DNA from: Streptacidiphilus sp. PB12-B1b
GTDB lineage: Bacteria > Actinomycetota > Actinomycetes > Streptomycetales > Streptomycetaceae
Direction of reading: 5' to 3'
Length of the DNA stretch: 64,000 nucleotides
Assembly: GCF_014084125.1 (NCBI RefSeq)
Contig: NZ_CP048405.1
Coordinates: 496,001 to 560,000, forward strand
Shown: positions 1 through 64,000 of the stretch, in pieces
Layout: each line of letters starts with the position of its first letter
How positions within the stretch are numbered: position 1 is the stretch's first letter
Notes under the pieces: generated by a model
Database searches by the model: none
What the model was told of the DNA's origin: nothing
Seen by the model: the letters and a program-made list of their open reading frames with translations, nothing else
Translations under genes and position numbers: made by a program

Positions 1-210
1 ATGTCTGTCTTCGTGGCCTTCCACCGCCCCACTGCCCCCTGTCCCCGCCCTGTCTCGGACCGGGTTGCCATGTGAGTACCCGTCATCCGGTTTGTGAGCC
101 AGCCGGAATGCCGTCGCCGGGCCGGTCGGGAGCAGCGTCCCGGGCCGGTCCGCTTGTGCGGCAAGGGGCGGCCGGCGGTGACCCACGTCGGGGCAGAGGC
201 AGAGGCAGGG

Positions 211-684
211 TCAGGTCGCGGCGGCGGGCGGCAGTGCGTCTCGCAGCGCCGAATCGCGGCTGGTGTGAGTGCGGATACGGGTGATCCGGCTATGCCGGAG
301 GTGAAACACCGCGTAGCGGAGCTGTGGAGCGCGGCCGCTCTGGGGCGTCGGCTGCACGAGTCCCAGGGTGACGGCACCCGGGCGGACCACGGCCTCCTCG
401 GGATGGGCGCGCAGACCCTGCTCGTGCAGGCGGCCGAGCCAGACGAGGGCCTGCGCGCGGCTGCACGGGTGCTCGGGCCCCTGGGGGACGGCTTGCAGTG
501 AGACCGAAGGCGTCAGCAAGTCCAACTCAAGCAGCGGCGTCAGCAGTCCGGTCGCCAAAGCAGCACGTAGGTGCGCACAGATCGACAAGGAACCGGCGGG
601 CACGGCGACACTCCAGGGGCGGGACAGGCAGGCGCCCGGGGCACCGGGCCCGATGCAAGGGAACTGCTCCGCTGCGGCGAGCAC
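211..684 (-). CDS. Hypothetical protein, possibly NTF2/SnoaL-like C-terminal part
   Basis: I do not recognise this 157-residue product with confidence. Codon use on this strand is biased to G/C in third positions through the second half, which supports real coding. The C-terminus (FHLRHSRITRIRTHTSRD) resembles the last strand of SnoaL/NTF2-fold proteins, in which a hydrophobic strand is followed by an arginine-rich turn. The N-terminal half looks less protein-like, so the start is uncertain and the gene could be a fragment. An exact TTGCATNATGCAA palindrome lies about 60 bp upstream, so it may belong to the same regulatory group as the chloride transporter next door. Confidence 0.4.
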   Translation of the reverse strand: MLAAAEQFPCIGPGAPGACLSRPWSVAVPAGSLSICAHLRAALATGLLTPLLELDLLTPSVSLQAVPQGPEHPCSRAQALVWLGRLHEQGLRAHPEEAVVRPGAVTLGLVQPTPQSGRAPQLRYAVFHLRHSRITRIRTHTSRDSALRDALPPAAAT

Positions 685-743
685 ACAGAAAGCGACAAGG
701 GCAGCAGCCGGATCCCTGTCTCCACCATGCTACGAGCAATCCA

Positions 744-756
744 TTGCATGATGCAA
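744..756. promoter_or_regulatory. Palindromic operator TTGCATGATGCAA (site 1)
   Basis: Exact 13-bp palindrome, one of four exact TTGCATNATGCAA copies in the first 27 kb. It lies upstream of the hypothetical gene that starts near 684 on the minus strand. The binding protein is unknown; the spacing and symmetry suit a dimeric repressor of the MarR or TetR type (inference). Confidence 0.6.
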
Positions 757-909
757 AGGCAGGTGGTCGGCGTCGCGTGTGGACGCACCGTGCCCGGGGT
801 CACCGCGCCCCGCCCGCAGGGCCGCATCAGCCCTGCGGAACAACCGTGGGGCGCGTTCACCCCTCGGTTGCCCTGGTCTGGCCCCGGTTTGGCCGGGGCC
901 AGACGTCGG

Positions 910-2733
910 TCAGACCGACGCGACGGCGGTCTGCGGTTGGGTGGGCCGGTGGTGCAGGGAGGCCAGGACGGACTGGTGGGTGATCCATCCGGCGAGGGTG
1001 GTGCGGTCGGTGTCCAGGACGGGCAGGCCGGCTCCGTTGCCGCCGACCAGGGAGTCCAGGGCGTCGGAGAGGTCGGTTTCGGTGGTGACGGTGCTCGGCA
1101 GGTGGGTGATGGTGGAGACGGTAGCGGCGTCGTGGGTGCCGTCGGCCAGGGTCTCGGCGGCGGTGCGGGCCGTGGCCGTACCCAGGTAGCGGCCCTCGGC
1201 GGTGACCACCGGCAAGACGCCGTGCGGTGAGGCGGCCAGGACGTCGGCCGCCCGGGCGAGCGTCATCGTCGCGGGCAGGGCCTGCGGGACGGGTTCCATG
1301 ACCGCGCCGACCTTGATCCCGGCGAAGTGCGCGCCCGGGGCCTTCTCGTCGAGGTCGATGCCGCGCCGGCGCAGCTTCAGGCTGTAGATGGTGTCGCGGG
1401 TCAGCGCCCGGGAGACGCCGGTGGCCAGCACGATCGCGGTCATCAGCGGCAGGATGATGCTGTACTCGCCGGTGAGTTCGAACAGGATGATCACGGCGGT
1501 GATCGGTGCTCGCGCGGATCCGGCGAAGACCGCGCCCATGCCGATCAGCCCGTAGGCGCCGACCGGCCCGGCGACGCCGGGGACCAGGTCGTGCGCGGCT
1601 GCTCCGAAGGCGGAGCCGAGCATCGCGCCCATGAACAGCGAGGGCGCGAACACGCCGCCGGAGCCGCCGATCCCGATGGTCAGACTGGTCGCCACGATCT
1701 TCCCGAGCAGCAGGACGATCAGGAACCCGATCACGTACTTGCCCCCGACCGCGTTCTCCAGGACCGGGTAGCCCACCCCGTACATCTCGGGCAGGAGCAG
1801 CAGCAGGAGTCCCAGCAGCAGGCCGCCGATGGCGGGGCGGGCCCATTCGGGTCCGCGCCAGGCGGCGTCGCACAGGTCCTCGATCCGGTAGAGGACCTTG
1901 GTGAAGCCGACGCCGAGGGCCCCGGCGAGCAGGCCCAGTAGGGCGAACAGCAGGTACTGGCTGAGGTGCTGGACCTGAAAGGCAGGCAGGTGCAGGAAGG
2001 GGTTGTTGCCCAGGCACGCCCGCCCGATGACGGAGGCGGTCACGGAGGCCAGGACCACCATGCCGAAGGACTCGGCGGTGAAGTCCCGCAGGATCAGCTC
2101 CATCGCGAAGAACACCCCGGCCAGGGGGGCGTTGAAGGTGGCGGCGATGCCGCCGGCCGCGCCGCAGGCGACCAGGACCTTGAGCCGGTCCTCAGCCACC
2201 TTGACCCAGCCCCCGAGGCTGGAGCCGAGCGCGGAGCCGATCTGCACGATCGGGCCCTCGCGGCCGACCGAGCCGCCGCCGCCGATGCACAGCGCCGAGG
2301 CGAGGGACTTGACCAGGGCGACCTGCGGGGCGATCTTCCCGCCGCGCCGGGCCACCGCGAACATCACCTCGGGCACGCCATGGCCGCGTGCCTCACGGGC
2401 GTACCGCTGCACGAGAGGGCCGTAGACGAGTCCGGCCAGTACCGGGGCGAGCAGGACGAAGAAGCGCCCCAGCCACGGGACGTACGGGTTGGCGGCGTGC
2501 CCGGCGGCCGAGTAGTCCTCGTGCCCGGACAGCAGCAGGGTGAAGCCCTTGATCATCCATCGGAACGCGACCGCTCCCAGCCCGGCGCCCGCCCCCACCA
2601 GCAGGGCCAGGACCAGCAGGCCGCCCTTGGACTCGCGCAGCGCGGTCAGAGCGGCCGACAGGCCACGGGGCACGCGTGCGGCGGACGGGGGGGCGGGTAT
2701 GGGTACGGCGGAGGTGGTTCCGGGGCTAGTCAC
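910..2733 (-). CDS. ClC-family chloride transporter with C-terminal CBS pair
   Basis: ClC membrane protein moving chloride across the cytoplasmic membrane, either as H+/Cl- exchanger or channel. Family signatures are present in order: GHGVPEV, then GREGPIVQIGS carrying the gating glutamate, then GSGGVFAPSLFMG. Two CBS domains fill the last 120 residues. By eye, the position matching the inner proton glutamate of E. coli ClC-ec1 (FIIEEM) reads FAMEL here, so coupling to protons may be altered. An ATG at 2781 would put the palindromic operator inside the coding region. I prefer GTG at 2733 (607 residues), immediately after the operator, with CATAAT six bases upstream as a -10 box; that would make a leaderless message. 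Confidence 0.9.
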   Translation of the reverse strand: MTSPGTTSAVPIPAPPSAARVPRGLSAALTALRESKGGLLVLALLVGAGAGLGAVAFRWMIKGFTLLLSGHEDYSAAGHAANPYVPWLGRFFVLLAPVLAGLVYGPLVQRYAREARGHGVPEVMFAVARRGGKIAPQVALVKSLASALCIGGGGSVGREGPIVQIGSALGSSLGGWVKVAEDRLKVLVACGAAGGIAATFNAPLAGVFFAMELILRDFTAESFGMVVLASVTASVIGRACLGNNPFLHLPAFQVQHLSQYLLFALLGLLAGALGVGFTKVLYRIEDLCDAAWRGPEWARPAIGGLLLGLLLLLLPEMYGVGYPVLENAVGGKYVIGFLIVLLLGKIVATSLTIGIGGSGGVFAPSLFMGAMLGSAFGAAAHDLVPGVAGPVGAYGLIGMGAVFAGSARAPITAVIILFELTGEYSIILPLMTAIVLATGVSRALTRDTIYSLKLRRRGIDLDEKAPGAHFAGIKVGAVMEPVPQALPATMTLARAADVLAASPHGVLPVVTAEGRYLGTATARTAAETLADGTHDAATVSTITHLPSTVTTETDLSDALDSLVGGNGAGLPVLDTDRTTLAGWITHQSVLASLHHRPTQPQTAVASV

Positions 2734-2734
2734 C

Positions 2735-2749
2735 TTTGCATTATGCAAA
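2735..2749. promoter_or_regulatory. Palindromic operator TTTGCATTATGCAAA (site 2), divergent promoter
   Basis: Perfect 15-bp palindrome between the minus-strand ClC gene and the plus-strand fragment at 2827. On the minus strand it contains CATAAT, a good -10 match, placed so that transcription would begin at the GTG of the ClC gene. On the plus strand it is followed after four bases by ATCGGGG, as at the sites near 12.46 and 26.88 kb. Confidence 0.7.
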
Positions 2750-2826
2750 TAGATCGGGGTGTCGATGCAAGCCCCGCTCACCAGATGAGACCCTGCTCAC
2801 CATGGGTACGCGTGCCCGGAGTCCGA

Positions 2827-2973
2827 ATGAGAGCCCTGGTGTTCTCGATGGTCTGCGTCACGCTGTCCGCCGCCGGTCACACGATGGCGTCGGGTGTCCG
2901 CGTACAGCCGTGGGTGCTGCTCGCGAGTGGGGCCGGGGTCACAGTGATGGTGGCGCCGTCGGCCGGAGGCTAG
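2827..2973 (+). pseudogene. N-terminal fragment of copper-cluster membrane protein paralogue
   Basis: Forty-eight codons (MRALVFSMVCVTLSAAGH...) that align closely with the start of the intact membrane protein at 12546 (MRLLRAVTFSGVCVTLSAAGH...) and then stop at TAG. The missing continuation of the same protein resumes at about 9105, so this is the 5' half of a gene split by a 6.1-kb insertion. The palindromic operator just upstream matches the arrangement in front of the intact copy. Confidence 0.75.
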
Positions 2974-3159
2974 ATGATCGATTCCAAGGGGTCGGAGGGG
3001 ATCAGCCACTTGGGTTGATCTGCAGCCGGAACGTCAGACCGACACTGATGGGTGCCACCATCCAGCGCAGCGCAGCGCACCGGTCGGTAGGTGGTGTGCG
3101 ATGCGGGGCCCGGATTTGTTGTGCCGGCAGACATGCTCGTGCCGAGTTTGCGGTGTTCG

Positions 3160-3945
3160 TCAGCTGTTCAGTGCGCGTCCTCCGTCTACGAGGACACGCT
3201 GACCGGTGACGAAGCCCGCGCCTGGAGAGGCCAGGAAGCTGACCGCGTGGGCGATGTCCTCGGGTGTGCCCATCCTGCCCGCGGGCACTGAGGCCAGGTA
3301 GGCGTCCTTGTCCTGCGTTGTGACGTCAGCATGGCGCTCGACGGGGATGAACCCGGGTGCAACCGTGTTCACCGTGATGCCGAAGGGAGCGAGTTCGCGG
3401 GCCCAGCTGCGGGTGAGGCCGATCTGGGCGTTCTTGGCGGTGGCGTAGGCGGATCTGCCGACAGGTGGCCGGTCGACGACTTCGGAATCGATCGACACGA
3501 TCCGGCCGTGCCGCCGCGCCCGCATCCCCGGGATGACTTCGCGTCCAAGCAGTACCGGGCTCCTGACGAAGAAGTCCAGCTGATCCAGGTGCTGCTGCCA
3601 GGCCACCTCGCCCAGCGGGGCCTCGGGCTGTGGTCCGGTCGCGTTCAGTACCAGCACCTGGACCGGGCCGAGCTCGCTTGTGATCGCGGCCACCAGCGCA
3701 GTGACCTGGCGCTCGTCGGTCACGTCGAAGCAGAAGGTGCCGGCGACCCCGCCCTCGCTGCGAATGGTGTCCGCAACCTGCCGAACCTGTCTGTCGTGCG
3801 GTGGGCTGGGCAGCCCGTTGACAGCGACCGCGTACCCGTCCCTGGCAAGTCGTCGGGCGATGGCGCGGCCCAGTCCTCGTGAACTGCCTGTCACGAGTGC
3901 GACCGGCAGCGCGCCGTCGCGGATCACCTCATCACGATTGCCCAC
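3160..3945 (-). CDS. SDR-family NAD(P)-dependent oxidoreductase (FabG-like)
   Basis: Classical short-chain dehydrogenase of 261 residues. The nucleotide-binding motif TGSSRGLGRA lies near residue 19, NATG stands in for the usual NAG, the active-site Ser is in SIDSEV, the YATAK motif is at about 167-171, and the C-terminus reads TGQRVLVDGG. The start is GTG at 3945, preceded by AGGA; longer readings run antisense into the neighbouring transposase. The family reduces keto or oxidises hydroxyl groups; the substrate cannot be read from sequence. The gene stands alone inside the 6.1-kb insertion, so it is probably passenger DNA. Confidence 0.85.
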   Translation of the reverse strand: MGNRDEVIRDGALPVALVTGSSRGLGRAIARRLARDGYAVAVNGLPSPPHDRQVRQVADTIRSEGGVAGTFCFDVTDERQVTALVAAITSELGPVQVLVLNATGPQPEAPLGEVAWQQHLDQLDFFVRSPVLLGREVIPGMRARRHGRIVSIDSEVVDRPPVGRSAYATAKNAQIGLTRSWARELAPFGITVNTVAPGFIPVERHADVTTQDKDAYLASVPAGRMGTPEDIAHAVSFLASPGAGFVTGQRVLVDGGRALNS

Positions 3946-4107
3946 CGGGTCATCCTGCCCCTGTCCACGCCCGGCGAATCGCCGGGCGCCGCGAAGCTCA
4001 GGCGATCCGGTGGCCGACAGCAGAGCGGCCCGGACCCGGGGGCTTTGCCCTTGACCGAGGACACCCTGATCATTGGATCGTGAAGATCCATAGGACAGGA
4101 GTTCCCG

Positions 4108-4395
4108 TTGGGAACGTCGAAGTACTCGCCTGAGTTTCGGGCCGATGCCGTCGCGCTGTACCGGGCCAGCCCCGGGCGTACGTATGCCGCGGTGGCCAGG
4201 GACCTGGGAGTGAACCACGAGACGCTGCGCGTGTGGGTGCGTGAGGCCGAGCAGGCCGCCGTGCCCGGCGCCGCGGAGGCGAGCGCCTTGGAGAGGGAGA
4301 ACAGGCAGCTCAAGGCCCGGGTGAAGGAACTCGAGCTGGAACGGGAGATCCTGCACCGGGCAGCGAAGTATTTTGCGGGCGAGACGAACTGGTGA
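4108..4395 (+). CDS. IS3-family transposase OrfA (helix-turn-helix, leucine zipper)
   Basis: Ninety-five residues. The N-terminal helix-turn-helix (YSPEFRADAVALYR...GVNHETLRVWV) is followed by a leucine-zipper-like helix (ALERENRQLKARVKELELE). The family's OrfA binds the terminal repeats and pairs with OrfB. The stop overlaps the orfB GTG start (GTGA), the usual arrangement for coupled or frameshifted OrfAB synthesis. OrfA itself looks complete. Confidence 0.85.
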   Translation: MGTSKYSPEFRADAVALYRASPGRTYAAVARDLGVNHETLRVWVREAEQAAVPGAAEASALERENRQLKARVKELELEREILHRAAKYFAGETNW

Positions 4396-4843
4396 GCCGC
4401 TTCACGTTCGTTGCCGACCACCACAGCGCCTACGGCGTGAAGCGGCTGTGCAGGCTCCTGCACGTCTCCCGTTCCGGGTACTACCGCTGGCTGCGGGCCG
4501 CCCCGGCCCGCGCCGAGCGCGAGCACGCCGACCTGGCACTGACGGTTCGCATCGCCGAGATTCACCAGGAGTCCGACAGCACCTACGGCAGTCCCCGGAT
4601 CACCGCCGAACTGCGCGAGGAGGGCCGGCCAGTGAACCACAAGCGCGTCGCACGGCTGATGCGCCACAGCGGGATCGTCGGGATCCATCTGCGGAAGAAG
4701 GTCCGCACGACCGTCCCCGCACCCGACGCGGTCCCGGTGCCGGACCTGCTCCAGCGCGACTTCACCGCGTCGGGACCGAACCAGAGATACGTCGGAGACA
4801 TCACGTATCTCCCCGTCGGCGAGGGCCGCTTCCTCTACCTATA
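4392..4843 (+). pseudogene. IS3-family OrfB, 5' part (truncated by insertion)
   Basis: Encodes the N-terminal half of the DDE transposase: the HTH_21 region with SRSGYYRWL and STYGSPRITAELR, then the beginning of the rve integrase fold (RYVGDITYLPVGEGRFLYL). Reading stops at TAA two bases after the insertion point. The frame resumes exactly at 8351 (ATVLDLYSKRLVGWSI), so the two parts once formed one gene with the junction within a CTG leucine codon. Confidence 0.85.
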
Positions 4844-4910
4844 AGTTACGTGGAATCACGCTGACGGATGGATCTGCCGTCTGGGGCGGCACGGCGGGCC
4901 TGCTGTCGCG

Positions 4911-5975
4911 TTGAGCATGTTCGTGACGGTGTTGTCGGAGAAGTGGCCGGTCTTGGACCGGCATGCGCGGGCGGCCGAGTGGCTGCAGATCTGGTCGGAC
5001 CTGGGCCGGGCGCCCCGGACGATCGATGCGTACGCCCGTGGTCTGGGCGAGTTCCTGCTGGCGTGCGAGCGGGACGGGAACGATCCGGAGAGAGTCAATC
5101 GGAGCCATATCGCTGCTTTTGTACGGGAGTTGAGGACCAGGCCAAGTCGCGGCGGATCGAATGTCCTGGCCCTGGACTCGGGGGCGGGTCTGTCCAATGC
5201 CACTTTGCAGCAGCGGCTGGTGCCGGTGAGGCTGTTCTTCGACTTCCTGGTCGAGGAAGGGGTGCGCGAGTCGAATCCGGTGGGCCGTGGCCGCTACACA
5301 CCGGGGCGGGCAGGCGGCACCGGGGTCGCGCGGGGGCTGGTGCCGCGCATGGTCAAGCTGCCGTGGATCCCGGCCGAGGCCGAGTGGCTGCAGGTCCTGG
5401 ACGTCTTCCGGGCCGAGCCGATCCGCAACCGGCTGATGCTGGCGGTGGCCTACGATGCGGCGCTTCGGCGGGAGGAGCTGTGCTCGCTGCGGACGGACGA
5501 CATCGATCCGGCCCACCGCATGCTGCGGGTGCGGGCGGAGACCACCAAGACCCGCCAGGAGCGGATGGTGCCCTATTCGGCGTCCACCGGGGTGTTGCTG
5601 GGCGAGTACCTGCGCCACCGTGCCACGCTGTCGCGGGCCCGGGGACCGCTGTTCCTCTCGGAGTCGCGCCGCAATGCGGCACAGCCGCTGACCTTGTGGA
5701 CCTGGTCGAAGGTCGTGCGCCGGATCGCGCTGGACGCCGAGGTGCCGCGCTTTTCCACCCACACCACCCGGCATCTGTGCCTGACGGACCTGGCCCGGAT
5801 GGGCTGGGAACTGCACGCGATCGCGACCTTCGCCGGACACCGCAGCCCCGAGTCGACCCTGCGCTACATCCATCTGTCCGGCCGTGAACTGTCGGCTCGG
5901 CTGAACGCCTCGATGTCGCATCTGCACGCCTGGCGAATCGAGATGCTCACCGGCACGGAGAGGAACGCGAGGTGA
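4911..5975 (+). CDS. Tyrosine recombinase, TnpA-like (first of pair)
   Basis: A 354-residue site-specific recombinase. The N-terminal SAM-like DNA-binding domain covers about residues 10-115 and the catalytic domain follows. Catalytic residues are visible: Arg in ALRREELCSLR, the HTTRH box, GHRSPEST, and the tyrosine in LRYIHLS. It would cut and join the ends of the 3.5-kb element. The stop overlaps the start of the next recombinase by four bases, so both are translated together, matching the tnpA-tnpB pair of Tn554-like elements. Confidence 0.85.
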   Translation: MSMFVTVLSEKWPVLDRHARAAEWLQIWSDLGRAPRTIDAYARGLGEFLLACERDGNDPERVNRSHIAAFVRELRTRPSRGGSNVLALDSGAGLSNATLQQRLVPVRLFFDFLVEEGVRESNPVGRGRYTPGRAGGTGVARGLVPRMVKLPWIPAEAEWLQVLDVFRAEPIRNRLMLAVAYDAALRREELCSLRTDDIDPAHRMLRVRAETTKTRQERMVPYSASTGVLLGEYLRHRATLSRARGPLFLSESRRNAAQPLTLWTWSKVVRRIALDAEVPRFSTHTTRHLCLTDLARMGWELHAIATFAGHRSPESTLRYIHLSGRELSARLNASMSHLHAWRIEMLTGTERNAR

Positions 5976-8323
5976 CCCTGCCGAAGATCGGCCCGCTTGC
6001 CGCCGGCCCGGTCGCCGCAGACGGCCGGCCGCAGTTGTTCGCCCTGGACCGTTTCGACCAGCGCCCGGGGCTGCTGGACCAGGAGGCTGCCGCCCTGGCA
6101 GCGCTGGACCTGCGGGCCCTGCGTCGTCAGCGGGCCCACGGCGGCATCCCGCGACGGACCGCTGTGCACTGGAGAGCACTGACCCGCCTGGTCGACCCCC
6201 TCGACCAGGCCCTTCACGCCCTGCACCACGACGATGAGGTCAATCTTCGCCGGGCCGGGGCACAGGCTGCGGCCGTCGTCTTGGCCAACTGCCGTGCAAT
6301 GAACCGCTCGTGGTGGGGCTGGACACCCTGGGACTGGGCACGGTTGTGCTCCACCGGCAGCACCGCGTTCCGCACAGCACAGGAACTCCCGACAGACACT
6401 GCGACCCGCCCGTTCCTGATCTCCCTGGGCTATCTCCTCGGCGGCTTCACCGATTTCCAGCACCTGGGCCACTTCAACCGGCTCCACCTGGCCCAGCTCC
6501 TCTTCGGCCCCGAAGCCATCGAGGCGGCGATGGGCGAGGTCGCCGTGGTCGCGGACCGCTGGGGATACCGCAGCCACAATCGTGACGACGGCCGCTACCG
6601 GCTGCCCGGGGTCCTGGCCCAGGCCCTGCTGATCAACCGCAGCCCTCGCCTGGAGGACCTGACCACCGAGGTGTTCGCCCGCCTGCAGGCGCACCCGGCC
6701 ACCGGCACCCGGTATGCGTCCGGGTTCTTTGCCCTGCAGAAGATCCTGGCCGACCTGGGGCACTGCCATGCCCCCGTCCGCCCCGGCTTCAACCACGCCC
6801 CGACCCTGGCCGGGGTCCCCGAGCCGTGGTCGGGCTATCTGCAGCGTTGGTACGACACCTCCGTCCTGACCGCGAACGTCCGCAACAACATCCGCACGAA
6901 CATGGCCAAGGCCGGCCGCTGGCTGGCCGCCGAGCATCCCGAGGCCGTCGATCCGGCCCACTGGACCCGGGCGACCTGCGCGGACTGGGTCGCCGCGGTC
7001 GACAGGATGGCCGTCGGCGACTACGTCCAGCGCAGTGACCACCTCCACGACCGCCTCGGCGATCCGATCGCCCCGCGCACCAAGGCCCACATCCTCATGG
7101 GCACCCGCACATTCCTGCGTGACCTGCAGGAATGGGAATGGATGCCCCGCCGGTTCGACACCGCCCGGGCACTGGCGGTGCCCCGCACCATCGCCGCGCT
7201 GATCGCCACCGATCCCCGCGTCATCGCCGACGAGATCTGGGCCAAGCTGTTGTGGGCCGGGCTCAACCTCCAGGCCCCGGACCTGCCGGGCACCTCCGCC
7301 GGCAGCTACTACCCCCTCGAATTGATCCGCTCGCTCGCACTGACCTGGCTGTTCTCCGGTCTGAGGAGCGATGAGATCTCCCGGTTGCGGGTCGGCTGCG
7401 TCCGCTGGCAGCACGAGGGACAGCCCATCGACGGTGCCTCCCGCGAGGTCCTGGCCGACCAGGCCGTCTGCCTGCTCGACGTCCCGGTCAACAAGACCAA
7501 CACCGCTTTCACCAAGCCCGTCGACCCGATCGTCGGCCAGGCCATCGAAGCCTGGCAGGCCCTGCGGCCCGCCCAGCCGAAGCGCCTCGATGCCAAGACC
7601 AGCGAACACGTCGACCTGCTCTTCTCCATCCGAGCCCACCCGGTCGCGAAGAACTACATCAACCGCACCCTGATCCCCTCGCTCTGCGAGAAGGCCGGAG
7701 TGCCCACCGCCGACGTCCGCGGCAACATCACCAGCCACCGGGCCCGATCCACCATCGCCAGCCAGCTCTACAACGCCAAGGAGCCGATGACCCTCTTCGA
7801 GCTGCAGGCATGGCTCGGCCACCGCAGCCCGGTCAGCACCCAGCACTACGCGAAGATCACCCCGAACACGCTGACCAGGGCCTACACCGAAGCCGGGTAC
7901 TTCTCCCGCAACCTGCGGACCATCGAGGTCCTGGTCGACCGCGACGCCGTCGCCTCCGGCGCCGCCGCGGGCGGGGTGCCCTGGCAGCACTACGACCTCG
8001 GCCACGGCTACTGCACCTACAGCTTCTTCGAGCAGTGCCAGCACCGCATGGCCTGCGCACGCTGTGACTTCTACACCCCCAAGGACTCCACCCAGGCCCA
8101 ACTCCTGGAAGCCAAGGCCAACCTGCAGCGGATGCTCGTCTCTATCCCGCTGACCGACGACGAACGCGCCGCCGTCGACGACGGACAGGCCGCTCTGGAC
8201 GCACTCCTCGACCGCCTCGCCGAGACCCCTACCCCCGCCGGCCCCAGCCCTCTCGAGCTGAACCGACCGACCGCCTCCCGACTGCTACCCATCATCGAAG
8301 TCCGACAAGGCACCCAACGATGA
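5972..8323 (+). CDS. Large tyrosine recombinase, TnpB-like (second of pair)
   Basis: A 783-residue recombinase, much longer than phage integrases, as is usual for TnpB of Tn554-type elements. Catalytic signs are Arg in GLRSDEISRLR, the HRARST box, GHRSPVSTQHY with the tyrosine, and a long N-terminal region of unknown fold. After the catalytic domain comes a cysteine cluster (HGYCTYSFFEQC...MACARCDFY) that looks like a zinc site, then a helical tail. The start ATG overlaps the previous stop. Both genes lie wholly inside the element that split orfB. Confidence 0.85.
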   Translation: MTLPKIGPLAAGPVAADGRPQLFALDRFDQRPGLLDQEAAALAALDLRALRRQRAHGGIPRRTAVHWRALTRLVDPLDQALHALHHDDEVNLRRAGAQAAAVVLANCRAMNRSWWGWTPWDWARLCSTGSTAFRTAQELPTDTATRPFLISLGYLLGGFTDFQHLGHFNRLHLAQLLFGPEAIEAAMGEVAVVADRWGYRSHNRDDGRYRLPGVLAQALLINRSPRLEDLTTEVFARLQAHPATGTRYASGFFALQKILADLGHCHAPVRPGFNHAPTLAGVPEPWSGYLQRWYDTSVLTANVRNNIRTNMAKAGRWLAAEHPEAVDPAHWTRATCADWVAAVDRMAVGDYVQRSDHLHDRLGDPIAPRTKAHILMGTRTFLRDLQEWEWMPRRFDTARALAVPRTIAALIATDPRVIADEIWAKLLWAGLNLQAPDLPGTSAGSYYPLELIRSLALTWLFSGLRSDEISRLRVGCVRWQHEGQPIDGASREVLADQAVCLLDVPVNKTNTAFTKPVDPIVGQAIEAWQALRPAQPKRLDAKTSEHVDLLFSIRAHPVAKNYINRTLIPSLCEKAGVPTADVRGNITSHRARSTIASQLYNAKEPMTLFELQAWLGHRSPVSTQHYAKITPNTLTRAYTEAGYFSRNLRTIEVLVDRDAVASGAAAGGVPWQHYDLGHGYCTYSFFEQCQHRMACARCDFYTPKDSTQAQLLEAKANLQRMLVSIPLTDDERAAVDDGQAALDALLDRLAETPTPAGPSPLELNRPTASRLLPIIEVRQGTQR

Positions 8324-8350
8324 AACCACAGGTCACAGATTCCACAGAAT

Positions 8351-8792
8351 GGCAACGGTGTTGGACCTCTACTCCAAGCGCCTGGTGGGATGGTCGATCG
8401 CCGACCACATGCGCACCGGGCTGATAGCCGACGCCCTGCGGGCCGCCGCCGGCACCCGCGGCGGTGATCTGCGCGGAGCGATTTTCCACAGCGACAACGG
8501 GGCCCAATACGTCTCCAAGGAGTTCGCCGCCCTGTGCGGCGAGTTCGGCGTGGTCCGATCACGCGGGGCCGTCGGCACCAGCGCGGACAACGCCGCCGCG
8601 GAGTCGTTCAACGCCAGCCTGAAACGCGAGACCCTTAAAGGCGCCAAACGCTGGCCCGGTGCCCGCGCCGCCCGCCTGGACGTGTTCCGCTGGCTGACCC
8701 GCTACAACACCCGGCGACGGCACTCCGCCCTTGGCCAGCAGAGCCCGGTCACCTACGAACAACGATCAACTACGCTGACCCTCGCCGCATGA
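8351..8792 (+). pseudogene. IS3-family OrfB, 3' part
   Basis: C-terminal half of the DDE transposase, continuing directly from 4840. It reads ATVLDLYSKRLVGW, then IFHSDNGAQY with the second catalytic Asp, NAAAESFNASLKRE with the catalytic Glu, and WLTRYNTRRRHSALG. The reading frame is otherwise intact, so the nested insertion is fairly recent. Confidence 0.85.
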
Positions 8793-8871
8793 CGCCCGGT
8801 GTCCTCGAGCAAGGGTGAAGCCCCCGTGGTGAAGTGAAGCCGGCCGGCCCGAACCGCTGTCGAGCCGATGA

Positions 8872-9104
8872 TCAGCCGCACAGGTCGGTGGAATCGTAGG
8901 CGGTCAGTGATCGCAGGACGGGCTGGCTGGTGTGCTGGTTGTGCCAGACGGCGGCGGTCAGCGCGAGGATCCGCTGGAGCACGCGGACGATCACGCCGCC
9001 GGGGTTTCGGCCGCGATGCCGTTCGAGGTCGAGCTGGCCCTTGAAGGTCTCGTTGACTGTGGACTCCCTCGTCTCATGCGCGCAGGCCTTGGAATCGATC
9101 ATCT
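8872..9104 (-). pseudogene. IS982-family transposase, C-terminal fragment
   Basis: About 75 codons matching the end of IS982-type transposases: ESTVNETFKGQLDLERH, VRVLQRILALTAAVWHN and VLRSLTAYDS. The upstream part, including the catalytic domain, is absent: homology begins at MIDSK, exactly at the 18-bp inverted repeat (9087-9104). Non-functional remnant marking the right boundary of the 6.1-kb insertion. Confidence 0.7.
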
Positions 9105-9316
9105 CGCGCTCGCTCGTCGCGATCCCCGGCTCCCTGCTCGGCACCGCTTTGGGCCTGCATGTGCCCTTCTGCCTCGGGCAGTTGAAGGCATCACCCGTAT
9201 CGGCGGCCAGCCGCGCCGCAATGGGCTCATTGGCTGCGCGACCGCTGTGCGGCCTCGATCAGACGAAGCTGTCCCCGGCTGCGCTGGGGACACCTCGTCC
9301 GGGCCTTCGGCCTTGA
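9105..9316 (+). pseudogene. Middle fragment of copper-cluster membrane protein paralogue
   Basis: Plus-strand reading SLLGTALGLHVPFCLGQ...PLCGLDQTKLSPAALG parallels the intact protein at 12546 (ALLGGELGLHLVFCLGQ...LLCNLDLAHLSQADLA). It begins where the 5' fragment at 2827-2973 ends, at about residue 49 of the intact protein. The frame is lost after about 60 residues and the C-terminal half is missing, so the gene is both split and truncated. Confidence 0.6.
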
Positions 9317-9426
9317 TCCCTCCTCCCTGTCCGCGGGCAATCAGCTCATCCAGGAATCCGCGGACCACGTCGGCGGACGACATTGCTGGTGACCGGCGCC
9401 GCTCACCTCTCTCCGGTCTCCGGTCG

Positions 9427-11664
9427 TCAGCCGACAGCAGTCTCCGGTTGTGCGGTGTCCGCGGTCGAGGCGTCCGGGATGGCCTTGACCGAGTCGAGCA
9501 GCAGCTGGGCCACGTCGACCACCCGCAGGGTCTCCTTCGCGGCGCCCTCGCTCTTCTTGCCGTTGGCCGAGTCGGAGAGCATCACCAGGCAGAACGGGCA
9601 GGCGGTGGAGATGATGTCGGGGTTGAGCGACAGCGCCTCGTCCACGCGCTCGGTGTTGATCCGCTTGCCGATCCGCTCCTCCATCCACATCCGCGCTCCG
9701 CCGGCGCCGCAGCAGAAGCCGCGCTCCTTGTGGCGGTGCATCTCCTCGTTGCGCAGTCCGGGGACGGCGGCGATGATCTCGCGCGGCGGGGTGTAGACCT
9801 TGTTGTGCCGACCCAGGTAGCAGGGGTCGTGGTAGGTGATCAGGCCCTCGACCGGGTTGACCGGCACCAGCCTGCCCTCGTCCACCAGGTGTTGCAGCAG
9901 CTGGGTGTGGTGGATCACCTCGAAGTGACCGCCGAGCTGCGGGTACTCGTTGGCGATGGTGTTGAAGCAGTGCGGGCAGGTGGCGACGATCCGCTTGACC
10001 GGGGCGTCCTCCAGCACCGTGTTCAGGGTCTCGACGTTCTGCGCGCCGAGCATCTGGAACAGGAACTCGTTGCCCAGGCGGCGGGCGGAGTCGCCGGTGC
10101 AGGACTCCTCCTTGCCGAGGATCGCGAACTTCACTCCGGCGGTGTGCAGCAGCTCGGCGAAGGCCTTGGTGGTCTTCTTCGCCCGGTCCTCCAGCGCGCC
10201 GGCGCAGCCGACCCAGTACAGGTACTCGACCTCGGCCGGTTCGATGTCCTCGCCGATGACCGGGACCTCGATGCCGGTCTCCTTCTTCAGCTCCTTGACC
10301 CAGTCCAGCCGGGCCTTGGTGGCCATGCCCCACGGGTTGCCCTTGTTCTCCAGGTTCTTCAGCATCGTCCCGGCCTCGGTCGGGAACGAGGACTCGATCA
10401 TCACCTGGTAGCGGCGCATGTCGACGATGTGGTCGATGTGCTCGATGTCCACCGGGCACTGCTCGACGCAGGCGCCGCAGGTGGTGCAGGACCACAGCAC
10501 GTCCGGGTCGATGACGCCGTTCTCTTCGGCGGTGCCGATCAGCGGGCGCTCGGCCTCGGCCAGCGCCGCCGCCGGGACGCCGGCCAGCTGCTCGGCGGTG
10601 GCCTTCTCGTTGCCCTCGGCGTCCTTGCCGCCGCCCGCCAGCAGGTAGGGGGCCTTGGCGTAGGCGTGCTCCCGCAGGTTCATGATCAGCAGCTTGGGGG
10701 AGAGCGGCTTGCCGGTGTTCCAGGCGGGGCACTGCGACTGGCAGCGTCCGCACTCGGTGCAGGTGGAGAAGTCCAGCAGGCCCTTCCAGGAGAACTCCTC
10801 GACCTGGGAGACCCCGAAGACCGCGTCGTCGGCCGGGTCCTCGAAGTCGATCGGCTGGCCGCCGGAGGTCATCGGCCGCAGTGCGCCGAGGGCGACGCCG
10901 CCGTCCTGCTCGCGCTTGAAGAAGATGTTGAAGAAGGCCAGGAAGCGGTGCCAGGCCACGCCCATCGAGGGGTTGAGGCCGATGGTGATCGCCCAGGTGA
11001 AGGAGATCGTGATCTTCAGCATCGCGAACAGCCAGATCAGGTTGTGAAGCGCCTGCGTGCTCAGCCCTGTGAAGGCGAGGACCAGTGGGTAGCTGGCCGC
11101 GTAGGCCGGCCCGTAGCCGGTGACACCTTCCTGTGCGCCCTCCAGGCCGCCGAGCACCAGGATGCAGATGCCAATGCTCAGGACGACGTACTCGACGAAG
11201 AACGCGTGCCAGGCGATGGAGCCGGCGAAGCGGCTCTTGCGCCCGGCCCGCCCGGGCAGCGACAGCAGCCGGACCACGATCAGCACCAGGATGCCGAGCG
11301 TCGTCAGCAGCCCGACAGCCTGCTCGAAAAGCTCGTACGGCCACCAGTGCCCGATGATCGGCAGCGCGAAGCTCGCGTCGAAGAGCTGCCCGAACGCCGT
11401 GACCAGGGTCAGGATCAGGCAGAAGAAGCCGGTGGCGACGAACCAGTGGGCCACGCCGACGACGCCCCAGGTGGTCATCCGGGTGTGGCCGAAGAACTCC
11501 TTGGCGACGGTCTTCACGCGCTCCACGGGGTTCCCGGTGCGGGCTCCGGCCGGTTCGTCGGCGCCGAGTTTGACGAAGGTGTAGATGTACAGGGCGGCGC
11601 GCGCTGCGAGCGCGGTTCCGACCAGTGTCGTGACCAGTGAGATCACGATTGCGGCGAGCTGCAT
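9427..11664 (-). CDS. Iron-sulfur heterodisulfide-reductase-type oxidoreductase, membrane bound
   Basis: A 745-residue protein with five or six N-terminal membrane helices (to about residue 260) followed by a cytoplasmic redox part. Two 4Fe-4S motifs are visible, CTECGRCQSQCP and CTTCGACVEQCP, then CCG-type cysteine domains (WVGCAG, TCPHCFN, HDPCYLGRHN, GFCCGAGGARM). The layout matches actinobacterial proteins such as mycobacterial Rv0338c, thought to pass electrons between a membrane carrier and an unknown partner. The start is ATG 11664 with GAGGG upstream; an upstream GTG is less likely. A partly symmetric AATACTGGCTGGTAA near 11746-11760 precedes it and may be an operator. Confidence 0.9.
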   Translation of the reverse strand: MQLAAIVISLVTTLVGTALAARAALYIYTFVKLGADEPAGARTGNPVERVKTVAKEFFGHTRMTTWGVVGVAHWFVATGFFCLILTLVTAFGQLFDASFALPIIGHWWPYELFEQAVGLLTTLGILVLIVVRLLSLPGRAGRKSRFAGSIAWHAFFVEYVVLSIGICILVLGGLEGAQEGVTGYGPAYAASYPLVLAFTGLSTQALHNLIWLFAMLKITISFTWAITIGLNPSMGVAWHRFLAFFNIFFKREQDGGVALGALRPMTSGGQPIDFEDPADDAVFGVSQVEEFSWKGLLDFSTCTECGRCQSQCPAWNTGKPLSPKLLIMNLREHAYAKAPYLLAGGGKDAEGNEKATAEQLAGVPAAALAEAERPLIGTAEENGVIDPDVLWSCTTCGACVEQCPVDIEHIDHIVDMRRYQVMIESSFPTEAGTMLKNLENKGNPWGMATKARLDWVKELKKETGIEVPVIGEDIEPAEVEYLYWVGCAGALEDRAKKTTKAFAELLHTAGVKFAILGKEESCTGDSARRLGNEFLFQMLGAQNVETLNTVLEDAPVKRIVATCPHCFNTIANEYPQLGGHFEVIHHTQLLQHLVDEGRLVPVNPVEGLITYHDPCYLGRHNKVYTPPREIIAAVPGLRNEEMHRHKERGFCCGAGGARMWMEERIGKRINTERVDEALSLNPDIISTACPFCLVMLSDSANGKKSEGAAKETLRVVDVAQLLLDSVKAIPDASTADTAQPETAVG

Positions 11665-11844
11665 CGGCGCTTTTCCCTCGGGTTGCGGGCGGATGGTGCA
11701 CACGGCGCGTGACGCTTCGGTCCCGGGCGCGTCCTGACGGCCGCCAATAATACTGGCTGGTAACTTGACTTGGTGGGGGGTGCCGCCACTGCCCCGACGA
11801 AGGCCATGCGGACGGCGAAGACGCCCTCCGTCGGAGTGGGGGCG

Positions 11845-12360
11845 TCAGGGGCCGCGGCGTGCCTGCTCCTTGGCTCCGGCCACGGGGATGATCTCGGCGA
11901 AGGGGATGAAGTCGTGGCCGACGCGGTAGTAGTCGTCCGGGCTCGCGTCGGTCGTGATGCCGCACAGGCCCATGAGTCGACGGGCGGCGCGCGGGTGCTC
12001 CTGCGCGTAGCGGGCCATGGCCTGGCCTGACTCCGGCGGGGCCAGGGCCAGGGCCGTGGCCGGGGTGCGCCGCCGCCCGATCTGCAGGGTCACCCGGGGG
12101 CTGTCGCAGATGTTGCGGTACCACTGCGAGGTGGGGCCGAAGCCTGAGGCCACGACGCACTGTCCAGTCGCCGGGTCGCGGTCCACGACCTCCAGGACGA
12201 CCTGCCGCGGCTGTCCGCTGATCCGGCCGGTATGGCCGAGCAGACAGAACCGGCCGCCCAGGACCCAACCCAGGTGCCAGCGGTACAACTGCACCGGGGC
12301 GCGGAACAGGTGACGGCGCCACCCTGTCGGAGGCGGTACGTTCTTGGCTTTGCTCGCCAT
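11845..12360 (-). CDS. Ddn-type F420-dependent nitroreductase/quinone reductase family protein
   Basis: A 171-residue split-barrel protein of the deazaflavin (F420) Ddn family. Signs are LGWVLGGRFCLLGHTGRISGQPR, then a strand-rich core (QCVVASGFG, WYRNICDSPRVTLQIGRR) and a C-terminal HDFIPFAEIIPV. Relatives reduce quinones or nitro compounds with F420H2. The start ATG 12360 has AAGGGAG upstream; the longer reading would begin inside the palindromic operator at 12459. It is transcribed away from the copper cluster, so both may share that operator region. Confidence 0.85.
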   Translation of the reverse strand: MASKAKNVPPPTGWRRHLFRAPVQLYRWHLGWVLGGRFCLLGHTGRISGQPRQVVLEVVDRDPATGQCVVASGFGPTSQWYRNICDSPRVTLQIGRRRTPATALALAPPESGQAMARYAQEHPRAARRLMGLCGITTDASPDDYYRVGHDFIPFAEIIPVAGAKEQARRGP

Positions 12361-12458
12361 CGGACTCCCTTGGACGCCGAGGATGCTTGGGCCCGGTGAC
12401 GCGCCTGCGCGGGCGGGCGGCACCCCGGTGGCACGGGCCGACCGACCCCCATCTATTG

Positions 12459-12471
12459 TTGCACCATGCAA
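12459..12471. promoter_or_regulatory. Palindromic operator TTGCACCATGCAA (site 3, one mismatch)
   Basis: A 13-bp near-palindrome, one base off TTGCATNATGCAA, between the divergent Ddn gene and the copper-cluster membrane protein. On the plus strand it is followed after four bases by ATCGGGG, as at sites 2 and 5, a downstream match that supports common ancestry of the promoters. Confidence 0.6.
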
Positions 12472-12545
12472 AGGGATCGGGGAGGGCGACCGCTGGACCG
12501 GTCGCTTCCTGGGCCTGTGGGCGGCGTGCGGGGACGGCGGGCGCG

Positions 12546-13340
12546 ATGAGCGTGGCGGCGCGCGCCGGCGTGGACATGAGGCTGCTGAGGGCTGTGACGT
12601 TCTCCGGGGTCTGTGTCACGTTGTCCGCTGCCGGGCATGAGGTGGCCTCGGGTGCCCCGATACCGCTGTGGGCTCTGGCGATCGGCTTGGCCGGCGTGCT
12701 GGCGCTGGTGGTACCGCTGGCCGGGCGCGAGCGCTCGCTGCCGCAGATCGCCACTGCCCTGCTGGGCGGGGAGTTGGGCCTGCACCTGGTGTTCTGTCTG
12801 GGGCAGGTGCAGTCCGTCACCCAGTCCGACGGCGCTGTGGCACTGAACACGGCGGCCGGACGGCTGCTGTGCAACCTCGATCTGGCCCACCTGAGCCAAG
12901 CCGATCTGGCCCGGATCGTTCACGCCTCCGGTCTGGGCCAGGCCCAACTGTCCGGCGGCATGCCCGGTATGGGCGGCAGCACAGCGGGGGCGGCGCACGC
13001 GATGGGGGTGGGCATGATGCTCACCCCGGCGATGTTCGGTGCGCACTTGGCCGCCGCCCTGCTCATGGGCTGGCTGCTGCGCTGCGGAGAGTCCGCGCTG
13101 TGGCGCATTGTCCGGCTCGCCCGCTACGGGGCCGAGCAGGTGACCGCGTTGCTGCCGCTGGCCGGTGTGCTGGCGGCACTCCACGCGCTGGCGCGGATGA
13201 CCAGGCTGCTGGGCCTTGAGCAAGGGCTCGCCCGGCGGTGGAACCGCGCCGACTGGGCGCCCCGGCGGCTGCCGTCACCGGGTCTGCACTACAGCGTCAT
13301 CCGCCGTGGTCCACCGGTAGGGATGTGCGTGACGCTCTGA
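12546..13340 (+). CDS. Conserved membrane protein heading the Sco/ECuC/DtpA cluster
   Basis: A 264-residue protein with about five hydrophobic segments (near residues 12-30, 38-55, 68-88, 150-175 and 195-220). A Met/Gly-rich loop between them (GGMPGMGG...HAMGVGMM) could bind copper, though that is inference. I cannot name the family. It precedes sco by 256 bp and shares that position with similar proteins in streptomycete copper clusters. Two broken pieces of a paralogue flank the 6.1-kb insertion at 2827 and 9105. Start ATG 12546; ATG 12576 is an alternative. Confidence 0.75.
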   Translation: MSVAARAGVDMRLLRAVTFSGVCVTLSAAGHEVASGAPIPLWALAIGLAGVLALVVPLAGRERSLPQIATALLGGELGLHLVFCLGQVQSVTQSDGAVALNTAAGRLLCNLDLAHLSQADLARIVHASGLGQAQLSGGMPGMGGSTAGAAHAMGVGMMLTPAMFGAHLAAALLMGWLLRCGESALWRIVRLARYGAEQVTALLPLAGVLAALHALARMTRLLGLEQGLARRWNRADWAPRRLPSPGLHYSVIRRGPPVGMCVTL

Positions 13341-13596
13341 GCGTCGCCTGCCCGTGCCCGCCGTGAACCAGGGCCCGCCGCAGCGGCGACCGGTCGGCAC
13401 GCCTCCTTCGCCGGCTCTTGCCGCGTCGCGCCGCGTGTCACCCCGCTCTGCCGCAGTGCGGCACCCCGGGCCGCGAAGTCGCCCGCGGGTCGGCAGCTGC
13501 CTTCGACCGCCCGAACCCACACGCAGTAGTCCCGCCACGCCGCGCATCCGCAGGTTGCCGCGGCGCGGTGGAGCACACTCGAAACCGGAGCTCTCC

Positions 13597-14265
13597 ATGC
13601 GTATCCCCCTGCCACGGGCACGCCGTCTGGCCGCTGTTGCGGCCCTGTCCTCCATGGCGGCCCTCACCCTGACCGCCTGCGGTTCCTCCCCGACCGGCCC
13701 GGCTGCCGTCGTGGACTCCGCACCGTCCACCGCTGCCGACGGCGCGATCCCGCTGTCCCCGGCGTTCGCCAAGCCGAGCCTGGTCCTGACCGACCAGCAC
13801 GGCCAGCCCTACAACCTCGACCGGGAGACCGCGGGCAAGCCGCTGCTGCTGTACTTCGGCTACACCCACTGCCCCGACATCTGCCCCACCACCATGGCCG
13901 ACCTGGCCGTCGCCGAGCAGTCGCTGCCCAAGGCGGAGCGGCAGGAGCTGCAGGTGGTGTTCGTCAGCACCGACCCCGTGCGTGACACCCCGCAGCGGCT
14001 CGCCCAGTGGCTGGACGCCTTCAACCCCGCGTTCATCGGCCTGACCGGGGACTTCGCCACGATCCAGACCGCCGCCCGCAGCGTCGGGGTCGCCGTCTCG
14101 CCGCCGGTCAAGAACGCCGACGGGAGCTACACCGTCACGCACGGGGCCGAGGTGCTGGTGTTCTCCCCGAAGGACGACAAGGCCCACCTGCTGTTCCCCT
14201 CCGGGGTCTCCGCCCAGCAGTACGCCGCCGCGCTGCCCACGCTCATCAAGGGAGGCACCCTGTGA
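13597..14265 (+). CDS. sco: Sco1/SenC-type copper chaperone lipoprotein
   Basis: A 222-residue lipoprotein with signal peptide and lipobox LTLTAC. The thioredoxin-like fold carries the copper-binding CPDIC motif (in YTHCPDICPTTMADL) and the distal His in THGAEVLVFSP. Sco proteins deliver copper to the CuA site of cytochrome c oxidase and, in Streptomyces, to the oxidase GlxA pathway. Start ATG 13597 with GGAG seven bases upstream. Its stop overlaps the GTG start of ecuC, so the two chaperones are translationally coupled. Confidence 0.93.
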   Translation: MRIPLPRARRLAAVAALSSMAALTLTACGSSPTGPAAVVDSAPSTAADGAIPLSPAFAKPSLVLTDQHGQPYNLDRETAGKPLLLYFGYTHCPDICPTTMADLAVAEQSLPKAERQELQVVFVSTDPVRDTPQRLAQWLDAFNPAFIGLTGDFATIQTAARSVGVAVSPPVKNADGSYTVTHGAEVLVFSPKDDKAHLLFPSGVSAQQYAAALPTLIKGGTL

Positions 14266-14735
14266 ACCGCCCGACCCTGACCACCGTTGTTCTGGGCGCG
14301 CTGCTGACGGCCGCCGCACTGGCCGGGTGCTCCGGTTCGCCGTCGGCCCACCAGGGTTCGGCCGCACCGCGGTTGAAGATCAGCGGTGCGTATGTGACCC
14401 AGCCCCCGATGTCGGACATGACCGCCGGCTACTTCACCCTGACCAACACCGGCGCCGCCCCCGACAAGCTCACCGGGGTGACCAGCAGCTTCGCCTCCGA
14501 TATATCCATGAACACCACGAACGCCACGGGCCAGATGCTGGCCGCCGCCTCGTTCACCGTCCCCGCCCACGGAACGCTGGTGTTCCGCACCGGCGCCGAC
14601 CATCTGATGATCATGGGCATGCGGCACAAGCCCGTGGTCGGCGAAACCGTCCCGCTGGAGCTGCACTTCACCACCAGCGCCCCGATCACCGTCCAGGTGC
14701 CGGTCGAACCGCTCACCTACCAGCCCGCCAACTGA
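14262..14735 (+). CDS. ecuC: PCu(A)C-type extracytoplasmic copper chaperone (ECuC)
   Basis: A 157-residue lipoprotein (lipobox LAGC) with the PCuAC beta-fold. The family copper site H(M)x10Mx21HxM is partly visible: QM, 21 residues, then HLM. The first ligand, normally His just upstream, appears to be replaced (SMNTTN), so binding may be weaker or use Met. ECuC passes Cu(I) to Sco in Streptomyces. GTG start overlapping the sco stop. A 16-bp perfect stem follows the gene, before dtpA. Confidence 0.9.
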   Translation: MNRPTLTTVVLGALLTAAALAGCSGSPSAHQGSAAPRLKISGAYVTQPPMSDMTAGYFTLTNTGAAPDKLTGVTSSFASDISMNTTNATGQMLAAASFTVPAHGTLVFRTGADHLMIMGMRHKPVVGETVPLELHFTTSAPITVQVPVEPLTYQPAN

Positions 14736-14753
14736 CCCACGGCGCAGCCGCGA

Positions 14754-14798
14754 CCCGGTCGGCCCGGCCCGGACCCTGTCCTGGCCGGGCCGACCGGG
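14754..14798 (+). terminator. Long stem-loop between ecuC and dtpA
   Basis: Perfect 16-bp stem CCCGGTCGGCCCGGCC / GGCCGGGCCGACCGGG with a 13-base loop. No T-run follows, so it could be a factor-assisted terminator, an attenuator, or an mRNA processing or stability element that sets the ratio of chaperones to peroxidase. Confidence 0.6.
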
Positions 14799-14835
14799 CA
14801 CCCCATCACCCTCCATCCAGACAGGGGACATCACG

Positions 14836-16065
14836 ATGAGCAGCCATGAGATCTCCCGGCGGAAGCTGCTGGGTACCGCCGGGCTGGCGGGCGCTGCGGG
14901 CCTGGCCGTCGGCGGCGGCACGGGTACCGCGGTCGCCCGGGCCGTCGGCGACCACCCCACGCCGCTGACCGCGGTCGGCACCGACGCCGTCCCGTTCCAC
15001 GGCACCCACCAGGCCGGAATCACCACCACGCTGCAGACGATCGGCCACCTGGCCGCCTTCGACCTGGACCCCGCCTCGGGGCGCACCGAAGCCGCCGCGC
15101 TCCTGTGCCGCTGGAGCACAGCGGCCGAGGCGATGACCGCCGGACGCCCGCCCGCCGACGACGACCAGATCGCGCTGGACGCCGGACCCTGCTCGCTGAC
15201 GGTCACCTTCGGCTTCGGCGCCTCCTTCTTCCCCAAGACCGGCCTGTCCGACCGGGCTCCGGCCGCCCTGGTCCCGATGCCGCCCTTCCCCTCCGACGCG
15301 CTGGAACCCGCCCAGAGCAACGGCGACCTGTGGATCCAGATCGGCGCCAACGACCCCCTGGTCGCCTTCCACGCCCTGCGCACCCTGCAGACCCAGGCCC
15401 AGGGCACGGCCTCCCTGCGCTGGCAGATGAACGGCTTCAACCGCACCCCCGGCGCCACCGCCCGCCCGATGACGGTCCGCAACCTCATGGGCCAGATCGA
15501 CGGCACCGACAACCCCCAGTCCACCGACAAGGACTACGACTCCCTGGTCTTCGCCCCGGCCGCCACCGGCCCCGGCGCCTGGATGAACGGCGGCTCCTAC
15601 GCCGTCGTCCGCCGCATCCGCATGCTCCTGGACCCCTGGCAGAACCTCGACACCGCACAGCAGGATCAGGTCATCGGCCGACGCAAGGACAACGGCGCAC
15701 CCCTGTCCGGAGGCACCCAGACCACCCCGATCGACCTCGACAAGGTCAACGCCGACGGCTCCCTCGCCATCGCCCCCGACGCCCACATCCGGGTCGCCGC
15801 CGCCCAGTCCAACGGCGGCGCCGCCATGCTGCGCCGCGGCTTCTCTTACCACGACGGCTACGACTCCGACGGCACCCCCGACGCCGGACTGCTCTTCATC
15901 GCCTGGCAGGCCGACCCCTCCACCGGCTTCATCCAGGTCCAGCGCAAACTCGACGGCGCCGACCAACTCACCCGCTTCATCCGCCACGAGTCCAGCGCCG
16001 TCTTCGCCGTCCCCGGCGGGGCGCCCCCGGGAGGCTACGTCGGCCAGGACCTGTTCGAGGGCTGA
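14836..16065 (+). CDS. dtpA: DyP-type heme peroxidase, Tat-exported (DtpA)
   Basis: A 409-residue A-type dye-decolorising peroxidase. The N-terminus carries a twin-arginine signal (SRRKLLG and an Ala/Gly-rich core). The distal-pocket Asp is in QIDGTDNP, the proximal heme His in DAHIRVAA, and the catalytic Arg in MLRRGFSYHDG. In Streptomyces DtpA works with Sco and ECuC in copper oxidase maturation and morphogenesis, which fits this gene order. It is separated from ecuC by a strong stem-loop, so expression may be tuned separately. Start ATG 14836 with AGGGGAC upstream. Confidence 0.93.
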   Translation: MSSHEISRRKLLGTAGLAGAAGLAVGGGTGTAVARAVGDHPTPLTAVGTDAVPFHGTHQAGITTTLQTIGHLAAFDLDPASGRTEAAALLCRWSTAAEAMTAGRPPADDDQIALDAGPCSLTVTFGFGASFFPKTGLSDRAPAALVPMPPFPSDALEPAQSNGDLWIQIGANDPLVAFHALRTLQTQAQGTASLRWQMNGFNRTPGATARPMTVRNLMGQIDGTDNPQSTDKDYDSLVFAPAATGPGAWMNGGSYAVVRRIRMLLDPWQNLDTAQQDQVIGRRKDNGAPLSGGTQTTPIDLDKVNADGSLAIAPDAHIRVAAAQSNGGAAMLRRGFSYHDGYDSDGTPDAGLLFIAWQADPSTGFIQVQRKLDGADQLTRFIRHESSAVFAVPGGAPPGGYVGQDLFEG

Positions 16066-16112
16066 CACCGCACCCCCACCCGCCCCCTCCATCAGCAGGA
16101 AAGAAGACACCC

Positions 16113-17144
16113 ATGGCCCTCCCGGCCGGATCCGCCCTCAGCCTCGCGATGCCGCCCATGCCCGGCATGCGGATGCCCTCGACCATGAGCGGACCGATGT
16201 GGATGCCCGATGCGCCCCCCACACTCGCCCGGCTGCTGGCCTGGCACCCGCAGCCGGTCCCGGTCGAACCCGTGGCCTGCGCACTGCTGCTGGCGGCGTA
16301 CGCGCTGGCGGTGGTCCGGCTGCGCCGCCGCGGCGACCGCTGGCCGATCGGCAGGTGCGTGGCCTGGCTGCTGGGAGTGGCCAGCATCTCGGCTGTGACC
16401 TGCACCGGGGTCGGCGGCTACGGCATGGAACTGTTCAGCGTCCACATGGTCCAGCACATGGTCCTGTCCATGCTCTCGCCGATCCTGCTCCTGCTGGGCG
16501 CGCCGGTCACCCTCGCGCTGCGGACCCTGCCGTCGGCGCGGCGCGGGCGCAGGGGCCCGCGCGAGCTGCTGGTGCGGTTCCTGGGCAGCCGGGTGGCCCG
16601 GGTGGTCTCCTCGCCGCTGTTCAGCCTGCCGCTGTTCATCGCCAGCCTGTACGGGCTGTACTTCACCCCGCTGTTCGACTGGCTGATGCGCAGCTGGTGG
16701 GGGCACGAGTTCATGCTGGTGCACTTCCTGGCGGTGGGGATGCTGTTCTTCTGGCCGGTCATGGGCATCGACCCGGCACCGCACCGGCCAGGCCACCTGA
16801 TCCGGATGCTGGAGCTGTTCCTCGGCATGCCCTTCCACGCCTTCTTCGGCATCGACGTGATGATGTCAAGCGGCCTGATCACCACCTACTACGCCCACCC
16901 GCCGGCCGCCTGGCACTACGACGTCCTGGCCGACCAGAAGACCGGCGGCGGCATCGCCTGGGCCTTCAGCGAGATCCCCACCCTGCTGGTGCTGCTCGCG
17001 CTGCTCGCCCAGTGGTCCGCCAGCGAGGCCCGCACCGCCCGGCGCTCGGACCGGCGTGCCGAACGCGACCAGGACGCCGAACTGAGCGCCTACAACGCCT
17101 ACCTGGACCGCCTCGCCCACCAGGGACAACCGCCCGCAGCCTGA
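16113..17144 (+). CDS. CtaG-type cytochrome c oxidase assembly membrane protein
   Basis: A 343-residue protein with about seven membrane helices and the caa3_CtaG family layout: GMELFSVHMVQHMVLSML, the histidine-bearing EFMLVHFLAVGMLFFWPVMG, and LELFLGMPFHAFFGID. The N-terminus is Met-rich (MPPMPGMRMPS), suggesting a copper entry site. The family helps load copper into the oxidase. Start ATG 16113 with AGGAAAG upstream. Last gene of the copper cluster, followed by a hairpin at 17151. Confidence 0.88.
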   Translation: MALPAGSALSLAMPPMPGMRMPSTMSGPMWMPDAPPTLARLLAWHPQPVPVEPVACALLLAAYALAVVRLRRRGDRWPIGRCVAWLLGVASISAVTCTGVGGYGMELFSVHMVQHMVLSMLSPILLLLGAPVTLALRTLPSARRGRRGPRELLVRFLGSRVARVVSSPLFSLPLFIASLYGLYFTPLFDWLMRSWWGHEFMLVHFLAVGMLFFWPVMGIDPAPHRPGHLIRMLELFLGMPFHAFFGIDVMMSSGLITTYYAHPPAAWHYDVLADQKTGGGIAWAFSEIPTLLVLLALLAQWSASEARTARRSDRRAERDQDAELSAYNAYLDRLAHQGQPPAA

Positions 17145-17150
17145 CCGGCG

Positions 17151-17166
17151 CCCCGGCTGGCCGGGG
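17151..17166. terminator. Hairpin between convergent ctaG-like and gad genes
   Basis: Compact stem CCCCGGC-TG-GCCGGGG in the 62-bp gap between convergent genes. Likely shared transcription end; no T-run is visible. Confidence 0.5.
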
Positions 17167-17206
17167 ACCCGGGTCCCGCTCCTTGTCTGAGCCGTTCTCG
17201 GCCGGA

Positions 17207-17947
17207 TCAGACCGACACCGGCAACGGCTGCTCGGCCAGCTGCTCAGTGCCGCGCCGCAGATCGTCCAGGAACAGCTGGGCCAGTTCGCCGCTGAATCCG
17301 TGCCGCACGACGACCCGCAGCACGGCCAGTTCCTCCCGGTTCTTCGGGAAGGTGTAGGCGGGGACCTGCCAGCCTCGTTCCCGCAGCGCGCGCGAGACCT
17401 CGAAGACGGTGAACCCCTCGGTGTCAGCGTCCAGATGGAAGGCCAGGACCGGCAGTTGTGCTCCGTCGCCCAGGAGGTTCGGCCGCCCACACGGCTCACC
17501 AGCTGCCCGACGCCGCTGCTGCCACCGGGTCTTGAGAGCCAGCCCGGCCAGCATGGTGGCCTCGCTGGAACCGGTGGTGGAGCAGCCGACAGTGCAGCCC
17601 GGGTCCGGCGCGCGCCACAACCGCGCGATCATCCGCACGCAGCGCTCCTCCATGGCCGCGGTCTGCGGGTACTCCTCGCGGTCCACAGCGTTCTTCGCCA
17701 GCGACCCGTTCATCAGCGCCTGGGCCTGGGGCTCCATCCAACTGGTCGCGAAGGTAGCCAGGTTCAGCCGCGCGTTGCCGTCCAGCATCAGCTCGTCGTG
17801 CACCAGCCGGTACGCGGCCTCGGGCTCCATCTCCTCGGCCGCCAACTCGGTACGCCCCGGACGCAGCACCTCCTGGCGTCCCGGGACGGTCGGCTGATGG
17901 TCGTCGCAGGTGCAGCTGGGAGGGCAGACGGCATGTCGCAGCGCCAT
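17207..17947 (-). CDS. Glutamate decarboxylase with large internal deletion
   Basis: A 246-residue product whose two ends match glutamate decarboxylase (about 460 residues). The N-terminal part reads YRLVHDELMLDGNARLNLATF, EYPQTAAMEERC and GCSTTGSSEATMLAGLALK. The C-terminal part reads LPVLAFHLD, VFEVSRALRERGWQVPAY and LFLDDLRRG. They are joined in frame at GRPNLL/GDGAQL, so roughly 200 residues are missing, including the segment that in the family holds the HVDAASGG and SGHKYG motifs with the PLP lysine. It cannot decarboxylate glutamate by the known mechanism. It sits between the copper cluster and a ClC gene. Start ATG 17947, with GGAAGGA upstream. Confidence 0.8.
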   Translation of the reverse strand: MALRHAVCPPSCTCDDHQPTVPGRQEVLRPGRTELAAEEMEPEAAYRLVHDELMLDGNARLNLATFATSWMEPQAQALMNGSLAKNAVDREEYPQTAAMEERCVRMIARLWRAPDPGCTVGCSTTGSSEATMLAGLALKTRWQQRRRAAGEPCGRPNLLGDGAQLPVLAFHLDADTEGFTVFEVSRALRERGWQVPAYTFPKNREELAVLRVVVRHGFSGELAQLFLDDLRRGTEQLAEQPLPVSV

Positions 17948-18031
17948 GTGCGGGTCCTTCCTGAAAGAGCGGAACCCTGCGGTGCAGGGGGACAGGCAAG
18001 GACGCTACGCCGCGGTTCGTACGCACTCAGA

Positions 18032-18044
18032 CAGATTTGATCTG
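18032..18044. promoter_or_regulatory. 13-bp palindrome upstream of gad remnant
   Basis: CAGATTTGATCTG is a perfect inverted repeat in an AT-richer patch about 85 bp upstream of the decarboxylase start, between it and the end of the second ClC gene. Possible operator of the gad promoter; it is unrelated to the TTGCAT palindrome. Confidence 0.35.
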
Positions 18045-18128
18045 GTTTACAGGCTTATTGCCGAGTAAAGGGCGCGGCTTTCCCTGGCGTACGCCCCTCG
18101 GGGGAGTCCTGCGGTGCCCGACGTCCTG

Positions 18129-20180
18129 TCATGCGCGCCGCTGGAGCTCTTGTTCTCCTTCCGCGACGGGCGCGTCGCCGGTTGGGTGGGGCACGAGGAC
18201 GTCGACGCGGTCCCCGGGGATGAGGGTGGTACCGGGTTTGATGTCGCCCAGTTGGTGGTCACGGATGAGGGCGACGGGCAGGTGCCCGGGCGGCCAGTGC
18301 ACATCGGCGACTTTGCGTCCGGCTGCGGCCGAGTCGTGGGCGACGGTGAACTCGACGACCTGGTAGCCCGCCAGTTGGGTGCGCGGGTCGTGGTCGGCCT
18401 GGTCAGGGTGCGGGGTGGCCCATTCGGCTGAGAGGTGTCCGGCTTCGATGCCGGCGGTGGCGGTGGCGATCTGGGCTGCGATCGCGCGCAGCAGGTGCTG
18501 GTCGGTGAGCCAGCCCTGCAGGTGCTGTCCGTCGGTGGATATGACGGGCAGTCCGTCGTGCCCGTAGAGCACGAGCTGTCTCAGCGACTGCTCCAGGCTC
18601 TCGTTGGCGAACACGACCTGGGGCGTGCGCGTGCGGGTGACCGGACCGAGAAGGGCGGTCAGGGCCGGACCGCCGCTACCGTTGCCGTCGGCACGGGCTG
18701 CGGTGTTCAGCGGTTTCAGGAAGGGGTGCATCGCGTCGGCTGCGGTCAGGCCCAGGAAGACCTGTCCGGGTGTCTGGCGTTCGATGTCGGTGCCGCGGCG
18801 CAGCAGCTTGGTGGTGTAGATGGTGCCGTAGCTCAGGGTCCGGGAGATCGTCGAGGCGATGGACACCGCCAGCATGACGGGAAGGGCGAGGGTGAAGTCG
18901 CCGGTCATCTCCACCACGCTGGCCAGCGAGGTCAGCGGTGCGCGGGTGGCGGCGGCGAAGACCGCGCCCATGCCGACCACCGCGTACAGGGCGGGCTGTC
19001 CCGCAGCCGGGCCCAGCAGGTGGTCGGCCGTCTCGCCGAAGGCCATGCCGGAGGTGGCACCGATGAACAGCGACGGGGCGAACACCCCGCCGGAACCGCC
19101 GATGCCGATGGTCAGGCTGGTCGCGACGATCTTCCCCGCGGCCAGCAGGACCAGGAACCAGATCGCGTAGTCGTGGTCCACGGCCTTGTACATGACCTGG
19201 TAGCCCACCCCGTACATCTGCGGCAGGGCCAGCAGCAACAGGCCCAGGGCAATGCCGCCGACGGCCGGGCGGGCCCATTCGGGGCGGCCTCCCCACAGCC
19301 GGTCGCAGATGTCCTCGGTCTTGTACAGGACGGTCTTGAACGCCAGCCCGATGAGCGCGGCCAGCACCGCGAGCAGGGCCACCAGCAGGTAGTTGTAGGT
19401 GTGGTGCAGGGCGATCCCGCTCGGCAGCCCGGAGAAGAAGGGGGCGCTGCCGAAGACGGCACGGCCGATGACGTCGGCGACCATCGAGGACAGCATGACC
19501 GTGAAGACCGCCTCGGCGGAGATCGACCCCAGGATCAGTTCCGCCCCGAAGAACACCCCGGTGATGGGCGCGTTGAAGGTCGCCGAGATCGCCCCGCCGG
19601 CTCCGCACGCGACCAGGATCCGCAGCCGCTGCTCCGGCATGCGCACCCACTGGCCGAGGCTGGAGGCCATGGCCGAGCCGATCTGCACGATCGGCCCCTC
19701 GCGGCCCACCGACCCTCCGACGCCGATGCACAGCGCGGAGGCGAGTGCTTTGACCAGGCTGACCTGCGGCCGGATCCGGCCGCCGTTCTCCGCGACCGCG
19801 ATCATCACCTCGGGCACGCCGTGTCCGCGCGCCTCGGGCGCGAACCGGTTGATCAGCGGCCCGTACAGCAGCCCGCCGACCACCGGGACGACCACGAAGA
19901 ACCCCAGCCCCAAGAACTCCAGGTGGGTGCTGTCGACCCGCCCCTGCTGGCCGAACTGCGTGTGTCCGGTGGCCAGCCAGGTGAACCCGTAGATCAGATA
20001 GCGGAACACCACCGCGCCCAGACCCGCCCCGGCGCCGATGACGACCGCGACGAAGAGCAGACCGAGCCGGGTTCCCCGCAGCCAGCCCGCCGCACGCCTG
20101 GTCACTATGGACAGCGCCGAGCCGGCTTCGAGGTCCTGTGTCGTCGTCGAGGAGGTACCGGACTGCTCTTGGGTTGCCAC
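18129..20180 (-). CDS. ClC-family chloride transporter with CBS and TrkA-C domains
   Basis: A 683-residue second ClC paralogue. Motifs are GHGVPEV, GREGPIVQIGS (gating Glu) and GSGGVFAPSLFIG. As in the first copy, the inner proton-glutamate position reads as Leu by eye (FGAELIL). The cytoplasmic tail differs from the first copy: CBS motifs (LQGWLTDQHLL), then a TrkA-C/RCK_C-like segment (YQVVEFTV...PGDRVDVLVPHP), suggesting ligand gating. GTG 20180 with GGAGG upstream is preferred to ATG 20360, whose first 60 codons look non-coding. That leaves a 190-base leader from the operator at 20376. Confidence 0.88.
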   Translation of the reverse strand: MATQEQSGTSSTTTQDLEAGSALSIVTRRAAGWLRGTRLGLLFVAVVIGAGAGLGAVVFRYLIYGFTWLATGHTQFGQQGRVDSTHLEFLGLGFFVVVPVVGGLLYGPLINRFAPEARGHGVPEVMIAVAENGGRIRPQVSLVKALASALCIGVGGSVGREGPIVQIGSAMASSLGQWVRMPEQRLRILVACGAGGAISATFNAPITGVFFGAELILGSISAEAVFTVMLSSMVADVIGRAVFGSAPFFSGLPSGIALHHTYNYLLVALLAVLAALIGLAFKTVLYKTEDICDRLWGGRPEWARPAVGGIALGLLLLALPQMYGVGYQVMYKAVDHDYAIWFLVLLAAGKIVATSLTIGIGGSGGVFAPSLFIGATSGMAFGETADHLLGPAAGQPALYAVVGMGAVFAAATRAPLTSLASVVEMTGDFTLALPVMLAVSIASTISRTLSYGTIYTTKLLRRGTDIERQTPGQVFLGLTAADAMHPFLKPLNTAARADGNGSGGPALTALLGPVTRTRTPQVVFANESLEQSLRQLVLYGHDGLPVISTDGQHLQGWLTDQHLLRAIAAQIATATAGIEAGHLSAEWATPHPDQADHDPRTQLAGYQVVEFTVAHDSAAAGRKVADVHWPPGHLPVALIRDHQLGDIKPGTTLIPGDRVDVLVPHPTGDAPVAEGEQELQRRA

Positions 20181-20375
20181 TCGCCATTCACCTCCAGCAC
20201 GCAGACTTGCTCTTCGAGGGGAGTGCGGCACCGACCAGGGTGGGGGAGCAGCGGATACGACGCCCCGACGGGCACGTGCCCGGCCTGTTGGCGGTCCTGA
20301 TGCACTGGGTGCCCGACATCGTCGGCTGTGGTCGGTGGGGCCCAGAAGCGCCAGGCCCATTGCATCAACATACTA

Positions 20376-20388
20376 TTGCATTATGCAA
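20376..20388. promoter_or_regulatory. Palindromic operator TTGCATTATGCAA (site 4)
   Basis: Exact 13-bp palindrome with flanking AT-rich sequence, about 195 bp upstream of the preferred start of the second ClC gene. On the minus strand it again contains CATAAT, a potential -10 box, as at the first ClC gene. Confidence 0.7.
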
Positions 20389-20532
20389 AATAATACAGGC
20401 CGCCCACTACTGGACTCCTCAGCTATCCTCTGTTAAGGCCCGATCGGCAGCCCCCCGGTGGGCGGTGTCGGGTGCGCAAGGGCGGCCCCGCCAGTGCCCT
20501 GCGGCGTGGCGGGCGCCCGCTGGCGATTTCCT

Positions 20533-20545
20533 TTGCCTAGTGCAA
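20533..20545. promoter_or_regulatory. Weak operator-like TTGCCTAGTGCAA (site 6)
   Basis: Two mismatches from TTGCATNATGCAA; outer TTGC/GCAA arms intact. It lies 148 bp upstream of the DUF3040 gene. May be a low-affinity member of the same set, or chance. Confidence 0.35.
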
Positions 20546-20692
20546 TGATGATGGCGGTCGGCCGGGCTGCGCCCCAGTCTCCGTGGAATGCCGCCGCTGC
20601 GGCCGAGGGCTGCCCGCGGTCTCCGGGGGCCTGGACAGTGTCGGAGCGCGACCGACGCCCACGCGGTGCCGGCCGCGGGCACGGGAGGGTGC

Positions 20693-21010
20693 ATGGGCCT
20701 GTCGGAGGATGACCGCCGTGCTCTGCGGGACATCGAGCAGGGACTGGACACGCAGGATCCGCACCTGGCGTTCCTGCTCTCCTCGCTCGGCCGGGAACGG
20801 CCCCTGTGTACCCTGATCCGTGTCCTGCTGCCCAGCCCACGCGTCTGGTGGTTGGCAGCCACAACGCTCCTCAGCATCACGCTGCTGGCAGCGTCCACGA
20901 GCACGCGGAACTGGTACCTGGCCATCGCCGGCGCTGCCGCGGCTGCGCTCGGAATACTCCCGGAGGTCCGACTGCCAAGGCGCTGGACCGGCAACCGCCG
21001 GAGCCGGTGA
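20693..21010 (+). CDS. DUF3040 small membrane protein
   Basis: A 105-residue protein opening with GLSEDDRRALRDIEQGLDTQDPHLA, the DUF3040 signature, followed by two membrane helices (about residues 45-65 and 70-88) and a basic end. Function unknown; the family is common in actinobacteria. Start ATG 20693 with GGGAGG upstream; earlier in-frame codons look non-coding. Confidence 0.8.
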   Translation: MGLSEDDRRALRDIEQGLDTQDPHLAFLLSSLGRERPLCTLIRVLLPSPRVWWLAATTLLSITLLAASTSTRNWYLAIAGAAAAALGILPEVRLPRRWTGNRRSR

Positions 21011-21378
21011 CCGCTGGCGGACAGGCATGCCCCCAGCCGCTCGCATCGGCCGGTCGCCCTTCGCATGTCCCACAGCCGAGTCTGACTGACCAGCAGAACC
21101 TGCCCGCCCGGCGGCCTGCTCGGGTAAGTGCACAAGGCAACGTGCGGCGACGCCGCCAGCGCCGGTGGGTTCCACCAGTAGCCCGTGCCACGGGGAAGCG
21201 TGCTTGGATGACAGGGCTTCCAACGGACCGGGGTGGCTTCTCAGCCCCGGGGCGGCCCTGGCCGGGCCGGACGGCGGGGGACGCCCCCAGCGGGCGTCGG
21301 ACGCCGGGCGTGCGGGATCACCATCCCGGGCCCGCGCCCGGGTCATGCATCCGCCACACCGAGGAGCTGGACCCACCC
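21011..21378. other. Intergenic stretch before uricase gene
   Basis: 368 bp between the DUF3040 gene and the uricase gene. Frames are open but codon choice and composition do not look coding; I find no repeat, RNA gene or palindrome. It presumably holds the uricase promoter. Confidence 0.4.
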
Positions 21379-22287
21379 ATGTCCGACAACGTGCTCGCGC
21401 AGAACCAGTACGGCAAGGCCGAGAACCGCATCGTCACCGTCACCCGCTCCGGCAACGAGGGCGCCTGGCACCAGGTCAGGGACCTGAACGTCTCCGTCGC
21501 CCTGCGCGGCGAGTTCGACGAGGTCCACTTCAGCGGCGACAACGGCAACTGCCTGCCCACCGACACCACCAAGAACACCGTGTACGCCCTGGCGAAGGAG
21601 CACGGCATCGCCTCGCCCGAGGCATTCGGCCTGCACCTGGCCCGCCACTTCGTCCAGTCCCAGCCGGTGATCCACCAGGCCCGGATCCGGATCGAGGAGT
21701 TCGCCTGGGAGCGCATCGTCACCCCCGCCAAGCAGCGCCACTCCTTCGCCCGCAAGGGGCAGGAGGTCCGCACCGCCGAAGTCCTCTACACCGGCGCAAC
21801 CGACACCTTCCAGGTGGTCTCCGGCCTGAAGGACCTCGCCGTCCTCAACTCCACCGGGTCGGAGTTCCACGGCTACATCAAGGACCGCTACACCACCCTC
21901 AAAGAGGCATACGACCGAGTCCTGGCGACCAGGGTCACCGCCCGCTGGGCCCACGCCCGCACCGGGACGTACGGCGACGACGCGTTCGACTGGGACCGCT
22001 CCTACCGCGAGGCCCGCCGCCATCTCCTCGAAGCCTTCGCCGAGACCTACAGCTACTCGCTCCAGCAGAGCCTGTACGCCATGGCCAACCGGGTCCTGGA
22101 CAACCGCCGCGAAATCGACGAGGTCCGGCTCAGCCTGCCCAACAGCCACCACTTCCTGGTCGACCTGGAGCCGTTCAGGCTGACCAACGACAACCAGGTC
22201 TACTACGCGGCGGACCGGCCCTACGGCCTGATCGAGGGCACCGTCCACCGACCCGGCGTCACCCCGGTCATCCCCACCGACGACTGA
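21379..22287 (+). CDS. Urate oxidase (uricase)
   Basis: A 302-residue cofactor-free urate oxidase, converting urate and O2 to 5-hydroxyisourate and H2O2. Diagnostic motifs are QYGKAENR with the catalytic Lys, LPTDTTKNTVY with the catalytic Thr, VVSGLKDLAVLNSTGSEF, and NSHHF with the catalytic His; two tandem T-fold domains. Start ATG 21379 with GAGGAG upstream. No other purine-breakdown gene is nearby, so it acts alone here, perhaps yielding peroxide or removing urate. Its 3' end overlaps the convergent transporter gene by about 67 bp. Confidence 0.95.
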   Translation: MSDNVLAQNQYGKAENRIVTVTRSGNEGAWHQVRDLNVSVALRGEFDEVHFSGDNGNCLPTDTTKNTVYALAKEHGIASPEAFGLHLARHFVQSQPVIHQARIRIEEFAWERIVTPAKQRHSFARKGQEVRTAEVLYTGATDTFQVVSGLKDLAVLNSTGSEFHGYIKDRYTTLKEAYDRVLATRVTARWAHARTGTYGDDAFDWDRSYREARRHLLEAFAETYSYSLQQSLYAMANRVLDNRREIDEVRLSLPNSHHFLVDLEPFRLTNDNQVYYAADRPYGLIEGTVHRPGVTPVIPTDD

Positions 22288-23255
22288 GACCACCGGACGG
22301 CACGGCTCGCCACGCGGGCCGCAGCGGTGTGCTGGATCAGGTTGTAGGCGAGCAGGGGCAGCAGCACGGCCGGCCGGTCGGCGAACCAGGCACTGGCGAG
22401 CACCGAGGCCCCCATGCTGCTGTCCATGCCCGCCGCGATCCGTTGCGCCAGCGGCGCGGCCGAGGCGGTGGTGCAGGGGGTCCGCAGGTGCCCGATCAGG
22501 AGGCCGCATCCGCATGTCGTCACCGCCGCAAGCCCCGCCAGGGCCAGGGCCTGCAGATCGGTTCGCGAGAGCGCCTGGCCGAAGGCAACCGAGGCGTTGC
22601 CGTAGCACAGCAGGTGGACCGAGATGCCGCGTGCGCGTTTGACTGGGACAAGGACTTTGACGACGTGGCCCTCGTGGGCGAAGCGCCGCAAGGCCAGGGC
22701 CGATGTGCAGGGCAGGATCACTACGCCCAGCAGGAACAGACAGCCCGCACTGTCTGCGGTGTGGTGCAGCCGCGTACCCAGGTGAGCATGGGTCAGCACG
22801 GCGGCGCAGCGCAGACCCAAGGGGATGGTCACCGGGCTGAGCAGCATCGACGCGAGCACGACGGCCTTGGCTGGATCGGCTCTGACCGTCTTGCCGCCCG
22901 TGGCGGTGCCACTGGAGAGCTGGACGGACAGGACCAGAGCGCAGCCGATCCAGACGCTGGTGGTCTGCTGCGTCCCGTCCCATCCCGTCACCATGGCGGC
23001 CAGGGCAGGCATCAGCAGCATGGGCAGAGCAGACGTCAGCGCAAAGCCAGCTGCCGGCATGCGGCGCCTGCCTGCGGCAGATCCACCACTCCAGGGCCGG
23101 CCGTCCAGCGCGGCACTGAACAGCGTCACCGCCAACAGCACCGCCGACAGCCGAACGCAGAATCCGTCGCAGTTGAGACGGGCATGTCGCAGGACCAGGC
23201 CCGGACGAGGCAACACCAGGGCCACGAGATAGCAGGCTACGATCGGCGCGGGCAT
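22221..23255 (-). CDS. Membrane transporter, bile acid:sodium symporter (SBF/ACR3)-like
   Basis: About 344 residues from ATG 23255, with eight to ten hydrophobic segments. The layout (ALTSALPMLLMPALAAMV, ILPCTSALALRRF, CYGNASVAFGQALS, MDSSMGASVLASAWF, LLPLLAYNLIQHTAAA) fits the SBF/BASS superfamily, which couples sodium to uptake of organic anions or exports arsenite. Assignment is by pattern only. The C-terminus overlaps the convergent uricase gene, which may mean the last residues are not native. Longer N-terminal readings look non-coding. Confidence 0.6.
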   Translation of the reverse strand: MPAPIVACYLVALVLPRPGLVLRHARLNCDGFCVRLSAVLLAVTLFSAALDGRPWSGGSAAGRRRMPAAGFALTSALPMLLMPALAAMVTGWDGTQQTTSVWIGCALVLSVQLSSGTATGGKTVRADPAKAVVLASMLLSPVTIPLGLRCAAVLTHAHLGTRLHHTADSAGCLFLLGVVILPCTSALALRRFAHEGHVVKVLVPVKRARGISVHLLCYGNASVAFGQALSRTDLQALALAGLAAVTTCGCGLLIGHLRTPCTTASAAPLAQRIAAGMDSSMGASVLASAWFADRPAVLLPLLAYNLIQHTAAARVASRAVRWSQSSVGMTGVTPGRWTVPSIRP

Positions 23256-23381
23256 CCGCAGCCCGCCCCGCCCCCTTTCCGCTGCCCCTGGGAGCCGCTG
23301 CTCCACCGCAGTCCCTCGTACGGGGCCACTGCGGCCGCCGAATCTCAGCAGCACGGACCGTGCGTCACTTCTCGACTACTC

Positions 23382-23783
23382 ATGGTTTCCAATCCTGCGT
23401 TCAAGCACCCCTCCCGGCAACTCGACTCGACGGTCAGCCCGGCCAGTGCGGAGCCACTTCTGGGCGGATCCGGCAATGGCGACTCACTCCCGCCTACCCC
23501 GGCCGGGTCGGGAATGGTCGACCGCCTCAGCGCGGTACGGTCGAGCGCACCGCCGACCCCGAGGACCGGGGCGGTCCGGCTGGTGGCCACCGAGGCCGGG
23601 CGCCGGGTAGTGCACAAGGTGACCGAGCGCCGCCAGACCGAGATCACCAAGGTCGTCGCCGCCATGCCGCCCGAGCACCGGGGTGCGATGGTCCAGGCAA
23701 TGCAGGCGTTCGCCGACGCCGCTGGCGAGGCCCAGATCAACCCCACCGCCTACGCCGGACTCGCCCTGCCCGGCTGGGCGTGA
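23382..23783 (+). pseudogene. MarR-like regulator, C-terminal half only
   Basis: The reading MVDRLSAVRSS...GAVRLVATEAGRRVVHKVTERRQTEI resembles the wing and dimerisation helices of MarR proteins. The N-terminal DNA-recognition helices are replaced by low-quality sequence (residues 1-45), so the gene looks decapitated or frameshifted. Start is undecidable (ATG 23382 or 23514). If the full protein once existed, MarR operators of the TTGC-n-GCAA kind would suit the palindromes in this region, but that link is speculation. Confidence 0.45.
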
Positions 23784-23824
23784 CCACTCCGTGCCCCGCG
23801 AGCGCTCCTGAATGGTGTTAAAAG

Positions 23825-23919
23825 ATTGATAAAGTGGTTGCTGGTGTGCCGGGAAGTCTGGTCGGCGCGGGGGACGGCCTGACGCGTTGTGCGCGGGCGC
23901 CCCCGGTAGCGGACATAGG
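23825..23919 (+). promoter_or_regulatory. Structured leader RNA candidate, copy A (before Na+/H+ antiporter)
   Basis: A 27-base block at 23841-23867 (containing TGCCGGGAAGTCTGGTCGG) is identical to one at 27003-27029 before the APC permease. It is preceded by GATAA at a similar distance and followed by a hairpin (CGGGGG 23868-23873 with CCCCCG 23900-23905) and a second conserved block, GTAGCGGAC, just before the Shine-Dalgarno. The core can fold on itself (GCCG...CGGC). Conserved blocks with a variable hairpin between them are typical of riboswitches acting on translation. Confidence 0.65.
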
Positions 23920-23928
23920 TGTCGACAC

Positions 23929-25485
23929 ATGCACGCGGTAGCTCTCGTCCTGTTCCTGGTGGTGCTGGGCACGACCGTGGCCACCGGGGCCCAGCGCTGG
24001 CGCGTCCCCGCTCCCTCGCTGCTGGTCCTGGCCGGAGTGGCGGTGGCCCTGATACCCGGCACCCCGGCCCTGCACATCGCCCCGCAGACCATCGGCCTGG
24101 TCGTACTCCCGCCGCTGCTCTACGCCTCGGCCGAGGAACTGTCCCTGCGCGACCTGCGCACGGTGTGGCGGCCGGTCACCGTGCTGGCGGTCGGCCTGGT
24201 CCTGGCCTCGGCCGCCGCTGTCGGCGTGCTGGCGAAGGTGCTGACCCCGCTCAGCGCCTCGATGGCGTTCGTCCTGGGTGCGGTCCTGGCCAGCACCGAC
24301 CCGGTCGCGGTGACCGCCCTGGGGCGTAGGCTCTCCCTGCCGGGCCGGGTGCAGGTGCTGGTGCAGGCCGAGAGCCTGTTCAACGACGCCACCTCGCTGG
24401 TGCTGTTCAAGGTCGCCCTCAGCTTCGCCGTGGCGTCGGGCACTGTGGGGTGGCAGGGCGCGGGCGGCGAGTTCCTGCTGCTGGCCGGCGGCGGATGCGC
24501 CATCGGCGCCGCGATTGCCGGGGTGGTGGTGCTGGTGCGCCGCCGCACCACCGACCCGGTCCTGGAGACCGTGATCGCCCTGATCACCCCCTACGGCGCC
24601 TACGTCGCAGCCGAGAGCGTCCACGCCTCCGGCGTCACCGCGGTGGTGGTCGCCGGGGTGCTGCTGGGCCGCTCCGGCCACCGGCTCACCGACGCCCGCA
24701 TCCGCCTGCAACTGGGCGCCGTGTACTCGGTGGTGGTCTTCGGCCTGGAGAGCGTGGTGTTCAGCATCGTCGGCCTGGAACTGCCCGCCCTGGTCCGCGA
24801 ACTGCCCGGTGCCAGTGGCCTGTGGCCGCTGCAGGCCGCAGCGATCGCCGCCGTGCTGATCGCCCTGCGCAGCGCCTGGATGCTGCCGCTGTCGGCGGCC
24901 GTCAAACCCGGCCAGGGACCCTCCCTGCGCGTGGCGGGGGTCTTGACCTGGGCCGGAACCCGTGGCGTCATGCCCCTGGCCGCCGCCCTGTCGATCCCGC
25001 TGGTCGCCGACGACGGCCGCCCGCTGCCCGGCCGCCCACTGGTCCTGGTCCTGACCACCGCCGTGGTGGTCTTCACCCTGGTGGTCCAGGGCCTGAGCCT
25101 GGCCGGGGTGGTCAAACGCTCCGGCCTGGCGGTCGAACCCGAGCACACCGCGCGCGAGCAGGCCCGCACCCGCGACCGCCTGGCCCGCACCGGCCTGGAG
25201 TACCTGGACCAGCTCACCGATCTGGAATCGGTGCCCCAGGCCGCCGTCAGCCGCGTCCGCACCGCCCTGACCGCCCGCCTGGACCATGATCAGGACACCC
25301 CCGCCGACGCGGTTCCCGACAGCGCCGAGCAGCTGGCCGCCTACCGCGGCCTGCGTCGCGAGGTCATCGCCCTCCAGGTCGACGAACTGCGCCGCCTGTA
25401 CGAGGAGCACCAGGTCAGCGACACCACCCGCCGCAACCTCCAGCACGACCTGGACCTGGAGGACGCCGCCATGGGCGGCACCTGA
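23929..25485 (+). CDS. CPA1-family Na+/H+ antiporter
   Basis: A 518-residue antiporter with about 12 membrane helices (to residue 400) and a hydrophilic, helical C-terminal domain. The CPA1 ion-site motifs are visible: ASTDPVAVTALG and AESLFNDATSLVLF, the latter with the Asn-Asp pair. The family exchanges cytoplasmic Na+ or K+ for protons. Start ATG 23929 lies about 10 bases after the conserved 3' block of the leader RNA candidate, so translation may be controlled by that RNA. Confidence 0.92.
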   Translation: MHAVALVLFLVVLGTTVATGAQRWRVPAPSLLVLAGVAVALIPGTPALHIAPQTIGLVVLPPLLYASAEELSLRDLRTVWRPVTVLAVGLVLASAAAVGVLAKVLTPLSASMAFVLGAVLASTDPVAVTALGRRLSLPGRVQVLVQAESLFNDATSLVLFKVALSFAVASGTVGWQGAGGEFLLLAGGGCAIGAAIAGVVVLVRRRTTDPVLETVIALITPYGAYVAAESVHASGVTAVVVAGVLLGRSGHRLTDARIRLQLGAVYSVVVFGLESVVFSIVGLELPALVRELPGASGLWPLQAAAIAAVLIALRSAWMLPLSAAVKPGQGPSLRVAGVLTWAGTRGVMPLAAALSIPLVADDGRPLPGRPLVLVLTTAVVVFTLVVQGLSLAGVVKRSGLAVEPEHTAREQARTRDRLARTGLEYLDQLTDLESVPQAAVSRVRTALTARLDHDQDTPADAVPDSAEQLAAYRGLRREVIALQVDELRRLYEEHQVSDTTRRNLQHDLDLEDAAMGGT

Positions 25486-25599
25486 AACAGGGCTTCCACC
25501 ATGCCAGCCGTCAGGATCGGCCGTGTGCTGGATCCTGGCACCGAGGCTGTGTCGCTCCGGCGCCACTCCCGCCGCGACCGCACGTAGTAGAAAGGGAGG

Positions 25600-25767
25600 A
25601 TGGGAAGACAGGCAGTGGCCGTGCTCTGCGTGCTCGCGATGGTAGCCGTCGTGGTCGGCGTGGATGTTCTGTTCTTCAGGCATCGGTTCTGGGAGCGGTT
25701 GATGGTGAACGTCGGCATCGTCCTGGTGTTCGCCGCGTTCTACTTGAGGTTCCTCAAGCGCTCGTGA
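25600..25767 (+). CDS. Small conserved membrane protein (55 aa)
   Basis: Short frame with two hydrophobic segments (AVAVLCVLAMVAVVVGVDVLF and VNVGIVLVFAAFYLRFL) linked by RHRFWERL, ending in FLKRS. Composition and two-helix form look like a real small membrane protein. A strong AAAGGGAGG directly abuts the ATG at 25600; GTG at 25615 gives a more usual spacing. It lies downstream of the antiporter on the same strand and might modulate it (inference from position only). Confidence 0.6.
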   Translation: MGRQAVAVLCVLAMVAVVVGVDVLFFRHRFWERLMVNVGIVLVFAAFYLRFLKRS

Positions 25768-25953
25768 GCCCTGCCTCCGCAATGCGGTTCACCAGGTGGC
25801 GGGTGATCACGCCGGACCTGTGGGTGGCCTGGACTCGCAAGACATCGGTCGCAGGGCTCGCGGACCTCAACTCGGACCGACGCCCTGACCTGTGCTGCTG
25901 TCGGCCGGGATCGCAGGTCTGCCCTGGAGCGATACGCGCCGGAGCCGGCCGGG

Positions 25954-26277
25954 TCAGTGCAGGGTCCTGCTCATGCCGGTCTGGCGCAGGGCGTACTCCG
26001 GCTGCCCGGACGCCCCCAGCAGGCGCAGCGCGTCCAGGGCCCCCGCCTCGCGCACATGGTCCAGGAGCACCCACACCGCATCGCGGCTCAGATACGTGAC
26101 CGCAGTGAGGTCCACCTCCATCGTGCGGTAACCCTGCGCCCGCAGCTCGTCCATGGTCTCCTGCAACCGGGCCGATGCGTGCTCCTCCACACCGCCGCGC
26201 AGCACAATCCGGGCTGTGTCACCGTGGCGGGACGCCGTGCGCACCGACGGCCCGTGGCGGACCCGGTCCCACCACAT
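25954..26277 (-). CDS. STAS-domain protein (anti-sigma factor antagonist-like)
   Basis: A 107-residue single STAS domain: TARIVLRGGVEEHASARLQETMDEL, then YRTMEVDLTAVTYLSRDAVWVLLDHV, the segment where anti-anti-sigma proteins carry the phosphorylatable Ser; here SRD occupies that place. These proteins bind serine-kinase anti-sigma factors and so control alternative sigma factors. The ATG overlaps the stop of the upstream STAS gene, so the pair is co-translated. Confidence 0.8.
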   Translation of the reverse strand: MWWDRVRHGPSVRTASRHGDTARIVLRGGVEEHASARLQETMDELRAQGYRTMEVDLTAVTYLSRDAVWVLLDHVREAGALDALRLLGASGQPEYALRQTGMSRTLH

Positions 26278-26747
26278 CAGGCACCCGCTCCCTGGTCCGG
26301 GCAGCGCGGCTCAGCCATCACCGCCGTTTCTTCCCGGAGGAGCGAGCCCCGGCCGGTGCTCCAGGCCGCGCCGGGGCTTGCCGGGGCGGGGGTCGGCACG
26401 GCGTCCGCGGGCAGGGCGTCGGCAAGGGTCTCGAAAGAGGGGAAGGCACCGTCCAGGCCCCAGATCCCGAAGACCCGCCTTGCCCCGGTACCGACAGCGG
26501 GCAGGACCAGGTGCACCGCACCGCGTTGCCCGAGCATGGCGCGCCGCAGTCCGAGCAGCAGACTTGCTCCGGAGGAGTCGCAGAACGTCAGCGCTCGCAG
26601 ATCCACCACCATCCGGCGGCAGCCGTCGTCGACCGGGGCGTGCAGCGCCTGCCGGACCTCTGCGGTCGACTCCACATCCAGTTCGCCGCTGACGCGCACC
26701 CACTGCCAGCCCTGCACCGCGCCGGAACCGACCTGTGCTCGGGACAC
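26277..26747 (-). CDS. STAS-domain protein (second of pair)
   Basis: A 156-residue protein with an N-terminal STAS domain: WVRVSGELDVESTAEVRQAL and RMVVDLRALTFCDSSGASLLLGLRRAM. DSSG carries the classic phosphorylated serine of SpoIIAA/RsbV. The C-terminal 50 residues are Ala/Pro-rich without clear fold. Start GTG 26747 with GGAAGGGAG upstream; longer readings look non-coding. The exact palindrome at 26879 lies about 130 bp upstream, shared with the divergent APC permease gene. Confidence 0.8.
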   Translation of the reverse strand: MSRAQVGSGAVQGWQWVRVSGELDVESTAEVRQALHAPVDDGCRRMVVDLRALTFCDSSGASLLLGLRRAMLGQRGAVHLVLPAVGTGARRVFGIWGLDGAFPSFETLADALPADAVPTPAPASPGAAWSTGRGSLLREETAVMAEPRCPDQGAGA

Positions 26748-26878
26748 ACCGCTCCCTTCCAGCGTCCAACGCGGACATATCGGCGACCTGCCCCGCGCTG
26801 GAGTCGCGACCGCATCGACGCCAGCCGGGCCGAGAGATCGGCAAGGGGGTGGCGCGGATGCGGCCGTACCCAATCACC

Positions 26879-26891
26879 TTGCATTATGCAA
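26879..26891. promoter_or_regulatory. Palindromic operator TTGCATTATGCAA (site 5)
   Basis: Exact copy between the divergent STAS pair and the APC permease. On the plus strand it is followed after four bases by ATCGGGGTG, matching site 2 over that stretch as well. The permease is thus under two controls: this operator and the leader RNA at 26989-27063. Confidence 0.7.
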
Positions 26892-26988
26892 TGGAATCGG
26901 GGTGCGTGCCAGCGCCCGCCGCCTTCCACCGTCACCGGGGTACAGGCGGCGCGTCGAGCGGATGGTGCAGACGCGGCGTCAAGGAACG

Positions 26989-27063
26989 GATAAGGTCCCA
27001 GCCTGGTGTGCCGGGAAGTCTGGTCGGCGATACAGGCAGTCATGCCCGCAGCGGACCAGGAAG
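26989..27063 (+). promoter_or_regulatory. Structured leader RNA candidate, copy B (before APC permease)
   Basis: Carries the same 27-base block (27003-27029) as the antiporter leader, with GATAA 14 bases before it. It is followed by a short hairpin (GGCA-GTCA-TGCC, 27035-27046) in place of the long one in copy A, then the conserved CAGCGGAC next to the Shine-Dalgarno CAGGAAGG. Sequence outside the conserved blocks differs freely, arguing against a recent simple duplication. Confidence 0.65.
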
Positions 27064-27073
27064 GCCCACGCCC

Positions 27074-28507
27074 ATGAGTCCCGACCACCAGCATCCCGCA
27101 GTCCCTGGCGGTACCCGTGGCTGGCTGCACACCCGGCCGGTGCTGCTGGTCGCGTTCGCGTTCGCCGTGATGGCCGACCCGGTGTCCTCGGTCGCCTACG
27201 CCATCGAGGCCGCCCTGCGGGCCCTGCATGGGGACCTGGACCTGCTGCTGCCCACCATGGGCCTGGTCGTCGCCCTGATCGGGCTGGTCATCGTCAACTA
27301 CCACCAGCTGGTCGCCCGCTACCCGGGCGGCGGCGGGGCCGCGGCGGCCGCCGGCGAGGCGTTCGGGGAAGCCTGGGCGTTCGTGCCGATCGGCGCACTG
27401 ATCGTCGACTTCGTCCTGACCATCGCCATCAGCTCGGCCGCCGGAGCCTCCGCGATCATCGCCTACCTGCCCGCCGCCGCACCCTGGCGCATCCCCCTGG
27501 CCCTGGCTCTGACCGCCGCCGTGGCCGGGCTGACCTGGTTCGGACACCTGGGACGCGCGGTGTTCGCGGCCATGACCCTGGCCTTCATCGCCGTCACCAC
27601 CCTGGTCCTGATCGACGGCCTAAACGCCCCCGTCCACCCCAGCGGCACCACCACCCACACCCCCGGACACTGGGCGCCGCTTGCCGTCGCCCTGGCCTTC
27701 CCCGTCGCCATGGCCCTGGCCACCGGCGTCGAAGCCCCCTCCTCCGCCATCGCCCAACTGGGACAGCTCGACGACAAGGGCCGCCGCCGCTTCGGCCGCA
27801 CCACCCTGTGGCTCACCCTGGTGATCGTCGGCACCATCACTCTGGGAATGACCGCCGAAGCCGTCCATCTGCGCATCGGCATCCCCGCCCCCGACAGCAC
27901 CCAGATCGCCGACCTCGCCCAACGCGCCGCCCCCAAAGCCCTCTACGCAATCTTCCAACTCGCCACCGCACTGCTGCTGCTGTCCGCCGCGTCCTCCTCC
28001 TTCCAAGCCGGACCCGGCCTACTCAAAGCCCTCGCCCGCCACCACGACCAAGACGGAGACACCGGCATCCTGCCCACCCCCTGGGGCACCACCAACCGCC
28101 ACCACACCCCCTACTGGGGCGTCCTGGCCTTCCTCCTCGCCTCCGCCGCGGTCATCACCGCCGCCGGCGGCCAGGACCAACGCCTGGTCCTGTTCTACGC
28201 CGTCTCCGTCTTCATGGCCTTCCTGGCCGGCCTGCTCGCCATGGCCCGCTTCGCCGCCCGCGAACACCACCACGGGCACCTGGCCCTGAACGCCGTCGGT
28301 GCACTCGCCGTCGCCTTCACCCTCGCCGTCAACCTCGCCCGCGGCGAACCCCTCGCCTCCCTGGCCGCCGCCCTGTTCATCGCCGCGATCCTGCACCGGC
28401 TCTGGATCAGAGCAGGCCGCCCCCGCGGCATCCGCAACGCCGCCGCCAACGCCGAAGCCACCCCCGGCCAAGCCCAGTCCACGGACGCGGCCCACCGGCC
28501 CACCTGA
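27074..28507 (+). CDS. APC-superfamily permease (amino acid or K+ transporter)
   Basis: A 477-residue membrane protein with about 12 helices. The N-terminal APC signature is clear: FAVMADPVSSVAYAIEAAL, GGGAAAAAGEAFGEAWAF and DFVLTIAISSAAGASAI. It has no large cytoplasmic domain. Relatives move amino acids or potassium. The shared leader RNA with an Na+/H+ antiporter and the convergent KdpD-like DUF4118 gene favour a cation role, but that is inference. Start ATG 27074 with AGGAAGG upstream. A bidirectional hairpin follows at 28592. Confidence 0.85.
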   Translation: MSPDHQHPAVPGGTRGWLHTRPVLLVAFAFAVMADPVSSVAYAIEAALRALHGDLDLLLPTMGLVVALIGLVIVNYHQLVARYPGGGGAAAAAGEAFGEAWAFVPIGALIVDFVLTIAISSAAGASAIIAYLPAAAPWRIPLALALTAAVAGLTWFGHLGRAVFAAMTLAFIAVTTLVLIDGLNAPVHPSGTTTHTPGHWAPLAVALAFPVAMALATGVEAPSSAIAQLGQLDDKGRRRFGRTTLWLTLVIVGTITLGMTAEAVHLRIGIPAPDSTQIADLAQRAAPKALYAIFQLATALLLLSAASSSFQAGPGLLKALARHHDQDGDTGILPTPWGTTNRHHTPYWGVLAFLLASAAVITAAGGQDQRLVLFYAVSVFMAFLAGLLAMARFAAREHHHGHLALNAVGALAVAFTLAVNLARGEPLASLAAALFIAAILHRLWIRAGRPRGIRNAAANAEATPGQAQSTDAAHRPT

Positions 28508-28591
28508 CCGCGTCCTCACACCCGCGACAGTGAACCCCCGGGCACCGCTACTAGGTCGGCCGCGACCACCGCTCTTCGCGGAGGTCCCCCG

Positions 28592-28636
28592 AGAGCAACC
28601 ACCATGCCGCTGAATGGCACCCCCGGAGGTTGCTCT
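28592..28636. terminator. Bidirectional stem-loop terminator
   Basis: Arms AGAGCAACC (28592-28600) and GGTTGCTCT (28628-28636) with an inner TGCC/GGCA stem, placed between the convergent permease and DUF4118 genes. Confidence 0.65.
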
Positions 28637-28657
28637 AGCACGCCAGCCCGCTGGCGC

Positions 28658-29407
28658 TCAGGCCGCCTGCACCGGCCGCATTGCCGAGTCCAGAGCCGAA
28701 CTCGCCTGCTCTGCCAGGGTGACCGCCACCAGCCGGGCCTGGGCGGAGGGCATCGTGCCCGGCGTGGAGTCGAGCATGAACCGGCCGACGTATCCGCTGC
28801 TGCCGAACACGCGCAGCTCCATCTCGTCGGGAAGTCCGAGCCGGTCCGCATCCCAGCGCTTGCGCCCCACCATCACCGAACCGTCGTGCTCCAGACGCGG
28901 CGGGTTCCCCATGAGCGTGCCGTACTCGAAGCGACAACCATGCAGCTCCAGCAGGTCGACCAGCTCAGCCCGCACATGCTCGGCCACGGCATGCGCCGAC
29001 GCACCGGAGTGCGCGAGCGCGGCGGTGTCGTGGATCCGACCCAGATACCCGGCATCGGTGACCGCGATCACCTGGAACCGGCGCGCACGAGCCGCCAACT
29101 GGGAAACCGCCAGCCCGACAAGCAGCAACAACACGGCCGTGGTGACGTCAGAGGAATCGCTGATCGTCAGCCGCTCATAGGGGAGAGTGAAGAAGAAGTC
29201 GAACCACACCGCCGCGCTCAGCGCAGCGAGCGCCCCGGCCAGCCGGTGCCCCAAAGCAGCCACTGCGACCACCACCACGACCAACAGCAGCGCCACGTTC
29301 GTGTTGGCCAGATGGCCGCGCCACGGCAACAGCACCACCGCGAGCAGCAGCGGCGCCAACACCGCCACCAGCAAGGAGACCGGACCACGAGAGACGTACT
29401 GGCGCAT
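28658..29407 (-). CDS. DUF4118 membrane protein, KdpD-like sensor fragment
   Basis: A 249-residue protein. Four N-terminal helices match DUF4118, the membrane part of KdpD-type sensors (LPWRGHLANTNVALLLVVVVV, then ALSAAVWFDFFFTLPYERLTI). The C-terminal 130 residues are a soluble, GAF-like domain without histidine kinase motifs. KdpD senses K+ limitation; this protein may sense ions or be a partner for another kinase. Start ATG 29407 has GGAGG six bases upstream; a GTG one codon earlier is possible. Confidence 0.82.
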   Translation of the reverse strand: MRQYVSRGPVSLLVAVLAPLLLAVVLLPWRGHLANTNVALLLVVVVVAVAALGHRLAGALAALSAAVWFDFFFTLPYERLTISDSSDVTTAVLLLLVGLAVSQLAARARRFQVIAVTDAGYLGRIHDTAALAHSGASAHAVAEHVRAELVDLLELHGCRFEYGTLMGNPPRLEHDGSVMVGRKRWDADRLGLPDEMELRVFGSSGYVGRFMLDSTPGTMPSAQARLVAVTLAEQASSALDSAMRPVQAA

Positions 29408-29862
29408 CACGCACCTCCTAGCGTCCAGGTATAGACAGGACGGTCACCGCCCACAAGCGGCAGGACACGTCGTTAACGCAACCCTTGCGGCAGAGGCCGC
29501 GCAGGCATCCACGCCGTCCGCACCGGCCGATCACGCAAAGGAATACACCAGTCCTGGGTCCCCGAGTGTTCGTCGGCTCAGTTGCCGCGGTCAGGCCCCG
29601 TGCCGCTGGGCGTCGATCTTGGCCCTCTCCGATCTGAGCGCCCTGCGGGAACGGAACTGCGCGGCGGTTAGATAGGTTGGGTGGGGCTGCCCGGCAGCCG
29701 ACAGGCGACGCCCGGGAGATCGGCTGGAGCACCCGGATTTCGCCCGTATGAGGATGAGAAGTGATGGGCAATGAGGAGATCCGGGGAGAGTGATTTTTGC
29801 AGCCCAGTGATCATGTCGCCGCATCGTTGCAGTTCAGCGTCTTGGTCGGGGAAGACTCCCGA
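29408..29862. other. Intergenic boundary between ion island and conjugation operon
   Basis: 455 bp holding the promoter of the DUF4118 gene (TATAGACAGGACGG near 29430) and the 3' side of the conjugation operon. Open frames on both strands look non-coding. No att-like repeat or tRNA could be seen. Confidence 0.4.
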
Positions 29863-30750
29863 TCATCGGCGCGGACGAGCCGTGCCGGCCGCCGCGCGCG
29901 CAGGGTGGTTGGCCGGTGCCTCCCAAGCCGCAGAGGCGGACTTGGCGGGGCGCACGGTGGAGCGGGCGCGGGCGACCGTGGCTCGCTGGATGGCGGCGGT
30001 GACGGATGCCTGACGGGCGTCGCGGGGAGTCGGCGTTTTGGGGACCGGGGGCTGGAGCGGCGCGACCGGGGTGAGGCGGATCAGGTGGACGACCTCCGCG
30101 TGGATCATGTGGCGTTCACGCACGACGGGAGCGGGGTCGGCCATCGCCGCCGCAGTCGCGGCCACCAGGTGGACCGGCGTGCTGCTGGTGAAGGTCGCCT
30201 CCGCCCGGGTGCCCCACCCTGGTGGCCCGGCCCACAGGGTCCAGAGCGGATCGCGGTTGCTGCTGCGGGGATCGAGCAGCAGCCCGGCCTCCCTGTCGGG
30301 CGCCAGTAGTTCCACGGTGCCCAGCTCTGCTCCGCCGTCGCGCTGCCAGCCTGCCGCCTTCAGCGTCCTGCCCACCTCCGCGTAGCCGGTCCTCGGCGCG
30401 GTCAGGAAGCGGTCGGAGTCCCACGCCCATTCCTGCGCGAGGGCGTTGGTCAGACCGGCCACGATCTCGGGCGGGAAGTTCTGGTTGAAGACAGCGGTCC
30501 ACGCCGGTGCTGCCAGGGGGCGCTCGTAGGCGGCGATGCGCCACAGGTCGTAGTCGTCGCCGAAGAACCCGATCTGGATGCGGGAGTCCGGCGAGCTGAC
30601 GATGTAGCTGCCCAGGTCGTCCACCTGGTGCGGCCAGCCCAGGCGTTGGACCGGGGCGAAGCCCGCGTCGCCGGCGTAGCTGCTGCCTGCCAGGTAGCGG
30701 GGGCTGACGTGGTACTCGTCCCACTTCGGGTCGGTCCAGTCGGTTGACAT
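29863..30750 (-). CDS. DUF317 domain protein with Ala/Arg-rich tail
   Basis: A 295-residue protein. Two DUF317 repeats are readable (VSPRYLAGSSYAGD...LGWPHQVDDLGSYIVSSPD and DREAGLLLDPR...PLWTLWAGPPGWGTRAEATF); the fold is common on streptomycete plasmids and of unknown function. The last 60 residues are disordered, with SVTAAIQRATVARARS, a variant of the tail shared by many proteins of this operon. Last gene of the operon; 145 bp separates it from the preceding winged-helix gene. Confidence 0.75.
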   Translation of the reverse strand: MSTDWTDPKWDEYHVSPRYLAGSSYAGDAGFAPVQRLGWPHQVDDLGSYIVSSPDSRIQIGFFGDDYDLWRIAAYERPLAAPAWTAVFNQNFPPEIVAGLTNALAQEWAWDSDRFLTAPRTGYAEVGRTLKAAGWQRDGGAELGTVELLAPDREAGLLLDPRSSNRDPLWTLWAGPPGWGTRAEATFTSSTPVHLVAATAAAMADPAPVVRERHMIHAEVVHLIRLTPVAPLQPPVPKTPTPRDARQASVTAAIQRATVARARSTVRPAKSASAAWEAPANHPARAAAGTARPRR

Positions 30751-30894
30751 TTCGGGATCCAAACAGGGGTGACGGGGCGATGAGGGACGGCCGGTGGCGG
30801 TGTGGCCGGGTACGGGGCCAGAGGCCGAACACGGCGTCGGCAGGCAGCCGAACGGACGGCGGGCAAGCGAATCTGGTGCTCGACGACACGTCGG

Positions 30895-31734
30895 TCACCG
30901 GACCCGGGCGGGCGCGGACCGGGCGGTGACAGCCGCCGGCACCCGCGGCTGCGGCTGCGGCGAGTGGCTGAACAGGGCGCTCGGCGCGGCGGCGCTGCGG
31001 CGCAGGGCCGCCGCGGTGCGGATGCCGTCCGAACCCAGCGGGACACCGGTACGGGTGCGGGTGGCCGCAGCGGTGGGAGCCGGGGGCGAGGGGCGCCGCT
31101 GCACGGCGACGGGGTTGCTCCAGTGCTCGACCGCCGCGTAGACCGGGCCGAGCGCCCGCCCGGCGTCGGTCAGGACGTAGGGGGCGCCGTGGCGCGATCC
31201 GGTCCGGGTGACCAGGCCGTCGAGCTGAAGGCGGTTGAGCCGCAGGCGGGTGAAGCCGTTGTCCAGCCCGGCCTGCGCCGCGATGTGGCTGAACCGCATC
31301 GGTCCCGCATTGAGGACCTGGACCACGGCGGTCGAATGACGAAGGTGCAGACGACGCACGGCATCCTCGACGCGCTCGGCCCCGGCCACCTGGCCCAGCG
31401 CCAAGCTGCTCTGCGACCAGTCGGACAGGGCACGGTGGACCGGGCCCAGCGATTCACCGAAGGCGCTGAGCTGGTAGGGAGCGCCGTGGCTGTCGTCGGT
31501 TCGGGCGACGAGCTCGTCAGCGTGCATCTGGGCCAGCCGCTTGCTGACGAGCTGCTCGCTGACGAAGGGGAGCCGGGCGGCGACATCACGCACACGCATG
31601 GGGCCGCCCTGCTGGGCCAGGGTCTGCGCCGACCAGGCGGTCCACTTCGGTGCTATCAGGGACAGTGCGTCCTCGACACGCTGGGCGTCGACCGAGCTGA
31701 TCGGGGAGGCAGCGGGCTGTATGGGGGTGGACAT
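30895..31734 (-). CDS. Tandem winged-helix (HxlR/MarR-like) DNA-binding protein with tail
   Basis: A 279-residue protein. Two consecutive winged-helix domains have similar sequence: residues about 20-95 (MRVRDVAARLPFVSEQLVSKRLAQM...GAPYQLSAFGESLGPV) and 100-175 (MRFSHIAAQAGLDNGFTRLRLNRL...GAPYVLTDAGRALGPV), both followed by a helix with W. This internal duplication suggests binding to a single composite site as monomer. The C-terminus carries IRTAAALRRSAAAP and a Pro/Arg-rich end, the shared tail. Start ATG 31734. Confidence 0.75.
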   Translation of the reverse strand: MSTPIQPAASPISSVDAQRVEDALSLIAPKWTAWSAQTLAQQGGPMRVRDVAARLPFVSEQLVSKRLAQMHADELVARTDDSHGAPYQLSAFGESLGPVHRALSDWSQSSLALGQVAGAERVEDAVRRLHLRHSTAVVQVLNAGPMRFSHIAAQAGLDNGFTRLRLNRLQLDGLVTRTGSRHGAPYVLTDAGRALGPVYAAVEHWSNPVAVQRRPSPPAPTAAATRTRTGVPLGSDGIRTAAALRRSAAAPSALFSHSPQPQPRVPAAVTARSAPARVR

Positions 31735-31789
31735 GGGGTGAACTCCGTTGGGGGGATGGTGGTTTCGAGGCGGGTGGCGGGACCGAGGG

Positions 31790-32332
31790 TCAGTAAGTTG
31801 TGCTCTCGGCGCGGAGGCTCCGGAGCACGGCGCCCAGGCGGCGGTTGCTGACGTGAATGCCCCGGTCGCGCAGGCCCCGGCGCAGGGCGTCGCGGTTGAG
31901 TCGGCACAGGTCGGCGGTGACCTCGCGGGCGACGGCCAGCAGGTCCCGATCGCCGGAGTCCGGGGTCGCTCGCCGGGCTGGGGGCCGCTGAGCGGAGGGC
32001 CGGTCCAGTAGGAGCCGGACATCGAGCAGGTCCCAGACCGCCTCGGCCTCGGCCTGCTCCTGGCGTTCGAGGTCGACCACTTCGCTCGCGTGCAGCAGCA
32101 CGAGGTCGTCGAGGGCGTGGTCGCCGGAGCGGCACCGCTGCCAGGCCGCGTCGAGGCTGCGGCGGGCAGCCCGGGTCGCAGCGTCGGTCTGCGCGAGGCC
32201 GCCGAGCCGTCGCAGCACGATGGGCAGGACAGGGTCCTGGGGGCCGCCGCAGGGGTTGCCGCGCTGGAGTTCCTCCAGCGGGCGTCCGTACCGGTGCTCG
32301 ACGAGGCGGCGGGTGTAGGTCGCGGTTGACAT
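31790..32332 (-). CDS. Hypothetical protein of conjugation operon (180 aa)
   Basis: I do not recognise it. It is mostly helical and acidic in the middle (DDLVLLHASEVVDLERQEQAEAEAVW) with a basic C-terminus (NRDALRRGLRDRGIHVSNRRLGAVLRSLR) that looks like a DNA-binding helix-turn-helix. It lacks the shared tail. Start ATG 32332 with AAAGGA upstream. Confidence 0.65.
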   Translation of the reverse strand: MSTATYTRRLVEHRYGRPLEELQRGNPCGGPQDPVLPIVLRRLGGLAQTDAATRAARRSLDAAWQRCRSGDHALDDLVLLHASEVVDLERQEQAEAEAVWDLLDVRLLLDRPSAQRPPARRATPDSGDRDLLAVAREVTADLCRLNRDALRRGLRDRGIHVSNRRLGAVLRSLRAESTTY

Positions 32333-32354
32333 GAGGGAAGTCCTTTCTGAGGAA

Positions 32355-33179
32355 TCAGCGGGATCGGGCAGGTGCGGTGGTCGCGCCGGCGGAAGGTGCG
32401 ACAGCGGGAGCGGCGGCGGCACTGGAGACCGGGGCAGCGTTGCTGCTGCGGTTGAGGGCGGCGGACACACGCGGCGAGGCCGGTCGTGCCTCGCGCAGCG
32501 CGGCCTCACCCTTCTCGGTGAGCGAGAGGAGCTGGCCGGGCCGGTACAGGCTCTCGCTCGGGTCCTAGTCCAGTAGCCCGTCGGCGACCAGGCGTCGGAC
32601 GGTTTCGGGCCAGACCGCCGTCTGCTGGCCCCGTCCGTCGGAGACGTAGATGTAGCCGTAGACCGTGCTCTGGTGGAATCGCAGCCCGCCGGCCTCGACG
32701 GCTTCGAGGGCTCGGAGTTGGCGATCCCCCGCGATGGCCCAGTCGTCGTCCCGGCCCGGGGCCTGCTCCTCTCCCAGGTTTTGGGTCGATGCCTTCGAGG
32801 GCTGGGCGGCGTCTGCTTCGGGCAGGAGGCGGCGGTAGGCGGCGATGGCGCGGTCGAGCTGCTCGTAGGCCGCTCCCCGGCGTGCGACGAGCAGCTCGAT
32901 CTGGGGCCCGGTGGTCCGCAGGATGCCGTCCCAGCCGCGCATGCCGGCGTGGGCGCCTTCGGCAACGGGCGCGAGCAGCTTGATGGCGGATTGGGCGGCG
33001 CGGGTGAGTTCGCCGTGCAGTTCGTCGACATCGCGGGCGGCTTCGGCGACCATCCGGCCGACGAGGTCGAGCGGGTCGCGCAGCGGGTGGTTGTCGCTGA
33101 GCGCCCAGGGGTCCTCGACGCCGAACTCCTCGGCGACCAGGTGGGCGCCGGGCCGCTGCGCCGCGTCGTGGGGGTTCAT
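32355..33179 (-). pseudogene. Helical/winged-helix protein interrupted by in-frame TAG
   Basis: The frame runs 204 codons from ATG 33179 to TAG at 32565-32567 (ending VADGLLD) and continues without a shift for 70 more codons: DPSESLYRPGQLLSLTEKGEAALREARP, a winged-helix end, then PRVSAALNRSS and an Ala/Pro/Arg-rich tail like its neighbours, to TGA at 32355. The TAG therefore looks like a CAG-to-TAG change, real or a sequencing error. The N-terminal 120 residues are long helices. ATG overlaps the preceding gene. Confidence 0.65.
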
Positions 33180-33844
33180 TCGGCTGCCTCCATCCGCGCG
33201 AGCAGCGAACGGACCAGGGTGGGCAGGCTGTTGGGGCCGTCGCTGATCCAGACGTGGTCGGTCGCTTCAGCGAGGACGTATGTGGCGTCTTCGAGGAGGC
33301 CGCTGGAGATCTCCATGCAGGCGTCGGTGATCCGGGAGGCGGCGAGCAGGGACTGGGAGAGCACCGCGACGTAGTCGCCGGGCGGGAGACTGGCGGCCTC
33401 GGCGGCGATGCGGATGGCCGCCAGCTCCGGCGCGCTGAAGTCGAAGTCGAGCTCGTCGCCCTCGTGTGCGACGGCGGGTGCGGCAAGGGCTGTGTCCGGC
33501 GGGTTCGTGGGGATGCCCACGCGGGTGCAGATCTGGTCGACCGAGGTGGTCAGCTCGGCGAGCGACTCGGTGAGCCATCCCAGCGCGGAGGCGTAGGAGG
33601 CCAGGGTGAACAGTCCTGCTGGCGTGGCGGGGAGCGGCTCGTCGGCCACGAACCCTTCGAGCCGCTCGTTCAACTCGCCGACCACCCGGGGGCCTGCGGA
33701 CAGTGCTCCCAGCACGGGGTGCAGGTAGGAGCGGCTGGGGGGCGTCGGGTATTCGGCGGTGAGGATCCCGGAGACGCTCTGCGCGGCGTTGGCCAGGAGG
33801 TCGGCCAGTTCGGTGCGGGGCAGGGGGGCGCGGTTGGCGTTCAT
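33176..33844 (-). CDS. Hypothetical helical protein (222 aa)
   Basis: Not recognised. Mostly alpha-helical with an acidic centre (HEGDELDFDFSAPELAAIRIAAEAASL). No shared tail. It overlaps both neighbours by four bases (ATGA), a sign of tight translational coupling within the operon. Confidence 0.65.
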   Translation of the reverse strand: MNANRAPLPRTELADLLANAAQSVSGILTAEYPTPPSRSYLHPVLGALSAGPRVVGELNERLEGFVADEPLPATPAGLFTLASYASALGWLTESLAELTTSVDQICTRVGIPTNPPDTALAAPAVAHEGDELDFDFSAPELAAIRIAAEAASLPPGDYVAVLSQSLLAASRITDACMEISSGLLEDATYVLAEATDHVWISDGPNSLPTLVRSLLARMEAAE

Positions 33845-34317
33845 CGTTGGGGAGCCTTTCGGGAAGCGGAAGCGGAGGGCTGGGGTGCTGCTGGCGCAGT
33901 GGCGGGGGCGGCTGCCGTCTGGGCGGCAGTGCGGGGGGACCGGGACCGGGCGGCCTGCACGCGCGCCTCGGTGGCGGACTCCGGTTCGGTGTCCGGGTGG
34001 GGGCCGGTGCGCAGGTGGGCCGAGTTGTAGACCGCGTAGTCCTTCCGGCTGCCGGCGGCGACGAGGTAGATCTCGCGCTTGTGGGTCGAGGTGGGCGGGG
34101 CCGGGCGGAACTGGATGACCATGCGGTAGGAGACGGACGGGTCGACGTAGACCTTGTGGAACCCTGCGAGTCGGCCTTTCAGCGGTAGGCAGTCGTCGCT
34201 TCCGTGGACCAGGTTCTGCAGCTCCAACAGTGCCAAGTCACGGATCTTGTCGGGGAGTTCCCGCAGGTCCGCGATGGCGTCCGGGTGGGCGGCGAAGGCG
34301 AAACGGGCGCGGCTCAC
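33841..34317 (-). CDS. RelE/ParE-fold toxin-like protein with shared C-terminal tail
   Basis: 158 residues. Residues 1-105 fit the RelE/ParE fold: FAFAAHPDAIADLRELPDKIRDLALLELQNL, then a strand pair LKGRLAGFHKVYVDP...YRMVIQFRP and REIYLVAAGSRKDYAVY. RelE toxins cut mRNA on ribosomes, but the usual catalytic residues are not clearly placed here. No antitoxin gene pairs with it. The last 45 residues are disordered (ARVQAARSRSPRTA, then Ala/Pro to a basic end), like many operon neighbours. Start GTG 34317 overlaps the upstream stop. Confidence 0.7.
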   Translation of the reverse strand: MSRARFAFAAHPDAIADLRELPDKIRDLALLELQNLVHGSDDCLPLKGRLAGFHKVYVDPSVSYRMVIQFRPAPPTSTHKREIYLVAAGSRKDYAVYNSAHLRTGPHPDTEPESATEARVQAARSRSPRTAAQTAAAPATAPAAPQPSASASRKAPQR

Positions 34318-35075
34318 ATCGACCTGCCGGGGGTCGGCCGGGCAGGGACGCTGGCGGGGGCTTCTACGCTGGGTCCGGTGCCGGGGCTTGTGGTGGAGCC
34401 GGCAGAGCGGGCGAGAGCTGCGCGGGTCCGCAGGACAGCGGGATCACCGCGGTATTCCGGCGGCTCCGGCAGGGGAGTGTCGCGGTCGTCCAGCCACTGA
34501 AGTGCTGCGTCCTCGTCGGGAAAGGCCCCTTCACGCACGGTGTAGGAGTCGGCGGCCAGGTCCGCTTCTTCCAGGAAGACGCGGATCGGGTCTTGGGAGG
34601 CGAGGGAGTCGCGGACCATCGTCCACGTCTCGTAGGGGTAGCCGTCGCTGGTCAGGGTGTCCAGGACCTTGTATCGGTCCCCCGAGTTGCGGATCTGCTG
34701 CTCGACGCGGATGGTCTGGTCGTCCGCCGGTTGCACGAAGTCGCTGCTGAGCCGTGTGATCGGACCGGGCGGGCAGCCGCGTTCTATGAGCCAGTTCTGG
34801 GCGAAGCCCAGCGCGGCGTGGTTCTCGGACTCGACGGTGAAGGTCCGGGCATCGAGGTCCCGGGCGATCTTGACGGCGACGAGCTGGGGACTACCGGGCA
34901 CGCCCCAGGTCATCGAACGGTCGTGGACTACGAAGAAGCTGTGCGAGCCGTTCGGGGTGGTGTGGTGCTCGGCCACCAGGGTCAGATCGCCGGGCCACAT
35001 CATGCTCTCCGCGAATTCGGATTCCTCGTCGCCAGGCATGAGACCGTCGAGCCGGAAGTCGGGTTCGTTGTTCAT
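34314..35075 (-). CDS. Hypothetical protein with shared C-terminal tail (253 aa)
   Basis: Not recognised. The body (residues 1-205) has alternating strands and helices and is acidic at the N-terminus (MPGDEESEFAESMMW). The C-terminus reads LRTRAALARSAGST followed by a Pro/Ser-rich basic end, one of the clearest examples of the shared tail. Overlaps both neighbouring genes by four bases. Confidence 0.68.
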   Translation of the reverse strand: MNNEPDFRLDGLMPGDEESEFAESMMWPGDLTLVAEHHTTPNGSHSFFVVHDRSMTWGVPGSPQLVAVKIARDLDARTFTVESENHAALGFAQNWLIERGCPPGPITRLSSDFVQPADDQTIRVEQQIRNSGDRYKVLDTLTSDGYPYETWTMVRDSLASQDPIRVFLEEADLAADSYTVREGAFPDEDAALQWLDDRDTPLPEPPEYRGDPAVLRTRAALARSAGSTTSPGTGPSVEAPASVPARPTPGRSM

Positions 35076-35680
35076 GCCGTCACTCCGAACTGCTCGGGTG
35101 CGGGGGTGGCCAGCACGCGGTGGTTGGGCCGGGTCGGGCTGGTGGTGCACGCGGCGAAGGGGCCGTCGGGGGCGCGGAGGTGGACCAGGGCCTGGTCCAG
35201 GTGGTCGCGGTGCCACGTCGAGGGACCGGACAGGCCGGCCTCGGCGTCGGTGAGCTGCTGCCAGGCGAGCCACAGGGCGTGCAGCCGGGCCACGGCCTCG
35301 GGGTGCTCGTGCCACTGGGTGCACCACGGGCGGATGGTGCTGATCTCCCGGCCGTACACGGGCAGGAAGAGGTAGTTCACCCAGTCGCTGAGCGCGGCCA
35401 GTTCGACGGCGTACGCCTCGCCGCCCAGGGCGAGGATGAACACCGAGGTGGGGCCGGAGTCCTGCTCGGGCTCTGCTTCCCCGTCGGGCGAGGTGGTAGA
35501 GCCGGTCGGCTGGGGGTCCGCGGCCACGGGAGTGGGCTCGGAGCCGAGGCGGTCGAGGATGACGCCGTGCTGCCTGACCTCGGCCATGGTCTTGGCGAGG
35601 GTGCTGGCGAGGTCGTCGAGATCCCCGTCCGGAACGCGGAAGGGCTCGATGGCGGGGGTGGTCTTGCTGGGGTCGGACAT
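35072..35680 (-). CDS. DUF4913 domain protein
   Basis: A 202-residue protein. The C-terminal 120 residues match DUF4913: WVNYLFLPVYGREIS, PWCTQWHEHPEAVARLHALW, then AGLSGPSTWHRDHLD and LRAPDGPFAAC. The family is typical of streptomycete conjugative elements; function unknown. Start ATG 35680 with GGAGCA upstream. A 48-bp repeat shared with the region upstream of the relaxase-like gene lies 39-86 bp ahead of this start. Confidence 0.8.
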   Translation of the reverse strand: MSDPSKTTPAIEPFRVPDGDLDDLASTLAKTMAEVRQHGVILDRLGSEPTPVAADPQPTGSTTSPDGEAEPEQDSGPTSVFILALGGEAYAVELAALSDWVNYLFLPVYGREISTIRPWCTQWHEHPEAVARLHALWLAWQQLTDAEAGLSGPSTWHRDHLDQALVHLRAPDGPFAACTTSPTRPNHRVLATPAPEQFGVTA

Positions 35681-35718
35681 GGGGGCTTGCTCCATCTGTG
35701 GGACGGCGACATAGGGAG

Positions 35719-35766
35719 AGGATCCGGAGAATCCGCGATTTGGCCGTGCCGGGAAATTCCGGTAGT
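35719..35766. repeat. Intergenic repeat, copy A (upstream of DUF4913 gene)
   Basis: Matches 42727-42772: shared blocks GGATCCG, TCCGCG, TTTGGCC, TGCCGG, AAA and GGTAG in the same order and spacing. Both copies sit in rare operon gaps less than 110 bp upstream of a minus-strand start. Candidate promoter/operator or transfer-origin sequence. Confidence 0.55.
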
Positions 35767-35772
35767 GGGGCG

Positions 35773-36958
35773 CTACGGCGCCGTGCAGCGAGGGCAGCGG
35801 GGGAAGGGTGGCGTCAGCAACTGCACTGCTCGGGTGGCCTGTTGGGGGACGACGCCGTTGCCGAGCGCGGTGAGCTGGGCGGGTCGGCCGAGCCCGGGGG
35901 TGGCGGTCACCCAGCCGGGTTCGAGGCCCTGCATCCACTCCACGAAGTCGGCGCGCAGCCGTCCGGCCGCGTCGGTAGGCGGCGGCGCGGGGCGGGTGAG
36001 CGTCTCCCAGCGGGTGATGGCGGCGGCGTAGGGCCCCCATCGCCCGTCCGTTCCTCGGTCTGCGTCCACAGCGGCAGGACCACTGCCGACAGGGGCGGTC
36101 GCCAGCCCTTGCCGGGGCGGCGGCCCGGGGTGCCGGTGTCGGAGGCCCTCGGGGTGGGCAGCAGGGAGGCCGCCGCGCTGGGCAGGGTCATGTCCCCGTT
36201 GCCGTGCCGCTGGTTGGGGGAGCCCTTGATCCCGTCCGACGCCTTCGGAGTCGGCAGCAGCCATTCCACCTCGTCGGCCAGGTTCGGGCCGTGGCCCCCG
36301 CTCTTCCGCTTCGCCGGGTGCTGGGATCCGCCGTTCCTGCCGATGTTGGAAGTCGGTGTCTTGAGCAGGGTGCCCGGCGGGCCAGGCGGTGAGGAAGGTG
36401 CGCTCGCGGCGGTGCGGGGCTCCGATGTCGGAGGCGCGAAGCACGAGCCAGCGTGCGTCGTACCCGAGGTCGGCCAGGGATCCGAGTACGGCACCGAGTG
36501 CCCGCAGAGGAGGCTGACCTGGGGTGTCTCCCAGACACCACGGGCAGGGTTCCACGTCGCCAGGGGAACCGGCGGGTGAGGTGAGGAGGCCGCGCACATT
36601 CTTGATCACAACCAAGCAGGGTCGGAGGGCCTCGACTGCACGGGCGACGTGCAGCCACAGCCCCGAGCGGGTATGGGAGTTGAGTCCGGCGCGGCGGCCG
36701 GCGACCGAGACGTCTTTGACAGGGGAAGCCCGCCGTCAGGACGCACACCCGCGGGACGAGGGACCAGTCCGTGGTGGTGATGTCGCCCAGGTTGGGCACT
36801 CCGGGCCAGTGCCGGGCCAGGATGCGGGAGGCGTCGGGATTGACCTCGGCGTGCCAGGCCAGCGTGCCGCCGAGGGCGGCCTGCACCCCGAGGTCGAGTC
36901 CGCCGTATCCCGAGCAGAGCGAGCCGATCAACGGTGGGAGGGCGATGGTGGTCTGCAT
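35773..36958 (-). pseudogene. C5-cytosine DNA methyltransferase, frameshifted
   Basis: Motifs of the family are spread over three frames. MQTTIALPPLIGSLCSGYGGLDLGV (motif I) runs to TAGFPCQ (motif IV); one extra base in an A-run near 36714-36716 shifts the frame. The next part has KNVRG (motif VI, normally ENV) and IGAPHRRERTFLTAW (motif VIII). Another shift near 36375 gives LLPTPKASDGIKG, and a third near 36055 restores WGPYAAAITRWE, DFVEWMQGLEPGW and ALGNGVVPQQA. With three indels and a Lys for the catalytic Glu it is unlikely to work. Confidence 0.8.
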
Positions 36959-36959
36959 G

Positions 36960-38237
36960 TCACCGGCTCCGCGTCGTGCGGGCCGCAGAAGCCAGGGCAC
37001 GCAGGCCCAGGGCATCGGAGATGGGGTCGTTGTTCACGGCGGATTCCAAGGGGGAGGACGGGCGATGGGCTGGGGGGTGGGGTTCAGCTGTGGCTGCGCG
37101 AAGGGGTCGCGCGGAGGCCGGAGCGGACGCGGAACCGAGCCGCTCCGAGGGCGGGGCGGAAGCGCGCGGTGTGCTGCGGGCGAGAGCGGCGTGCACCCGC
37201 GCACCGGGTGGGCCGCTCGGCGAAGACGCGGAGGGTGTGGGAGTTGGGCGGCCGTTCGCGATCTGCCAGCGGGCACGGACCTCGTCCAGTAGGCCGAGGG
37301 CGTGCAGGGCGTGGTTGATGAGCGGTCCGGGGGCCAGGGCCTCGTTCTCCGCCAGGGCCCGGATGACGCGTGCGGAGGTGGCCGCCGTGCGTGTGATCGA
37401 GGAGCGCATGACCTGCTCGCCGAGCCATTCGGCACTGCCGGGATCAAGACCGCCGCAGATGGCCATGACCTGGTCGCCTGACAGCGTGCCGTCGGCCAGC
37501 AGCCCCCGCCGCTGGGCCTCCCAGAGTACGGTGATCCGATCGAGGGGCTCGCCCCGGTGGTGCAGCGCGCCGAGGCAGCGGTAGAGCTGGCCGTGGGCCG
37601 GGTCGGCGAAGTCGTCCGGCCGCAGCCAGCCCACCACCTCGTCCATGGCCCCCGGCCGGTCGGTCAGAGCGGCCAGCAGGAACCGCTCGTCCTGGGCGAC
37701 CTGCTCGGCCCGAACCGGCGGCGCGACGACCGGGGCAGTGGCCGGCGCGACCGGGCGCGGTTCGGAGCCCCAACGCCGGGCGAGGTCGCCGAGTACGCCG
37801 GTCAGCACGTCGGCATGGTGCAGCGCCCCCTCGACCTCGCCTTGCAGGGCGTCGGCGCGAGCGGCCTGGTGCAGGCGGATCGCGTGCTCGGTGACGCTGC
37901 GGTGGATCGCGCCCTCTAGCACCATGCGGCCGTACAACGGAGCGTGTGCGGGGCGCGGGCAGGCCGCGATCAGCGCGTGGGCGTACTCCGGGGCCAGCCC
38001 GCGCACGTGGAGGCCGGCCTCGGCGACCGCGTCGGTCACCCAGGACAGCGGTACGACCTCCTCGGTCGTCAGCGCGGGGTGCCCGTCTGCCTGGAGCTTG
38101 CGCAGAGCGGCGAACAGGGCCTGGTGGACCGGGCGGTAGAAGTGATCCGGCGCGAGCCAGTCCAGGCGCGAGAGCTGGACCGGGTCGAGCAGCACAGCGC
38201 CGAGCAGTGCCCGCTCGGCGCCCAGCAGCGGGTTCAT
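36960..38237 (-). CDS. DnaB N-terminal-like protein (two copies of the domain), tailed
   Basis: 425 residues. Residues about 5-110 (AERALLGAVLLDPVQLSRLDWLAPDHFY...) and 175-280 (DERFLLAALTDRPGAMDEVVGWLRPDDF...) both match the N-terminal, primase-contacting domain of replicative helicase DnaB. No helicase ATPase domain is present. It could compete with or recruit the host helicase or primase (inference). The tail carries ARVHAALARSTPRAS and a long Pro/Ala/Ser stretch. Start ATG 38237 overlaps the upstream stop. Confidence 0.78.
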   Translation of the reverse strand: MNPLLGAERALLGAVLLDPVQLSRLDWLAPDHFYRPVHQALFAALRKLQADGHPALTTEEVVPLSWVTDAVAEAGLHVRGLAPEYAHALIAACPRPAHAPLYGRMVLEGAIHRSVTEHAIRLHQAARADALQGEVEGALHHADVLTGVLGDLARRWGSEPRPVAPATAPVVAPPVRAEQVAQDERFLLAALTDRPGAMDEVVGWLRPDDFADPAHGQLYRCLGALHHRGEPLDRITVLWEAQRRGLLADGTLSGDQVMAICGGLDPGSAEWLGEQVMRSSITRTAATSARVIRALAENEALAPGPLINHALHALGLLDEVRARWQIANGRPTPTPSASSPSGPPGARVHAALARSTPRASAPPSERLGSASAPASARPLRAATAEPHPPAHRPSSPLESAVNNDPISDALGLRALASAARTTRSR

Positions 38238-38464
38238 CGCTGACCTCCGGCCTCGGCGGCGGGGGGCTCGTTCTGCCGGGTCCGCAGGTCGGCGACCGCC
38301 TGGTCGGCAGCGGCCAGCGCCGTGGCGAACTTGTCCAGCACGCTGGTGAACACGGGATCGGTGGCGAGGATCGCGCCGGCACCGCTGACCAGCCACCACT
38401 GGCCGTCGCGCAGAACGACGGGCGAGTGGACGACAGACCCCGGGGGCCGGGTGGGCGCGCTCAT
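38234..38464 (-). CDS. Small hypothetical protein (76 aa)
   Basis: Not recognised. The N-terminal half has a beta pattern (SVVHSPVVLRDGQWWLVSGAGAILA), the second half is helical (VLDKFATALAAADQAVADLRTRQ). It overlaps the coupling-protein stop and the DnaB-N-like start by four bases each, so it is certainly part of the operon. Confidence 0.65.
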   Translation of the reverse strand: MSAPTRPPGSVVHSPVVLRDGQWWLVSGAGAILATDPVFTSVLDKFATALAAADQAVADLRTRQNEPPAAEAGGQR

Positions 38465-40249
38465 GCCGACAGCCCGAAGTCGTCGCGGCTGACGGTCTTG
38501 GCGAGGGCCCTTTCAGTGATCGCCTTCGTCGCGCGGGCCGAGGCCGGGCCCACCACCTTGGCGGACGGCTCCTTGTACCAGGGCCGCAGGTCGAGCATGG
38601 CCACCCGGATGCCGGTGGCCAGGAGCAGTGCCCGGCCCTTGGGCAGGGCGCGGATGGCGTCCGGGGGCAGGATCCGCTCGGTGCGCATGCTCACCGAGGT
38701 GGACTTGCCGCCGTCGCTGGTGGACACCGAGGTGGTCTGGACGTCGTGGTCGCCCACCTGCCTGCTGAGGCGGTCGGCGAAGTCGGCGTCGTCGATGCCG
38801 CTTCCGATGACCTTGACGGTCGCGGCGCTCCACAGGGCGTCCATGCCGGCCTCGCCCCAGCAGCGCTGGCCCTGCCGGTAGGACTGCAGGATGGTGATCG
38901 GGATGACACCGCGCGAGCCCAAGTGCGAGTAGAGGTCGGGCAGGTCGCTGATGCGGCAGACGTTGGCCGCCTCGTCCAGGACGCACAGTGCGGGCGGGTC
39001 CAGGCGACCGCCGGAGCGTTCGGCGACGACGACGGCGGCGCGCATCACGGCGTCTGCGGCAGCCGCGATGATCGCGCTCGCGCTTCCGCCGCCGTCCTTG
39101 CTGAGCAGGTACAAGGTGTCGCGGGAGGTGGCGAAGTCGAACGGCCGGAACTGCGGTAGGGCCGGGTCGGGGGTGACCCAGGCGGCGACCTCGGGGTCCA
39201 GCAGGCAGCTTGCGTACTGCCGCGCGGTCTCGTAGATGCCGTCCCTGGTCTCGGTCGCGCCCGAGACGGTGCCCTGGAGCTGGGCGGCCACCGCTTCGTG
39301 GCCAGCATCGGTGAGCAGGTCCACCGGAGTGCGGTCGGCGGGGGAGGCGAGCCAGGCCAGGACGTCGGTGATCGGGCGCCGGTGGCTGGCGGCTGCCAGG
39401 AAGAGACCGCCGAGGGTGTTGCTCGCGGCGGTGGACCAGAAGTCGGAGCCGTTCGACTCGTCAACGCTGGCGGCGACGAAGTGCCCGGCGAGACGCTTCG
39501 CCCCGGCCAGGTCGCGGGCGTCGGCCAGGATGTCCCACCACATCTCGCGCGGGTGGTGCGCGATCTGCTGCGGGTCCAGCGTCCAGATCGCGCCGACCTG
39601 CGCACGGGCGTCGACCGTCGCGGTGAAGGCATCGTTGGCGGCCTTGTTCGAGGTCAGCAGCACCGGGCCGGGGGCGGCGAGGATCGCCGGGATCGCCAGC
39701 CCGCTGGTCTTGCCGCTTCGCGGGGCCATGATCGCGACGATCACGTCCTCCCAGGAGGCGCGGACTTCGGCGCGGCCCGGGGAGAGGGTGCCGAGCAGGA
39801 TGCCTCGGTCGTCGGGAGCGACCTCTTTTACACTCCCGGCCGCTCAGGGACGGCCGCAGGCTCCGGGCCTTGGCGGTGATCTCCTTGTCCAGCAGCGGGG
39901 CGAGGTCGGCCTTGCGGGCGAGGCCGTTGTTCGCACCGCCGCGCAGTCGCATCCACAGGACGAGGCCGCAGACGGTGAGGCCGACGGACAGCAGGCCGGG
40001 GATGATCCGCGCGCCGACGAGCAGGGCGGTGGGGCCCAGGTGCGGCCACAGCACGCCAGGGTGCAGCAGGGCATCAGTGACCTTGAAGGACGCCCAAGGA
40101 CCTGTGCCGACGAGGGAGTTGCTGATGTTCCCGGTCAGCCAAGCCAGGGAACCGAAGGCGAGGGCGATGCCGAGGACGCCGAAGAGGCAGGACAGGAGCG
40201 CGTCGGACCCGGTGGTGGTCGAGGGCGCGCTGGTACGCGGTGCGGGCAT
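38461..40249 (-). pseudogene. VirD4/TraG-type conjugative coupling ATPase, one frameshift
   Basis: Coupling proteins link DNA or protein substrates to the type IV channel. The N-terminal part (from ATG 40249) has two membrane helices (SCLFGVLGIALAFGSLAWL and IPGLLSVGLTVCGLVLWM) to KARSLRPSLSG. The frame then shifts by one base between 39820 and 39845. In the new frame SVKEVAPDDRGILLGTLSPG leads into IMAPRSGKTSGLAIP (Walker A), ALCVLDEAANVC (Walker B) and ILQSYRQGQRCWGE. About 595 residues when joined. The inner ATG at 39744 gives an ATPase without membrane anchor. Confidence 0.85.
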
Positions 40250-40471
40250 GGTAGTTCCAGGGGACTGGCGCGGGCGGACGGTGGAGGCGGGGCACGCGGC
40301 GCTCTTGTGCTGGTCATCGGGGTAGCTCCTGTTCGGGTGGAGGGTTGGCGGACGGGACTATCGAGTGCGGGGCGCGCGAGACGGCGACGAGTTGGCGGGC
40401 ATTTCCGCGGTCCTGGCCGAGGGTGTTGTGCGTCGGGCAGCGGCCTGCGGTGAGGAGGTGCGGGCGGCTCG

Positions 40472-41029
40472 CTACCGATTTACCTCGGGGGCCTGGTCAG
40501 CTGGCGAAGCGGTCTCGGTTTCTGGGCCGGCGCTGAGGACGTCGCTGAGCAACTCCCTGGTGCGCAGGACCCTGACCCTGTCGTGGTGGCGGGGGTCGGT
40601 GCGCTCGGCGGGACAGGAGGCGAGCCTGTCCTCGGCGATCTCCAATGTCTCCTGGACGTCGCGGAGCATGTCGTGCGCGGCGGCCAGGTAGGTCCACGTC
40701 TCGAAGGTCGGATTGTGGTGCGGGTCATCGAACTGGAGACGGGCTCGGGTCCAGTCAGCGGCGGCAGCGACGAGTTCGGTCAGCTGCGGTACGGCTCCGG
40801 TGAGAGCACCGTTGACCTCTTCGATGATTGCGGCGACCTCGTTCGGTGACGCGTCCTGGGTGAGGCGGGCGATCATTCCAGGTACGGAGTACGGGTCGGC
40901 CGACGGATGGGGGAGGAAGCGGGCCTGCAAGGGCGGCTCTGCGGGCGTTCCGCCGCCGTGGGCCAGGCGGATGTTGTGGGCCATGGCTGCGCCGACGGCC
41001 TCGCCGATACTCGTGTAGTACTCAGGCAC
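40472..41029 (-). CDS. Hypothetical helical protein (185 aa)
   Basis: Not recognised. It begins PEYYTSIGEAVGAAMAHNIRLAHGG and is then mostly helical with conserved-looking hydrophobic spacing. Start GTG 41029 has AAGGAGAG upstream. The frame stays open upstream into the relaxase-like gene for over 1.6 kb, but the stretch between 41040 and 41540 has poor codon bias and I treat it as non-coding in this frame. 222 bp with no gene follow before the coupling protein. Confidence 0.65.
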   Translation of the reverse strand: MPEYYTSIGEAVGAAMAHNIRLAHGGGTPAEPPLQARFLPHPSADPYSVPGMIARLTQDASPNEVAAIIEEVNGALTGAVPQLTELVAAAADWTRARLQFDDPHHNPTFETWTYLAAAHDMLRDVQETLEIAEDRLASCPAERTDPRHHDRVRVLRTRELLSDVLSAGPETETASPADQAPEVNR

Positions 41030-41175
41030 GGTCTCTCCTTGGTCGTGTGCTGGCTGGCGGGGCCGGTGAGGAGCAGAGCAGCGCGGGCTCCCCACCGCGT
41101 GGGTGGACTCCTGGTCCGCCGGTCTGCTGACGCAGGCAGGCGGCGCGATGGCTGCCCTTTGGCGTGGGAGGGCGG

Positions 41176-41355
41176 TCACGGCCGTGAGCTCGGGAGTGTG
41201 TGGAAGTGCCGGGCGCGCTCCTGCTGCCGTTCGGACTCGTCGCGGGCCAGCAACTGATCGGTGAGCGGCGAAGTCTCCAGCCAGACCCGGTGGCGGCCCA
41301 ACCGCAGCCAGTGGCCCGAGCGCTGGAACCGCAGGGAAGAGGGGAAGTGGGGCAT
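41176..41355 (-). CDS. Small hypothetical protein (59 aa)
   Basis: Short frame MPHFPSSLRFQRSGHWLRLG, then HRVWLETSPLTDQLLARDESERQQERAR. Start ATG 41355 with GGAG seven bases upstream. Codon bias favours this frame over the long one running across it. Function unknown. Confidence 0.5.
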   Translation of the reverse strand: MPHFPSSLRFQRSGHWLRLGRHRVWLETSPLTDQLLARDESERQQERARHFHTLPSSRP

Positions 41356-41393
41356 GTTCGGGCTCCAAGGAGGAAGGGGGAGAGCATCGCCGG

Positions 41394-42664
41394 TCACCGT
41401 GTCCGAGGGCTGGGGAACTGTGTCGGCCGTACGGACGCGCCGGCATCGGCTGCCCCAGCACCGAGCGCTGACGACGTCCTGGCCCTGGCCGCTGCGGGCG
41501 ATGTGGCCAGCGCCGCGCTGTGCGGAGCGGGGAACGCCGAGGGGGCTGGGTCCGTGTCACGGTGCGGGACTGCGCTGTGCCGCCGACACCGAGCAACTCG
41601 GCCTCCGAGTCGACAAGTTCCGACTGCGCGGCGCTGACGAACTCAGCGGCGAACCCGAACCGGTCGGAGAGCTGATATGCCGCGTCGTCGAGGTCGGTGA
41701 TCTGCTCGCCTGCCGCCTCCAACGCTTCCCGGACCCGTTCCAGCGCACCGTGCTCGGGATGGAGTAGGTGGTCGACCGCCTGCCGAAGCTCGACGCTGTT
41801 CTCGGCGGACCTGATCTGGTCGGTGAGGCGCAGTAGTTCCGCCCCGGCGGTGTAGGGCCCAAGCGGGTTCGTCGGAGTGGATGTGCGCGCCTGGTCGAGG
41901 GCGGGGTCGAGGTCGACGCTGTAGCGGGCGGTGCGGAGCATTTCGGCTGCGTGGGTGGCGATGGCGGTCTGCTCGCCCCGGTCCATGCTGGTCGGCAGGC
42001 GGTGCCGGGGGCCGTGCCAGTCGTTGGTGAAGGCGAATCCGGCGTGGTTGAGCAGGGAGTAGGCGAAGGAGTCTCCTCCACGGGCGACGACGCTTCCGCT
42101 GGGCTCGGCGGTGATGGTGACGGTGATGGGCACGGAAGGCTCCTGGACGAGTGGCGTCGGGGGAAGGGATGGGGGGAGGTGGCCGAGGTCGGCGGCGATG
42201 CGCTGGCACTCGATCTGCAGGCGGAAGGCGTCGCGGTACGGGTCGTGGACGCGGCCGTCCTCACGGACCCGGGTCGCGACAACGACCACCTGGCGGTCCT
42301 GGTTGCGCAGGGCGATCCATCGGCAGGCGTCCGGATCACCCGCAGGCGCGATCCCGGTTGCTGCCACCATGCGGCGGGCAACGTCGGCCCACTGGGCGTC
42401 GGTCAGGTCCGGGTGGCGGGGATCCGAGCGGACCTCGCAGAACCACACCGGCCGTTGCGGTGCCCCGGGCCCCAGTCGCTCGACGGGGGCGTCGAGCGAC
42501 TGGGCCAGATACGGCACGTCGTGGCGGGCGAGCATCTCGATCGGGGAACCGTGGCAGTCGCCGTCGATGAGACGGGGGTTGGTGTACGCGCCGCGCGGGC
42601 CGGTGCCGAGCTGCTGGCTGAGCAGCCCGAGGGTGTGCTGTTTGCGCTGCAAGTACGCGATCAC
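41394..42664 (-). CDS. Relaxase-like protein lacking the metal-binding HxH, probably frameshifted
   Basis: The N-terminal 170 residues follow streptomycete mobilisation relaxases: RKQHTLGLLSQQLG, VWFCEVRSDPRHPDLTDAQWADVARRMVAATGIAPAGDPDACRWIALRNQDRQ, then VVVVATRVREDGR. In active relatives this spot reads HADDHIHIVA; here both histidines are gone. A helical part follows. Near the end, a C5 run (41541-41545 on the plus strand) probably hides a one-base shift: the other frame gives APHSAALATSPAAARAR, a shared-type tail, ending at TGA 41394, with better codon bias. Unshifted, the frame would run on to 40472. Start GTG 42664. Confidence 0.65.
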
Positions 42665-42726
42665 GACGTTGACCTCGAAGGAGATTGGCGGACAGGAGCC
42701 CGGCGGCCGGGCCGTCAGGAACAGAA

Positions 42727-42772
42727 GGATCCGCGGATTCCGCGGTTTGGCCCTGCCGGAAAACGCTGGTAG
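42727..42772. repeat. Intergenic repeat, copy B (upstream of relaxase-like gene)
   Basis: Counterpart of 35719-35766. It contains an extra short direct repeat (CCGCGGA twice within 16 bp on the minus strand). Its position next to a relaxase-type gene makes it a candidate origin-of-transfer remnant, although an internal promoter is equally possible. A weaker partial match (GCCGG then GCTGGTAG) lies at 45929-45947, again in a gap upstream of a gene. Confidence 0.55.
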
Positions 42773-42781
42773 ACGCCCGGC

Positions 42782-43291
42782 TCATCGCGTCTGGGTGAGG
42801 CCGTGGTCGTAGACGAAGTGCATGCAGGTGGCGCGGGCGTCGTAGGCGTCGTGGTGCAGCCGGGCCCAGCGGCCGTCCTGGCGGATGACGGTGGCCACGA
42901 TGTCGAGGCCGTCGGCCTGGTTGCGCATGGCGACCCAGCGGCACGCCGAGGGGTCGCCGTCCGGCTCGATCCCGGTGACGTCGAGGACCTCGCGCGTCAA
43001 CTCGAACCAGGCGTCGTCATCGACTTCCACACCGGTGGTGTTGCGGATGGCGCAGTGCCAGGTGAGTCGCCGCGCTGCGGCGTGCCCGGTCCGCGGCTTC
43101 CGCAAGGCGATCGGCTCGTCGAGCAGCAGTGCCAGGTACGGCAGCGCGACGGTGTCCTGAGCGGTCAGTTCCGGGGACCAGGCGGTAAGTAGGTAGGGGG
43201 CGAAGCCGGGCTCGCTGCGGTGGAGGCTGCTGAGCAGGTCAACAGTGCTCTCGGTGCGGCGCACATCGCAGAGCAGGGGATAGGTGGGCAT
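42782..43291 (-). CDS. Second relaxase-like protein lacking HxH (169 aa)
   Basis: Short paralogue of the next gene: LTWHCAIRNTTGVEVDDDAWFELTREVLDVTGIEPDGDPSACRWVAMRNQADG, then LDIVATVIRQDGRW. The metal-binding histidines of relaxases are again replaced, at the same place and with the same NQ pair. It ends right after the relaxase core. Two adjacent inactive-looking copies suggest a DNA-binding or scaffold role rather than nicking. Start ATG 43291. Confidence 0.7.
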   Translation of the reverse strand: MPTYPLLCDVRRTESTVDLLSSLHRSEPGFAPYLLTAWSPELTAQDTVALPYLALLLDEPIALRKPRTGHAAARRLTWHCAIRNTTGVEVDDDAWFELTREVLDVTGIEPDGDPSACRWVAMRNQADGLDIVATVIRQDGRWARLHHDAYDARATCMHFVYDHGLTQTR

Positions 43292-43324
43292 GGGGTATCC
43301 ACATCACTGGGCGGGGAAGGAGAA

Positions 43325-43350
43325 CCGGTGCCCCGCGGCGGGGGCACCGG
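43325..43350. terminator. Perfect stem-loop in operon gap
   Basis: CCGGTGCCCC-GCGGCG-GGGGCACCGG, a 10-bp perfect stem in the 69-bp gap before the short relaxase-like gene. Probable attenuator or mRNA processing site. Confidence 0.55.
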
Positions 43351-43360
43351 GAGCGGGCGG

Positions 43361-43858
43361 TCAGAAGTGGGGGTTCTCCGTGGGCCGGTCGGCCTCGGTG
43401 GCGGCCTGGAGCAGCTCGGCGAGGTCGCCGGGTTCGGAGGAGCGCTGGTCGATCCACCACCCGGCGCGGGTGATGGTGCGCCCGGCTTCCTCGATCTCCT
43501 CCCACCCCGCCTCGCCGGTCTCGTCTTCGAGGACAAGAGAGGTGTAGGCGGCGGCCAGAATCTGATGGCGGCAGCGCACACCCCAGGCGACGGCGCGCTC
43601 GGTCCCCTCCAGGGGCGGCATCCGGTACTGCTGCGACCAGGCGTCGGACTCGGCCTGCTCCTGGGCGCGCTTGGCCTCCAGCCAGGCGGCCTTGTCCTGC
43701 TCGTCGCCTTCCTTGGCGGCCCGCCAGCAGTCGGTGCACTCCTGCTTGGCCAGCCACTCGGCGAAGCCCGCGCGACGGTCGGCGGCCCGGTCGGACAGGT
43801 CGCGCTCGGCCTGGTGTCCACAGGAATGGGTAATCTGCCAGATGGTCTTCACGGCCAT
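43361..43858 (-). CDS. Hypothetical protein with possible zinc knuckle (165 aa)
   Basis: Not recognised. The N-terminus carries HSCGHQ and, 30 residues later, CTDC, which could form a zinc site. The middle is a charged helix (DKAAWLEAKRAQEQAESDAW), then AVAWGVRCRHQILAAAYTSL. Acidic overall. Start ATG 43858 with AAGGAGAA upstream. No shared tail. Confidence 0.65.
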   Translation of the reverse strand: MAVKTIWQITHSCGHQAERDLSDRAADRRAGFAEWLAKQECTDCWRAAKEGDEQDKAAWLEAKRAQEQAESDAWSQQYRMPPLEGTERAVAWGVRCRHQILAAAYTSLVLEDETGEAGWEEIEEAGRTITRAGWWIDQRSSEPGDLAELLQAATEADRPTENPHF

Positions 43859-43884
43859 GGGAACTTCTCCTTAAGGGAGTTGGG

Positions 43885-44664
43885 TCAGCGGTTGCGGGAG
43901 AACGCGATGCGCGGGTCCGCCGGGCTGGCAGCCGCAGCGGGGGTCGCGGGAGCCGCGACCGGCGCCCTGCCGGGCAGGCCGGCACGGGCGGGGCTGGCGG
44001 CGAGAGCGGCAGCGGCGCGGAAGGGGTGCCTGGGGTTGGTGAAGCCCTCGCTGCGCTCAAGGTCCGCAGCTGTCGCCGGTGCAGGACGGCGACGGGCTGC
44101 TACGTCCTGGGCGAGGCGGGGCTGCACAGCGACCTGGAGGTCGGACCGGTGCATCGACAGCGTGGCTGCGGCGACCTTCCCGAGCGCCTTGTTGCGATCG
44201 ATGGGGATGGGCAGCGTGTAGATGTCCAGGTCGCGGTTGAAGCGCCATCCGTGTGATTCGAGGATTGATCCGCCGTGTTCAACGGCGCCGATCGTGTCTG
44301 CGGTGGCTGCGACGATGCCGAGCTGCGGATGCTCGGCGAATGCGACGTCCGGCTCGACCTGTGGGGGCCGGGCGCGGGCGCGGGCCGGTTCGGAGGCCAG
44401 TGAGGGGTCGAACGCGGCGTCCACGTCGACCCGGTAGCCGGCCTTGCGCAGCAGCGCGACGGCCCGGGTGGCGCGGTCCTGCCCGTTGCGCTGCTGGTCG
44501 GCCAGCGCGTACAGGGCCGGGTGGCCCGGGACAGGCTGGAAGCTGAGGCCCTTCAACATCCAGTTGCTGGCGGCCAGTTGTCGGGGATTGCTGGCGACGA
44601 TGCCGTAGTCGGGGTGGCGGCCGACTGCCACGTCGGGCAGCGAGTCGTGATCGGGCGCGGGCAC
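43885..44664 (-). CDS. Hypothetical protein with internal duplication and shared tail (259 aa)
   Basis: Not recognised. Two related segments are visible: PDVAVGRHPDYGIVASNPRQL...LSFQPVPGHPALYAL (residues 10-55) and PDVAFAEHPQLGIVAATADTI...WRFNRDLDIYTLP (105-150). The C-terminus reads FRAAAALAASPARAG followed by an Ala/Pro-rich basic end, one of the shared tails. Start GTG 44664 with AAGGAC upstream. Confidence 0.68.
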   Translation of the reverse strand: MPAPDHDSLPDVAVGRHPDYGIVASNPRQLAASNWMLKGLSFQPVPGHPALYALADQQRNGQDRATRAVALLRKAGYRVDVDAAFDPSLASEPARARARPPQVEPDVAFAEHPQLGIVAATADTIGAVEHGGSILESHGWRFNRDLDIYTLPIPIDRNKALGKVAAATLSMHRSDLQVAVQPRLAQDVAARRRPAPATAADLERSEGFTNPRHPFRAAAALAASPARAGLPGRAPVAAPATPAAAASPADPRIAFSRNR

Positions 44665-44756
44665 GGCAGGTCCTTCCGGTGCGGAGGCGAAGACGGGAAC
44701 GGGGAACGGGGCAGCGGGGTCTGCGGGAGCAGGTCATCGATGCGACTCCTCGGTGG

Positions 44757-45866
44757 TCAGCGGCGGTGACGGGGCGGAGGCTGGGAGGCTGGTGGCTGAG
44801 CGGAGGGTGGGGTGCCGGTCGGTGGCGTGTGCCGGGCCGAGGGCGAGACGGACCGGGCGGCCTGGGCACGCGAGGAGTTGTCATCTCGCACGGCCCGTGC
44901 TCCAGCGCGGGGGAGGAGCGGCCTGTCGGTGTGGCGGTCAGCCAATTCACCGCGCAGCGCCCGGACCTCCTCGGTGCTCCGCTCGATCTGGGTGGCCATC
45001 AGGTGCAACCGGTAGACGTGGCGTTCGGTGTCCGGGCCGTCCAGGTCCTGCCACCAGTCGGCAGCGGCGTGCAGGGTCTCCACTGCCTGGGCGAGCATGC
45101 CGTCCAGAGGCGAGGCGAACTCGTCCAGCGCCCCGACGACGTCCCGAGTGTGCAGGGCGTGGTCGCGGACGAACTGCGGGAGCTGGCCCAGGCCGAACAA
45201 CTCCGCCCGGTTCAAATGGAGGGCGCGGGGGTCGTCGGACAGCAGCTGGGGCGGGCAGCGGACTCCGAAGCCCTCGAACCGCAGCGACTCGACGGCGCGG
45301 GTGACGGCGCGGTGCTGCCCGTCGGGATCGGCCATGGCCAGCGGCAGCCGGAAGAAGCGCCCGGTCGGGGCCTCGACGGGGACGAACCCGGCCCGGTACA
45401 GGCTCGGATGGGTGCCGACCTCGTTCAGGACGGGACGCGGATCGGGGCGCTGTGCGACACCGAGGTCGTCCAGGCGCCGGTCGACGGCGGCCAGCAGCGG
45501 CGCGATTCCCAGGTGGGCGTGATCGGGGCCGGTGGTCTGCGAGTCCCACCACATCTCACAGCCGGGCTCGCCCTCCCGCTCGGCCAGCGCGACCCAGGCA
45601 CCTGGCGGCTGCTCCTCGGCGGGCTCCTGCGGCGGGGTGATCACCAGCTTCCTGCCTTCGGGCAGCGGCGCGTGGATGTAGGTGGCGCTGATGCCGTCTT
45701 CAAGCTCGCTGGGAAGGCCGCGTGACCGCAGGGCCGCGGTGATCTGCGGGACCCAACCCACCACCTGTGAGCGTGGTGAGGGTGACAGCGGCAGGCGGGG
45801 GCCGTCGATGCGGGCGGTGACCAGCTTGCCCTCTCGGGCGAAGCTGACGGTGGTGCGTTCCAACAC
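44757..45866 (-). CDS. Hypothetical protein with shared tail (369 aa)
   Basis: Not recognised. The N-terminal half has a mixed fold (GISATYIHAPLPEGRKLVITPP, EMWWDSQTTG), the C-terminal half is helical (GMLAQAVETLHAAADWWQDL, then TERHVYRLHLMATQIERSTEEVRAL). The tail carries SRAQAARSVSPSA and then Pro/Ser to PPRHRR. GTG start at 45866 with AGGAG upstream. Its helical part, with a DLDGPDTERHVYRLHLM block, resembles the PNTGDLYRVHLAEGALAR block of the upstream gene, so the two may be distant paralogues. Confidence 0.68.
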   Translation of the reverse strand: MLERTTVSFAREGKLVTARIDGPRLPLSPSPRSQVVGWVPQITAALRSRGLPSELEDGISATYIHAPLPEGRKLVITPPQEPAEEQPPGAWVALAEREGEPGCEMWWDSQTTGPDHAHLGIAPLLAAVDRRLDDLGVAQRPDPRPVLNEVGTHPSLYRAGFVPVEAPTGRFFRLPLAMADPDGQHRAVTRAVESLRFEGFGVRCPPQLLSDDPRALHLNRAELFGLGQLPQFVRDHALHTRDVVGALDEFASPLDGMLAQAVETLHAAADWWQDLDGPDTERHVYRLHLMATQIERSTEEVRALRGELADRHTDRPLLPRAGARAVRDDNSSRAQAARSVSPSARHTPPTGTPPSAQPPASQPPPRHRR

Positions 45867-45952
45867 GGCTGTGTCTCCTGGTGCGTGGGGTGGGACGGCC
45901 TTCAGCGGGTACGAGCCTGCGCGGATCGGCCGGTACCTGCTGGTAGAAGGGG

Positions 45953-47023
45953 TCAGCGCGAACGCCCGCAGGGCGGTGCCGAAGGCCCGCCGGGCGGGGG
46001 CGGTGGAGCGGCCGAGGGTCCGGTCCCGGGCCGAGTGGTGCGGGAGAGCGCCGCTCGGCTGCGTGTGGAGTCGGCCCCGGGTGAGGTGTGGGAGCGGACA
46101 ACGGCCGGAGCGGGCAGGCGCTCGGCGTAGCGCAGGACCGTCGGCAGGTGCGCGCCGAGGGTCACGGCCGTGTCCCAGCCCTCCTCGTGGCGGATCTCGC
46201 GCGCCGCGTACAGCACCTGCTCGGCGGCCTGCGGCGGCAGGCCGGCGGTCGAGGTGGTGAGGAAGTCCTCCTGCAACCGCGCGGCCCTCGCGAGCGCCCC
46301 CTCGGCCAGGTGCACGCGGTACAGGTCGCCCGTGTTCGGTCCGGATGCCAGGCCGGCGTGCTCCAGGTTCGCGCCCAGGTGGGAGACGATGGCGGGGGCG
46401 CTGGTCAGGAGGGTCTCGACCTGCGCCCAGGCGTCGGTGTCGCGCCGGGCGGCGCGGTCGCCGTAGGCGGTGTCGTCCAGCGGGAAGCCCTGCTCGTCGG
46501 TGAGGTCGTCGCTGATCCCGTCCCAGTCGTTCAGCACCTCTGAGATCTCCTCACAGGCGCGGGTGGCGACGGCCAGGCGTAGCCGCCAGACGGCGTGGTC
46601 GTAGCGCGGCAGCAGCCGCGAGCGGATGTCCTCGGCAGCGCGCACCGGGTCCGTGCCCACGCTGATGCCGTCCGGGGAGCGCACGTCACCCCAGTCGCAG
46701 GCCGCATCGGCGAGCGAGGGGTCGCGCAGTGCCCCGACCAGCAACTGGCCCGGGTGCAGGGGCCGGTGGACGACGACCAGCCGTGCACCGCCGGGGCCGG
46801 TGAGGACTGCGGCCTCGGGGATCACGAAGTCCGTGAAGGCGTAGTGGAGCGTGCCCCAGTCCCACAGCTGCTCGGTCAGCTGCCGCTGCCGCTGGCTGTC
46901 GTGGAACGCGAGGAGTCGCTTCGACCAGCCGGGCATGCGGCTGGCCAGGGCAGTGGCGAAGGGGTCCAGCGGCATCCGGCCTGGCCGGGCGGAGGGCTCC
47001 TCGCCGGAGGTGGTGCGGTTCAT
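45953..47023 (-). CDS. Hypothetical protein with shared tail (356 aa)
   Basis: Not recognised. Similar length and plan to the gene downstream of it: a mixed N-terminal half (EAAVLTGPGGARLVVVHRPLHPG) and a helical second half (GLASGPNTGDLYRVHLAEGALARAARLQEDFL). The C-terminus reads TRSRAALSRTTRPG, then a proline run and CGRSR, a clear shared tail. Start ATG 47023, with AAGGAA upstream. Confidence 0.68.
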   Translation of the reverse strand: MNRTTSGEEPSARPGRMPLDPFATALASRMPGWSKRLLAFHDSQRQRQLTEQLWDWGTLHYAFTDFVIPEAAVLTGPGGARLVVVHRPLHPGQLLVGALRDPSLADAACDWGDVRSPDGISVGTDPVRAAEDIRSRLLPRYDHAVWRLRLAVATRACEEISEVLNDWDGISDDLTDEQGFPLDDTAYGDRAARRDTDAWAQVETLLTSAPAIVSHLGANLEHAGLASGPNTGDLYRVHLAEGALARAARLQEDFLTTSTAGLPPQAAEQVLYAAREIRHEEGWDTAVTLGAHLPTVLRYAERLPAPAVVRSHTSPGADSTRSRAALSRTTRPGTGPSAAPPPPPGGPSAPPCGRSR

Positions 47024-47074
47024 CACGAGGTTCCTTCGTGGGTGCGGTCAGTGGGTGTCTGTGAGGTGTGGCGG

Positions 47075-47716
47075 TCAACGGGTGTGGCGGTTGACCGGCT
47101 GTTGTGCGGAGCGCGCGGCTGGAGCGCTCGGCTGCCGTGCACGGGTGGAACCGGGAGCAGCGGACCGCGTCAGGGCGGCGTCACGCCGCAGGTCCGCCGC
47201 TTGGCGGAGGGTGTTGACGCGGTGGCTGAGGTGGTCGGCGGCGCGGGCCAGTGCCGCGGTCTGATGGGCGAGGGGGGCGGTGTGGCGCCACGCCTCCTCG
47301 TTGCGCAGCGCGTCGACCTGCCCGGCCAACCGCTGACCGCCGCCGGGATGGGCGGCGTTCATCAGCGCCTGGACGTTCAGCCACTCCTCGCGTACACGGA
47401 CGATCGCCCCGACGCGGTTGTTGAGGCCCGTCAACTGCCCTAGGTCCTCACTGATCGGGCCGGAGCGGTAGTCCTGGCGGCGGGCCGCTGCAAGTACCTG
47501 CGGCAGCATCGCGGGTACGCACTCCATGACGACCAGCAGGTGCTGCCAGGCGGCGGCGTTGCGTGCCATCACCGTGTCCGCGTACTGCCTGCCCGTCAGC
47601 TGGCCTGTTGGGACGAGGAAGCGGGGCAGGTCGTCGTACCAGGCGTCGGCCGTTTCCTGGAGTCCGGCAGCGGCGTTGGCCAGGGCGGTCACCTGCTCGT
47701 TCCAGTGCAGGCTCAT
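47075..47716 (-). CDS. Hypothetical helical protein with shared tail (213 aa)
   Basis: Not recognised. All-helical body (EQVTALANAAAGLQETADAWYDDL, RVNTLRQAADLRRDAAL) with tail LRRDAALTRSAAPG followed by RQPSAPAARSAQQPVNRHTR. It follows the VirB4 gene with a four-base overlap; small helical proteins beside VirB4 are often channel accessories, but this is inference. Confidence 0.68.
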   Translation of the reverse strand: MSLHWNEQVTALANAAAGLQETADAWYDDLPRFLVPTGQLTGRQYADTVMARNAAAWQHLLVVMECVPAMLPQVLAAARRQDYRSGPISEDLGQLTGLNNRVGAIVRVREEWLNVQALMNAAHPGGGQRLAGQVDALRNEEAWRHTAPLAHQTAALARAADHLSHRVNTLRQAADLRRDAALTRSAAPGSTRARQPSAPAARSAQQPVNRHTR

Positions 47717-49283
47717 TGCCGCGTCCCCGGCCTCTGCTGGGGCAGCGGGGGTTCCTCAGCCACAGTGAACTTCGGCAGGTTCTCGGCCATGCGGGCATCG
47801 GTGTCGAACAGCTCGCGCTCGGCGGGGTGGAGGATGTGCTGCGTGATGAAGGACCGCCCCGCGACCTTCCACAGCCCGCGCCCCTTGGTGAGCGCCGAAA
47901 CGGCCTGGGTCTCGACTCCGGTCAGGCCGAGCAGGGAGGCGGCGGCGGAGAGTTGGTCGGGTTCCTGGCGGTAGATGATGCGGGTGGAGCAGTCCGCGAG
48001 CAGTCCCTCGGCCAGCACCCGGCCGCGCGAGCCGGCATCACCCGCGCTGAGTAGGTCGGACAGGCGGTGGATGACCATGAGGTTGGCGATGCCGAGACCT
48101 CGGCTGAGCTTCCACTGGCTCTGCATGCGCTCCAACAACCCGACGTGCCGCATCAGGCGCCATGCCTCGTCGTAGATCACCCAGCGTCGGCCGCCGTCCG
48201 GGTCGGCGAGGGCGGACTCCATCCAGGCACTGGCACACGTCATCGCCAGGACCAGCGCGGTGTCGTCGCCCGACCCGCCGAGGCGGGACAGGTCGATGGA
48301 CAGCATCGGTGTGGTCGGGTCGAACGTGACGGTGCTGGGGGCGTCGAACATGCCGCTCAAGTCGCCGTGCACCAGGCGGCGCAGGGCGTGCGCGAGGTCC
48401 TGGGCGGCGGGGCCCATGTGCCCGCCCTGGTCGCCGAGGGCGCGGTCGAGGCGCTCGGGCGAGCCGAGGGTGTGGGCGATGTCGCCGAGCAGCGGCACCG
48501 TACCGCCGGCCTGAGCCTCGGCCACGACCTGGTCGAGCGCGAGGTCCAGCGCGGTGTGCTCCATCGGCAACAGGTCGCGCTTGAGCACGGTGCGGGCCAG
48601 GGCCGCCAGGAGCAGGAGGCGGCGCTTGCGGACTTCGGTCGACCAGTCGTCCTCGCTGACCGAGGCGGGTCGGGCCGGGGCATCCAGGGGGTTCAGCCTC
48701 CCCGGGAGCCCCGGTCCCAGCGCGATGCTGTAGCCGCCGAGGGCCTGCGCGACGGCTGTCCACTCTCCCTTGGGATCGCAGGGAACATAGACCCGGTAGC
48801 CGTGGGCGATCGACCTGGTGGCGATGGACTTGGCCAGCGCGGACTTGCCCGCGCCGATGATCCCGGCCAGGACGGCGTTCGGATTGGTGAAGCCCTCGAT
48901 CCGGCCGCTGCTGTACAGCGTGAACGGGTCGAAGCAGAACGCCGCCTCGGCGTGCACGTCGCGGCCGACGAAGATCCCCTCCGCGCCCAGGCCACCCTCG
49001 GCGAGGAAGGGATAGGCCCCGGACACGGTGGCGGTGGTCATGCGGTGGGCGGGCAGGCTGAGCTTGCCGCCGCGCGCCGAGGAGGGGCCGGGGCGCCCCG
49101 ACAGCGGGTAGGTCGGCCGTAGCTCCGGGTCGAGGATGTCCTGGTCGCGGCGCTTGGGCGGGGCCCCAGCGAGGCGTGCCTGGCGGCGGGCCTGGGCGAA
49201 ACCGGCGCGGGCGGCACGCTGCTGGGCGCGTGATGCCTTTCGGGGGACGAACAGGGGGAGGCGCTGGCGCGGGTGCGGGGCAT
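47713..49283 (-). CDS. VirB4-like conjugation ATPase
   Basis: About 520 residues. It starts with a basic helix (RAQQRAARAGFAQARRQARLAG), then ELRPTYPLSGRPGPSSARG, Walker A IGAGKSALAKS, and Walker B WVIYDEAWRL followed by SRGLGIANLMVIHRLSDLL. VirB4 proteins power assembly and substrate passage in type IV systems; here the N-terminal portion of VirB4 is supplied by the neighbouring SCO6880 protein. Start problem: the ATG at 49283 has a good GGAGAAA site but is out of frame with the body. Either a one-base indel lies in a C-run near 49258 or an unusual start is used. Confidence 0.85.
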
Positions 49284-49310
49284 GAACGTTTCTCCTGGTG
49301 GAAGGCGAGG

Positions 49311-49763
49311 TCAGCGGCGGACGAGGCCGGTGAACGGGGTGTGCAGGTCGGCCGGGGTGGTGCGGCGGCGGACCAGGTGGGCGGTGCGCTGGTGGCGCTG
49401 GCAGATGGTCAGCTCGGGAGCGCCCTCGGGCAGGCCGGCCTGGCACGCCTCGCGTTCGGGGACTTCGCCGGAGTCGGGCCGGGGTGCCGCGTGGTAGGCG
49501 GCGTGGAGGTGGTCGGCGGCCTGCCAGATCCGGGTGCGGGCGGCGCGGAGCTGGTCGCCCTCGATCGGGACGAGCTGTCCGGTGCGGGCGGTATGGGCGT
49601 CGAGCAGGCCGTGCAGCGAGACGAGGTGGGCGTGCAGGGCGTCCAGCTCGGCACGGGTGGTGACCAGCGGGCCGCCGGGGATGTTGAGCGCGCGGTGGAA
49701 GTCGAGCGCGGCGGTGGCGAAGGGCACGAAGTCCTGCGCGGTCGGGCTGGGGGTGCGGGACAT
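49311..49763 (-). CDS. Hypothetical protein between VirB4 and SCO6880 genes (150 aa)
   Basis: Not recognised. Helical (QDFVPFATAALDFHRAL, ELDALHAHLVSLHGLLDAHT, RIWQAADHLHAAYHAA), ending in a basic segment ICQRHQRTAHLVRRRT. Start ATG 49763. Flanked on both sides by channel genes, so likely a structural or accessory part. Confidence 0.65.
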   Translation of the reverse strand: MSRTPSPTAQDFVPFATAALDFHRALNIPGGPLVTTRAELDALHAHLVSLHGLLDAHTARTGQLVPIEGDQLRAARTRIWQAADHLHAAYHAAPRPDSGEVPEREACQAGLPEGAPELTICQRHQRTAHLVRRRTTPADLHTPFTGLVRR

Positions 49764-49797
49764 GGGGGTGCTCTTTCGGAAGGGGGGCGGGCCGGGA

Positions 49798-51270
49798 TCA
49801 GGCGGCGAGGGCGAGCGGCATGGAGGCGGCGGTGAACGCCTCGGCCTGCTGCCAGGTGAGCGGCCGAAGGTCGAGCTGGGCGCCGACGGCCGCGGTCTCC
49901 ACGACCGCACAGGCGGACCGCAGTTCCTCCTCGCTGTCGGCCGAGACGGTCAGCAGGCCGGTCAGCGCGACGTCCGCGTGCCCGGCGATGAGCTGGCGCT
50001 CGCGGGACTTGATGTCCTGGTACTCGATCGAGTCCGCTTCGGAGTCGACCTGGCCGCGCCGGGCCCGCTCGGCGGCATCGGCGATCACGCTGGCCTTCTT
50101 GCGCTGGACATCGCGCAGGGCCGCGTCCAGCCCCTTCGGCTCGTAGGAGAGCGACAGCGTGCGGCGGACCCCGGCGGTGAACAGGAGCTGATGCAGGAAG
50201 CCTGCCGAGGTCTCGGTCCGGGGCCAGTTCTCGACCCAGTACGTGCAGTGGACGGCGGAGTCGGTCGCGATGTGGTCCGACTTCTCGACGACCACGACCG
50301 GGCCGGCAGCGGCAGGCTCCGCCTCGGGACGCCCCGAGGAGGACCAGCGGTCGAGGCCGGCCAGGGCCTTGGGGTCGTACGCCGTGCGCACGACGGCCGC
50401 GATCTCGTGCGCGGTGAGCCAGCCGGTGGGGCTGAGCCCGGCCGTCCGCGCAGCCTGGTCGAACGTCGAGGTCAGCTGCGCCAGGACGCTGAAGGCCCCG
50501 GTCAGCCCGCCGCCGGCCTGGTTGATCAGGCGTCGCGCGGCCTTCGCGTCCAGGGACACCGCGACGTATGCCTCGTGGGGGGCAGCCGCCGGGCCGGCGC
50601 TGGCGATCAGCTCGCTGTAGATCGCGCCCGCCACCGGGGCGTCGGGCTGCCCGTGCTCCTCCCAGTACCGGCGCAGGGCGTCGCCGGAGTCGGGGACGGT
50701 GCGCTCGATCACCTGCACGCGGGCGACGTGTCCGGTACGGGCAAGAGCGGCCAGCGCGCGGCCCCAGCCGTGGACGTTGGCGTTCTGGGTGCCCGGGTCC
50801 AGCAGCGCGTAGGCGCGGGAGGAGACCTTGACGACGGCGGTCAGCGTGCCCGTGTGGGGGTTGTGGACGGCGCCGTACCGGCGGTCGGGGGCGGTGACCA
50901 CGCGCAGGCTGGCTGCGGTGCCGGGCAGGTGCAGCAGTCCCTCGCGGACCGGACGGCGGGAGGGCCGCACCAGCCAGACCAGCTGGCCCCGCATCCGGCG
51001 CAGGACGTACCGGGTGACGATCGGGGCCCAGTCGGCCAGGGCCCGGCCCCGGTAGCGCACGAAGACGAACAGGGCGATGGCGGCCCACAGCGGGATGAGT
51101 TCGAGCGCGCCGGCCACGCCGCGGGTGAGGATCACGGCGAGCAGGAGCAGGCCGGTGAGGCTTGCGGCGATCAGCTGCGGGGCGGTCAGGCCGAGCAGGA
51201 TGCCGCGCTTGCTGCGGTGGGGGAACTTGACGGTGGCCGGAGTGGCATCGGCCTGGGACTGGTCGGACAT
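49798..51270 (-). CDS. SCO6880-family (PrgI-like) conjugation protein
   Basis: 490 residues. The N-terminus has two membrane helices (LTAPQLIAASLTGLLLLAVIL, LIPLWAAIALFVFVRY) like PrgI/VirB3. It continues into a VirB4 N-domain-like part (YGAVHNPHTGTLTAVVKVSS...VHGWGRALAALA, later IKSRERQLIAGHADVALTGLLTVSA). The family is fixed next to VirB4 ATPases in streptomycete T4SS loci and probably anchors the ATPase to the channel. Start ATG 51270. Confidence 0.85.
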   Translation of the reverse strand: MSDQSQADATPATVKFPHRSKRGILLGLTAPQLIAASLTGLLLLAVILTRGVAGALELIPLWAAIALFVFVRYRGRALADWAPIVTRYVLRRMRGQLVWLVRPSRRPVREGLLHLPGTAASLRVVTAPDRRYGAVHNPHTGTLTAVVKVSSRAYALLDPGTQNANVHGWGRALAALARTGHVARVQVIERTVPDSGDALRRYWEEHGQPDAPVAGAIYSELIASAGPAAAPHEAYVAVSLDAKAARRLINQAGGGLTGAFSVLAQLTSTFDQAARTAGLSPTGWLTAHEIAAVVRTAYDPKALAGLDRWSSSGRPEAEPAAAGPVVVVEKSDHIATDSAVHCTYWVENWPRTETSAGFLHQLLFTAGVRRTLSLSYEPKGLDAALRDVQRKKASVIADAAERARRGQVDSEADSIEYQDIKSRERQLIAGHADVALTGLLTVSADSEEELRSACAVVETAAVGAQLDLRPLTWQQAEAFTAASMPLALAA

Positions 51271-51373
51271 GGTGGTTCCAGAGGGTGGGAGCGGGCGAGG
51301 GGGCGGGGCGCGCAGCGCTCTTCTGGAGGTCATGGCAGGACTCCGTTTCGGCTGGTCAGCGGTGCGGTGGAAG

Positions 51374-51410
51374 GGGGCGGGCTGCTCGGCTGAAGGAGGC
51401 AGCCCGCCCC
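51374..51410. terminator. Strong stem-loop after the TrbL-like gene
   Basis: GGGGCGGGCTGC (51374-51385) pairs perfectly with GCAGCCCGCCCC (51399-51410) in the gap between the channel gene and the SCO6880 gene. Probable attenuator reducing expression downstream. Confidence 0.55.
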
Positions 51411-51422
51411 AGTGGTGGTGGG

Positions 51423-52838
51423 TCAGGACCCCGATGGCGGCTGGGTGGGGAACACCCACCTCGTCGCAGTCGCAGAACCGGTCGCCGACGGGCCGGTGGT
51501 GGGCGGCGGAGGTGCGGCAGGACCGCTGCCTGCCGGGGTGGGTGTGGCAGGCGGCGTGGAACCGGCGTCGGCCATGTTGGTGCCGGGAGCTGACACGCTG
51601 GCGGGCTGGGCGGAACCGCCGTCGCTCCCAGGAGCACTCCCTTCGGAGTTGCTGCCGCGCCGGGTGATGAGCGCCGGGATGCCCGGTCGCTGGATCAGGG
51701 CCCGGCCCTTGTCACCGGAGGCGTTCGGGTCCTCCCCGAAGCGGAAGCTGGTCTGCGGGCGCTCGGGACCGGGGTCGATGCCCTCCTTGCTGAGCCGGCC
51801 TCCGGAGGGGTCGATGCCGGAGGCGACCCCGTCGGCACCCATGCCCGGGACCTTGCTCGGGCCCTGGGGCGCGGGCGAGCCCGACCCCGCCTGCATCGCC
51901 AGGCTCCCCGCGGTCTTCGCAGCCCCGGCGGCGACCGCCACCCCGGCCACGCCGGTACGGTGCAGGTCGTCCCGGCCGCCACCCTCGGTCGCCCAGTGGA
52001 CGAACTTATAGGTCGCGTAGGGGCACAAAAGGATCAACACCATGATGGTCAGGCCCGCCAGGGCGTCGGAGAGCGCGGACAGTCCGTCCTTGGAGTCGCT
52101 CTGCCCCATGGCCGAGACGCCGAGCAGGAACACGATCGTCATCAGCAGCTTGGAGACGACCAGGGTGGCGGTGGCCTCGATCCAGCCCCGGCGCCAGCGC
52201 TTGGCGACCTCCCAGCCGCCCCCGGCCCCGGCGAAGATCGCCAGGGTGACCAGGACGAGCACGCCGACCTTGCGGGCGACCATCACGCCCCAGTACATGA
52301 ACGCGCCGATCGCGCAGCCCAGGGCCACCAGCGCGGGTATGGCCCAGCCGAGTTGGAACATCGGCCCCAGCTCGCTGACCTTGATGATCCGGCGCACGGC
52401 ATCGCCGACCGAGGTGTTCGCGGCTTGGAACAGGCCGTTGGACAGCGCGTCCACCACGGTCACCGCTACGGCCGTGAAGCTGACCGCGCAGAAGGAGAAC
52501 AGCACGCCGGTCATCGTGCCCACCGCCGCCTGTGCCAGGGCGCGTTCATCGCGCCGCCAGGCAGCGAGGATGAGCTGGAGGCAGAACGTGCCCACGGTCA
52601 GGACCAGGCCGATGGGCAGGATCAACTCGTAGTTGCTCCGGAACCAGCTCGCGTTCAGGTCGATGGTGGTGGTGGCGTTGACCGCCTTCGCGGCCAGGTC
52701 GGCGCCGCTGGACGCCAGGTCACCCATCGACTCGGCGATCCACGCGCCGATCCCGTTGGTGACCGCTCCGGCCGGATTGTTGGCGAAATCGACAGCGTCG
52801 CAGACGCTGTTCATCAGGGGGAGGTCGCAGACTCCCAT
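51423..52838 (-). CDS. TrbL/VirB6-like polytopic channel protein
   Basis: 471 residues. An N-terminal periplasmic segment (GAVTNGIGAWIAESMGDLASS) is followed by six or seven membrane helices up to about residue 300 (YELILPIGLVLTVGTFCLQLI, VGVLVLVTLAIFAGAGGGWEVAKRW, LTIMVLILLCPYATYKFVHW) and a long disordered Gly/Pro/Ser tail. The plan matches TrbL/VirB6 inner-membrane channel parts of conjugation systems. The tail lacks the AALxRS motif. Start ATG 52838 has AAAGGAGG upstream. Confidence 0.85.
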   Translation of the reverse strand: MGVCDLPLMNSVCDAVDFANNPAGAVTNGIGAWIAESMGDLASSGADLAAKAVNATTTIDLNASWFRSNYELILPIGLVLTVGTFCLQLILAAWRRDERALAQAAVGTMTGVLFSFCAVSFTAVAVTVVDALSNGLFQAANTSVGDAVRRIIKVSELGPMFQLGWAIPALVALGCAIGAFMYWGVMVARKVGVLVLVTLAIFAGAGGGWEVAKRWRRGWIEATATLVVSKLLMTIVFLLGVSAMGQSDSKDGLSALSDALAGLTIMVLILLCPYATYKFVHWATEGGGRDDLHRTGVAGVAVAAGAAKTAGSLAMQAGSGSPAPQGPSKVPGMGADGVASGIDPSGGRLSKEGIDPGPERPQTSFRFGEDPNASGDKGRALIQRPGIPALITRRGSNSEGSAPGSDGGSAQPASVSAPGTNMADAGSTPPATPTPAGSGPAAPPPPTTGPSATGSATATRWVFPTQPPSGS

Positions 52839-52869
52839 GAGGGTACCTCCTTTCTTTCTGGAGCGGTGG

Positions 52870-53586
52870 TCAGGGCGCGACGGCCGGAAGGACTCCGGCC
52901 AGCGCGCAGGAACGGGAGGGCCAGCACTGGACGGCCAGGGTCATCGACATGCCCTGCTCGCCGCCCTTGGGTGCGCCGTTCCAGGCGATGGTCTGGTTGC
53001 CGGTCACGGTCACGGCGTAGACGTACGCGGTGGTGATCGCGCCGGGATCCGCCTGCAGGGCCTGAGTGAAGGACTGCGGGAAGTACGCCCCGGAGACCGT
53101 GGCGGTGGCGAACTGGCCCTGCTGGGCCATCTCGCGCCAGACCTGGACCGAGGGAACCAGGGTGTCCACCGACGAGGCGTCGGCGTACTGGGACTGAGGG
53201 GTGAGCCAGCGCCCGAGCGCGGTCAGCAACTGCGGCTGGGTGTAGGCCCGGGTGTCGTAGGACCACAGCGCCGCTGCCGCCGCCTTCGCGTAGGCCACCG
53301 GGTCACCGGTCGAAGGCGGTACGGGCAACGAGCCCTCGCCCCGGGACGAGGGCGAAGCCGAAGGAGGAGAGGACACTGTGGCGGAGTGGGACGGTGCGGA
53401 TGAACTCGACTGCGGGCTGGCAGCCTTGGTTGCAGCGCGGGGGGCACGGGTGAGGTAGGCGGCCAGGCCGGCGAGAGCCAGCAGGACGGCCAGGACAGCG
53501 GTGCCGAGCAGCGCCCGGTGGCGCACGCGGGATGCGCCACCGGGGTTGCCGCTGCGGGACGCAGAGACGAGGGAACGATTCTGCAT
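52870..53586 (-). CDS. VirB8/TcpC-like conjugation assembly protein
   Basis: 238 residues. A cytoplasmic N-terminus, one membrane helix (ALLGTAVLAVLLALAGLAAYL), a Ser/Pro linker and an extracytoplasmic domain of NTF2-like form (GDPVAYAKAAAAALWSYDTRAYTQPQLLTALGRWL, then TVTGNQTIAWNG). This is the layout of VirB8/TcpC, which nucleates the channel. Start ATG 53586. Two bases separate its start from the end of the VirB2-like gene. Confidence 0.75.
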   Translation of the reverse strand: MQNRSLVSASRSGNPGGASRVRHRALLGTAVLAVLLALAGLAAYLTRAPRAATKAASPQSSSSAPSHSATVSSPPSASPSSRGEGSLPVPPSTGDPVAYAKAAAAALWSYDTRAYTQPQLLTALGRWLTPQSQYADASSVDTLVPSVQVWREMAQQGQFATATVSGAYFPQSFTQALQADPGAITTAYVYAVTVTGNQTIAWNGAPKGGEQGMSMTLAVQCWPSRSCALAGVLPAVAP

Positions 53587-53588
53587 GA

Positions 53589-53897
53589 TCAGTGGACCTG
53601 CGTCCCCAGTGCCGAGAAGAACTCGACCACGCCGTTGGCCGCACCCAGCAGCAGGGCCGCGCCGGCGGCGACCAGGACGCCCTTCTTGCCGTTGGCCTCG
53701 GCCTGGTGGCCGCCGGAGTGGTGACCCCAGGCCCACACGCCCGCACTGACCGCGAGCGCCCCGACCACGAGGATGATCGCGAAGAGGTTGATGCTGCCCA
53801 TCACCTCCTTGAGGACCGCCAGGCCGGGAAGCCCGCCGTCGGCAGGGGTGATACCGGGGTTGTAGGCAAGCTGAACCGCCTGCTTGGCGAGAGACAT
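53589..53897 (-). CDS. DUF6112/VirB2-like small membrane protein
   Basis: 102 residues with two membrane helices (INLFAIILVVGALAVSAGVWAW and GVLVAAGAALLLGAANGVVEFF) linked by a short basic loop (SGGHQAEANGKKG). Size and topology match pilin-like VirB2 proteins, which form a surface fibre or pore in Gram-positive systems. Start ATG 53897. Confidence 0.8.
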   Translation of the reverse strand: MSLAKQAVQLAYNPGITPADGGLPGLAVLKEVMGSINLFAIILVVGALAVSAGVWAWGHHSGGHQAEANGKKGVLVAAGAALLLGAANGVVEFFSALGTQVH

Positions 53898-53983
53898 TGA
53901 GAACTCCAGTTCGATTATGGGGTCGCAAAAGCGAGCCCGGGGGCAGAGCGGGGATTGTGAGAGGGGGGTGGGGGAGGCGCCGG

Positions 53984-55144
53984 TCAGACGACTCGGCGGG
54001 CCGCGACAAGCTGCGACTGCCAGGAGGCCAGGGTGTCGATCGAGACCACGGCACCCGTGTGCGGCGCGTTGATGATCAAGCCGGAGCCCATGTAGATACC
54101 GACGTGGCCGGGATTGGCGGCGGTCCCGTCCGAGCCGGTGGTGAAGACCAGGTCGCCGGGCTGCAGGGCGTTCAGGGGAACCGCCGTCCCCTGGTCGACC
54201 TGGGTGAAGGTGGTGCGGGTCAGGCTCACCCCGGCGGCCCGGTAAGCCTGTTGCACCAGGGACGAGCAGTCGCACCGGCCCATCGGGTCCGACCCGTGCG
54301 GGTCTGTGCAGGACCCGCCCCACTGGTACTGCGTGCCGAGCTGGCCCATTGCCCACCGGATCGCTGTCTGGACCTGCGGCGGCGCGCTGGTGGGGATGGT
54401 GTAGCCGTCCGGGACGCTGCCGGGAGGGATCGGCCCGAACCCGGAGCCGTCACCGTCTGCCGAGCACCCTCCTGTGCCATCCGTCGGCGATGGGCCGGTT
54501 GACGGGGCGGGTGAACCGGACGTACTGGGGCTCGGCGTCGCGCCGGCACCGGGTGACAGCAGCGGGGCGATGGCCTGCTGTAGAGCGGTCGCCAGCGGTT
54601 CCCACTTGGCGTAGGCACCTGGGTAACCCGACTTCTGGACTGCCTGGGCCGCCTGGGTGACGGTCATGGACTGCCACCCCGAGACCTGCAAAAGTGCCTG
54701 GTAGAAACGGGTACTGGCGTAGACCGGTTGCATGATCTGCTCGGCCGTCCCCCATCCCTGCGAGGGCCGCTGCTGGAACAGCCCCAGGCTGTCGCGGTCC
54801 CCGGAGGCCAGGTTGCGAAGTCCGCTCTCCTGGAGGGCGGTTGCCAGTGCCACCACCTGACCCCGGGCGGGGATGTGCATGGCGATGCCGGTGGCGGTGA
54901 TGGTCTCGGCGTTCGGGACCTGCTCCGTCGGGTCGTCCAGGCCGGGCACCGATACGGTTCCCTTGCCACGGCCCGCCAGGATCGACTGCACCTGGGTGGC
55001 CACGGCTGCGGTATCCACAGCCTGTGGACTATCCGACGTGCAGGCAGCAGCAGCGATCCCGGACGAGGCGAACAGAATCGGGGCGGCCAGCAGCAGCGGG
55101 CCGGTGGCAGCCAGACCGACCACGGCACCGACGGTCTTCTTCAT
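53984..55144 (-). CDS. Bifunctional cell-wall hydrolase: lytic transglycosylase-like plus NlpC/P60
   Basis: 386 residues. Signal segment MKKTVGAVVGLAATGPLLLAAP, then a lysozyme-like domain (ALATALQESGLRNLASGDRDSLGLFQQRPSQGW, with the expected Glu), a Ser/Pro linker, and a C-terminal NlpC/P60 domain with catalytic Cys in RCDCSSLVQQAY and His in PGHVGIYMG. Such VirB1-like enzymes open peptidoglycan for the conjugation channel. It is the first gene of the 25-kb operon; a 14-bp stem-loop lies in its leader. Confidence 0.9.
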   Translation of the reverse strand: MKKTVGAVVGLAATGPLLLAAPILFASSGIAAAACTSDSPQAVDTAAVATQVQSILAGRGKGTVSVPGLDDPTEQVPNAETITATGIAMHIPARGQVVALATALQESGLRNLASGDRDSLGLFQQRPSQGWGTAEQIMQPVYASTRFYQALLQVSGWQSMTVTQAAQAVQKSGYPGAYAKWEPLATALQQAIAPLLSPGAGATPSPSTSGSPAPSTGPSPTDGTGGCSADGDGSGFGPIPPGSVPDGYTIPTSAPPQVQTAIRWAMGQLGTQYQWGGSCTDPHGSDPMGRCDCSSLVQQAYRAAGVSLTRTTFTQVDQGTAVPLNALQPGDLVFTTGSDGTAANPGHVGIYMGSGLIINAPHTGAVVSIDTLASWQSQLVAARRVV

Positions 55145-55723
55145 CGCTGTCGCCGTTCGCAGCGGCAGACGGCCTGGGCAGGCGATGGCGTCGGGGCAGG
55201 GCGTAGGTGTATCAGGACGTGCTGCATCGCAGCGTCTCCTCGGGGGTTCGTAGGAGGCGCGGTGCCGACCTCTCGTGCAAAGCCGTCGGCACCGCGCCGA
55301 TGTGAATCCGCCTCTCAGGGCGGGCCCGCGTCAGGGGAGTTGGTAGCTCCCGGACACCGGTCTCGGGTCAAGCGCGGCAGCCAGCCGCGCTCGTAATCTC
55401 AGGCGGTACACCGGGTCTCCAAACGGCTTCGGGAACGAGGGGGCAAGGTGCCCTCCTTACCGCCCTCATGGACGAGGCAGCACGGATCAGCACAGGTCAG
55501 CAGAGGTGGAGTTGGGCTCCGTCCCGGTGACATGGCCAGACAGTAGACCGGGATTCCGGCCGCACCAAACGGCTGCCGAACCGGAGCCCGAAGCGCGACA
55601 CGGCCGGTTAGGTCCGGCCGGAAATCACGGCTAACGTCCGGCACAACCCCGCTCCGAGTAGCCGCTGTTGAGTGCCGTCCGGAGCGGACCCAGTCCCGCC
55701 GCGCCCTGAAAGAGACCCCGCAC
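55145..55723. other. Divergent control region: conjugation operon / methyltransferase
   Basis: 579 bp without a gene. It must hold the main promoter of the minus-strand operon and the promoter of the plus-strand methyltransferase. It contains a 14-bp stem (55256-55298) and a smaller perfect hairpin AGCGCGGC-AGCCA-GCCGCGCT (55371-55391). Sequence around 55330-55375 looks vaguely tRNA-like (GGAGTTGGTAGCTCC) but no cloverleaf can be completed. Confidence 0.5.
55256..55298. terminator. 14-bp perfect stem-loop in leader of conjugation operon
   Basis: GGCGCGGTGCCGAC (55256-55269) pairs with GTCGGCACCGCGCC (55285-55298), loop of 15 bases, about 110 bp upstream of the first operon gene. No T-run follows on either strand. 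Possible attenuator, or a structured site such as a transfer origin. Confidence 0.5.
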
Positions 55724-56470
55724 ATGAGCTACACACTGCACCGAGGCGACGCCCTGACCGTGCTGAAGACCCTCCCCGACGAGAGCGTCAACGCCGTCAT
55801 CACCGACCCCCCGTACAACTCCGGCGGACGCACCAGCTCGGACCGCACCAGCCGCACCGCCCGCGCCAAGTACGTCACCAGCGGATCCGCGCACGACCTG
55901 CAGAACTTCCCCGGCGAGAACCGCGACCAGCGCTCCTACCGCAGCTGGCTCACCGCCCTGCTCACCGAGGCGTACCGGGCATCGACCGAGCACGCGGTCG
56001 CCCTCGTCTTCTCCGACTGGCGCCAGGAACCGACCACCTCCGACGCCCTGCAGATGGCGGGCTGGACCTGGAGCGGCACGATCCCGTGGATCAAGCCCGC
56101 CAGTCGGCCCCGCAAGGGCGGCTTCAAGCAGTCGGCGGAGTTCATCACCTGGGGCGTCAAGGGCAGCCTGGCCAAGGACCGGGAGCTGTACCTGCCCGGC
56201 CATTTCATCGCCTCCCAGCCCCGCAAGGGCCGTGTGCACATCACCCAGAAGCCGGTCGAGATCATGCAGCAGCTCGTGCAGATCTGCCCCGAGGGCGGCA
56301 CCGTGCTCGACCCCTTCACCGGCAGCGGCTCCACGGGCGTCGCCGCCCTGCGCGAGGGCCGGAAGTTCGTGGGAGTCGAGTTGTCCTCGCACTACGCGGC
56401 CGTCGCCGAGCAACGGCTCCAGGCAGAGCTGACTCAGGACGACTTCGTCCTGGCCGGACCGGAGGCGTGA
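55724..56470 (+). CDS. Orphan beta-class adenine/cytosine-N4 DNA methyltransferase
   Basis: 248 residues. Motif IV DPPYNSGG near residue 28 comes before motif I DPFTGSGSTGVAALREGRKFVGVE near residue 200, the beta-class order. IPWIKP and HITQKPVEIMQQL are also family-typical. It adds a methyl group to N6 of adenine or N4 of cytosine at an unknown site. No restriction enzyme is adjacent, so it may protect transferred DNA from host restriction. ATG 55724. A bidirectional terminator follows. Confidence 0.9.
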   Translation: MSYTLHRGDALTVLKTLPDESVNAVITDPPYNSGGRTSSDRTSRTARAKYVTSGSAHDLQNFPGENRDQRSYRSWLTALLTEAYRASTEHAVALVFSDWRQEPTTSDALQMAGWTWSGTIPWIKPASRPRKGGFKQSAEFITWGVKGSLAKDRELYLPGHFIASQPRKGRVHITQKPVEIMQQLVQICPEGGTVLDPFTGSGSTGVAALREGRKFVGVELSSHYAAVAEQRLQAELTQDDFVLAGPEA

Positions 56471-56513
56471 TCATGAGACCCACCACGCCGGGGCCGACGA
56501 ACCGCAGACGCAC

Positions 56514-56557
56514 AAGGGCGGCTGGAGCATCGAGAAACCGATGCACCAGCCGCCCTT
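56514..56557. terminator. Bidirectional intrinsic terminator
   Basis: Stem AAGGGCGGCTGG / CCAGCCGCCCTT extended by GCATCG / CGATGC around the loop AGAAAC, placed between convergent genes. One of the most convincing terminators in the window. Confidence 0.8.
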
Positions 56558-56566
56558 CCTCTTGCG

Positions 56567-57253
56567 TCAGGCCGCCTCGAACGCCCGCCGGATCAGCGGT
56601 CCCGCCTTCTCCAACGTGGCAGCCGAACAGATACGCACCTCCAGGTCGCCCGTCCCGAGGTGGCCGATGCCGCGCATGTCACGGGAGAAGCCCTCCTCCA
56701 GCTCCACCGTGTCCGGGTCGAGCCTGAGATAGACCAGGATCACCTCGTGCTTGGGACGGAAGATCACCGAGGCGAGGTTCACCATCCGCCGATAGGCGAT
56801 GTAGTGCCTGAGCGGGGCCACCTCTACCTCGCCCCACGCGGTCAGGGCCTCGTCCAACTCGGCGTACAGGTCGTGCAGGCAGGCCGGGACCTGGACCGAG
56901 GTAGTCCGGACCGACGGTTTCTCGTCTGCTGCGCCGGCACCTACCGTCTCCTCCAGGTCCCGTCGCTGACGTCGAGAGGGAGCGGAGCGGGCAGCGCCGG
57001 GTACGGACTCGATCAGCATCAGGCCCAGCAGCCCGCCGTCGAAGATGCGATAGCGCACCAGGTCGATCCGTTCGTGCAGGCGGTTCACCGCCACTCGGTC
57101 GTGGTGCGAGAAGCTCGCCGCGATGCAGACCATCCGCGGGTTCCGCCAGTCGACCGCTTCGGCCGCGTCGGCACCCAGCTTCTCCTTCACCAGGGCTTCG
57201 AACTCGTGATGAGCCGAGTCCAGCCACGACAGGTAGGAGACGGCCTGCGACAC
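56567..57253 (-). pseudogene. DUF5655-type protein, 5'-truncated
   Basis: 228 codons from GTG 57253. The N-terminal part resembles a nuclease-like DNA-binding region (SYLSWLDSAHHEFEALVKEKLG, WRNPRMVCIAASFSHHDRVAV); the C-terminal part matches DUF5655 (APLRHYIAYRRMVNLASVIFRPKHEVILVYLRLDP). The coding sense continues upstream (VGKIEYKKGSDSGV) to a TAG near 57332 with no start codon, so the true N-terminus has been lost. Function of the family is unknown; it is often found near restriction or defence genes. Confidence 0.7.
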
Positions 57254-57476
57254 GACCCCGCTGTCGGAGCCCTTCTTGTACTCGATTTTACCGACCGCAG
57301 GAACTCGGATACCGGCTCTGAACTGCGACTATTCATAGACTACATGTACGTGACGGTGCCTCACCATCTTCTGGCATCGCCCGATGGAGTGGTTCTCGAC
57401 TTCGTGTCCCAACCTCGCCTTGGGGGCGGCGGGACACTGTCGGCAGTTCTGGACGTCGCCGGGGCATCATGGGGGT

Positions 57477-57842
57477 ATGCCGCCCGCTCCCGTTGATCCG
57501 CGATCGTTGAATGCAGCCGAGAGGGCCGTGCTGGAACACATCCTGGCCAGCGACTTCACTGGTTCCTCCGAGCTTCGGAGCCAGATCGGTTAGGCGGAGG
57601 TCGTGGCCGCCTGGTCGCCCGGATCGGTGAGTGTCGAGCTGAGAGTGCTCGGACCCGCGTCGCGGGCTCCGCTGGACGCTGGTCTTGTCCCGGTGGGCGC
57701 GCAGGTGCTCGACGAGTTCGGCGAGCTGCTCGTATGGATCGAGGACGGGGTGCTGGCTGCGCTCGAATACGCCTGGATCACCGACGAGATGCCCGCCGCG
57801 CTATCCGCCGTCGAGAGAATCCGGCTCACGCCCGACCTGTGA
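57477..57842 (+). pseudogene. Conserved hypothetical protein interrupted by in-frame TAG
   Basis: ATG 57477 reads MPPAPVDPRSLNAAERAVLEHILASDFTG...RSQIG, then TAG at 57591, then in the same frame AEVVAAWSPGSVSVELRVLG...ELLVWIEDGVLAALEYAWITDEMP to TGA at 57840. The two parts make one coherent 121-codon protein, so TAG replaces a sense codon, most simply CAG. The product is a small actinobacterial protein of unknown function whose C-terminal strand pair (LLVWIEDGVLAALEYAW) is characteristic. Confidence 0.7.
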
Positions 57843-57950
57843 CCGGAGACGACGCTCCGGCACGCGATGTCTGCTGAACCACGCCCAGTGACTCGGCGAT
57901 CCGGGCTTCGAGGTCCGCGACACGACGGCCTTGGAAGCGGAGGTCTCGAC
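57841..57950 (-). pseudogene. DUF6262/TnpC-like C-terminal remnant
   Basis: Minus-strand reading RDLRFQGRRVADLEARIAESLG matches the end of the intact DUF6262 protein at 59649 (RSNLRFQDRRVADLEAQIAQPA). Only the last 30 or so codons remain. It shows that a second, related recombinase element once occupied this place. Confidence 0.6.
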
Positions 57951-58023
57951 TGCTTCGCCTGAGGTGGCTCTGGCTATGGGGGTGCCGCAGTCTTTCCCGT
58001 CAGGCCCGGAGAGGATGGGGGCC

Positions 58024-58347
58024 ATGATGCACGAGGATCAGGGGCGGGACCTGTTCGGCCGCACGGCGGCGCACAATGCCGTCGTGAATGGCGATGTCGC
58101 TGAGTCGAGGGCGACGTTGGAGCGCGGGGCGGATCCGGACGCTGTGGACAAGGCAGGTTGGACGCCGTTGCACTTCGCCGCGCAGGCCCAGGAAGCGCAG
58201 GCCGCTGAGGTGCTCCTATCGGCCGGCGCGTCGGCGGACGTGGCTGATCGGCATGGCAGCACCGCGCTCTGGCGGGCGGTGTTCACCTTCCGGGGCGAGA
58301 GCGCGACACTTCGCGGACTGGGCGTGAGAAGCGGCTGCCCACCTTGA
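58024..58347 (+). CDS. Ankyrin-repeat protein, probably truncated
   Basis: 107 residues. Ankyrin repeats are clear: GRTAAHNAVVNGDVAESRATLERGADPDAV, then DKAGWTPLHFAAQAQEAQAAEVLLSAGASADVA, then DRHGSTALWRAVFTFRG. Relatives continue for one or two more repeats, whereas this one ends abruptly in SGCPP, so the 3' end appears lost by a frameshift or junction. Ankyrin repeats bind other proteins; the partner is unknown. Start ATG 58024 or 58027. Confidence 0.65.
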   Translation: MMHEDQGRDLFGRTAAHNAVVNGDVAESRATLERGADPDAVDKAGWTPLHFAAQAQEAQAAEVLLSAGASADVADRHGSTALWRAVFTFRGESATLRGLGVRSGCPP

Positions 58348-59079
58348 CTACCGGGTTTCCGTCGAGACGGGGTCGAGGAAGAAGAGGCACTGAGTCGCGT
58401 TGAATTCGCCCACCTTGGCGACGAAGTGGAACTTATCGCCCGCGCGGAGGGTGGCGGGGATCTTCTTGCCGGTCAGTTTTAGGTCAAAGACGTTGACGTT
58501 CTCGTACTTGAAGGCCGGGCCGACCGTCGTGTTCGGTCCCTTGTCGCCTGGGCCCAGGAGGATGTCGTAGCGGGTCGCGTAACTACCGTGGTGCACCATG
58601 TTCACGATCGAGCCGTCGAACGCGACCGTCTTGCCCGCGTACTTGGTCGCGAAGTCCAAGTTCGCGCTATCGCAATAGTCCATCTTCAGCAGCGCCGCGA
58701 ACTCCGGGTTGTTCTGCGGCGTGATCACATCAGGGGCAGCCGGCTCGGCCGTGGTCGGAGCCGGAGTCGGCGTAGCGGAAGGCTTCTCGCTCGCAACGGC
58801 TGGCGACTTGTCTGACTCGTCCTTCTTCGTGCTTCCGCCGCTGAGCGCAGAGGCGACCCCGATGACAACGGCGAGGATCACGAGGACGGCAGCCACCGCC
58901 CCGATCAGGAGCCAGGGCAGCGGCTTCTTCGGTCGACGGAAGTTGAGAGTGGAGCGCAGTACGCCCTGGGCTTGGTCTACGAGTTCCCAGCCGTCGTTCT
59001 GCATCTTCGAGATCACCCGACCGTCGACGCCGCGAACGGTCTGCACGGTCTTGTACTCGTACCTGATGTCGTCGGCCAT
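58348..59079 (-). CDS. DUF4839 membrane-anchored protein
   Basis: 243 residues. An N-terminal cytoplasmic segment resembling DUF4177 (EYKTVQTVRGVDGRVISKMQNDGWELV), one membrane helix (WLLIGAVAAVLVILAVVIGVASAL), a Lys/Pro/Thr linker, and an extracytoplasmic DUF4839 domain (EFAALLKMDYCDSANLDFATKYAGKTVAFDGSIVNM...YDILLGPGD). Function unknown. Start ATG 59079; an AATAAGCTG patch upstream may mark the promoter. Convergent with the ankyrin gene. Confidence 0.8.
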   Translation of the reverse strand: MADDIRYEYKTVQTVRGVDGRVISKMQNDGWELVDQAQGVLRSTLNFRRPKKPLPWLLIGAVAAVLVILAVVIGVASALSGGSTKKDESDKSPAVASEKPSATPTPAPTTAEPAAPDVITPQNNPEFAALLKMDYCDSANLDFATKYAGKTVAFDGSIVNMVHHGSYATRYDILLGPGDKGPNTTVGPAFKYENVNVFDLKLTGKKIPATLRAGDKFHFVAKVGEFNATQCLFFLDPVSTETR

Positions 59080-59136
59080 GCGGTCCGCGCCCCCTAAATA
59101 AGCTGTTCTTACCAACTGCCTCGCGAGCATAGGGGA

Positions 59137-59320
59137 CTCGGCGAGGAACTCGGCACCACCGATGTCGCCCTCGGCCCCGAACTCGCCGTTCGGCCCAGCG
59201 AGCACTCGGTCGGGGCGCTGCTCGACGCCCGGGAGAACCTGACCGACACCATTGCCGCCCGGGCGATGATGTGCGTCCACGGGGACGCCGACCTGGGCAA
59301 GATCCTGGCCCTGAAGCGAG
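59137..59320 (+). pseudogene. TniB-like transposition ATPase fragment
   Basis: Plus-strand reading of about 60 codons ends NLTDTIAARAMMCVHGDADLGKI, which corresponds to the Walker A region of AAA ATPases associated with actinobacterial transposons (expected GDAGLGKT). Two key residues are changed and the rest of the ATPase is absent. Remnant of a mobile element. Confidence 0.5.
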
Positions 59321-59338
59321 CTGGCCATCTCCCGGGAG

Positions 59339-59659
59339 ATGAGGCTCCGCTTCGGATCGCACCAGATCGAGCTGCACCCATGGTCGGAACTCGCGGCGGA
59401 AGTACAGGCATTCAGACTGGCCGCATGGCCGCAGGCTAACCTCGGCAAGGCGACCGAGCTGTTGGGCCAGGTCATTGCCGAGGTCAGGGCTTCCGATCAG
59501 GGCCTCCTTCGGATCCTGTTCGCGAGTGGCTGGTGTCTGACGGCCCCGCCCGACGACGAGCGTTCCGCATGGGGCGTGTCAGTCCGATTCCATGAGTTTC
59601 TCCACGTCCGGCCCGGCGGCGAAGTACGGGTGAGCGGTCCCCGCGAGATCAGGACGTAG
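59339..59659 (+). CDS. Hypothetical protein (106 aa)
   Basis: Not recognised. It reads MRLRFGSHQIELHPWSELAAEVQAF...FASGWCLTAPPDDERSAWGVSVRFHEFL. Composition is plausible for a small soluble protein and GGGAG precedes the ATG, but it starts at the end of the ATPase remnant and overlaps the 3' end of the DUF6262 gene by 11 bases. It may be a fragment or a chance frame. Confidence 0.35.
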   Translation: MRLRFGSHQIELHPWSELAAEVQAFRLAAWPQANLGKATELLGQVIAEVRASDQGLLRILFASGWCLTAPPDDERSAWGVSVRFHEFLHVRPGGEVRVSGPREIRT

Positions 59660-60242
59660 TTCGCGCTGGTTGAGCGATCTGGGCTTCGAGGTCGGCGACG
59701 CGGCGGTCCTGGAAGCGGAGGTTGGAGCGGGCGGCCTTCAGCCGCTCGTCGAGGGACCGGTTGTCGGCCGTGAGCTGGCGGACGCGCTGCTTGAGGGTGG
59801 TGTTCTCGGTGGTGACCCGCTGGATGGCCTCCTGGGTCCACTTGGCTTCCAAGTCACTTACCTGTCCGAGGAGTTCGCCGATGCGGGTGCGCTGGGTGAG
59901 GATCTCGGCGTGGGCGGCCTTGAGGGCGTCCTCGGCGTTCAGGGCCCGCTCGCGCCAGGTCGCCTCGCGTGCCTCGTCCTGGTCAGTGACCATCTGGGTC
60001 CGTCGTTCACCGGCCTCGGCCATCGCTGAGGCGACTGCGGCTCTGGCGTCGGGGTGGTCGTAGAGGAAGGTGCGGGAGACGTTCGCGCGGCGGGCGACGG
60101 CGGAGACGCTGACCTGGGTCTTCTCGCGGCGGAGCCGGGTGATGGCGTCGCGGACTCGTCCGAGCGCGGCGTCGGTGGTGCGGTGGCGGGCGGCCAAGGC
60201 GGCGGCCGTGCGCCGGTCGGGGGCGGTGGTGGTCACGCGCAT
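59649..60242 (-). CDS. DUF6262/TnpC-like coiled-coil protein of recombinase trio
   Basis: 197 residues. The N-terminal helix-turn-helix (VSVSAVARRANVSRTFLYDHPDARAAV) is followed by about 100 residues of coiled coil with heptad leucines (TENTTLKQRVRQLTADNRSLDERLKAA). Third gene of Tn554-like trios, where TnpC-type proteins influence orientation or efficiency of transposition. Start ATG 60242 overlaps the end of the large recombinase by ten bases. Confidence 0.85.
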   Translation of the reverse strand: MRVTTTAPDRRTAAALAARHRTTDAALGRVRDAITRLRREKTQVSVSAVARRANVSRTFLYDHPDARAAVASAMAEAGERRTQMVTDQDEAREATWRERALNAEDALKAAHAEILTQRTRIGELLGQVSDLEAKWTQEAIQRVTTENTTLKQRVRQLTADNRSLDERLKAARSNLRFQDRRVADLEAQIAQPARTTS

Positions 60243-62848
60243 CGCTCCTGTTCGTCGGTGGTGTCGTCGGCCCGGTCCTGCTCGTCGCCGGCGGTCTGGG
60301 CGAGGTCGGCGGCGCGGAAGGCGGTGGACCAGACGCGGTGGAAGTAGTCCTGGGGTTTGCGCAGGTCCAGGGCGAGGGCGTCGTCGAGGAGGCCGAGGCC
60401 GGCCAGGGCGCTCTCCAGGCCGTCGATGGCGCGGGCGGTGGGTTCGAAGTAGCGGTGGAGGTAGTGGGCGGTGGCGTCGTCGGGAGAGCCCTCAGCCAAG
60501 AGTCGCCACTGCTCGCGCTTGCGCCGCCAGTAGAGGAGGTCGGCGCCGGACAGGACGAACTTGTCGCAGTTGTGGCAGTCCAGGTTCCATGGACAGGCGC
60601 CGCCCTCGACGACGGGCTGGAAGGTGCAGAAGCCGCCCTCGGCCGGGGTACTGCGGCGCGACAGGTCGATCGCCAGGGCCTGGGCCTGCTCGCGGGTGAG
60701 TGGAGTGGTGCCCTCGGTGAGGAGTTCTCCGGGGTTGGCGGTGCCGGGGCCGGTGACCCAGACGCGCTGGAGGACATCGTCGAGGTCGGACTGGGTCAGG
60801 TGGACATAATGCTCCGCCATTCGATCACTAACCTGCCCCATGTATCGGCGGATGTGCGTCAGGCTCGCCCCGGCCCGCAGCAGCCGGGTCGCCAGGGTAT
60901 GCCGGGCTTGGTGGGCGACGTAGTGGCCTCCCAGGTCGAGGTCGGTGATCCAGTTACGCAGGCCGGTATGGAACCAGGTGTAGGACAGGGCGCGACGGCC
61001 GTCCGGGTTGAGCATGTCGGTGGGGAACAGGGCCAGGTGGACGCGCTCGGCGGGGGTGGGCGCGCGTCCGGCGTGGCGGTCGGCGAAGCGAGCCAGGGTC
61101 TTGCGGCGGCGTTCCTCAAGCCGGTCCATGAACCGGTCGGGGATGCGGATGGCCGCGTTCAGGTTGCCGACCTTGGTCTGGTCGTGCCAGAGCACGGGCA
61201 GCCCGCCGTATCGGCCGATGCAGTCCAGGTGGAGCTGGATGACCTCGTTGGCGCGACGGCCGGTGATGATGATGGCCTCCCACATATCCCGCAGGCCGCG
61301 GTCGTGCGGGTCGTGGTCTTCGGCGAGTCGCCGCAGGTTGCTCTCGTCCGCGAGAGCGCGGGCGACCTCGTCGGGGAAGGGGTTGCGGCTGCGGGGCGTG
61401 CCCGGGCCGCCGACCGGCACGGCGGTGATGAAGGCGCGGTTCAATCCGATCCGCTCGGCGCTGCCGTTGTCCAGCGCGCCGCGCAGCACGGCCCGGCCGT
61501 AGTTGAGCATCATCCGGCGCTTGTTCTCGGTGACCGTCGACTTCTTGCCGTCCAGGCGGGCCTGGCCGCGGAAGTCAAGGCCGAGACGTTCGCGGTTGCG
61601 CAGGTCCGCGACGAAGCGGTGGGCGTGCTCTTCGCGCAGCGCCCTGGGATCGTGGCCGCCGTCGGGGGCTTCGGCCTCCAGGAACGCGCTCAGCTCTGCG
61701 CCCGCGCGGCGCAGGTAGTCCACCGGCTGGGCGCTGCGCGGGCAGGAGGGCGAGCGCAGCACGTCGGCGATGTGGTCCCACAGCAGGTCGCGCAGCCACC
61801 GCTGGGAGACACAGGTCAGGTCGACGTAGCTGGAGCGGTGGGGGAAGCGCACGCCGAAGTGCTCGGTCTCGATGTAGCCGCCATCGCGGGTGTCGCCGGG
61901 GCTGAAGTAGACCTTCCGCAGGGCTTCTTGCATCCCACCGACCATGCGCTGGTGGTAGTCGCGGTGGAAGACGGTCGGGTCCAGGCCGGCCAGGGACGCC
62001 ACGTCTCCACGCTGGCACTCGTCCGCGAGCGACTGCACCCACGTCAAGTTCCATACAGAGGTGGGCTGCAGGCCGTGGGCATACATGCCCCACTGGAACT
62101 CGGCCCGCAGCAGGGGCCGCAGTCCGCGCAGGTTGACCTGTCCCGTGCGGTGCACCGGCAACTGCGCGCGGCCCCAGGCGCGGAAGACGATCTGGTCCTC
62201 GCAGGTGACAGGGACAGGGCGGTCGTGCCGCTCGAAGGTGGCGAAGAAGTTCTTCGGCAGCCGGGCCCCGCCCGGACGCCCGGCCCGGATGTAGCCGCGC
62301 TCGTGGGCGCCGCACAACCCCAGCGGCGATGCGGCCAGTTCGTCGCACACCTCCGCGCGGCACTCGCCGTAGCCCGGGCAGGGCTGCTGGTCGGCCAGCC
62401 ACCTCTCGAACTCCCCGTCCTCCTCACGGGCGCCGGTGTTGCGCTTGAGGTGGCTCAGCCACCGGTTGCGGTGCCGGAAGCACACCGCCAGGCGCAGGCT
62501 GAAGGCCGGTCGCTGCGGGCAGATCCGGCACATCATCTCCTCCGGGGCCTCCCACGCCGCCAGCGGCTCCGCTCCGCGCAGGAACTGGACCCGGGTCATC
62601 CCGCCTGCCTCTGCCTCCTGCCACTGATCGGCGTGCACCGAGCACATCGCGTAGCGCCGCCAGCGCGACCGCGCGCAGTCAGGGACCGTGCAGCTCCACG
62701 GATAGACCGGGTGGGTCGGCGGGATCTTCAGGACCCCGCCGCGCAGCGCCGGGTCGAACTCGGGTCCGTTGATCAGCACGGTGAGCACCTCCAGCCGGTC
62801 CCGTTGTGCGCGGGCATCCGGCCGTGGCAGCAGGGAGGGCGCGGTCAC
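60233..62848 (-). CDS. Large tyrosine recombinase, TnpB-like (trio)
   Basis: 871 residues. The N-terminal region has several Cys/His clusters that look like zinc fingers (CTVPDCARSRWRRYAMCSVH; CRICPQRPAFSLRLAVCFRH). Catalytic part: Arg in TGRRANEVIQLH, the HQARHTLATRLL box, MGQVSDRMAEHYVHLT with the tyrosine; the usual GHxS histidine reads Q here. A C-terminal Cys cluster (CPWNLDCHNC) follows. GTG 62848 overlaps the upstream stop (GTGA). Confidence 0.85.
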   Translation of the reverse strand: MTAPSLLPRPDARAQRDRLEVLTVLINGPEFDPALRGGVLKIPPTHPVYPWSCTVPDCARSRWRRYAMCSVHADQWQEAEAGGMTRVQFLRGAEPLAAWEAPEEMMCRICPQRPAFSLRLAVCFRHRNRWLSHLKRNTGAREEDGEFERWLADQQPCPGYGECRAEVCDELAASPLGLCGAHERGYIRAGRPGGARLPKNFFATFERHDRPVPVTCEDQIVFRAWGRAQLPVHRTGQVNLRGLRPLLRAEFQWGMYAHGLQPTSVWNLTWVQSLADECQRGDVASLAGLDPTVFHRDYHQRMVGGMQEALRKVYFSPGDTRDGGYIETEHFGVRFPHRSSYVDLTCVSQRWLRDLLWDHIADVLRSPSCPRSAQPVDYLRRAGAELSAFLEAEAPDGGHDPRALREEHAHRFVADLRNRERLGLDFRGQARLDGKKSTVTENKRRMMLNYGRAVLRGALDNGSAERIGLNRAFITAVPVGGPGTPRSRNPFPDEVARALADESNLRRLAEDHDPHDRGLRDMWEAIIITGRRANEVIQLHLDCIGRYGGLPVLWHDQTKVGNLNAAIRIPDRFMDRLEERRRKTLARFADRHAGRAPTPAERVHLALFPTDMLNPDGRRALSYTWFHTGLRNWITDLDLGGHYVAHQARHTLATRLLRAGASLTHIRRYMGQVSDRMAEHYVHLTQSDLDDVLQRVWVTGPGTANPGELLTEGTTPLTREQAQALAIDLSRRSTPAEGGFCTFQPVVEGGACPWNLDCHNCDKFVLSGADLLYWRRKREQWRLLAEGSPDDATAHYLHRYFEPTARAIDGLESALAGLGLLDDALALDLRKPQDYFHRVWSTAFRAADLAQTAGDEQDRADDTTDEQERCA

Positions 62849-64000
62849 TGGGCCCCACCCCAGACCGTGCGCAGGGCGGCGTCGAAGGCCGGGGCGTGGA
62901 TATCGACATGCCCGTAGACCTCGTCGACCATCGTGGCCGAGGCCCAGCCACCGGCGTCCCGGGCGATCAGCAGGTTGCCACCGGCCGCGTCGAGCACCGC
63001 AGAAGTGAAGTTGTGGCGGAAGGCATGGGGTTTCACGACGCCGAGCCCGGCGCGTTTCCCGGCCCGGCCGAGCATCCGGCGGGCTCCGACCGGCGCCCAT
63101 GGCTGTCCCGAGTTCTTGCCATGGAGCTGGACCAGGAGCATGCCGTGCCCGGCGGTGCCGCGCGGATACTCACCGCCCGTGAGGTACTCGAAGTAGGTGT
63201 GCACCATCGCCGGGCTGACTCGCTTGATCAGCCCGCCGGTCACCGTGCCGCCCTCGATCCGCCAGGGGAGCTTGGTCTTCGCCTCGGCCCGGTTCGGGTT
63301 GCCGGGGCGGTGGCAGACGTGGACGTGCGGGGCGCGGCACTCCCCGCAGGCTGCGTTCTCGCGTAGGTGCAGGTCCACCAGGTGCAGCCCGCAGAGCTCG
63401 CCGATCCGCAGGCCGCCGTCGGCCAGCCAGGTCACCAGCAGCCGGTCGCGGGCGGCGTTCACCGCCGCCAGGAGCTTGTCCCGCGCGCCGTCGGGGAGCA
63501 TCTTCGGGTGCCGGCGGCGCGGCCGGGTCGGGGCGAGCGGGTTGGTGGGCAGGGAGGTCTTCACGTGTCCCAGGAACGCGCGGCGTCGGTCCGCCCGTGT
63601 GGGCAGCCGCGAGGTGTCGAGCTTCTTGCCGAGCTCGCCGTTCACGCCCAGGGACGACTGGTGCAGGTAGAAGCCCTTCAGGCAGGCAGCCGCGGTCGAC
63701 AGCGCGGAGCGGCCGTAGGGGCGCTTGCCGATCCGCCACGGTTCGCCGAGCGGCATGCGGACCTCCGCGCCGACGATGCCCATGTAGCGCTCAAGGTCCC
63801 GCAGCACGACCTTCTCGAAGGCCAGGCACTCGCGCTCCAGCCACCGCAGATGGTCCACCAGGTAGTACGCGTAGGTCCTCTGCGTCCCCGAGCCGTCGTG
63901 CACGCGCAGGAACCGGTCCGCCTCCGCGTGAAGACTGCCTTCGGGCCAGACGATCGTCCACGACCGCCGCCCGTCCTCTCGTTCGATCTGCTGGACCCTC
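62845..64000 (-). CDS. Tyrosine recombinase, TnpA-like (trio), runs off window
   Basis: At least 384 residues are visible; the frame stays open to the window edge (RVQQIEREDGRRSWTIVW...RFLRVHDGSGTQRTYAYYL), so the start lies outside. Catalytic residues: Arg in DGGLRIGELCGLH, HAFRHNFTSAVL, GGWASATMVDEVYGH with the tyrosine. A CGECRAPHVHVCH insert could bind zinc. It forms a trio with the next two genes, which together would move the element whose other end may be near the remnants at 57.8-59.3 kb. Confidence 0.85.
   Translation of the reverse strand, partial: RVQQIEREDGRRSWTIVWPEGSLHAEADRFLRVHDGSGTQRTYAYYLVDHLRWLERECLAFEKVVLRDLERYMGIVGAEVRMPLGEPWRIGKRPYGRSALSTAAACLKGFYLHQSSLGVNGELGKKLDTSRLPTRADRRRAFLGHVKTSLPTNPLAPTRPRRRHPKMLPDGARDKLLAAVNAARDRLLVTWLADGGLRIGELCGLHLVDLHLRENAACGECRAPHVHVCHRPGNPNRAEAKTKLPWRIEGGTVTGGLIKRVSPAMVHTYFEYLTGGEYPRGTAGHGMLLVQLHGKNSGQPWAPVGARRMLGRAGKRAGLGVVKPHAFRHNFTSAVLDAAGGNLLIARDAGGWASATMVDEVYGHVDIHAPAFDAALRTVWGGAQ

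Follow-up and report, generated by a model that had tools for sequence, protein, structure and literature searches.

The preQ1-I riboswitch combines a very small aptamer with a position next to the ribosome site, and the HMP-PP riboswitch has its aptamer embedded in a terminator. Among leader RNAs of cation transport genes, the Na+-I riboswitch (DUF1646 motif, RF03071) is described, in the sections of PMC9337991 cited here, as an ON switch with a terminator platform that controls kefB and other Na+/K+ genes. The Li+-I (nhaA-I, RF03057) and Li+-II (nhaA-II) riboswitches precede and activate nhaA and, in the cited parts of PMC9646797, are reported from Proteobacteria only. The c-di-AMP riboswitch (ydaO/yuaA, RF00379) controls cell-wall hydrolases in Streptomyces and, in other bacteria, genes for the transport of K+ and amino acids, according to the passages on it in PMC10117811.

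We investigated two transporter leaders in a 64,000-nt stretch of the Streptacidiphilus sp. PB12-B1b genome (the window). Direct comparison within the window confirmed as exact the 27-base block that a first-pass annotation had reported at 23841-23867 and 27003-27029. A 17-base part of this block has only two matches in the window when up to 3 mismatches are allowed (0.34 expected), and 6 of 100 shuffles contained at least two such matches, figures that do not refer to exact copies. Both blocks contain a 25-nt leader motif, GG(U/A)G-N-GCC-GGGAAGNCUGGUC-GGC-N, whose core is laid out as GGUG, a one-base joint, a stem of 3-4 bp (P1), and the nearly invariant GGGAAGNCUGGUC. A third perfect copy in the same genome (G000:C1:3078427-3078451) precedes a protein that is 87% identical, over the aligned stretch, to the window antiporter.

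The conserved unit is smaller than first described. The length-variable hairpin of the first-pass annotation is present in both copies but lies outside the core, with many relatives having a short leader and no obvious hairpin; likewise, its GATAA motif exists before both blocks but belongs to a -10 promoter box and not to the RNA core. The block that it placed at the Shine-Dalgarno does pair with the motif in copy 2, supplying the 3' strand of a 7-bp helix, whereas the corresponding pairing in copy 1 is interrupted (Table 1).

Table 1. Features of the two leaders and their genes, in window coordinates.
Feature	Position	Strand	Details
-10 box TAAAGT, copy 1	23830..23835	+	the GATAA of the first-pass annotation
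Core, copy 1 (25 nt)	23843..23867	+	P1 arms 23848-23851 and 23863-23866; loop 23852-23862; wobble U23847.G23867
Variable hairpin, copy 1	23868..23905	+	CGGGGG 23868-23873 with CCCCCG 23900-23905; accessory, not conserved; from sequence
Block at Shine-Dalgarno, copy 1	23912..23919	+	GACATAGG; pairs with 23857-23863 only if interrupted
CPA1 Na+/H+ antiporter gene	23929..25485	+	PF00999; TIGR00831 above cut-off; PDB relatives
-10 box TAAGGT, copy 2	26991..26996	+	
Core, copy 2 (25 nt)	27005..27029	+	P1 arms 27010-27013 and 27025-27028; wobble U27009.G27029
Small variable hairpin, copy 2	27035..27046	+	GGCA/TGCC; from the MFE fold
P2 3' strand, copy 2	27054..27060	+	GACCAGG with UCUGGUC 27019-27025; adjoins the Shine-Dalgarno; from the MFE fold
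APC permease gene, KimA-like K+ transporter	27074..28507	+	PF13520; KimA 7e-26

A search for further copies in actinobacterial genomes, which the first-pass annotation had proposed, detected it in 195 of 296 genomes of Actinomycetia; the reversed control gave 7 matches in all. The motif recurs before transporters. Of 396 Actinomycetota, 98 carry it, members outside the Actinomycetia among them, and it was also found in 12 of 151 Chloroflexota genomes and in none of 200 Pseudomonadota genomes. GGNG is missing from 9 of the 216 pattern sites, and these rows were dropped (207 left); among those dropped, L071 and a GGUAU site in L061 are likely to be genuine motif copies.

The leader domain is conserved and structured, and its stem carries compensatory changes of the kind expected of a riboswitch. 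Covarying pairs, another of the checks proposed earlier, are found in P1, with 10 compensated changes and 1 uncompensated in 266 sites (a count that omitted L276, L277, and L280), and Chloroflexota sites add 5 more compensated A-U pairs. A pair table built on 40 near-identical distinct rows gives modest support by its own shuffles. When the outer stem was left free, 14 of the matches listed had a changed 5' strand, comprising 10 that are fully compensated with a -10 box and 4 with neither; in leader context, 10 of 10 changed sites among the matches listed are compensated, after one listed site with an N in the stem was left out of the count. Since six of these ten belong to one related gene, the independent events are fewer. 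Position 9 is simply variable and does not covary with the leader. What stands of the riboswitch-like signature noted in the first pass is a recurring leader RNA before cation transporters with a covarying stem, and not the variable hairpin.

The pair flanking P1, -1/19, is U.G in 93, C.A in 60, and C-G in 1 of 207 sites. A pH sensor could be built on it, in which a protonated C.A wobble, or the loop, would shift P1 against the competing helix P2 (below) and so make antiporters follow cytoplasmic pH, a scheme that suits both the interchangeability of C.A with U.G and the antiporter targets. However, the commonest state, U.G, is not protonatable in that way, both wobble states are represented in loci of Streptomyces and of Micrococcales, and the wobble rule is not upheld in Chloroflexota, where U-A or U-C is frequent; we therefore regard a pH sensor of this kind as quite improbable.

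In 133 of 266 sites a TAnnnT box begins 18 nt ahead of the stem, and in 191 of 266 it begins 16-20 nt ahead, on a background of 0.3% per position. This constant spacing in Actinomycetota, together with the inverted repeat, would also befit a transcription factor's operator or promoter-proximal element in the DNA, in place of an RNA. Yet the loop is conserved without being palindromic, the U.G/C.A coupling would be meaningless in a palindrome, and at the Chloroflexota sites the fixed -10 spacing is absent and the motif is part of a terminator hairpin, so that an operator seems highly improbable.

The profile matches of the two window genes agree with the earlier antiporter and APC permease calls, and the K+ transporter KimA is the only PDB sequence relative of the permease at E<=0.1. 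Downstream gene classes, which were likewise to be checked, are chiefly NhaA (110/200) and Na_H_Exchanger, the CPA antiporters (30/200), in a Pfam set of 200 downstream ORFs that includes two from Chloroflexota (L106, L192) and four from GGNG-less sites (L102, L120, L149, L190), the other 11 of 211 ORFs being short, incomplete, or tied to extra sites. Among Chloroflexota downstream genes, the same families account for 4/36 and 18/36, respectively. Some downstream genes have no clear ion link, namely three P450 genes, a methyltransferase, PPDK_N, and hydrolases. Because a script picked the ORF starts, the leader lengths are approximations, and a few of the reading frames are open to doubt.

In Chloroflexota, an intrinsic terminator uses the core 5' arm as its own 5' arm at 14 of 33 sites, as compared with a mean of 0.20 and a maximum of 2 in 200 shuffles; a near terminator is missing at the other 19. 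Under loose terminator criteria, the count is 26 of 37 versus 9.35. At these 14 sites, the platform is mutually exclusive with the conserved domain, as expected of a riboswitch, and because motif folding and termination exclude one another, an ON switch is predicted. Actinomycetota sites show no near terminators (0/205), only 2/205 within 100 nt (2.45 expected), and 14/207 under the loose criteria (14.1 expected).

In Actinomycetota, the 3' half of the motif can instead pair, in competition with P1, with a CGACC block in the leader, forming the helix P2, of which the 7-bp helix of copy 2 is an example. CGACC is present in 88 of 215 leaders versus 38.5 expected, core positions 12-18 pair with the leader at t=-5.4, the pairing probability is 0.79 versus 0.58, and the base preceding CGAYC tracks core position 17; position-16 variants and one position-17 variant (L018, L264) lose the P2 pair. 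Counted as contiguous pairs, P2 gives a mixed picture, with 7-pair helices at 23 versus 12.6 but 5- and 6-pair helices below expectation, and its support thus lies in the CGACC excess, core positions 12-18, the pairing probability, and position 17. The core 5' half (positions 0-6) pairs with actinobacterial leaders more weakly than with shuffles (t=+3.6). An H-type pseudoknot of P1 and P2 together is disfavoured, as the leader pairing reaches P1 positions 16-17.

In Actinomycetota, the folding energies point neither to ON nor to OFF. The Shine-Dalgarno is not released there when P1 is forced (0.42 to 0.39), natural leaders gain less from this forcing than shuffled ones (p=0.03), and complementarity to the Shine-Dalgarno is lower in the upstream leader than in shuffles (+0.32, t=2.3). 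An anti-Shine-Dalgarno hairpin between leader GACC and GGUC at the Shine-Dalgarno was rejected as a general rule, as the two elements are not associated (9/60 with GACC and 10/75 without it; 7 of the 142 compared have no Shine-Dalgarno).

Ligand identity aside, the likely explanation in our view is that the motif defines a new class of leader RNA acting in cis, a small ON-type riboswitch candidate for cation and pH homeostasis genes. This reading draws on computed observations: the motif is conserved and associated with these genes, P1 covaries, the helices exclude each other, a terminator is embedded at Chloroflexota sites, and Actinomycetota sites lie behind a -10 box. The core would fold, probably upon ligand binding, and so sequester a strand otherwise held in an inhibitory helix. 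In Ktedonobacteria, this helix would be the intrinsic terminator formed with the core 5' arm; in Actinomycetota, it would be P2, formed by the core 3' half with leader CGACC or GACCRGR near the Shine-Dalgarno, and would reduce translation.

Mutually exclusive helices are as compatible with a hairpin recognized by an RNA-binding protein, an antiterminator or translation regulator needing no small ligand, as they are with a ligand, and the short stem, fixed loop, and 5'-terminal place would all suit such a site. However, an identical loop is retained in two phyla with different platforms, and no partner gene is known, and we consider a protein site unlikely. For the riboswitch candidate, direct binding of a ligand to the core is quite probable, and the gene content alone makes ion sensing plausible. 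Na+ is a serious contender for that ligand, at somewhat less than an even chance, and Li+, alkaline pH, or another signal may take its place; c-di-AMP as the signal is not supported. Tentatively, a 25-nt riboswitch that responds directly to Na+ may set both Na+ export and K+ uptake in most Actinomycetia and in Ktedonobacteria, acting through an ON platform embedded in a terminator in the Chloroflexota and through a translational platform in the Actinomycetota. If so, the phylum of Streptomyces and mycobacteria would have a sodium (or alkali/pH) sensor, and the motif, which at 25 nt would rank among the smallest natural aptamers, would by its size test how few nucleotides suffice for a selective sensor. 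From the gene list, roles open to testing can also be proposed for DUF2254 proteins, CBS-plus-ArsB/NhaD-like operons, and ABC exporters currently named drug pumps.

Rfam 15 gave no match at the motif loci scanned, in line with the earlier failure to fit the ydaO or nhaA patterns. The suggested c-di-AMP control is not supported, since RF00379 has no match at these loci in a scan that detects a true RF00379 in L336. Models of the described Na+ and Li+ riboswitches were equally silent at the loci scanned: RF03071 has no match in the window's genome or at motif loci, and RF03057 none at motif loci, the positive controls being detected in both cases, and Li+-II, compared by the whole Rfam scan only, has none at motif loci. 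The motif could still be a divergent member of the Na+-I/Li+-I group, given that the gene kinds are alike and that UGGUCGG and a 5' GGGUG are also present in the nhaA-I consensus. Against this, neither family gives a match at the motif loci even with the limit set at E=10 or 5, and model R1 has no hit on the riboswitches themselves in 18 loci with RF03071 or RF03057 matches (best score there, 15.1 bits, E=0.19, away from the riboswitches). Together with the difference in architecture, this leaves such membership very unlikely. The literature searched, including genome-wide ncRNA papers, contains no earlier description in the parts consulted, and a prior mention may exist.

The candidate riboswitch resembles Na+-I in its Na+/K+ genes and in its predicted ON switch and terminator platform, but Na+-I has two conserved hairpins and 55 model positions, whereas the motif has one hairpin and 25. 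It precedes nhaA genes as nhaA-I does, with the short UGGUCGG string common to both, but nhaA-I has a two-hairpin architecture, and the models of the two do not cross-match. RF00379, with 134 positions and a pseudoknot, is unlike the 25-nt motif. In form, preQ1-I is similar in size and place, and HMP-PP in terminator embedding; their genes differ from those of the motif, with sequence compared by the Rfam scan only.

The leader RNA that precedes both the Na+/H+ antiporter gene and the APC permease gene of the window is real and widespread. The 27-base identical block that the first-pass annotation had read in the two leaders was confirmed in both copies, and the same genome carries a third copy of the motif upstream of a close paralogue of the window antiporter. 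The core comprises (i) GG(U/A)G, (ii) a joint base at position -1, (iii) a stem, P1, of GCC/GGC plus a G3-C15 pair, (iv) the loop GGAAGNCUGGU, and (v) base 19, with position 0 at the first base of the stem. The gene behind the second copy encodes a KimA-like product. Two STAS-domain proteins, one of them below the Pfam cut-off, lie between the two transporter genes, and a DUF4118 protein, whose domain is familiar from KdpD, lies behind the permease.

Coordinates of the motif copies and neighboring regions in the window
Feature	Coordinates	Strand	Position 0
Core, copy 1 (antiporter leader)	23843-23867		23848
Core, copy 2 (permease leader)	27005-27029		27010
Region listed with the STAS-domain and DUF4118 proteins	25954-26873	-	
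Region listed with the STAS-domain and DUF4118 proteins	28658-29410	-	

Covariation, which the first-pass annotation had made a test of a conserved RNA, is borne out in P1, with 10 compensated changes and 1 uncompensated change among 266 less redundant sites, and with five further A-U changes in Chloroflexota stems. Since collection with a structured model favors paired changes, we also searched with a pattern that fixes GGNG, the loop, and the closing G/C, while leaving the outer stem free. Among the matches listed, 14 sites had an altered 5' strand; 10 were compensated (GUC/GAC, 3; GCU/AGC, 1; UCC/GGA, 6), all with a TAnnnT box, and the other four, neither compensated nor boxed, pass for chance matches. 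The highest mutual information among all pairs from -25 to 44 in the 266 sites (0.57 bit) fell on -1/19, where 207 sites gave U.G 93, C.A 60, A.A 14, U-A 11, and fewer of others (chi-square, 134), the sole C-G belonging to a Chloroflexi MAG. Because U.G and C.A share wobble geometry, a wobble seems to be wanted here in Actinomycetota; the rule does not hold in Chloroflexota.

The stem-free pattern is present in 195/296 Actinomycetia genomes (reversed control, 7 matches, counted by hand). With strict filters for large genome sets, R1, a covariance model of 25 positions, matched 98/396 Actinomycetota (61 outside Actinomycetia, by hand count), 12/151 Chloroflexota (the MAG included), and 21/47 genomes of one Chloroflexota class, by inference Ktedonobacteria. 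Named carriers include Streptomyces, Nocardia, Mycolicibacterium, Microbacterium, Arthrobacter, Amycolatopsis, and Actinomadura. A single weak match (30.5 bits) occurred among 199 genomes of the phylum of Cohnella, and none among 200 of that of Polaromonas, an empty answer that alone shows little. An exact 17-mer of the shared block also occurs in two IMG/VR viral contigs (L036 and L037). No Rfam family matched the motif across the whole window or, at relaxed E-values, in the motif region and 17 loci, and the same scan detected Na+-I, nhaA-I, and c-di-AMP RNAs at sites holding them. We found no description of the motif in the literature searched.

The start of the -10 box falls 18 nt upstream of the stem at half of the sites, and the transcript should therefore begin at GGUG; no -10 peak at that spacing was seen in Chloroflexota. 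At four head-to-head gene pairs (L118, L174, L286, and L359), the core opens both divergent transcripts.

In Actinomycetota, CGACC is the most enriched leader 5-mer once Shine-Dalgarno words are set aside, and often lies 10-12 nt 3' of the core or adjoins the Shine-Dalgarno. Core 12-18 is more complementary to real than to shuffled leaders (t=-5.4), and predicted pairing of core 12-16 with the leader was 0.79 vs. 0.58. G17 pairs with the base preceding CGAYC in 86/123 sites (background, 0.52), and at A17 sites that base is U in 5/6 (Fisher p=0.011); L018 and L264 are exceptions. Forcing P1 costs 8.6 kcal/mol, vs. 4.8 with shuffled leaders, and brings no gain in Shine-Dalgarno access in folding energies, so the models support exclusivity of P1 and the leader helix, with no ON/OFF direction.

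In Chloroflexota, the core 5' arm pairs with the strand directly 3' of the core, leading into U's, as at L297, where GAGGAGUGCCGGG pairs with CCCGGCACUCCUC-UUUUCUUU, the terminator strand; at L302, the U-run hairpin instead uses core GACUGGU. By strict criteria, 14/33 less redundant sites had a terminator within 20 nt (shuffle mean, 0.20) and 18/33 within 100 nt (1.25). Since P1 and the terminator cannot coexist, core folding should yield read-through.

The downstream genes, whose classes the first-pass annotation had proposed to check, encode mainly antiporters, with Na_H_antiport_1 in 110 and Na_H_Exchanger in 30 of 200 proteins (Pfam), followed by CBS (11), ABC_tran (4), and single or few cases of others, among them Na/Ca exchanger (2), TrkH, and CitMHS. 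A permease often follows the CBS proteins, and the two tested were CitMHS/ArsB with weak NhaD matches. At L278 the gene behind the core encodes a sodium:alanine symporter, and at L286 the core leads an NfeD operon. In one genome, G057, nine clustered R1 matches (L278 and L279) lie ahead of genes that encode NhaA, CPA antiporters, and sodium:alanine symporters. The 36 Chloroflexota proteins included Na_H_Exchanger (18), NhaA (4), DUF2254 (4), P450 (3), and Na/Ca exchanger (2). DUF2254 membrane proteins follow the core at L314, L323, L325, and L330, and once more in a batch of 115 downstream proteins, a placement that hints at a role in ion homeostasis. The cytochrome P450 genes, at L310, L311, and L329 of Ktedonobacteria, have no apparent ion link. 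The UCC/GGA version precedes ABC transporter genes in family f4 genomes (L271, L273, and L351-L354), and its position suggests an ion-efflux role for that system; the gene following at L271 matches PF24686, a fluoroquinolone export permease.

We regard the motif as a candidate riboswitch of the ON type. Na+ is the leading, if tentative, choice of ligand, as a Na+ signal accords with a single RNA serving both Na+ export and K+ uptake. The c-di-AMP signal raised in the first-pass annotation lowers K+ uptake and acts in the opposite sense on K+ export. Among known systems, published reports describe a Na+-I riboswitch (PMC9337991), treat c-di-AMP in Streptomyces (PMC10117811), and place the Li+-I and Li+-II riboswitches in Proteobacteria, with further Li+ sensors expected (PMC9646797).
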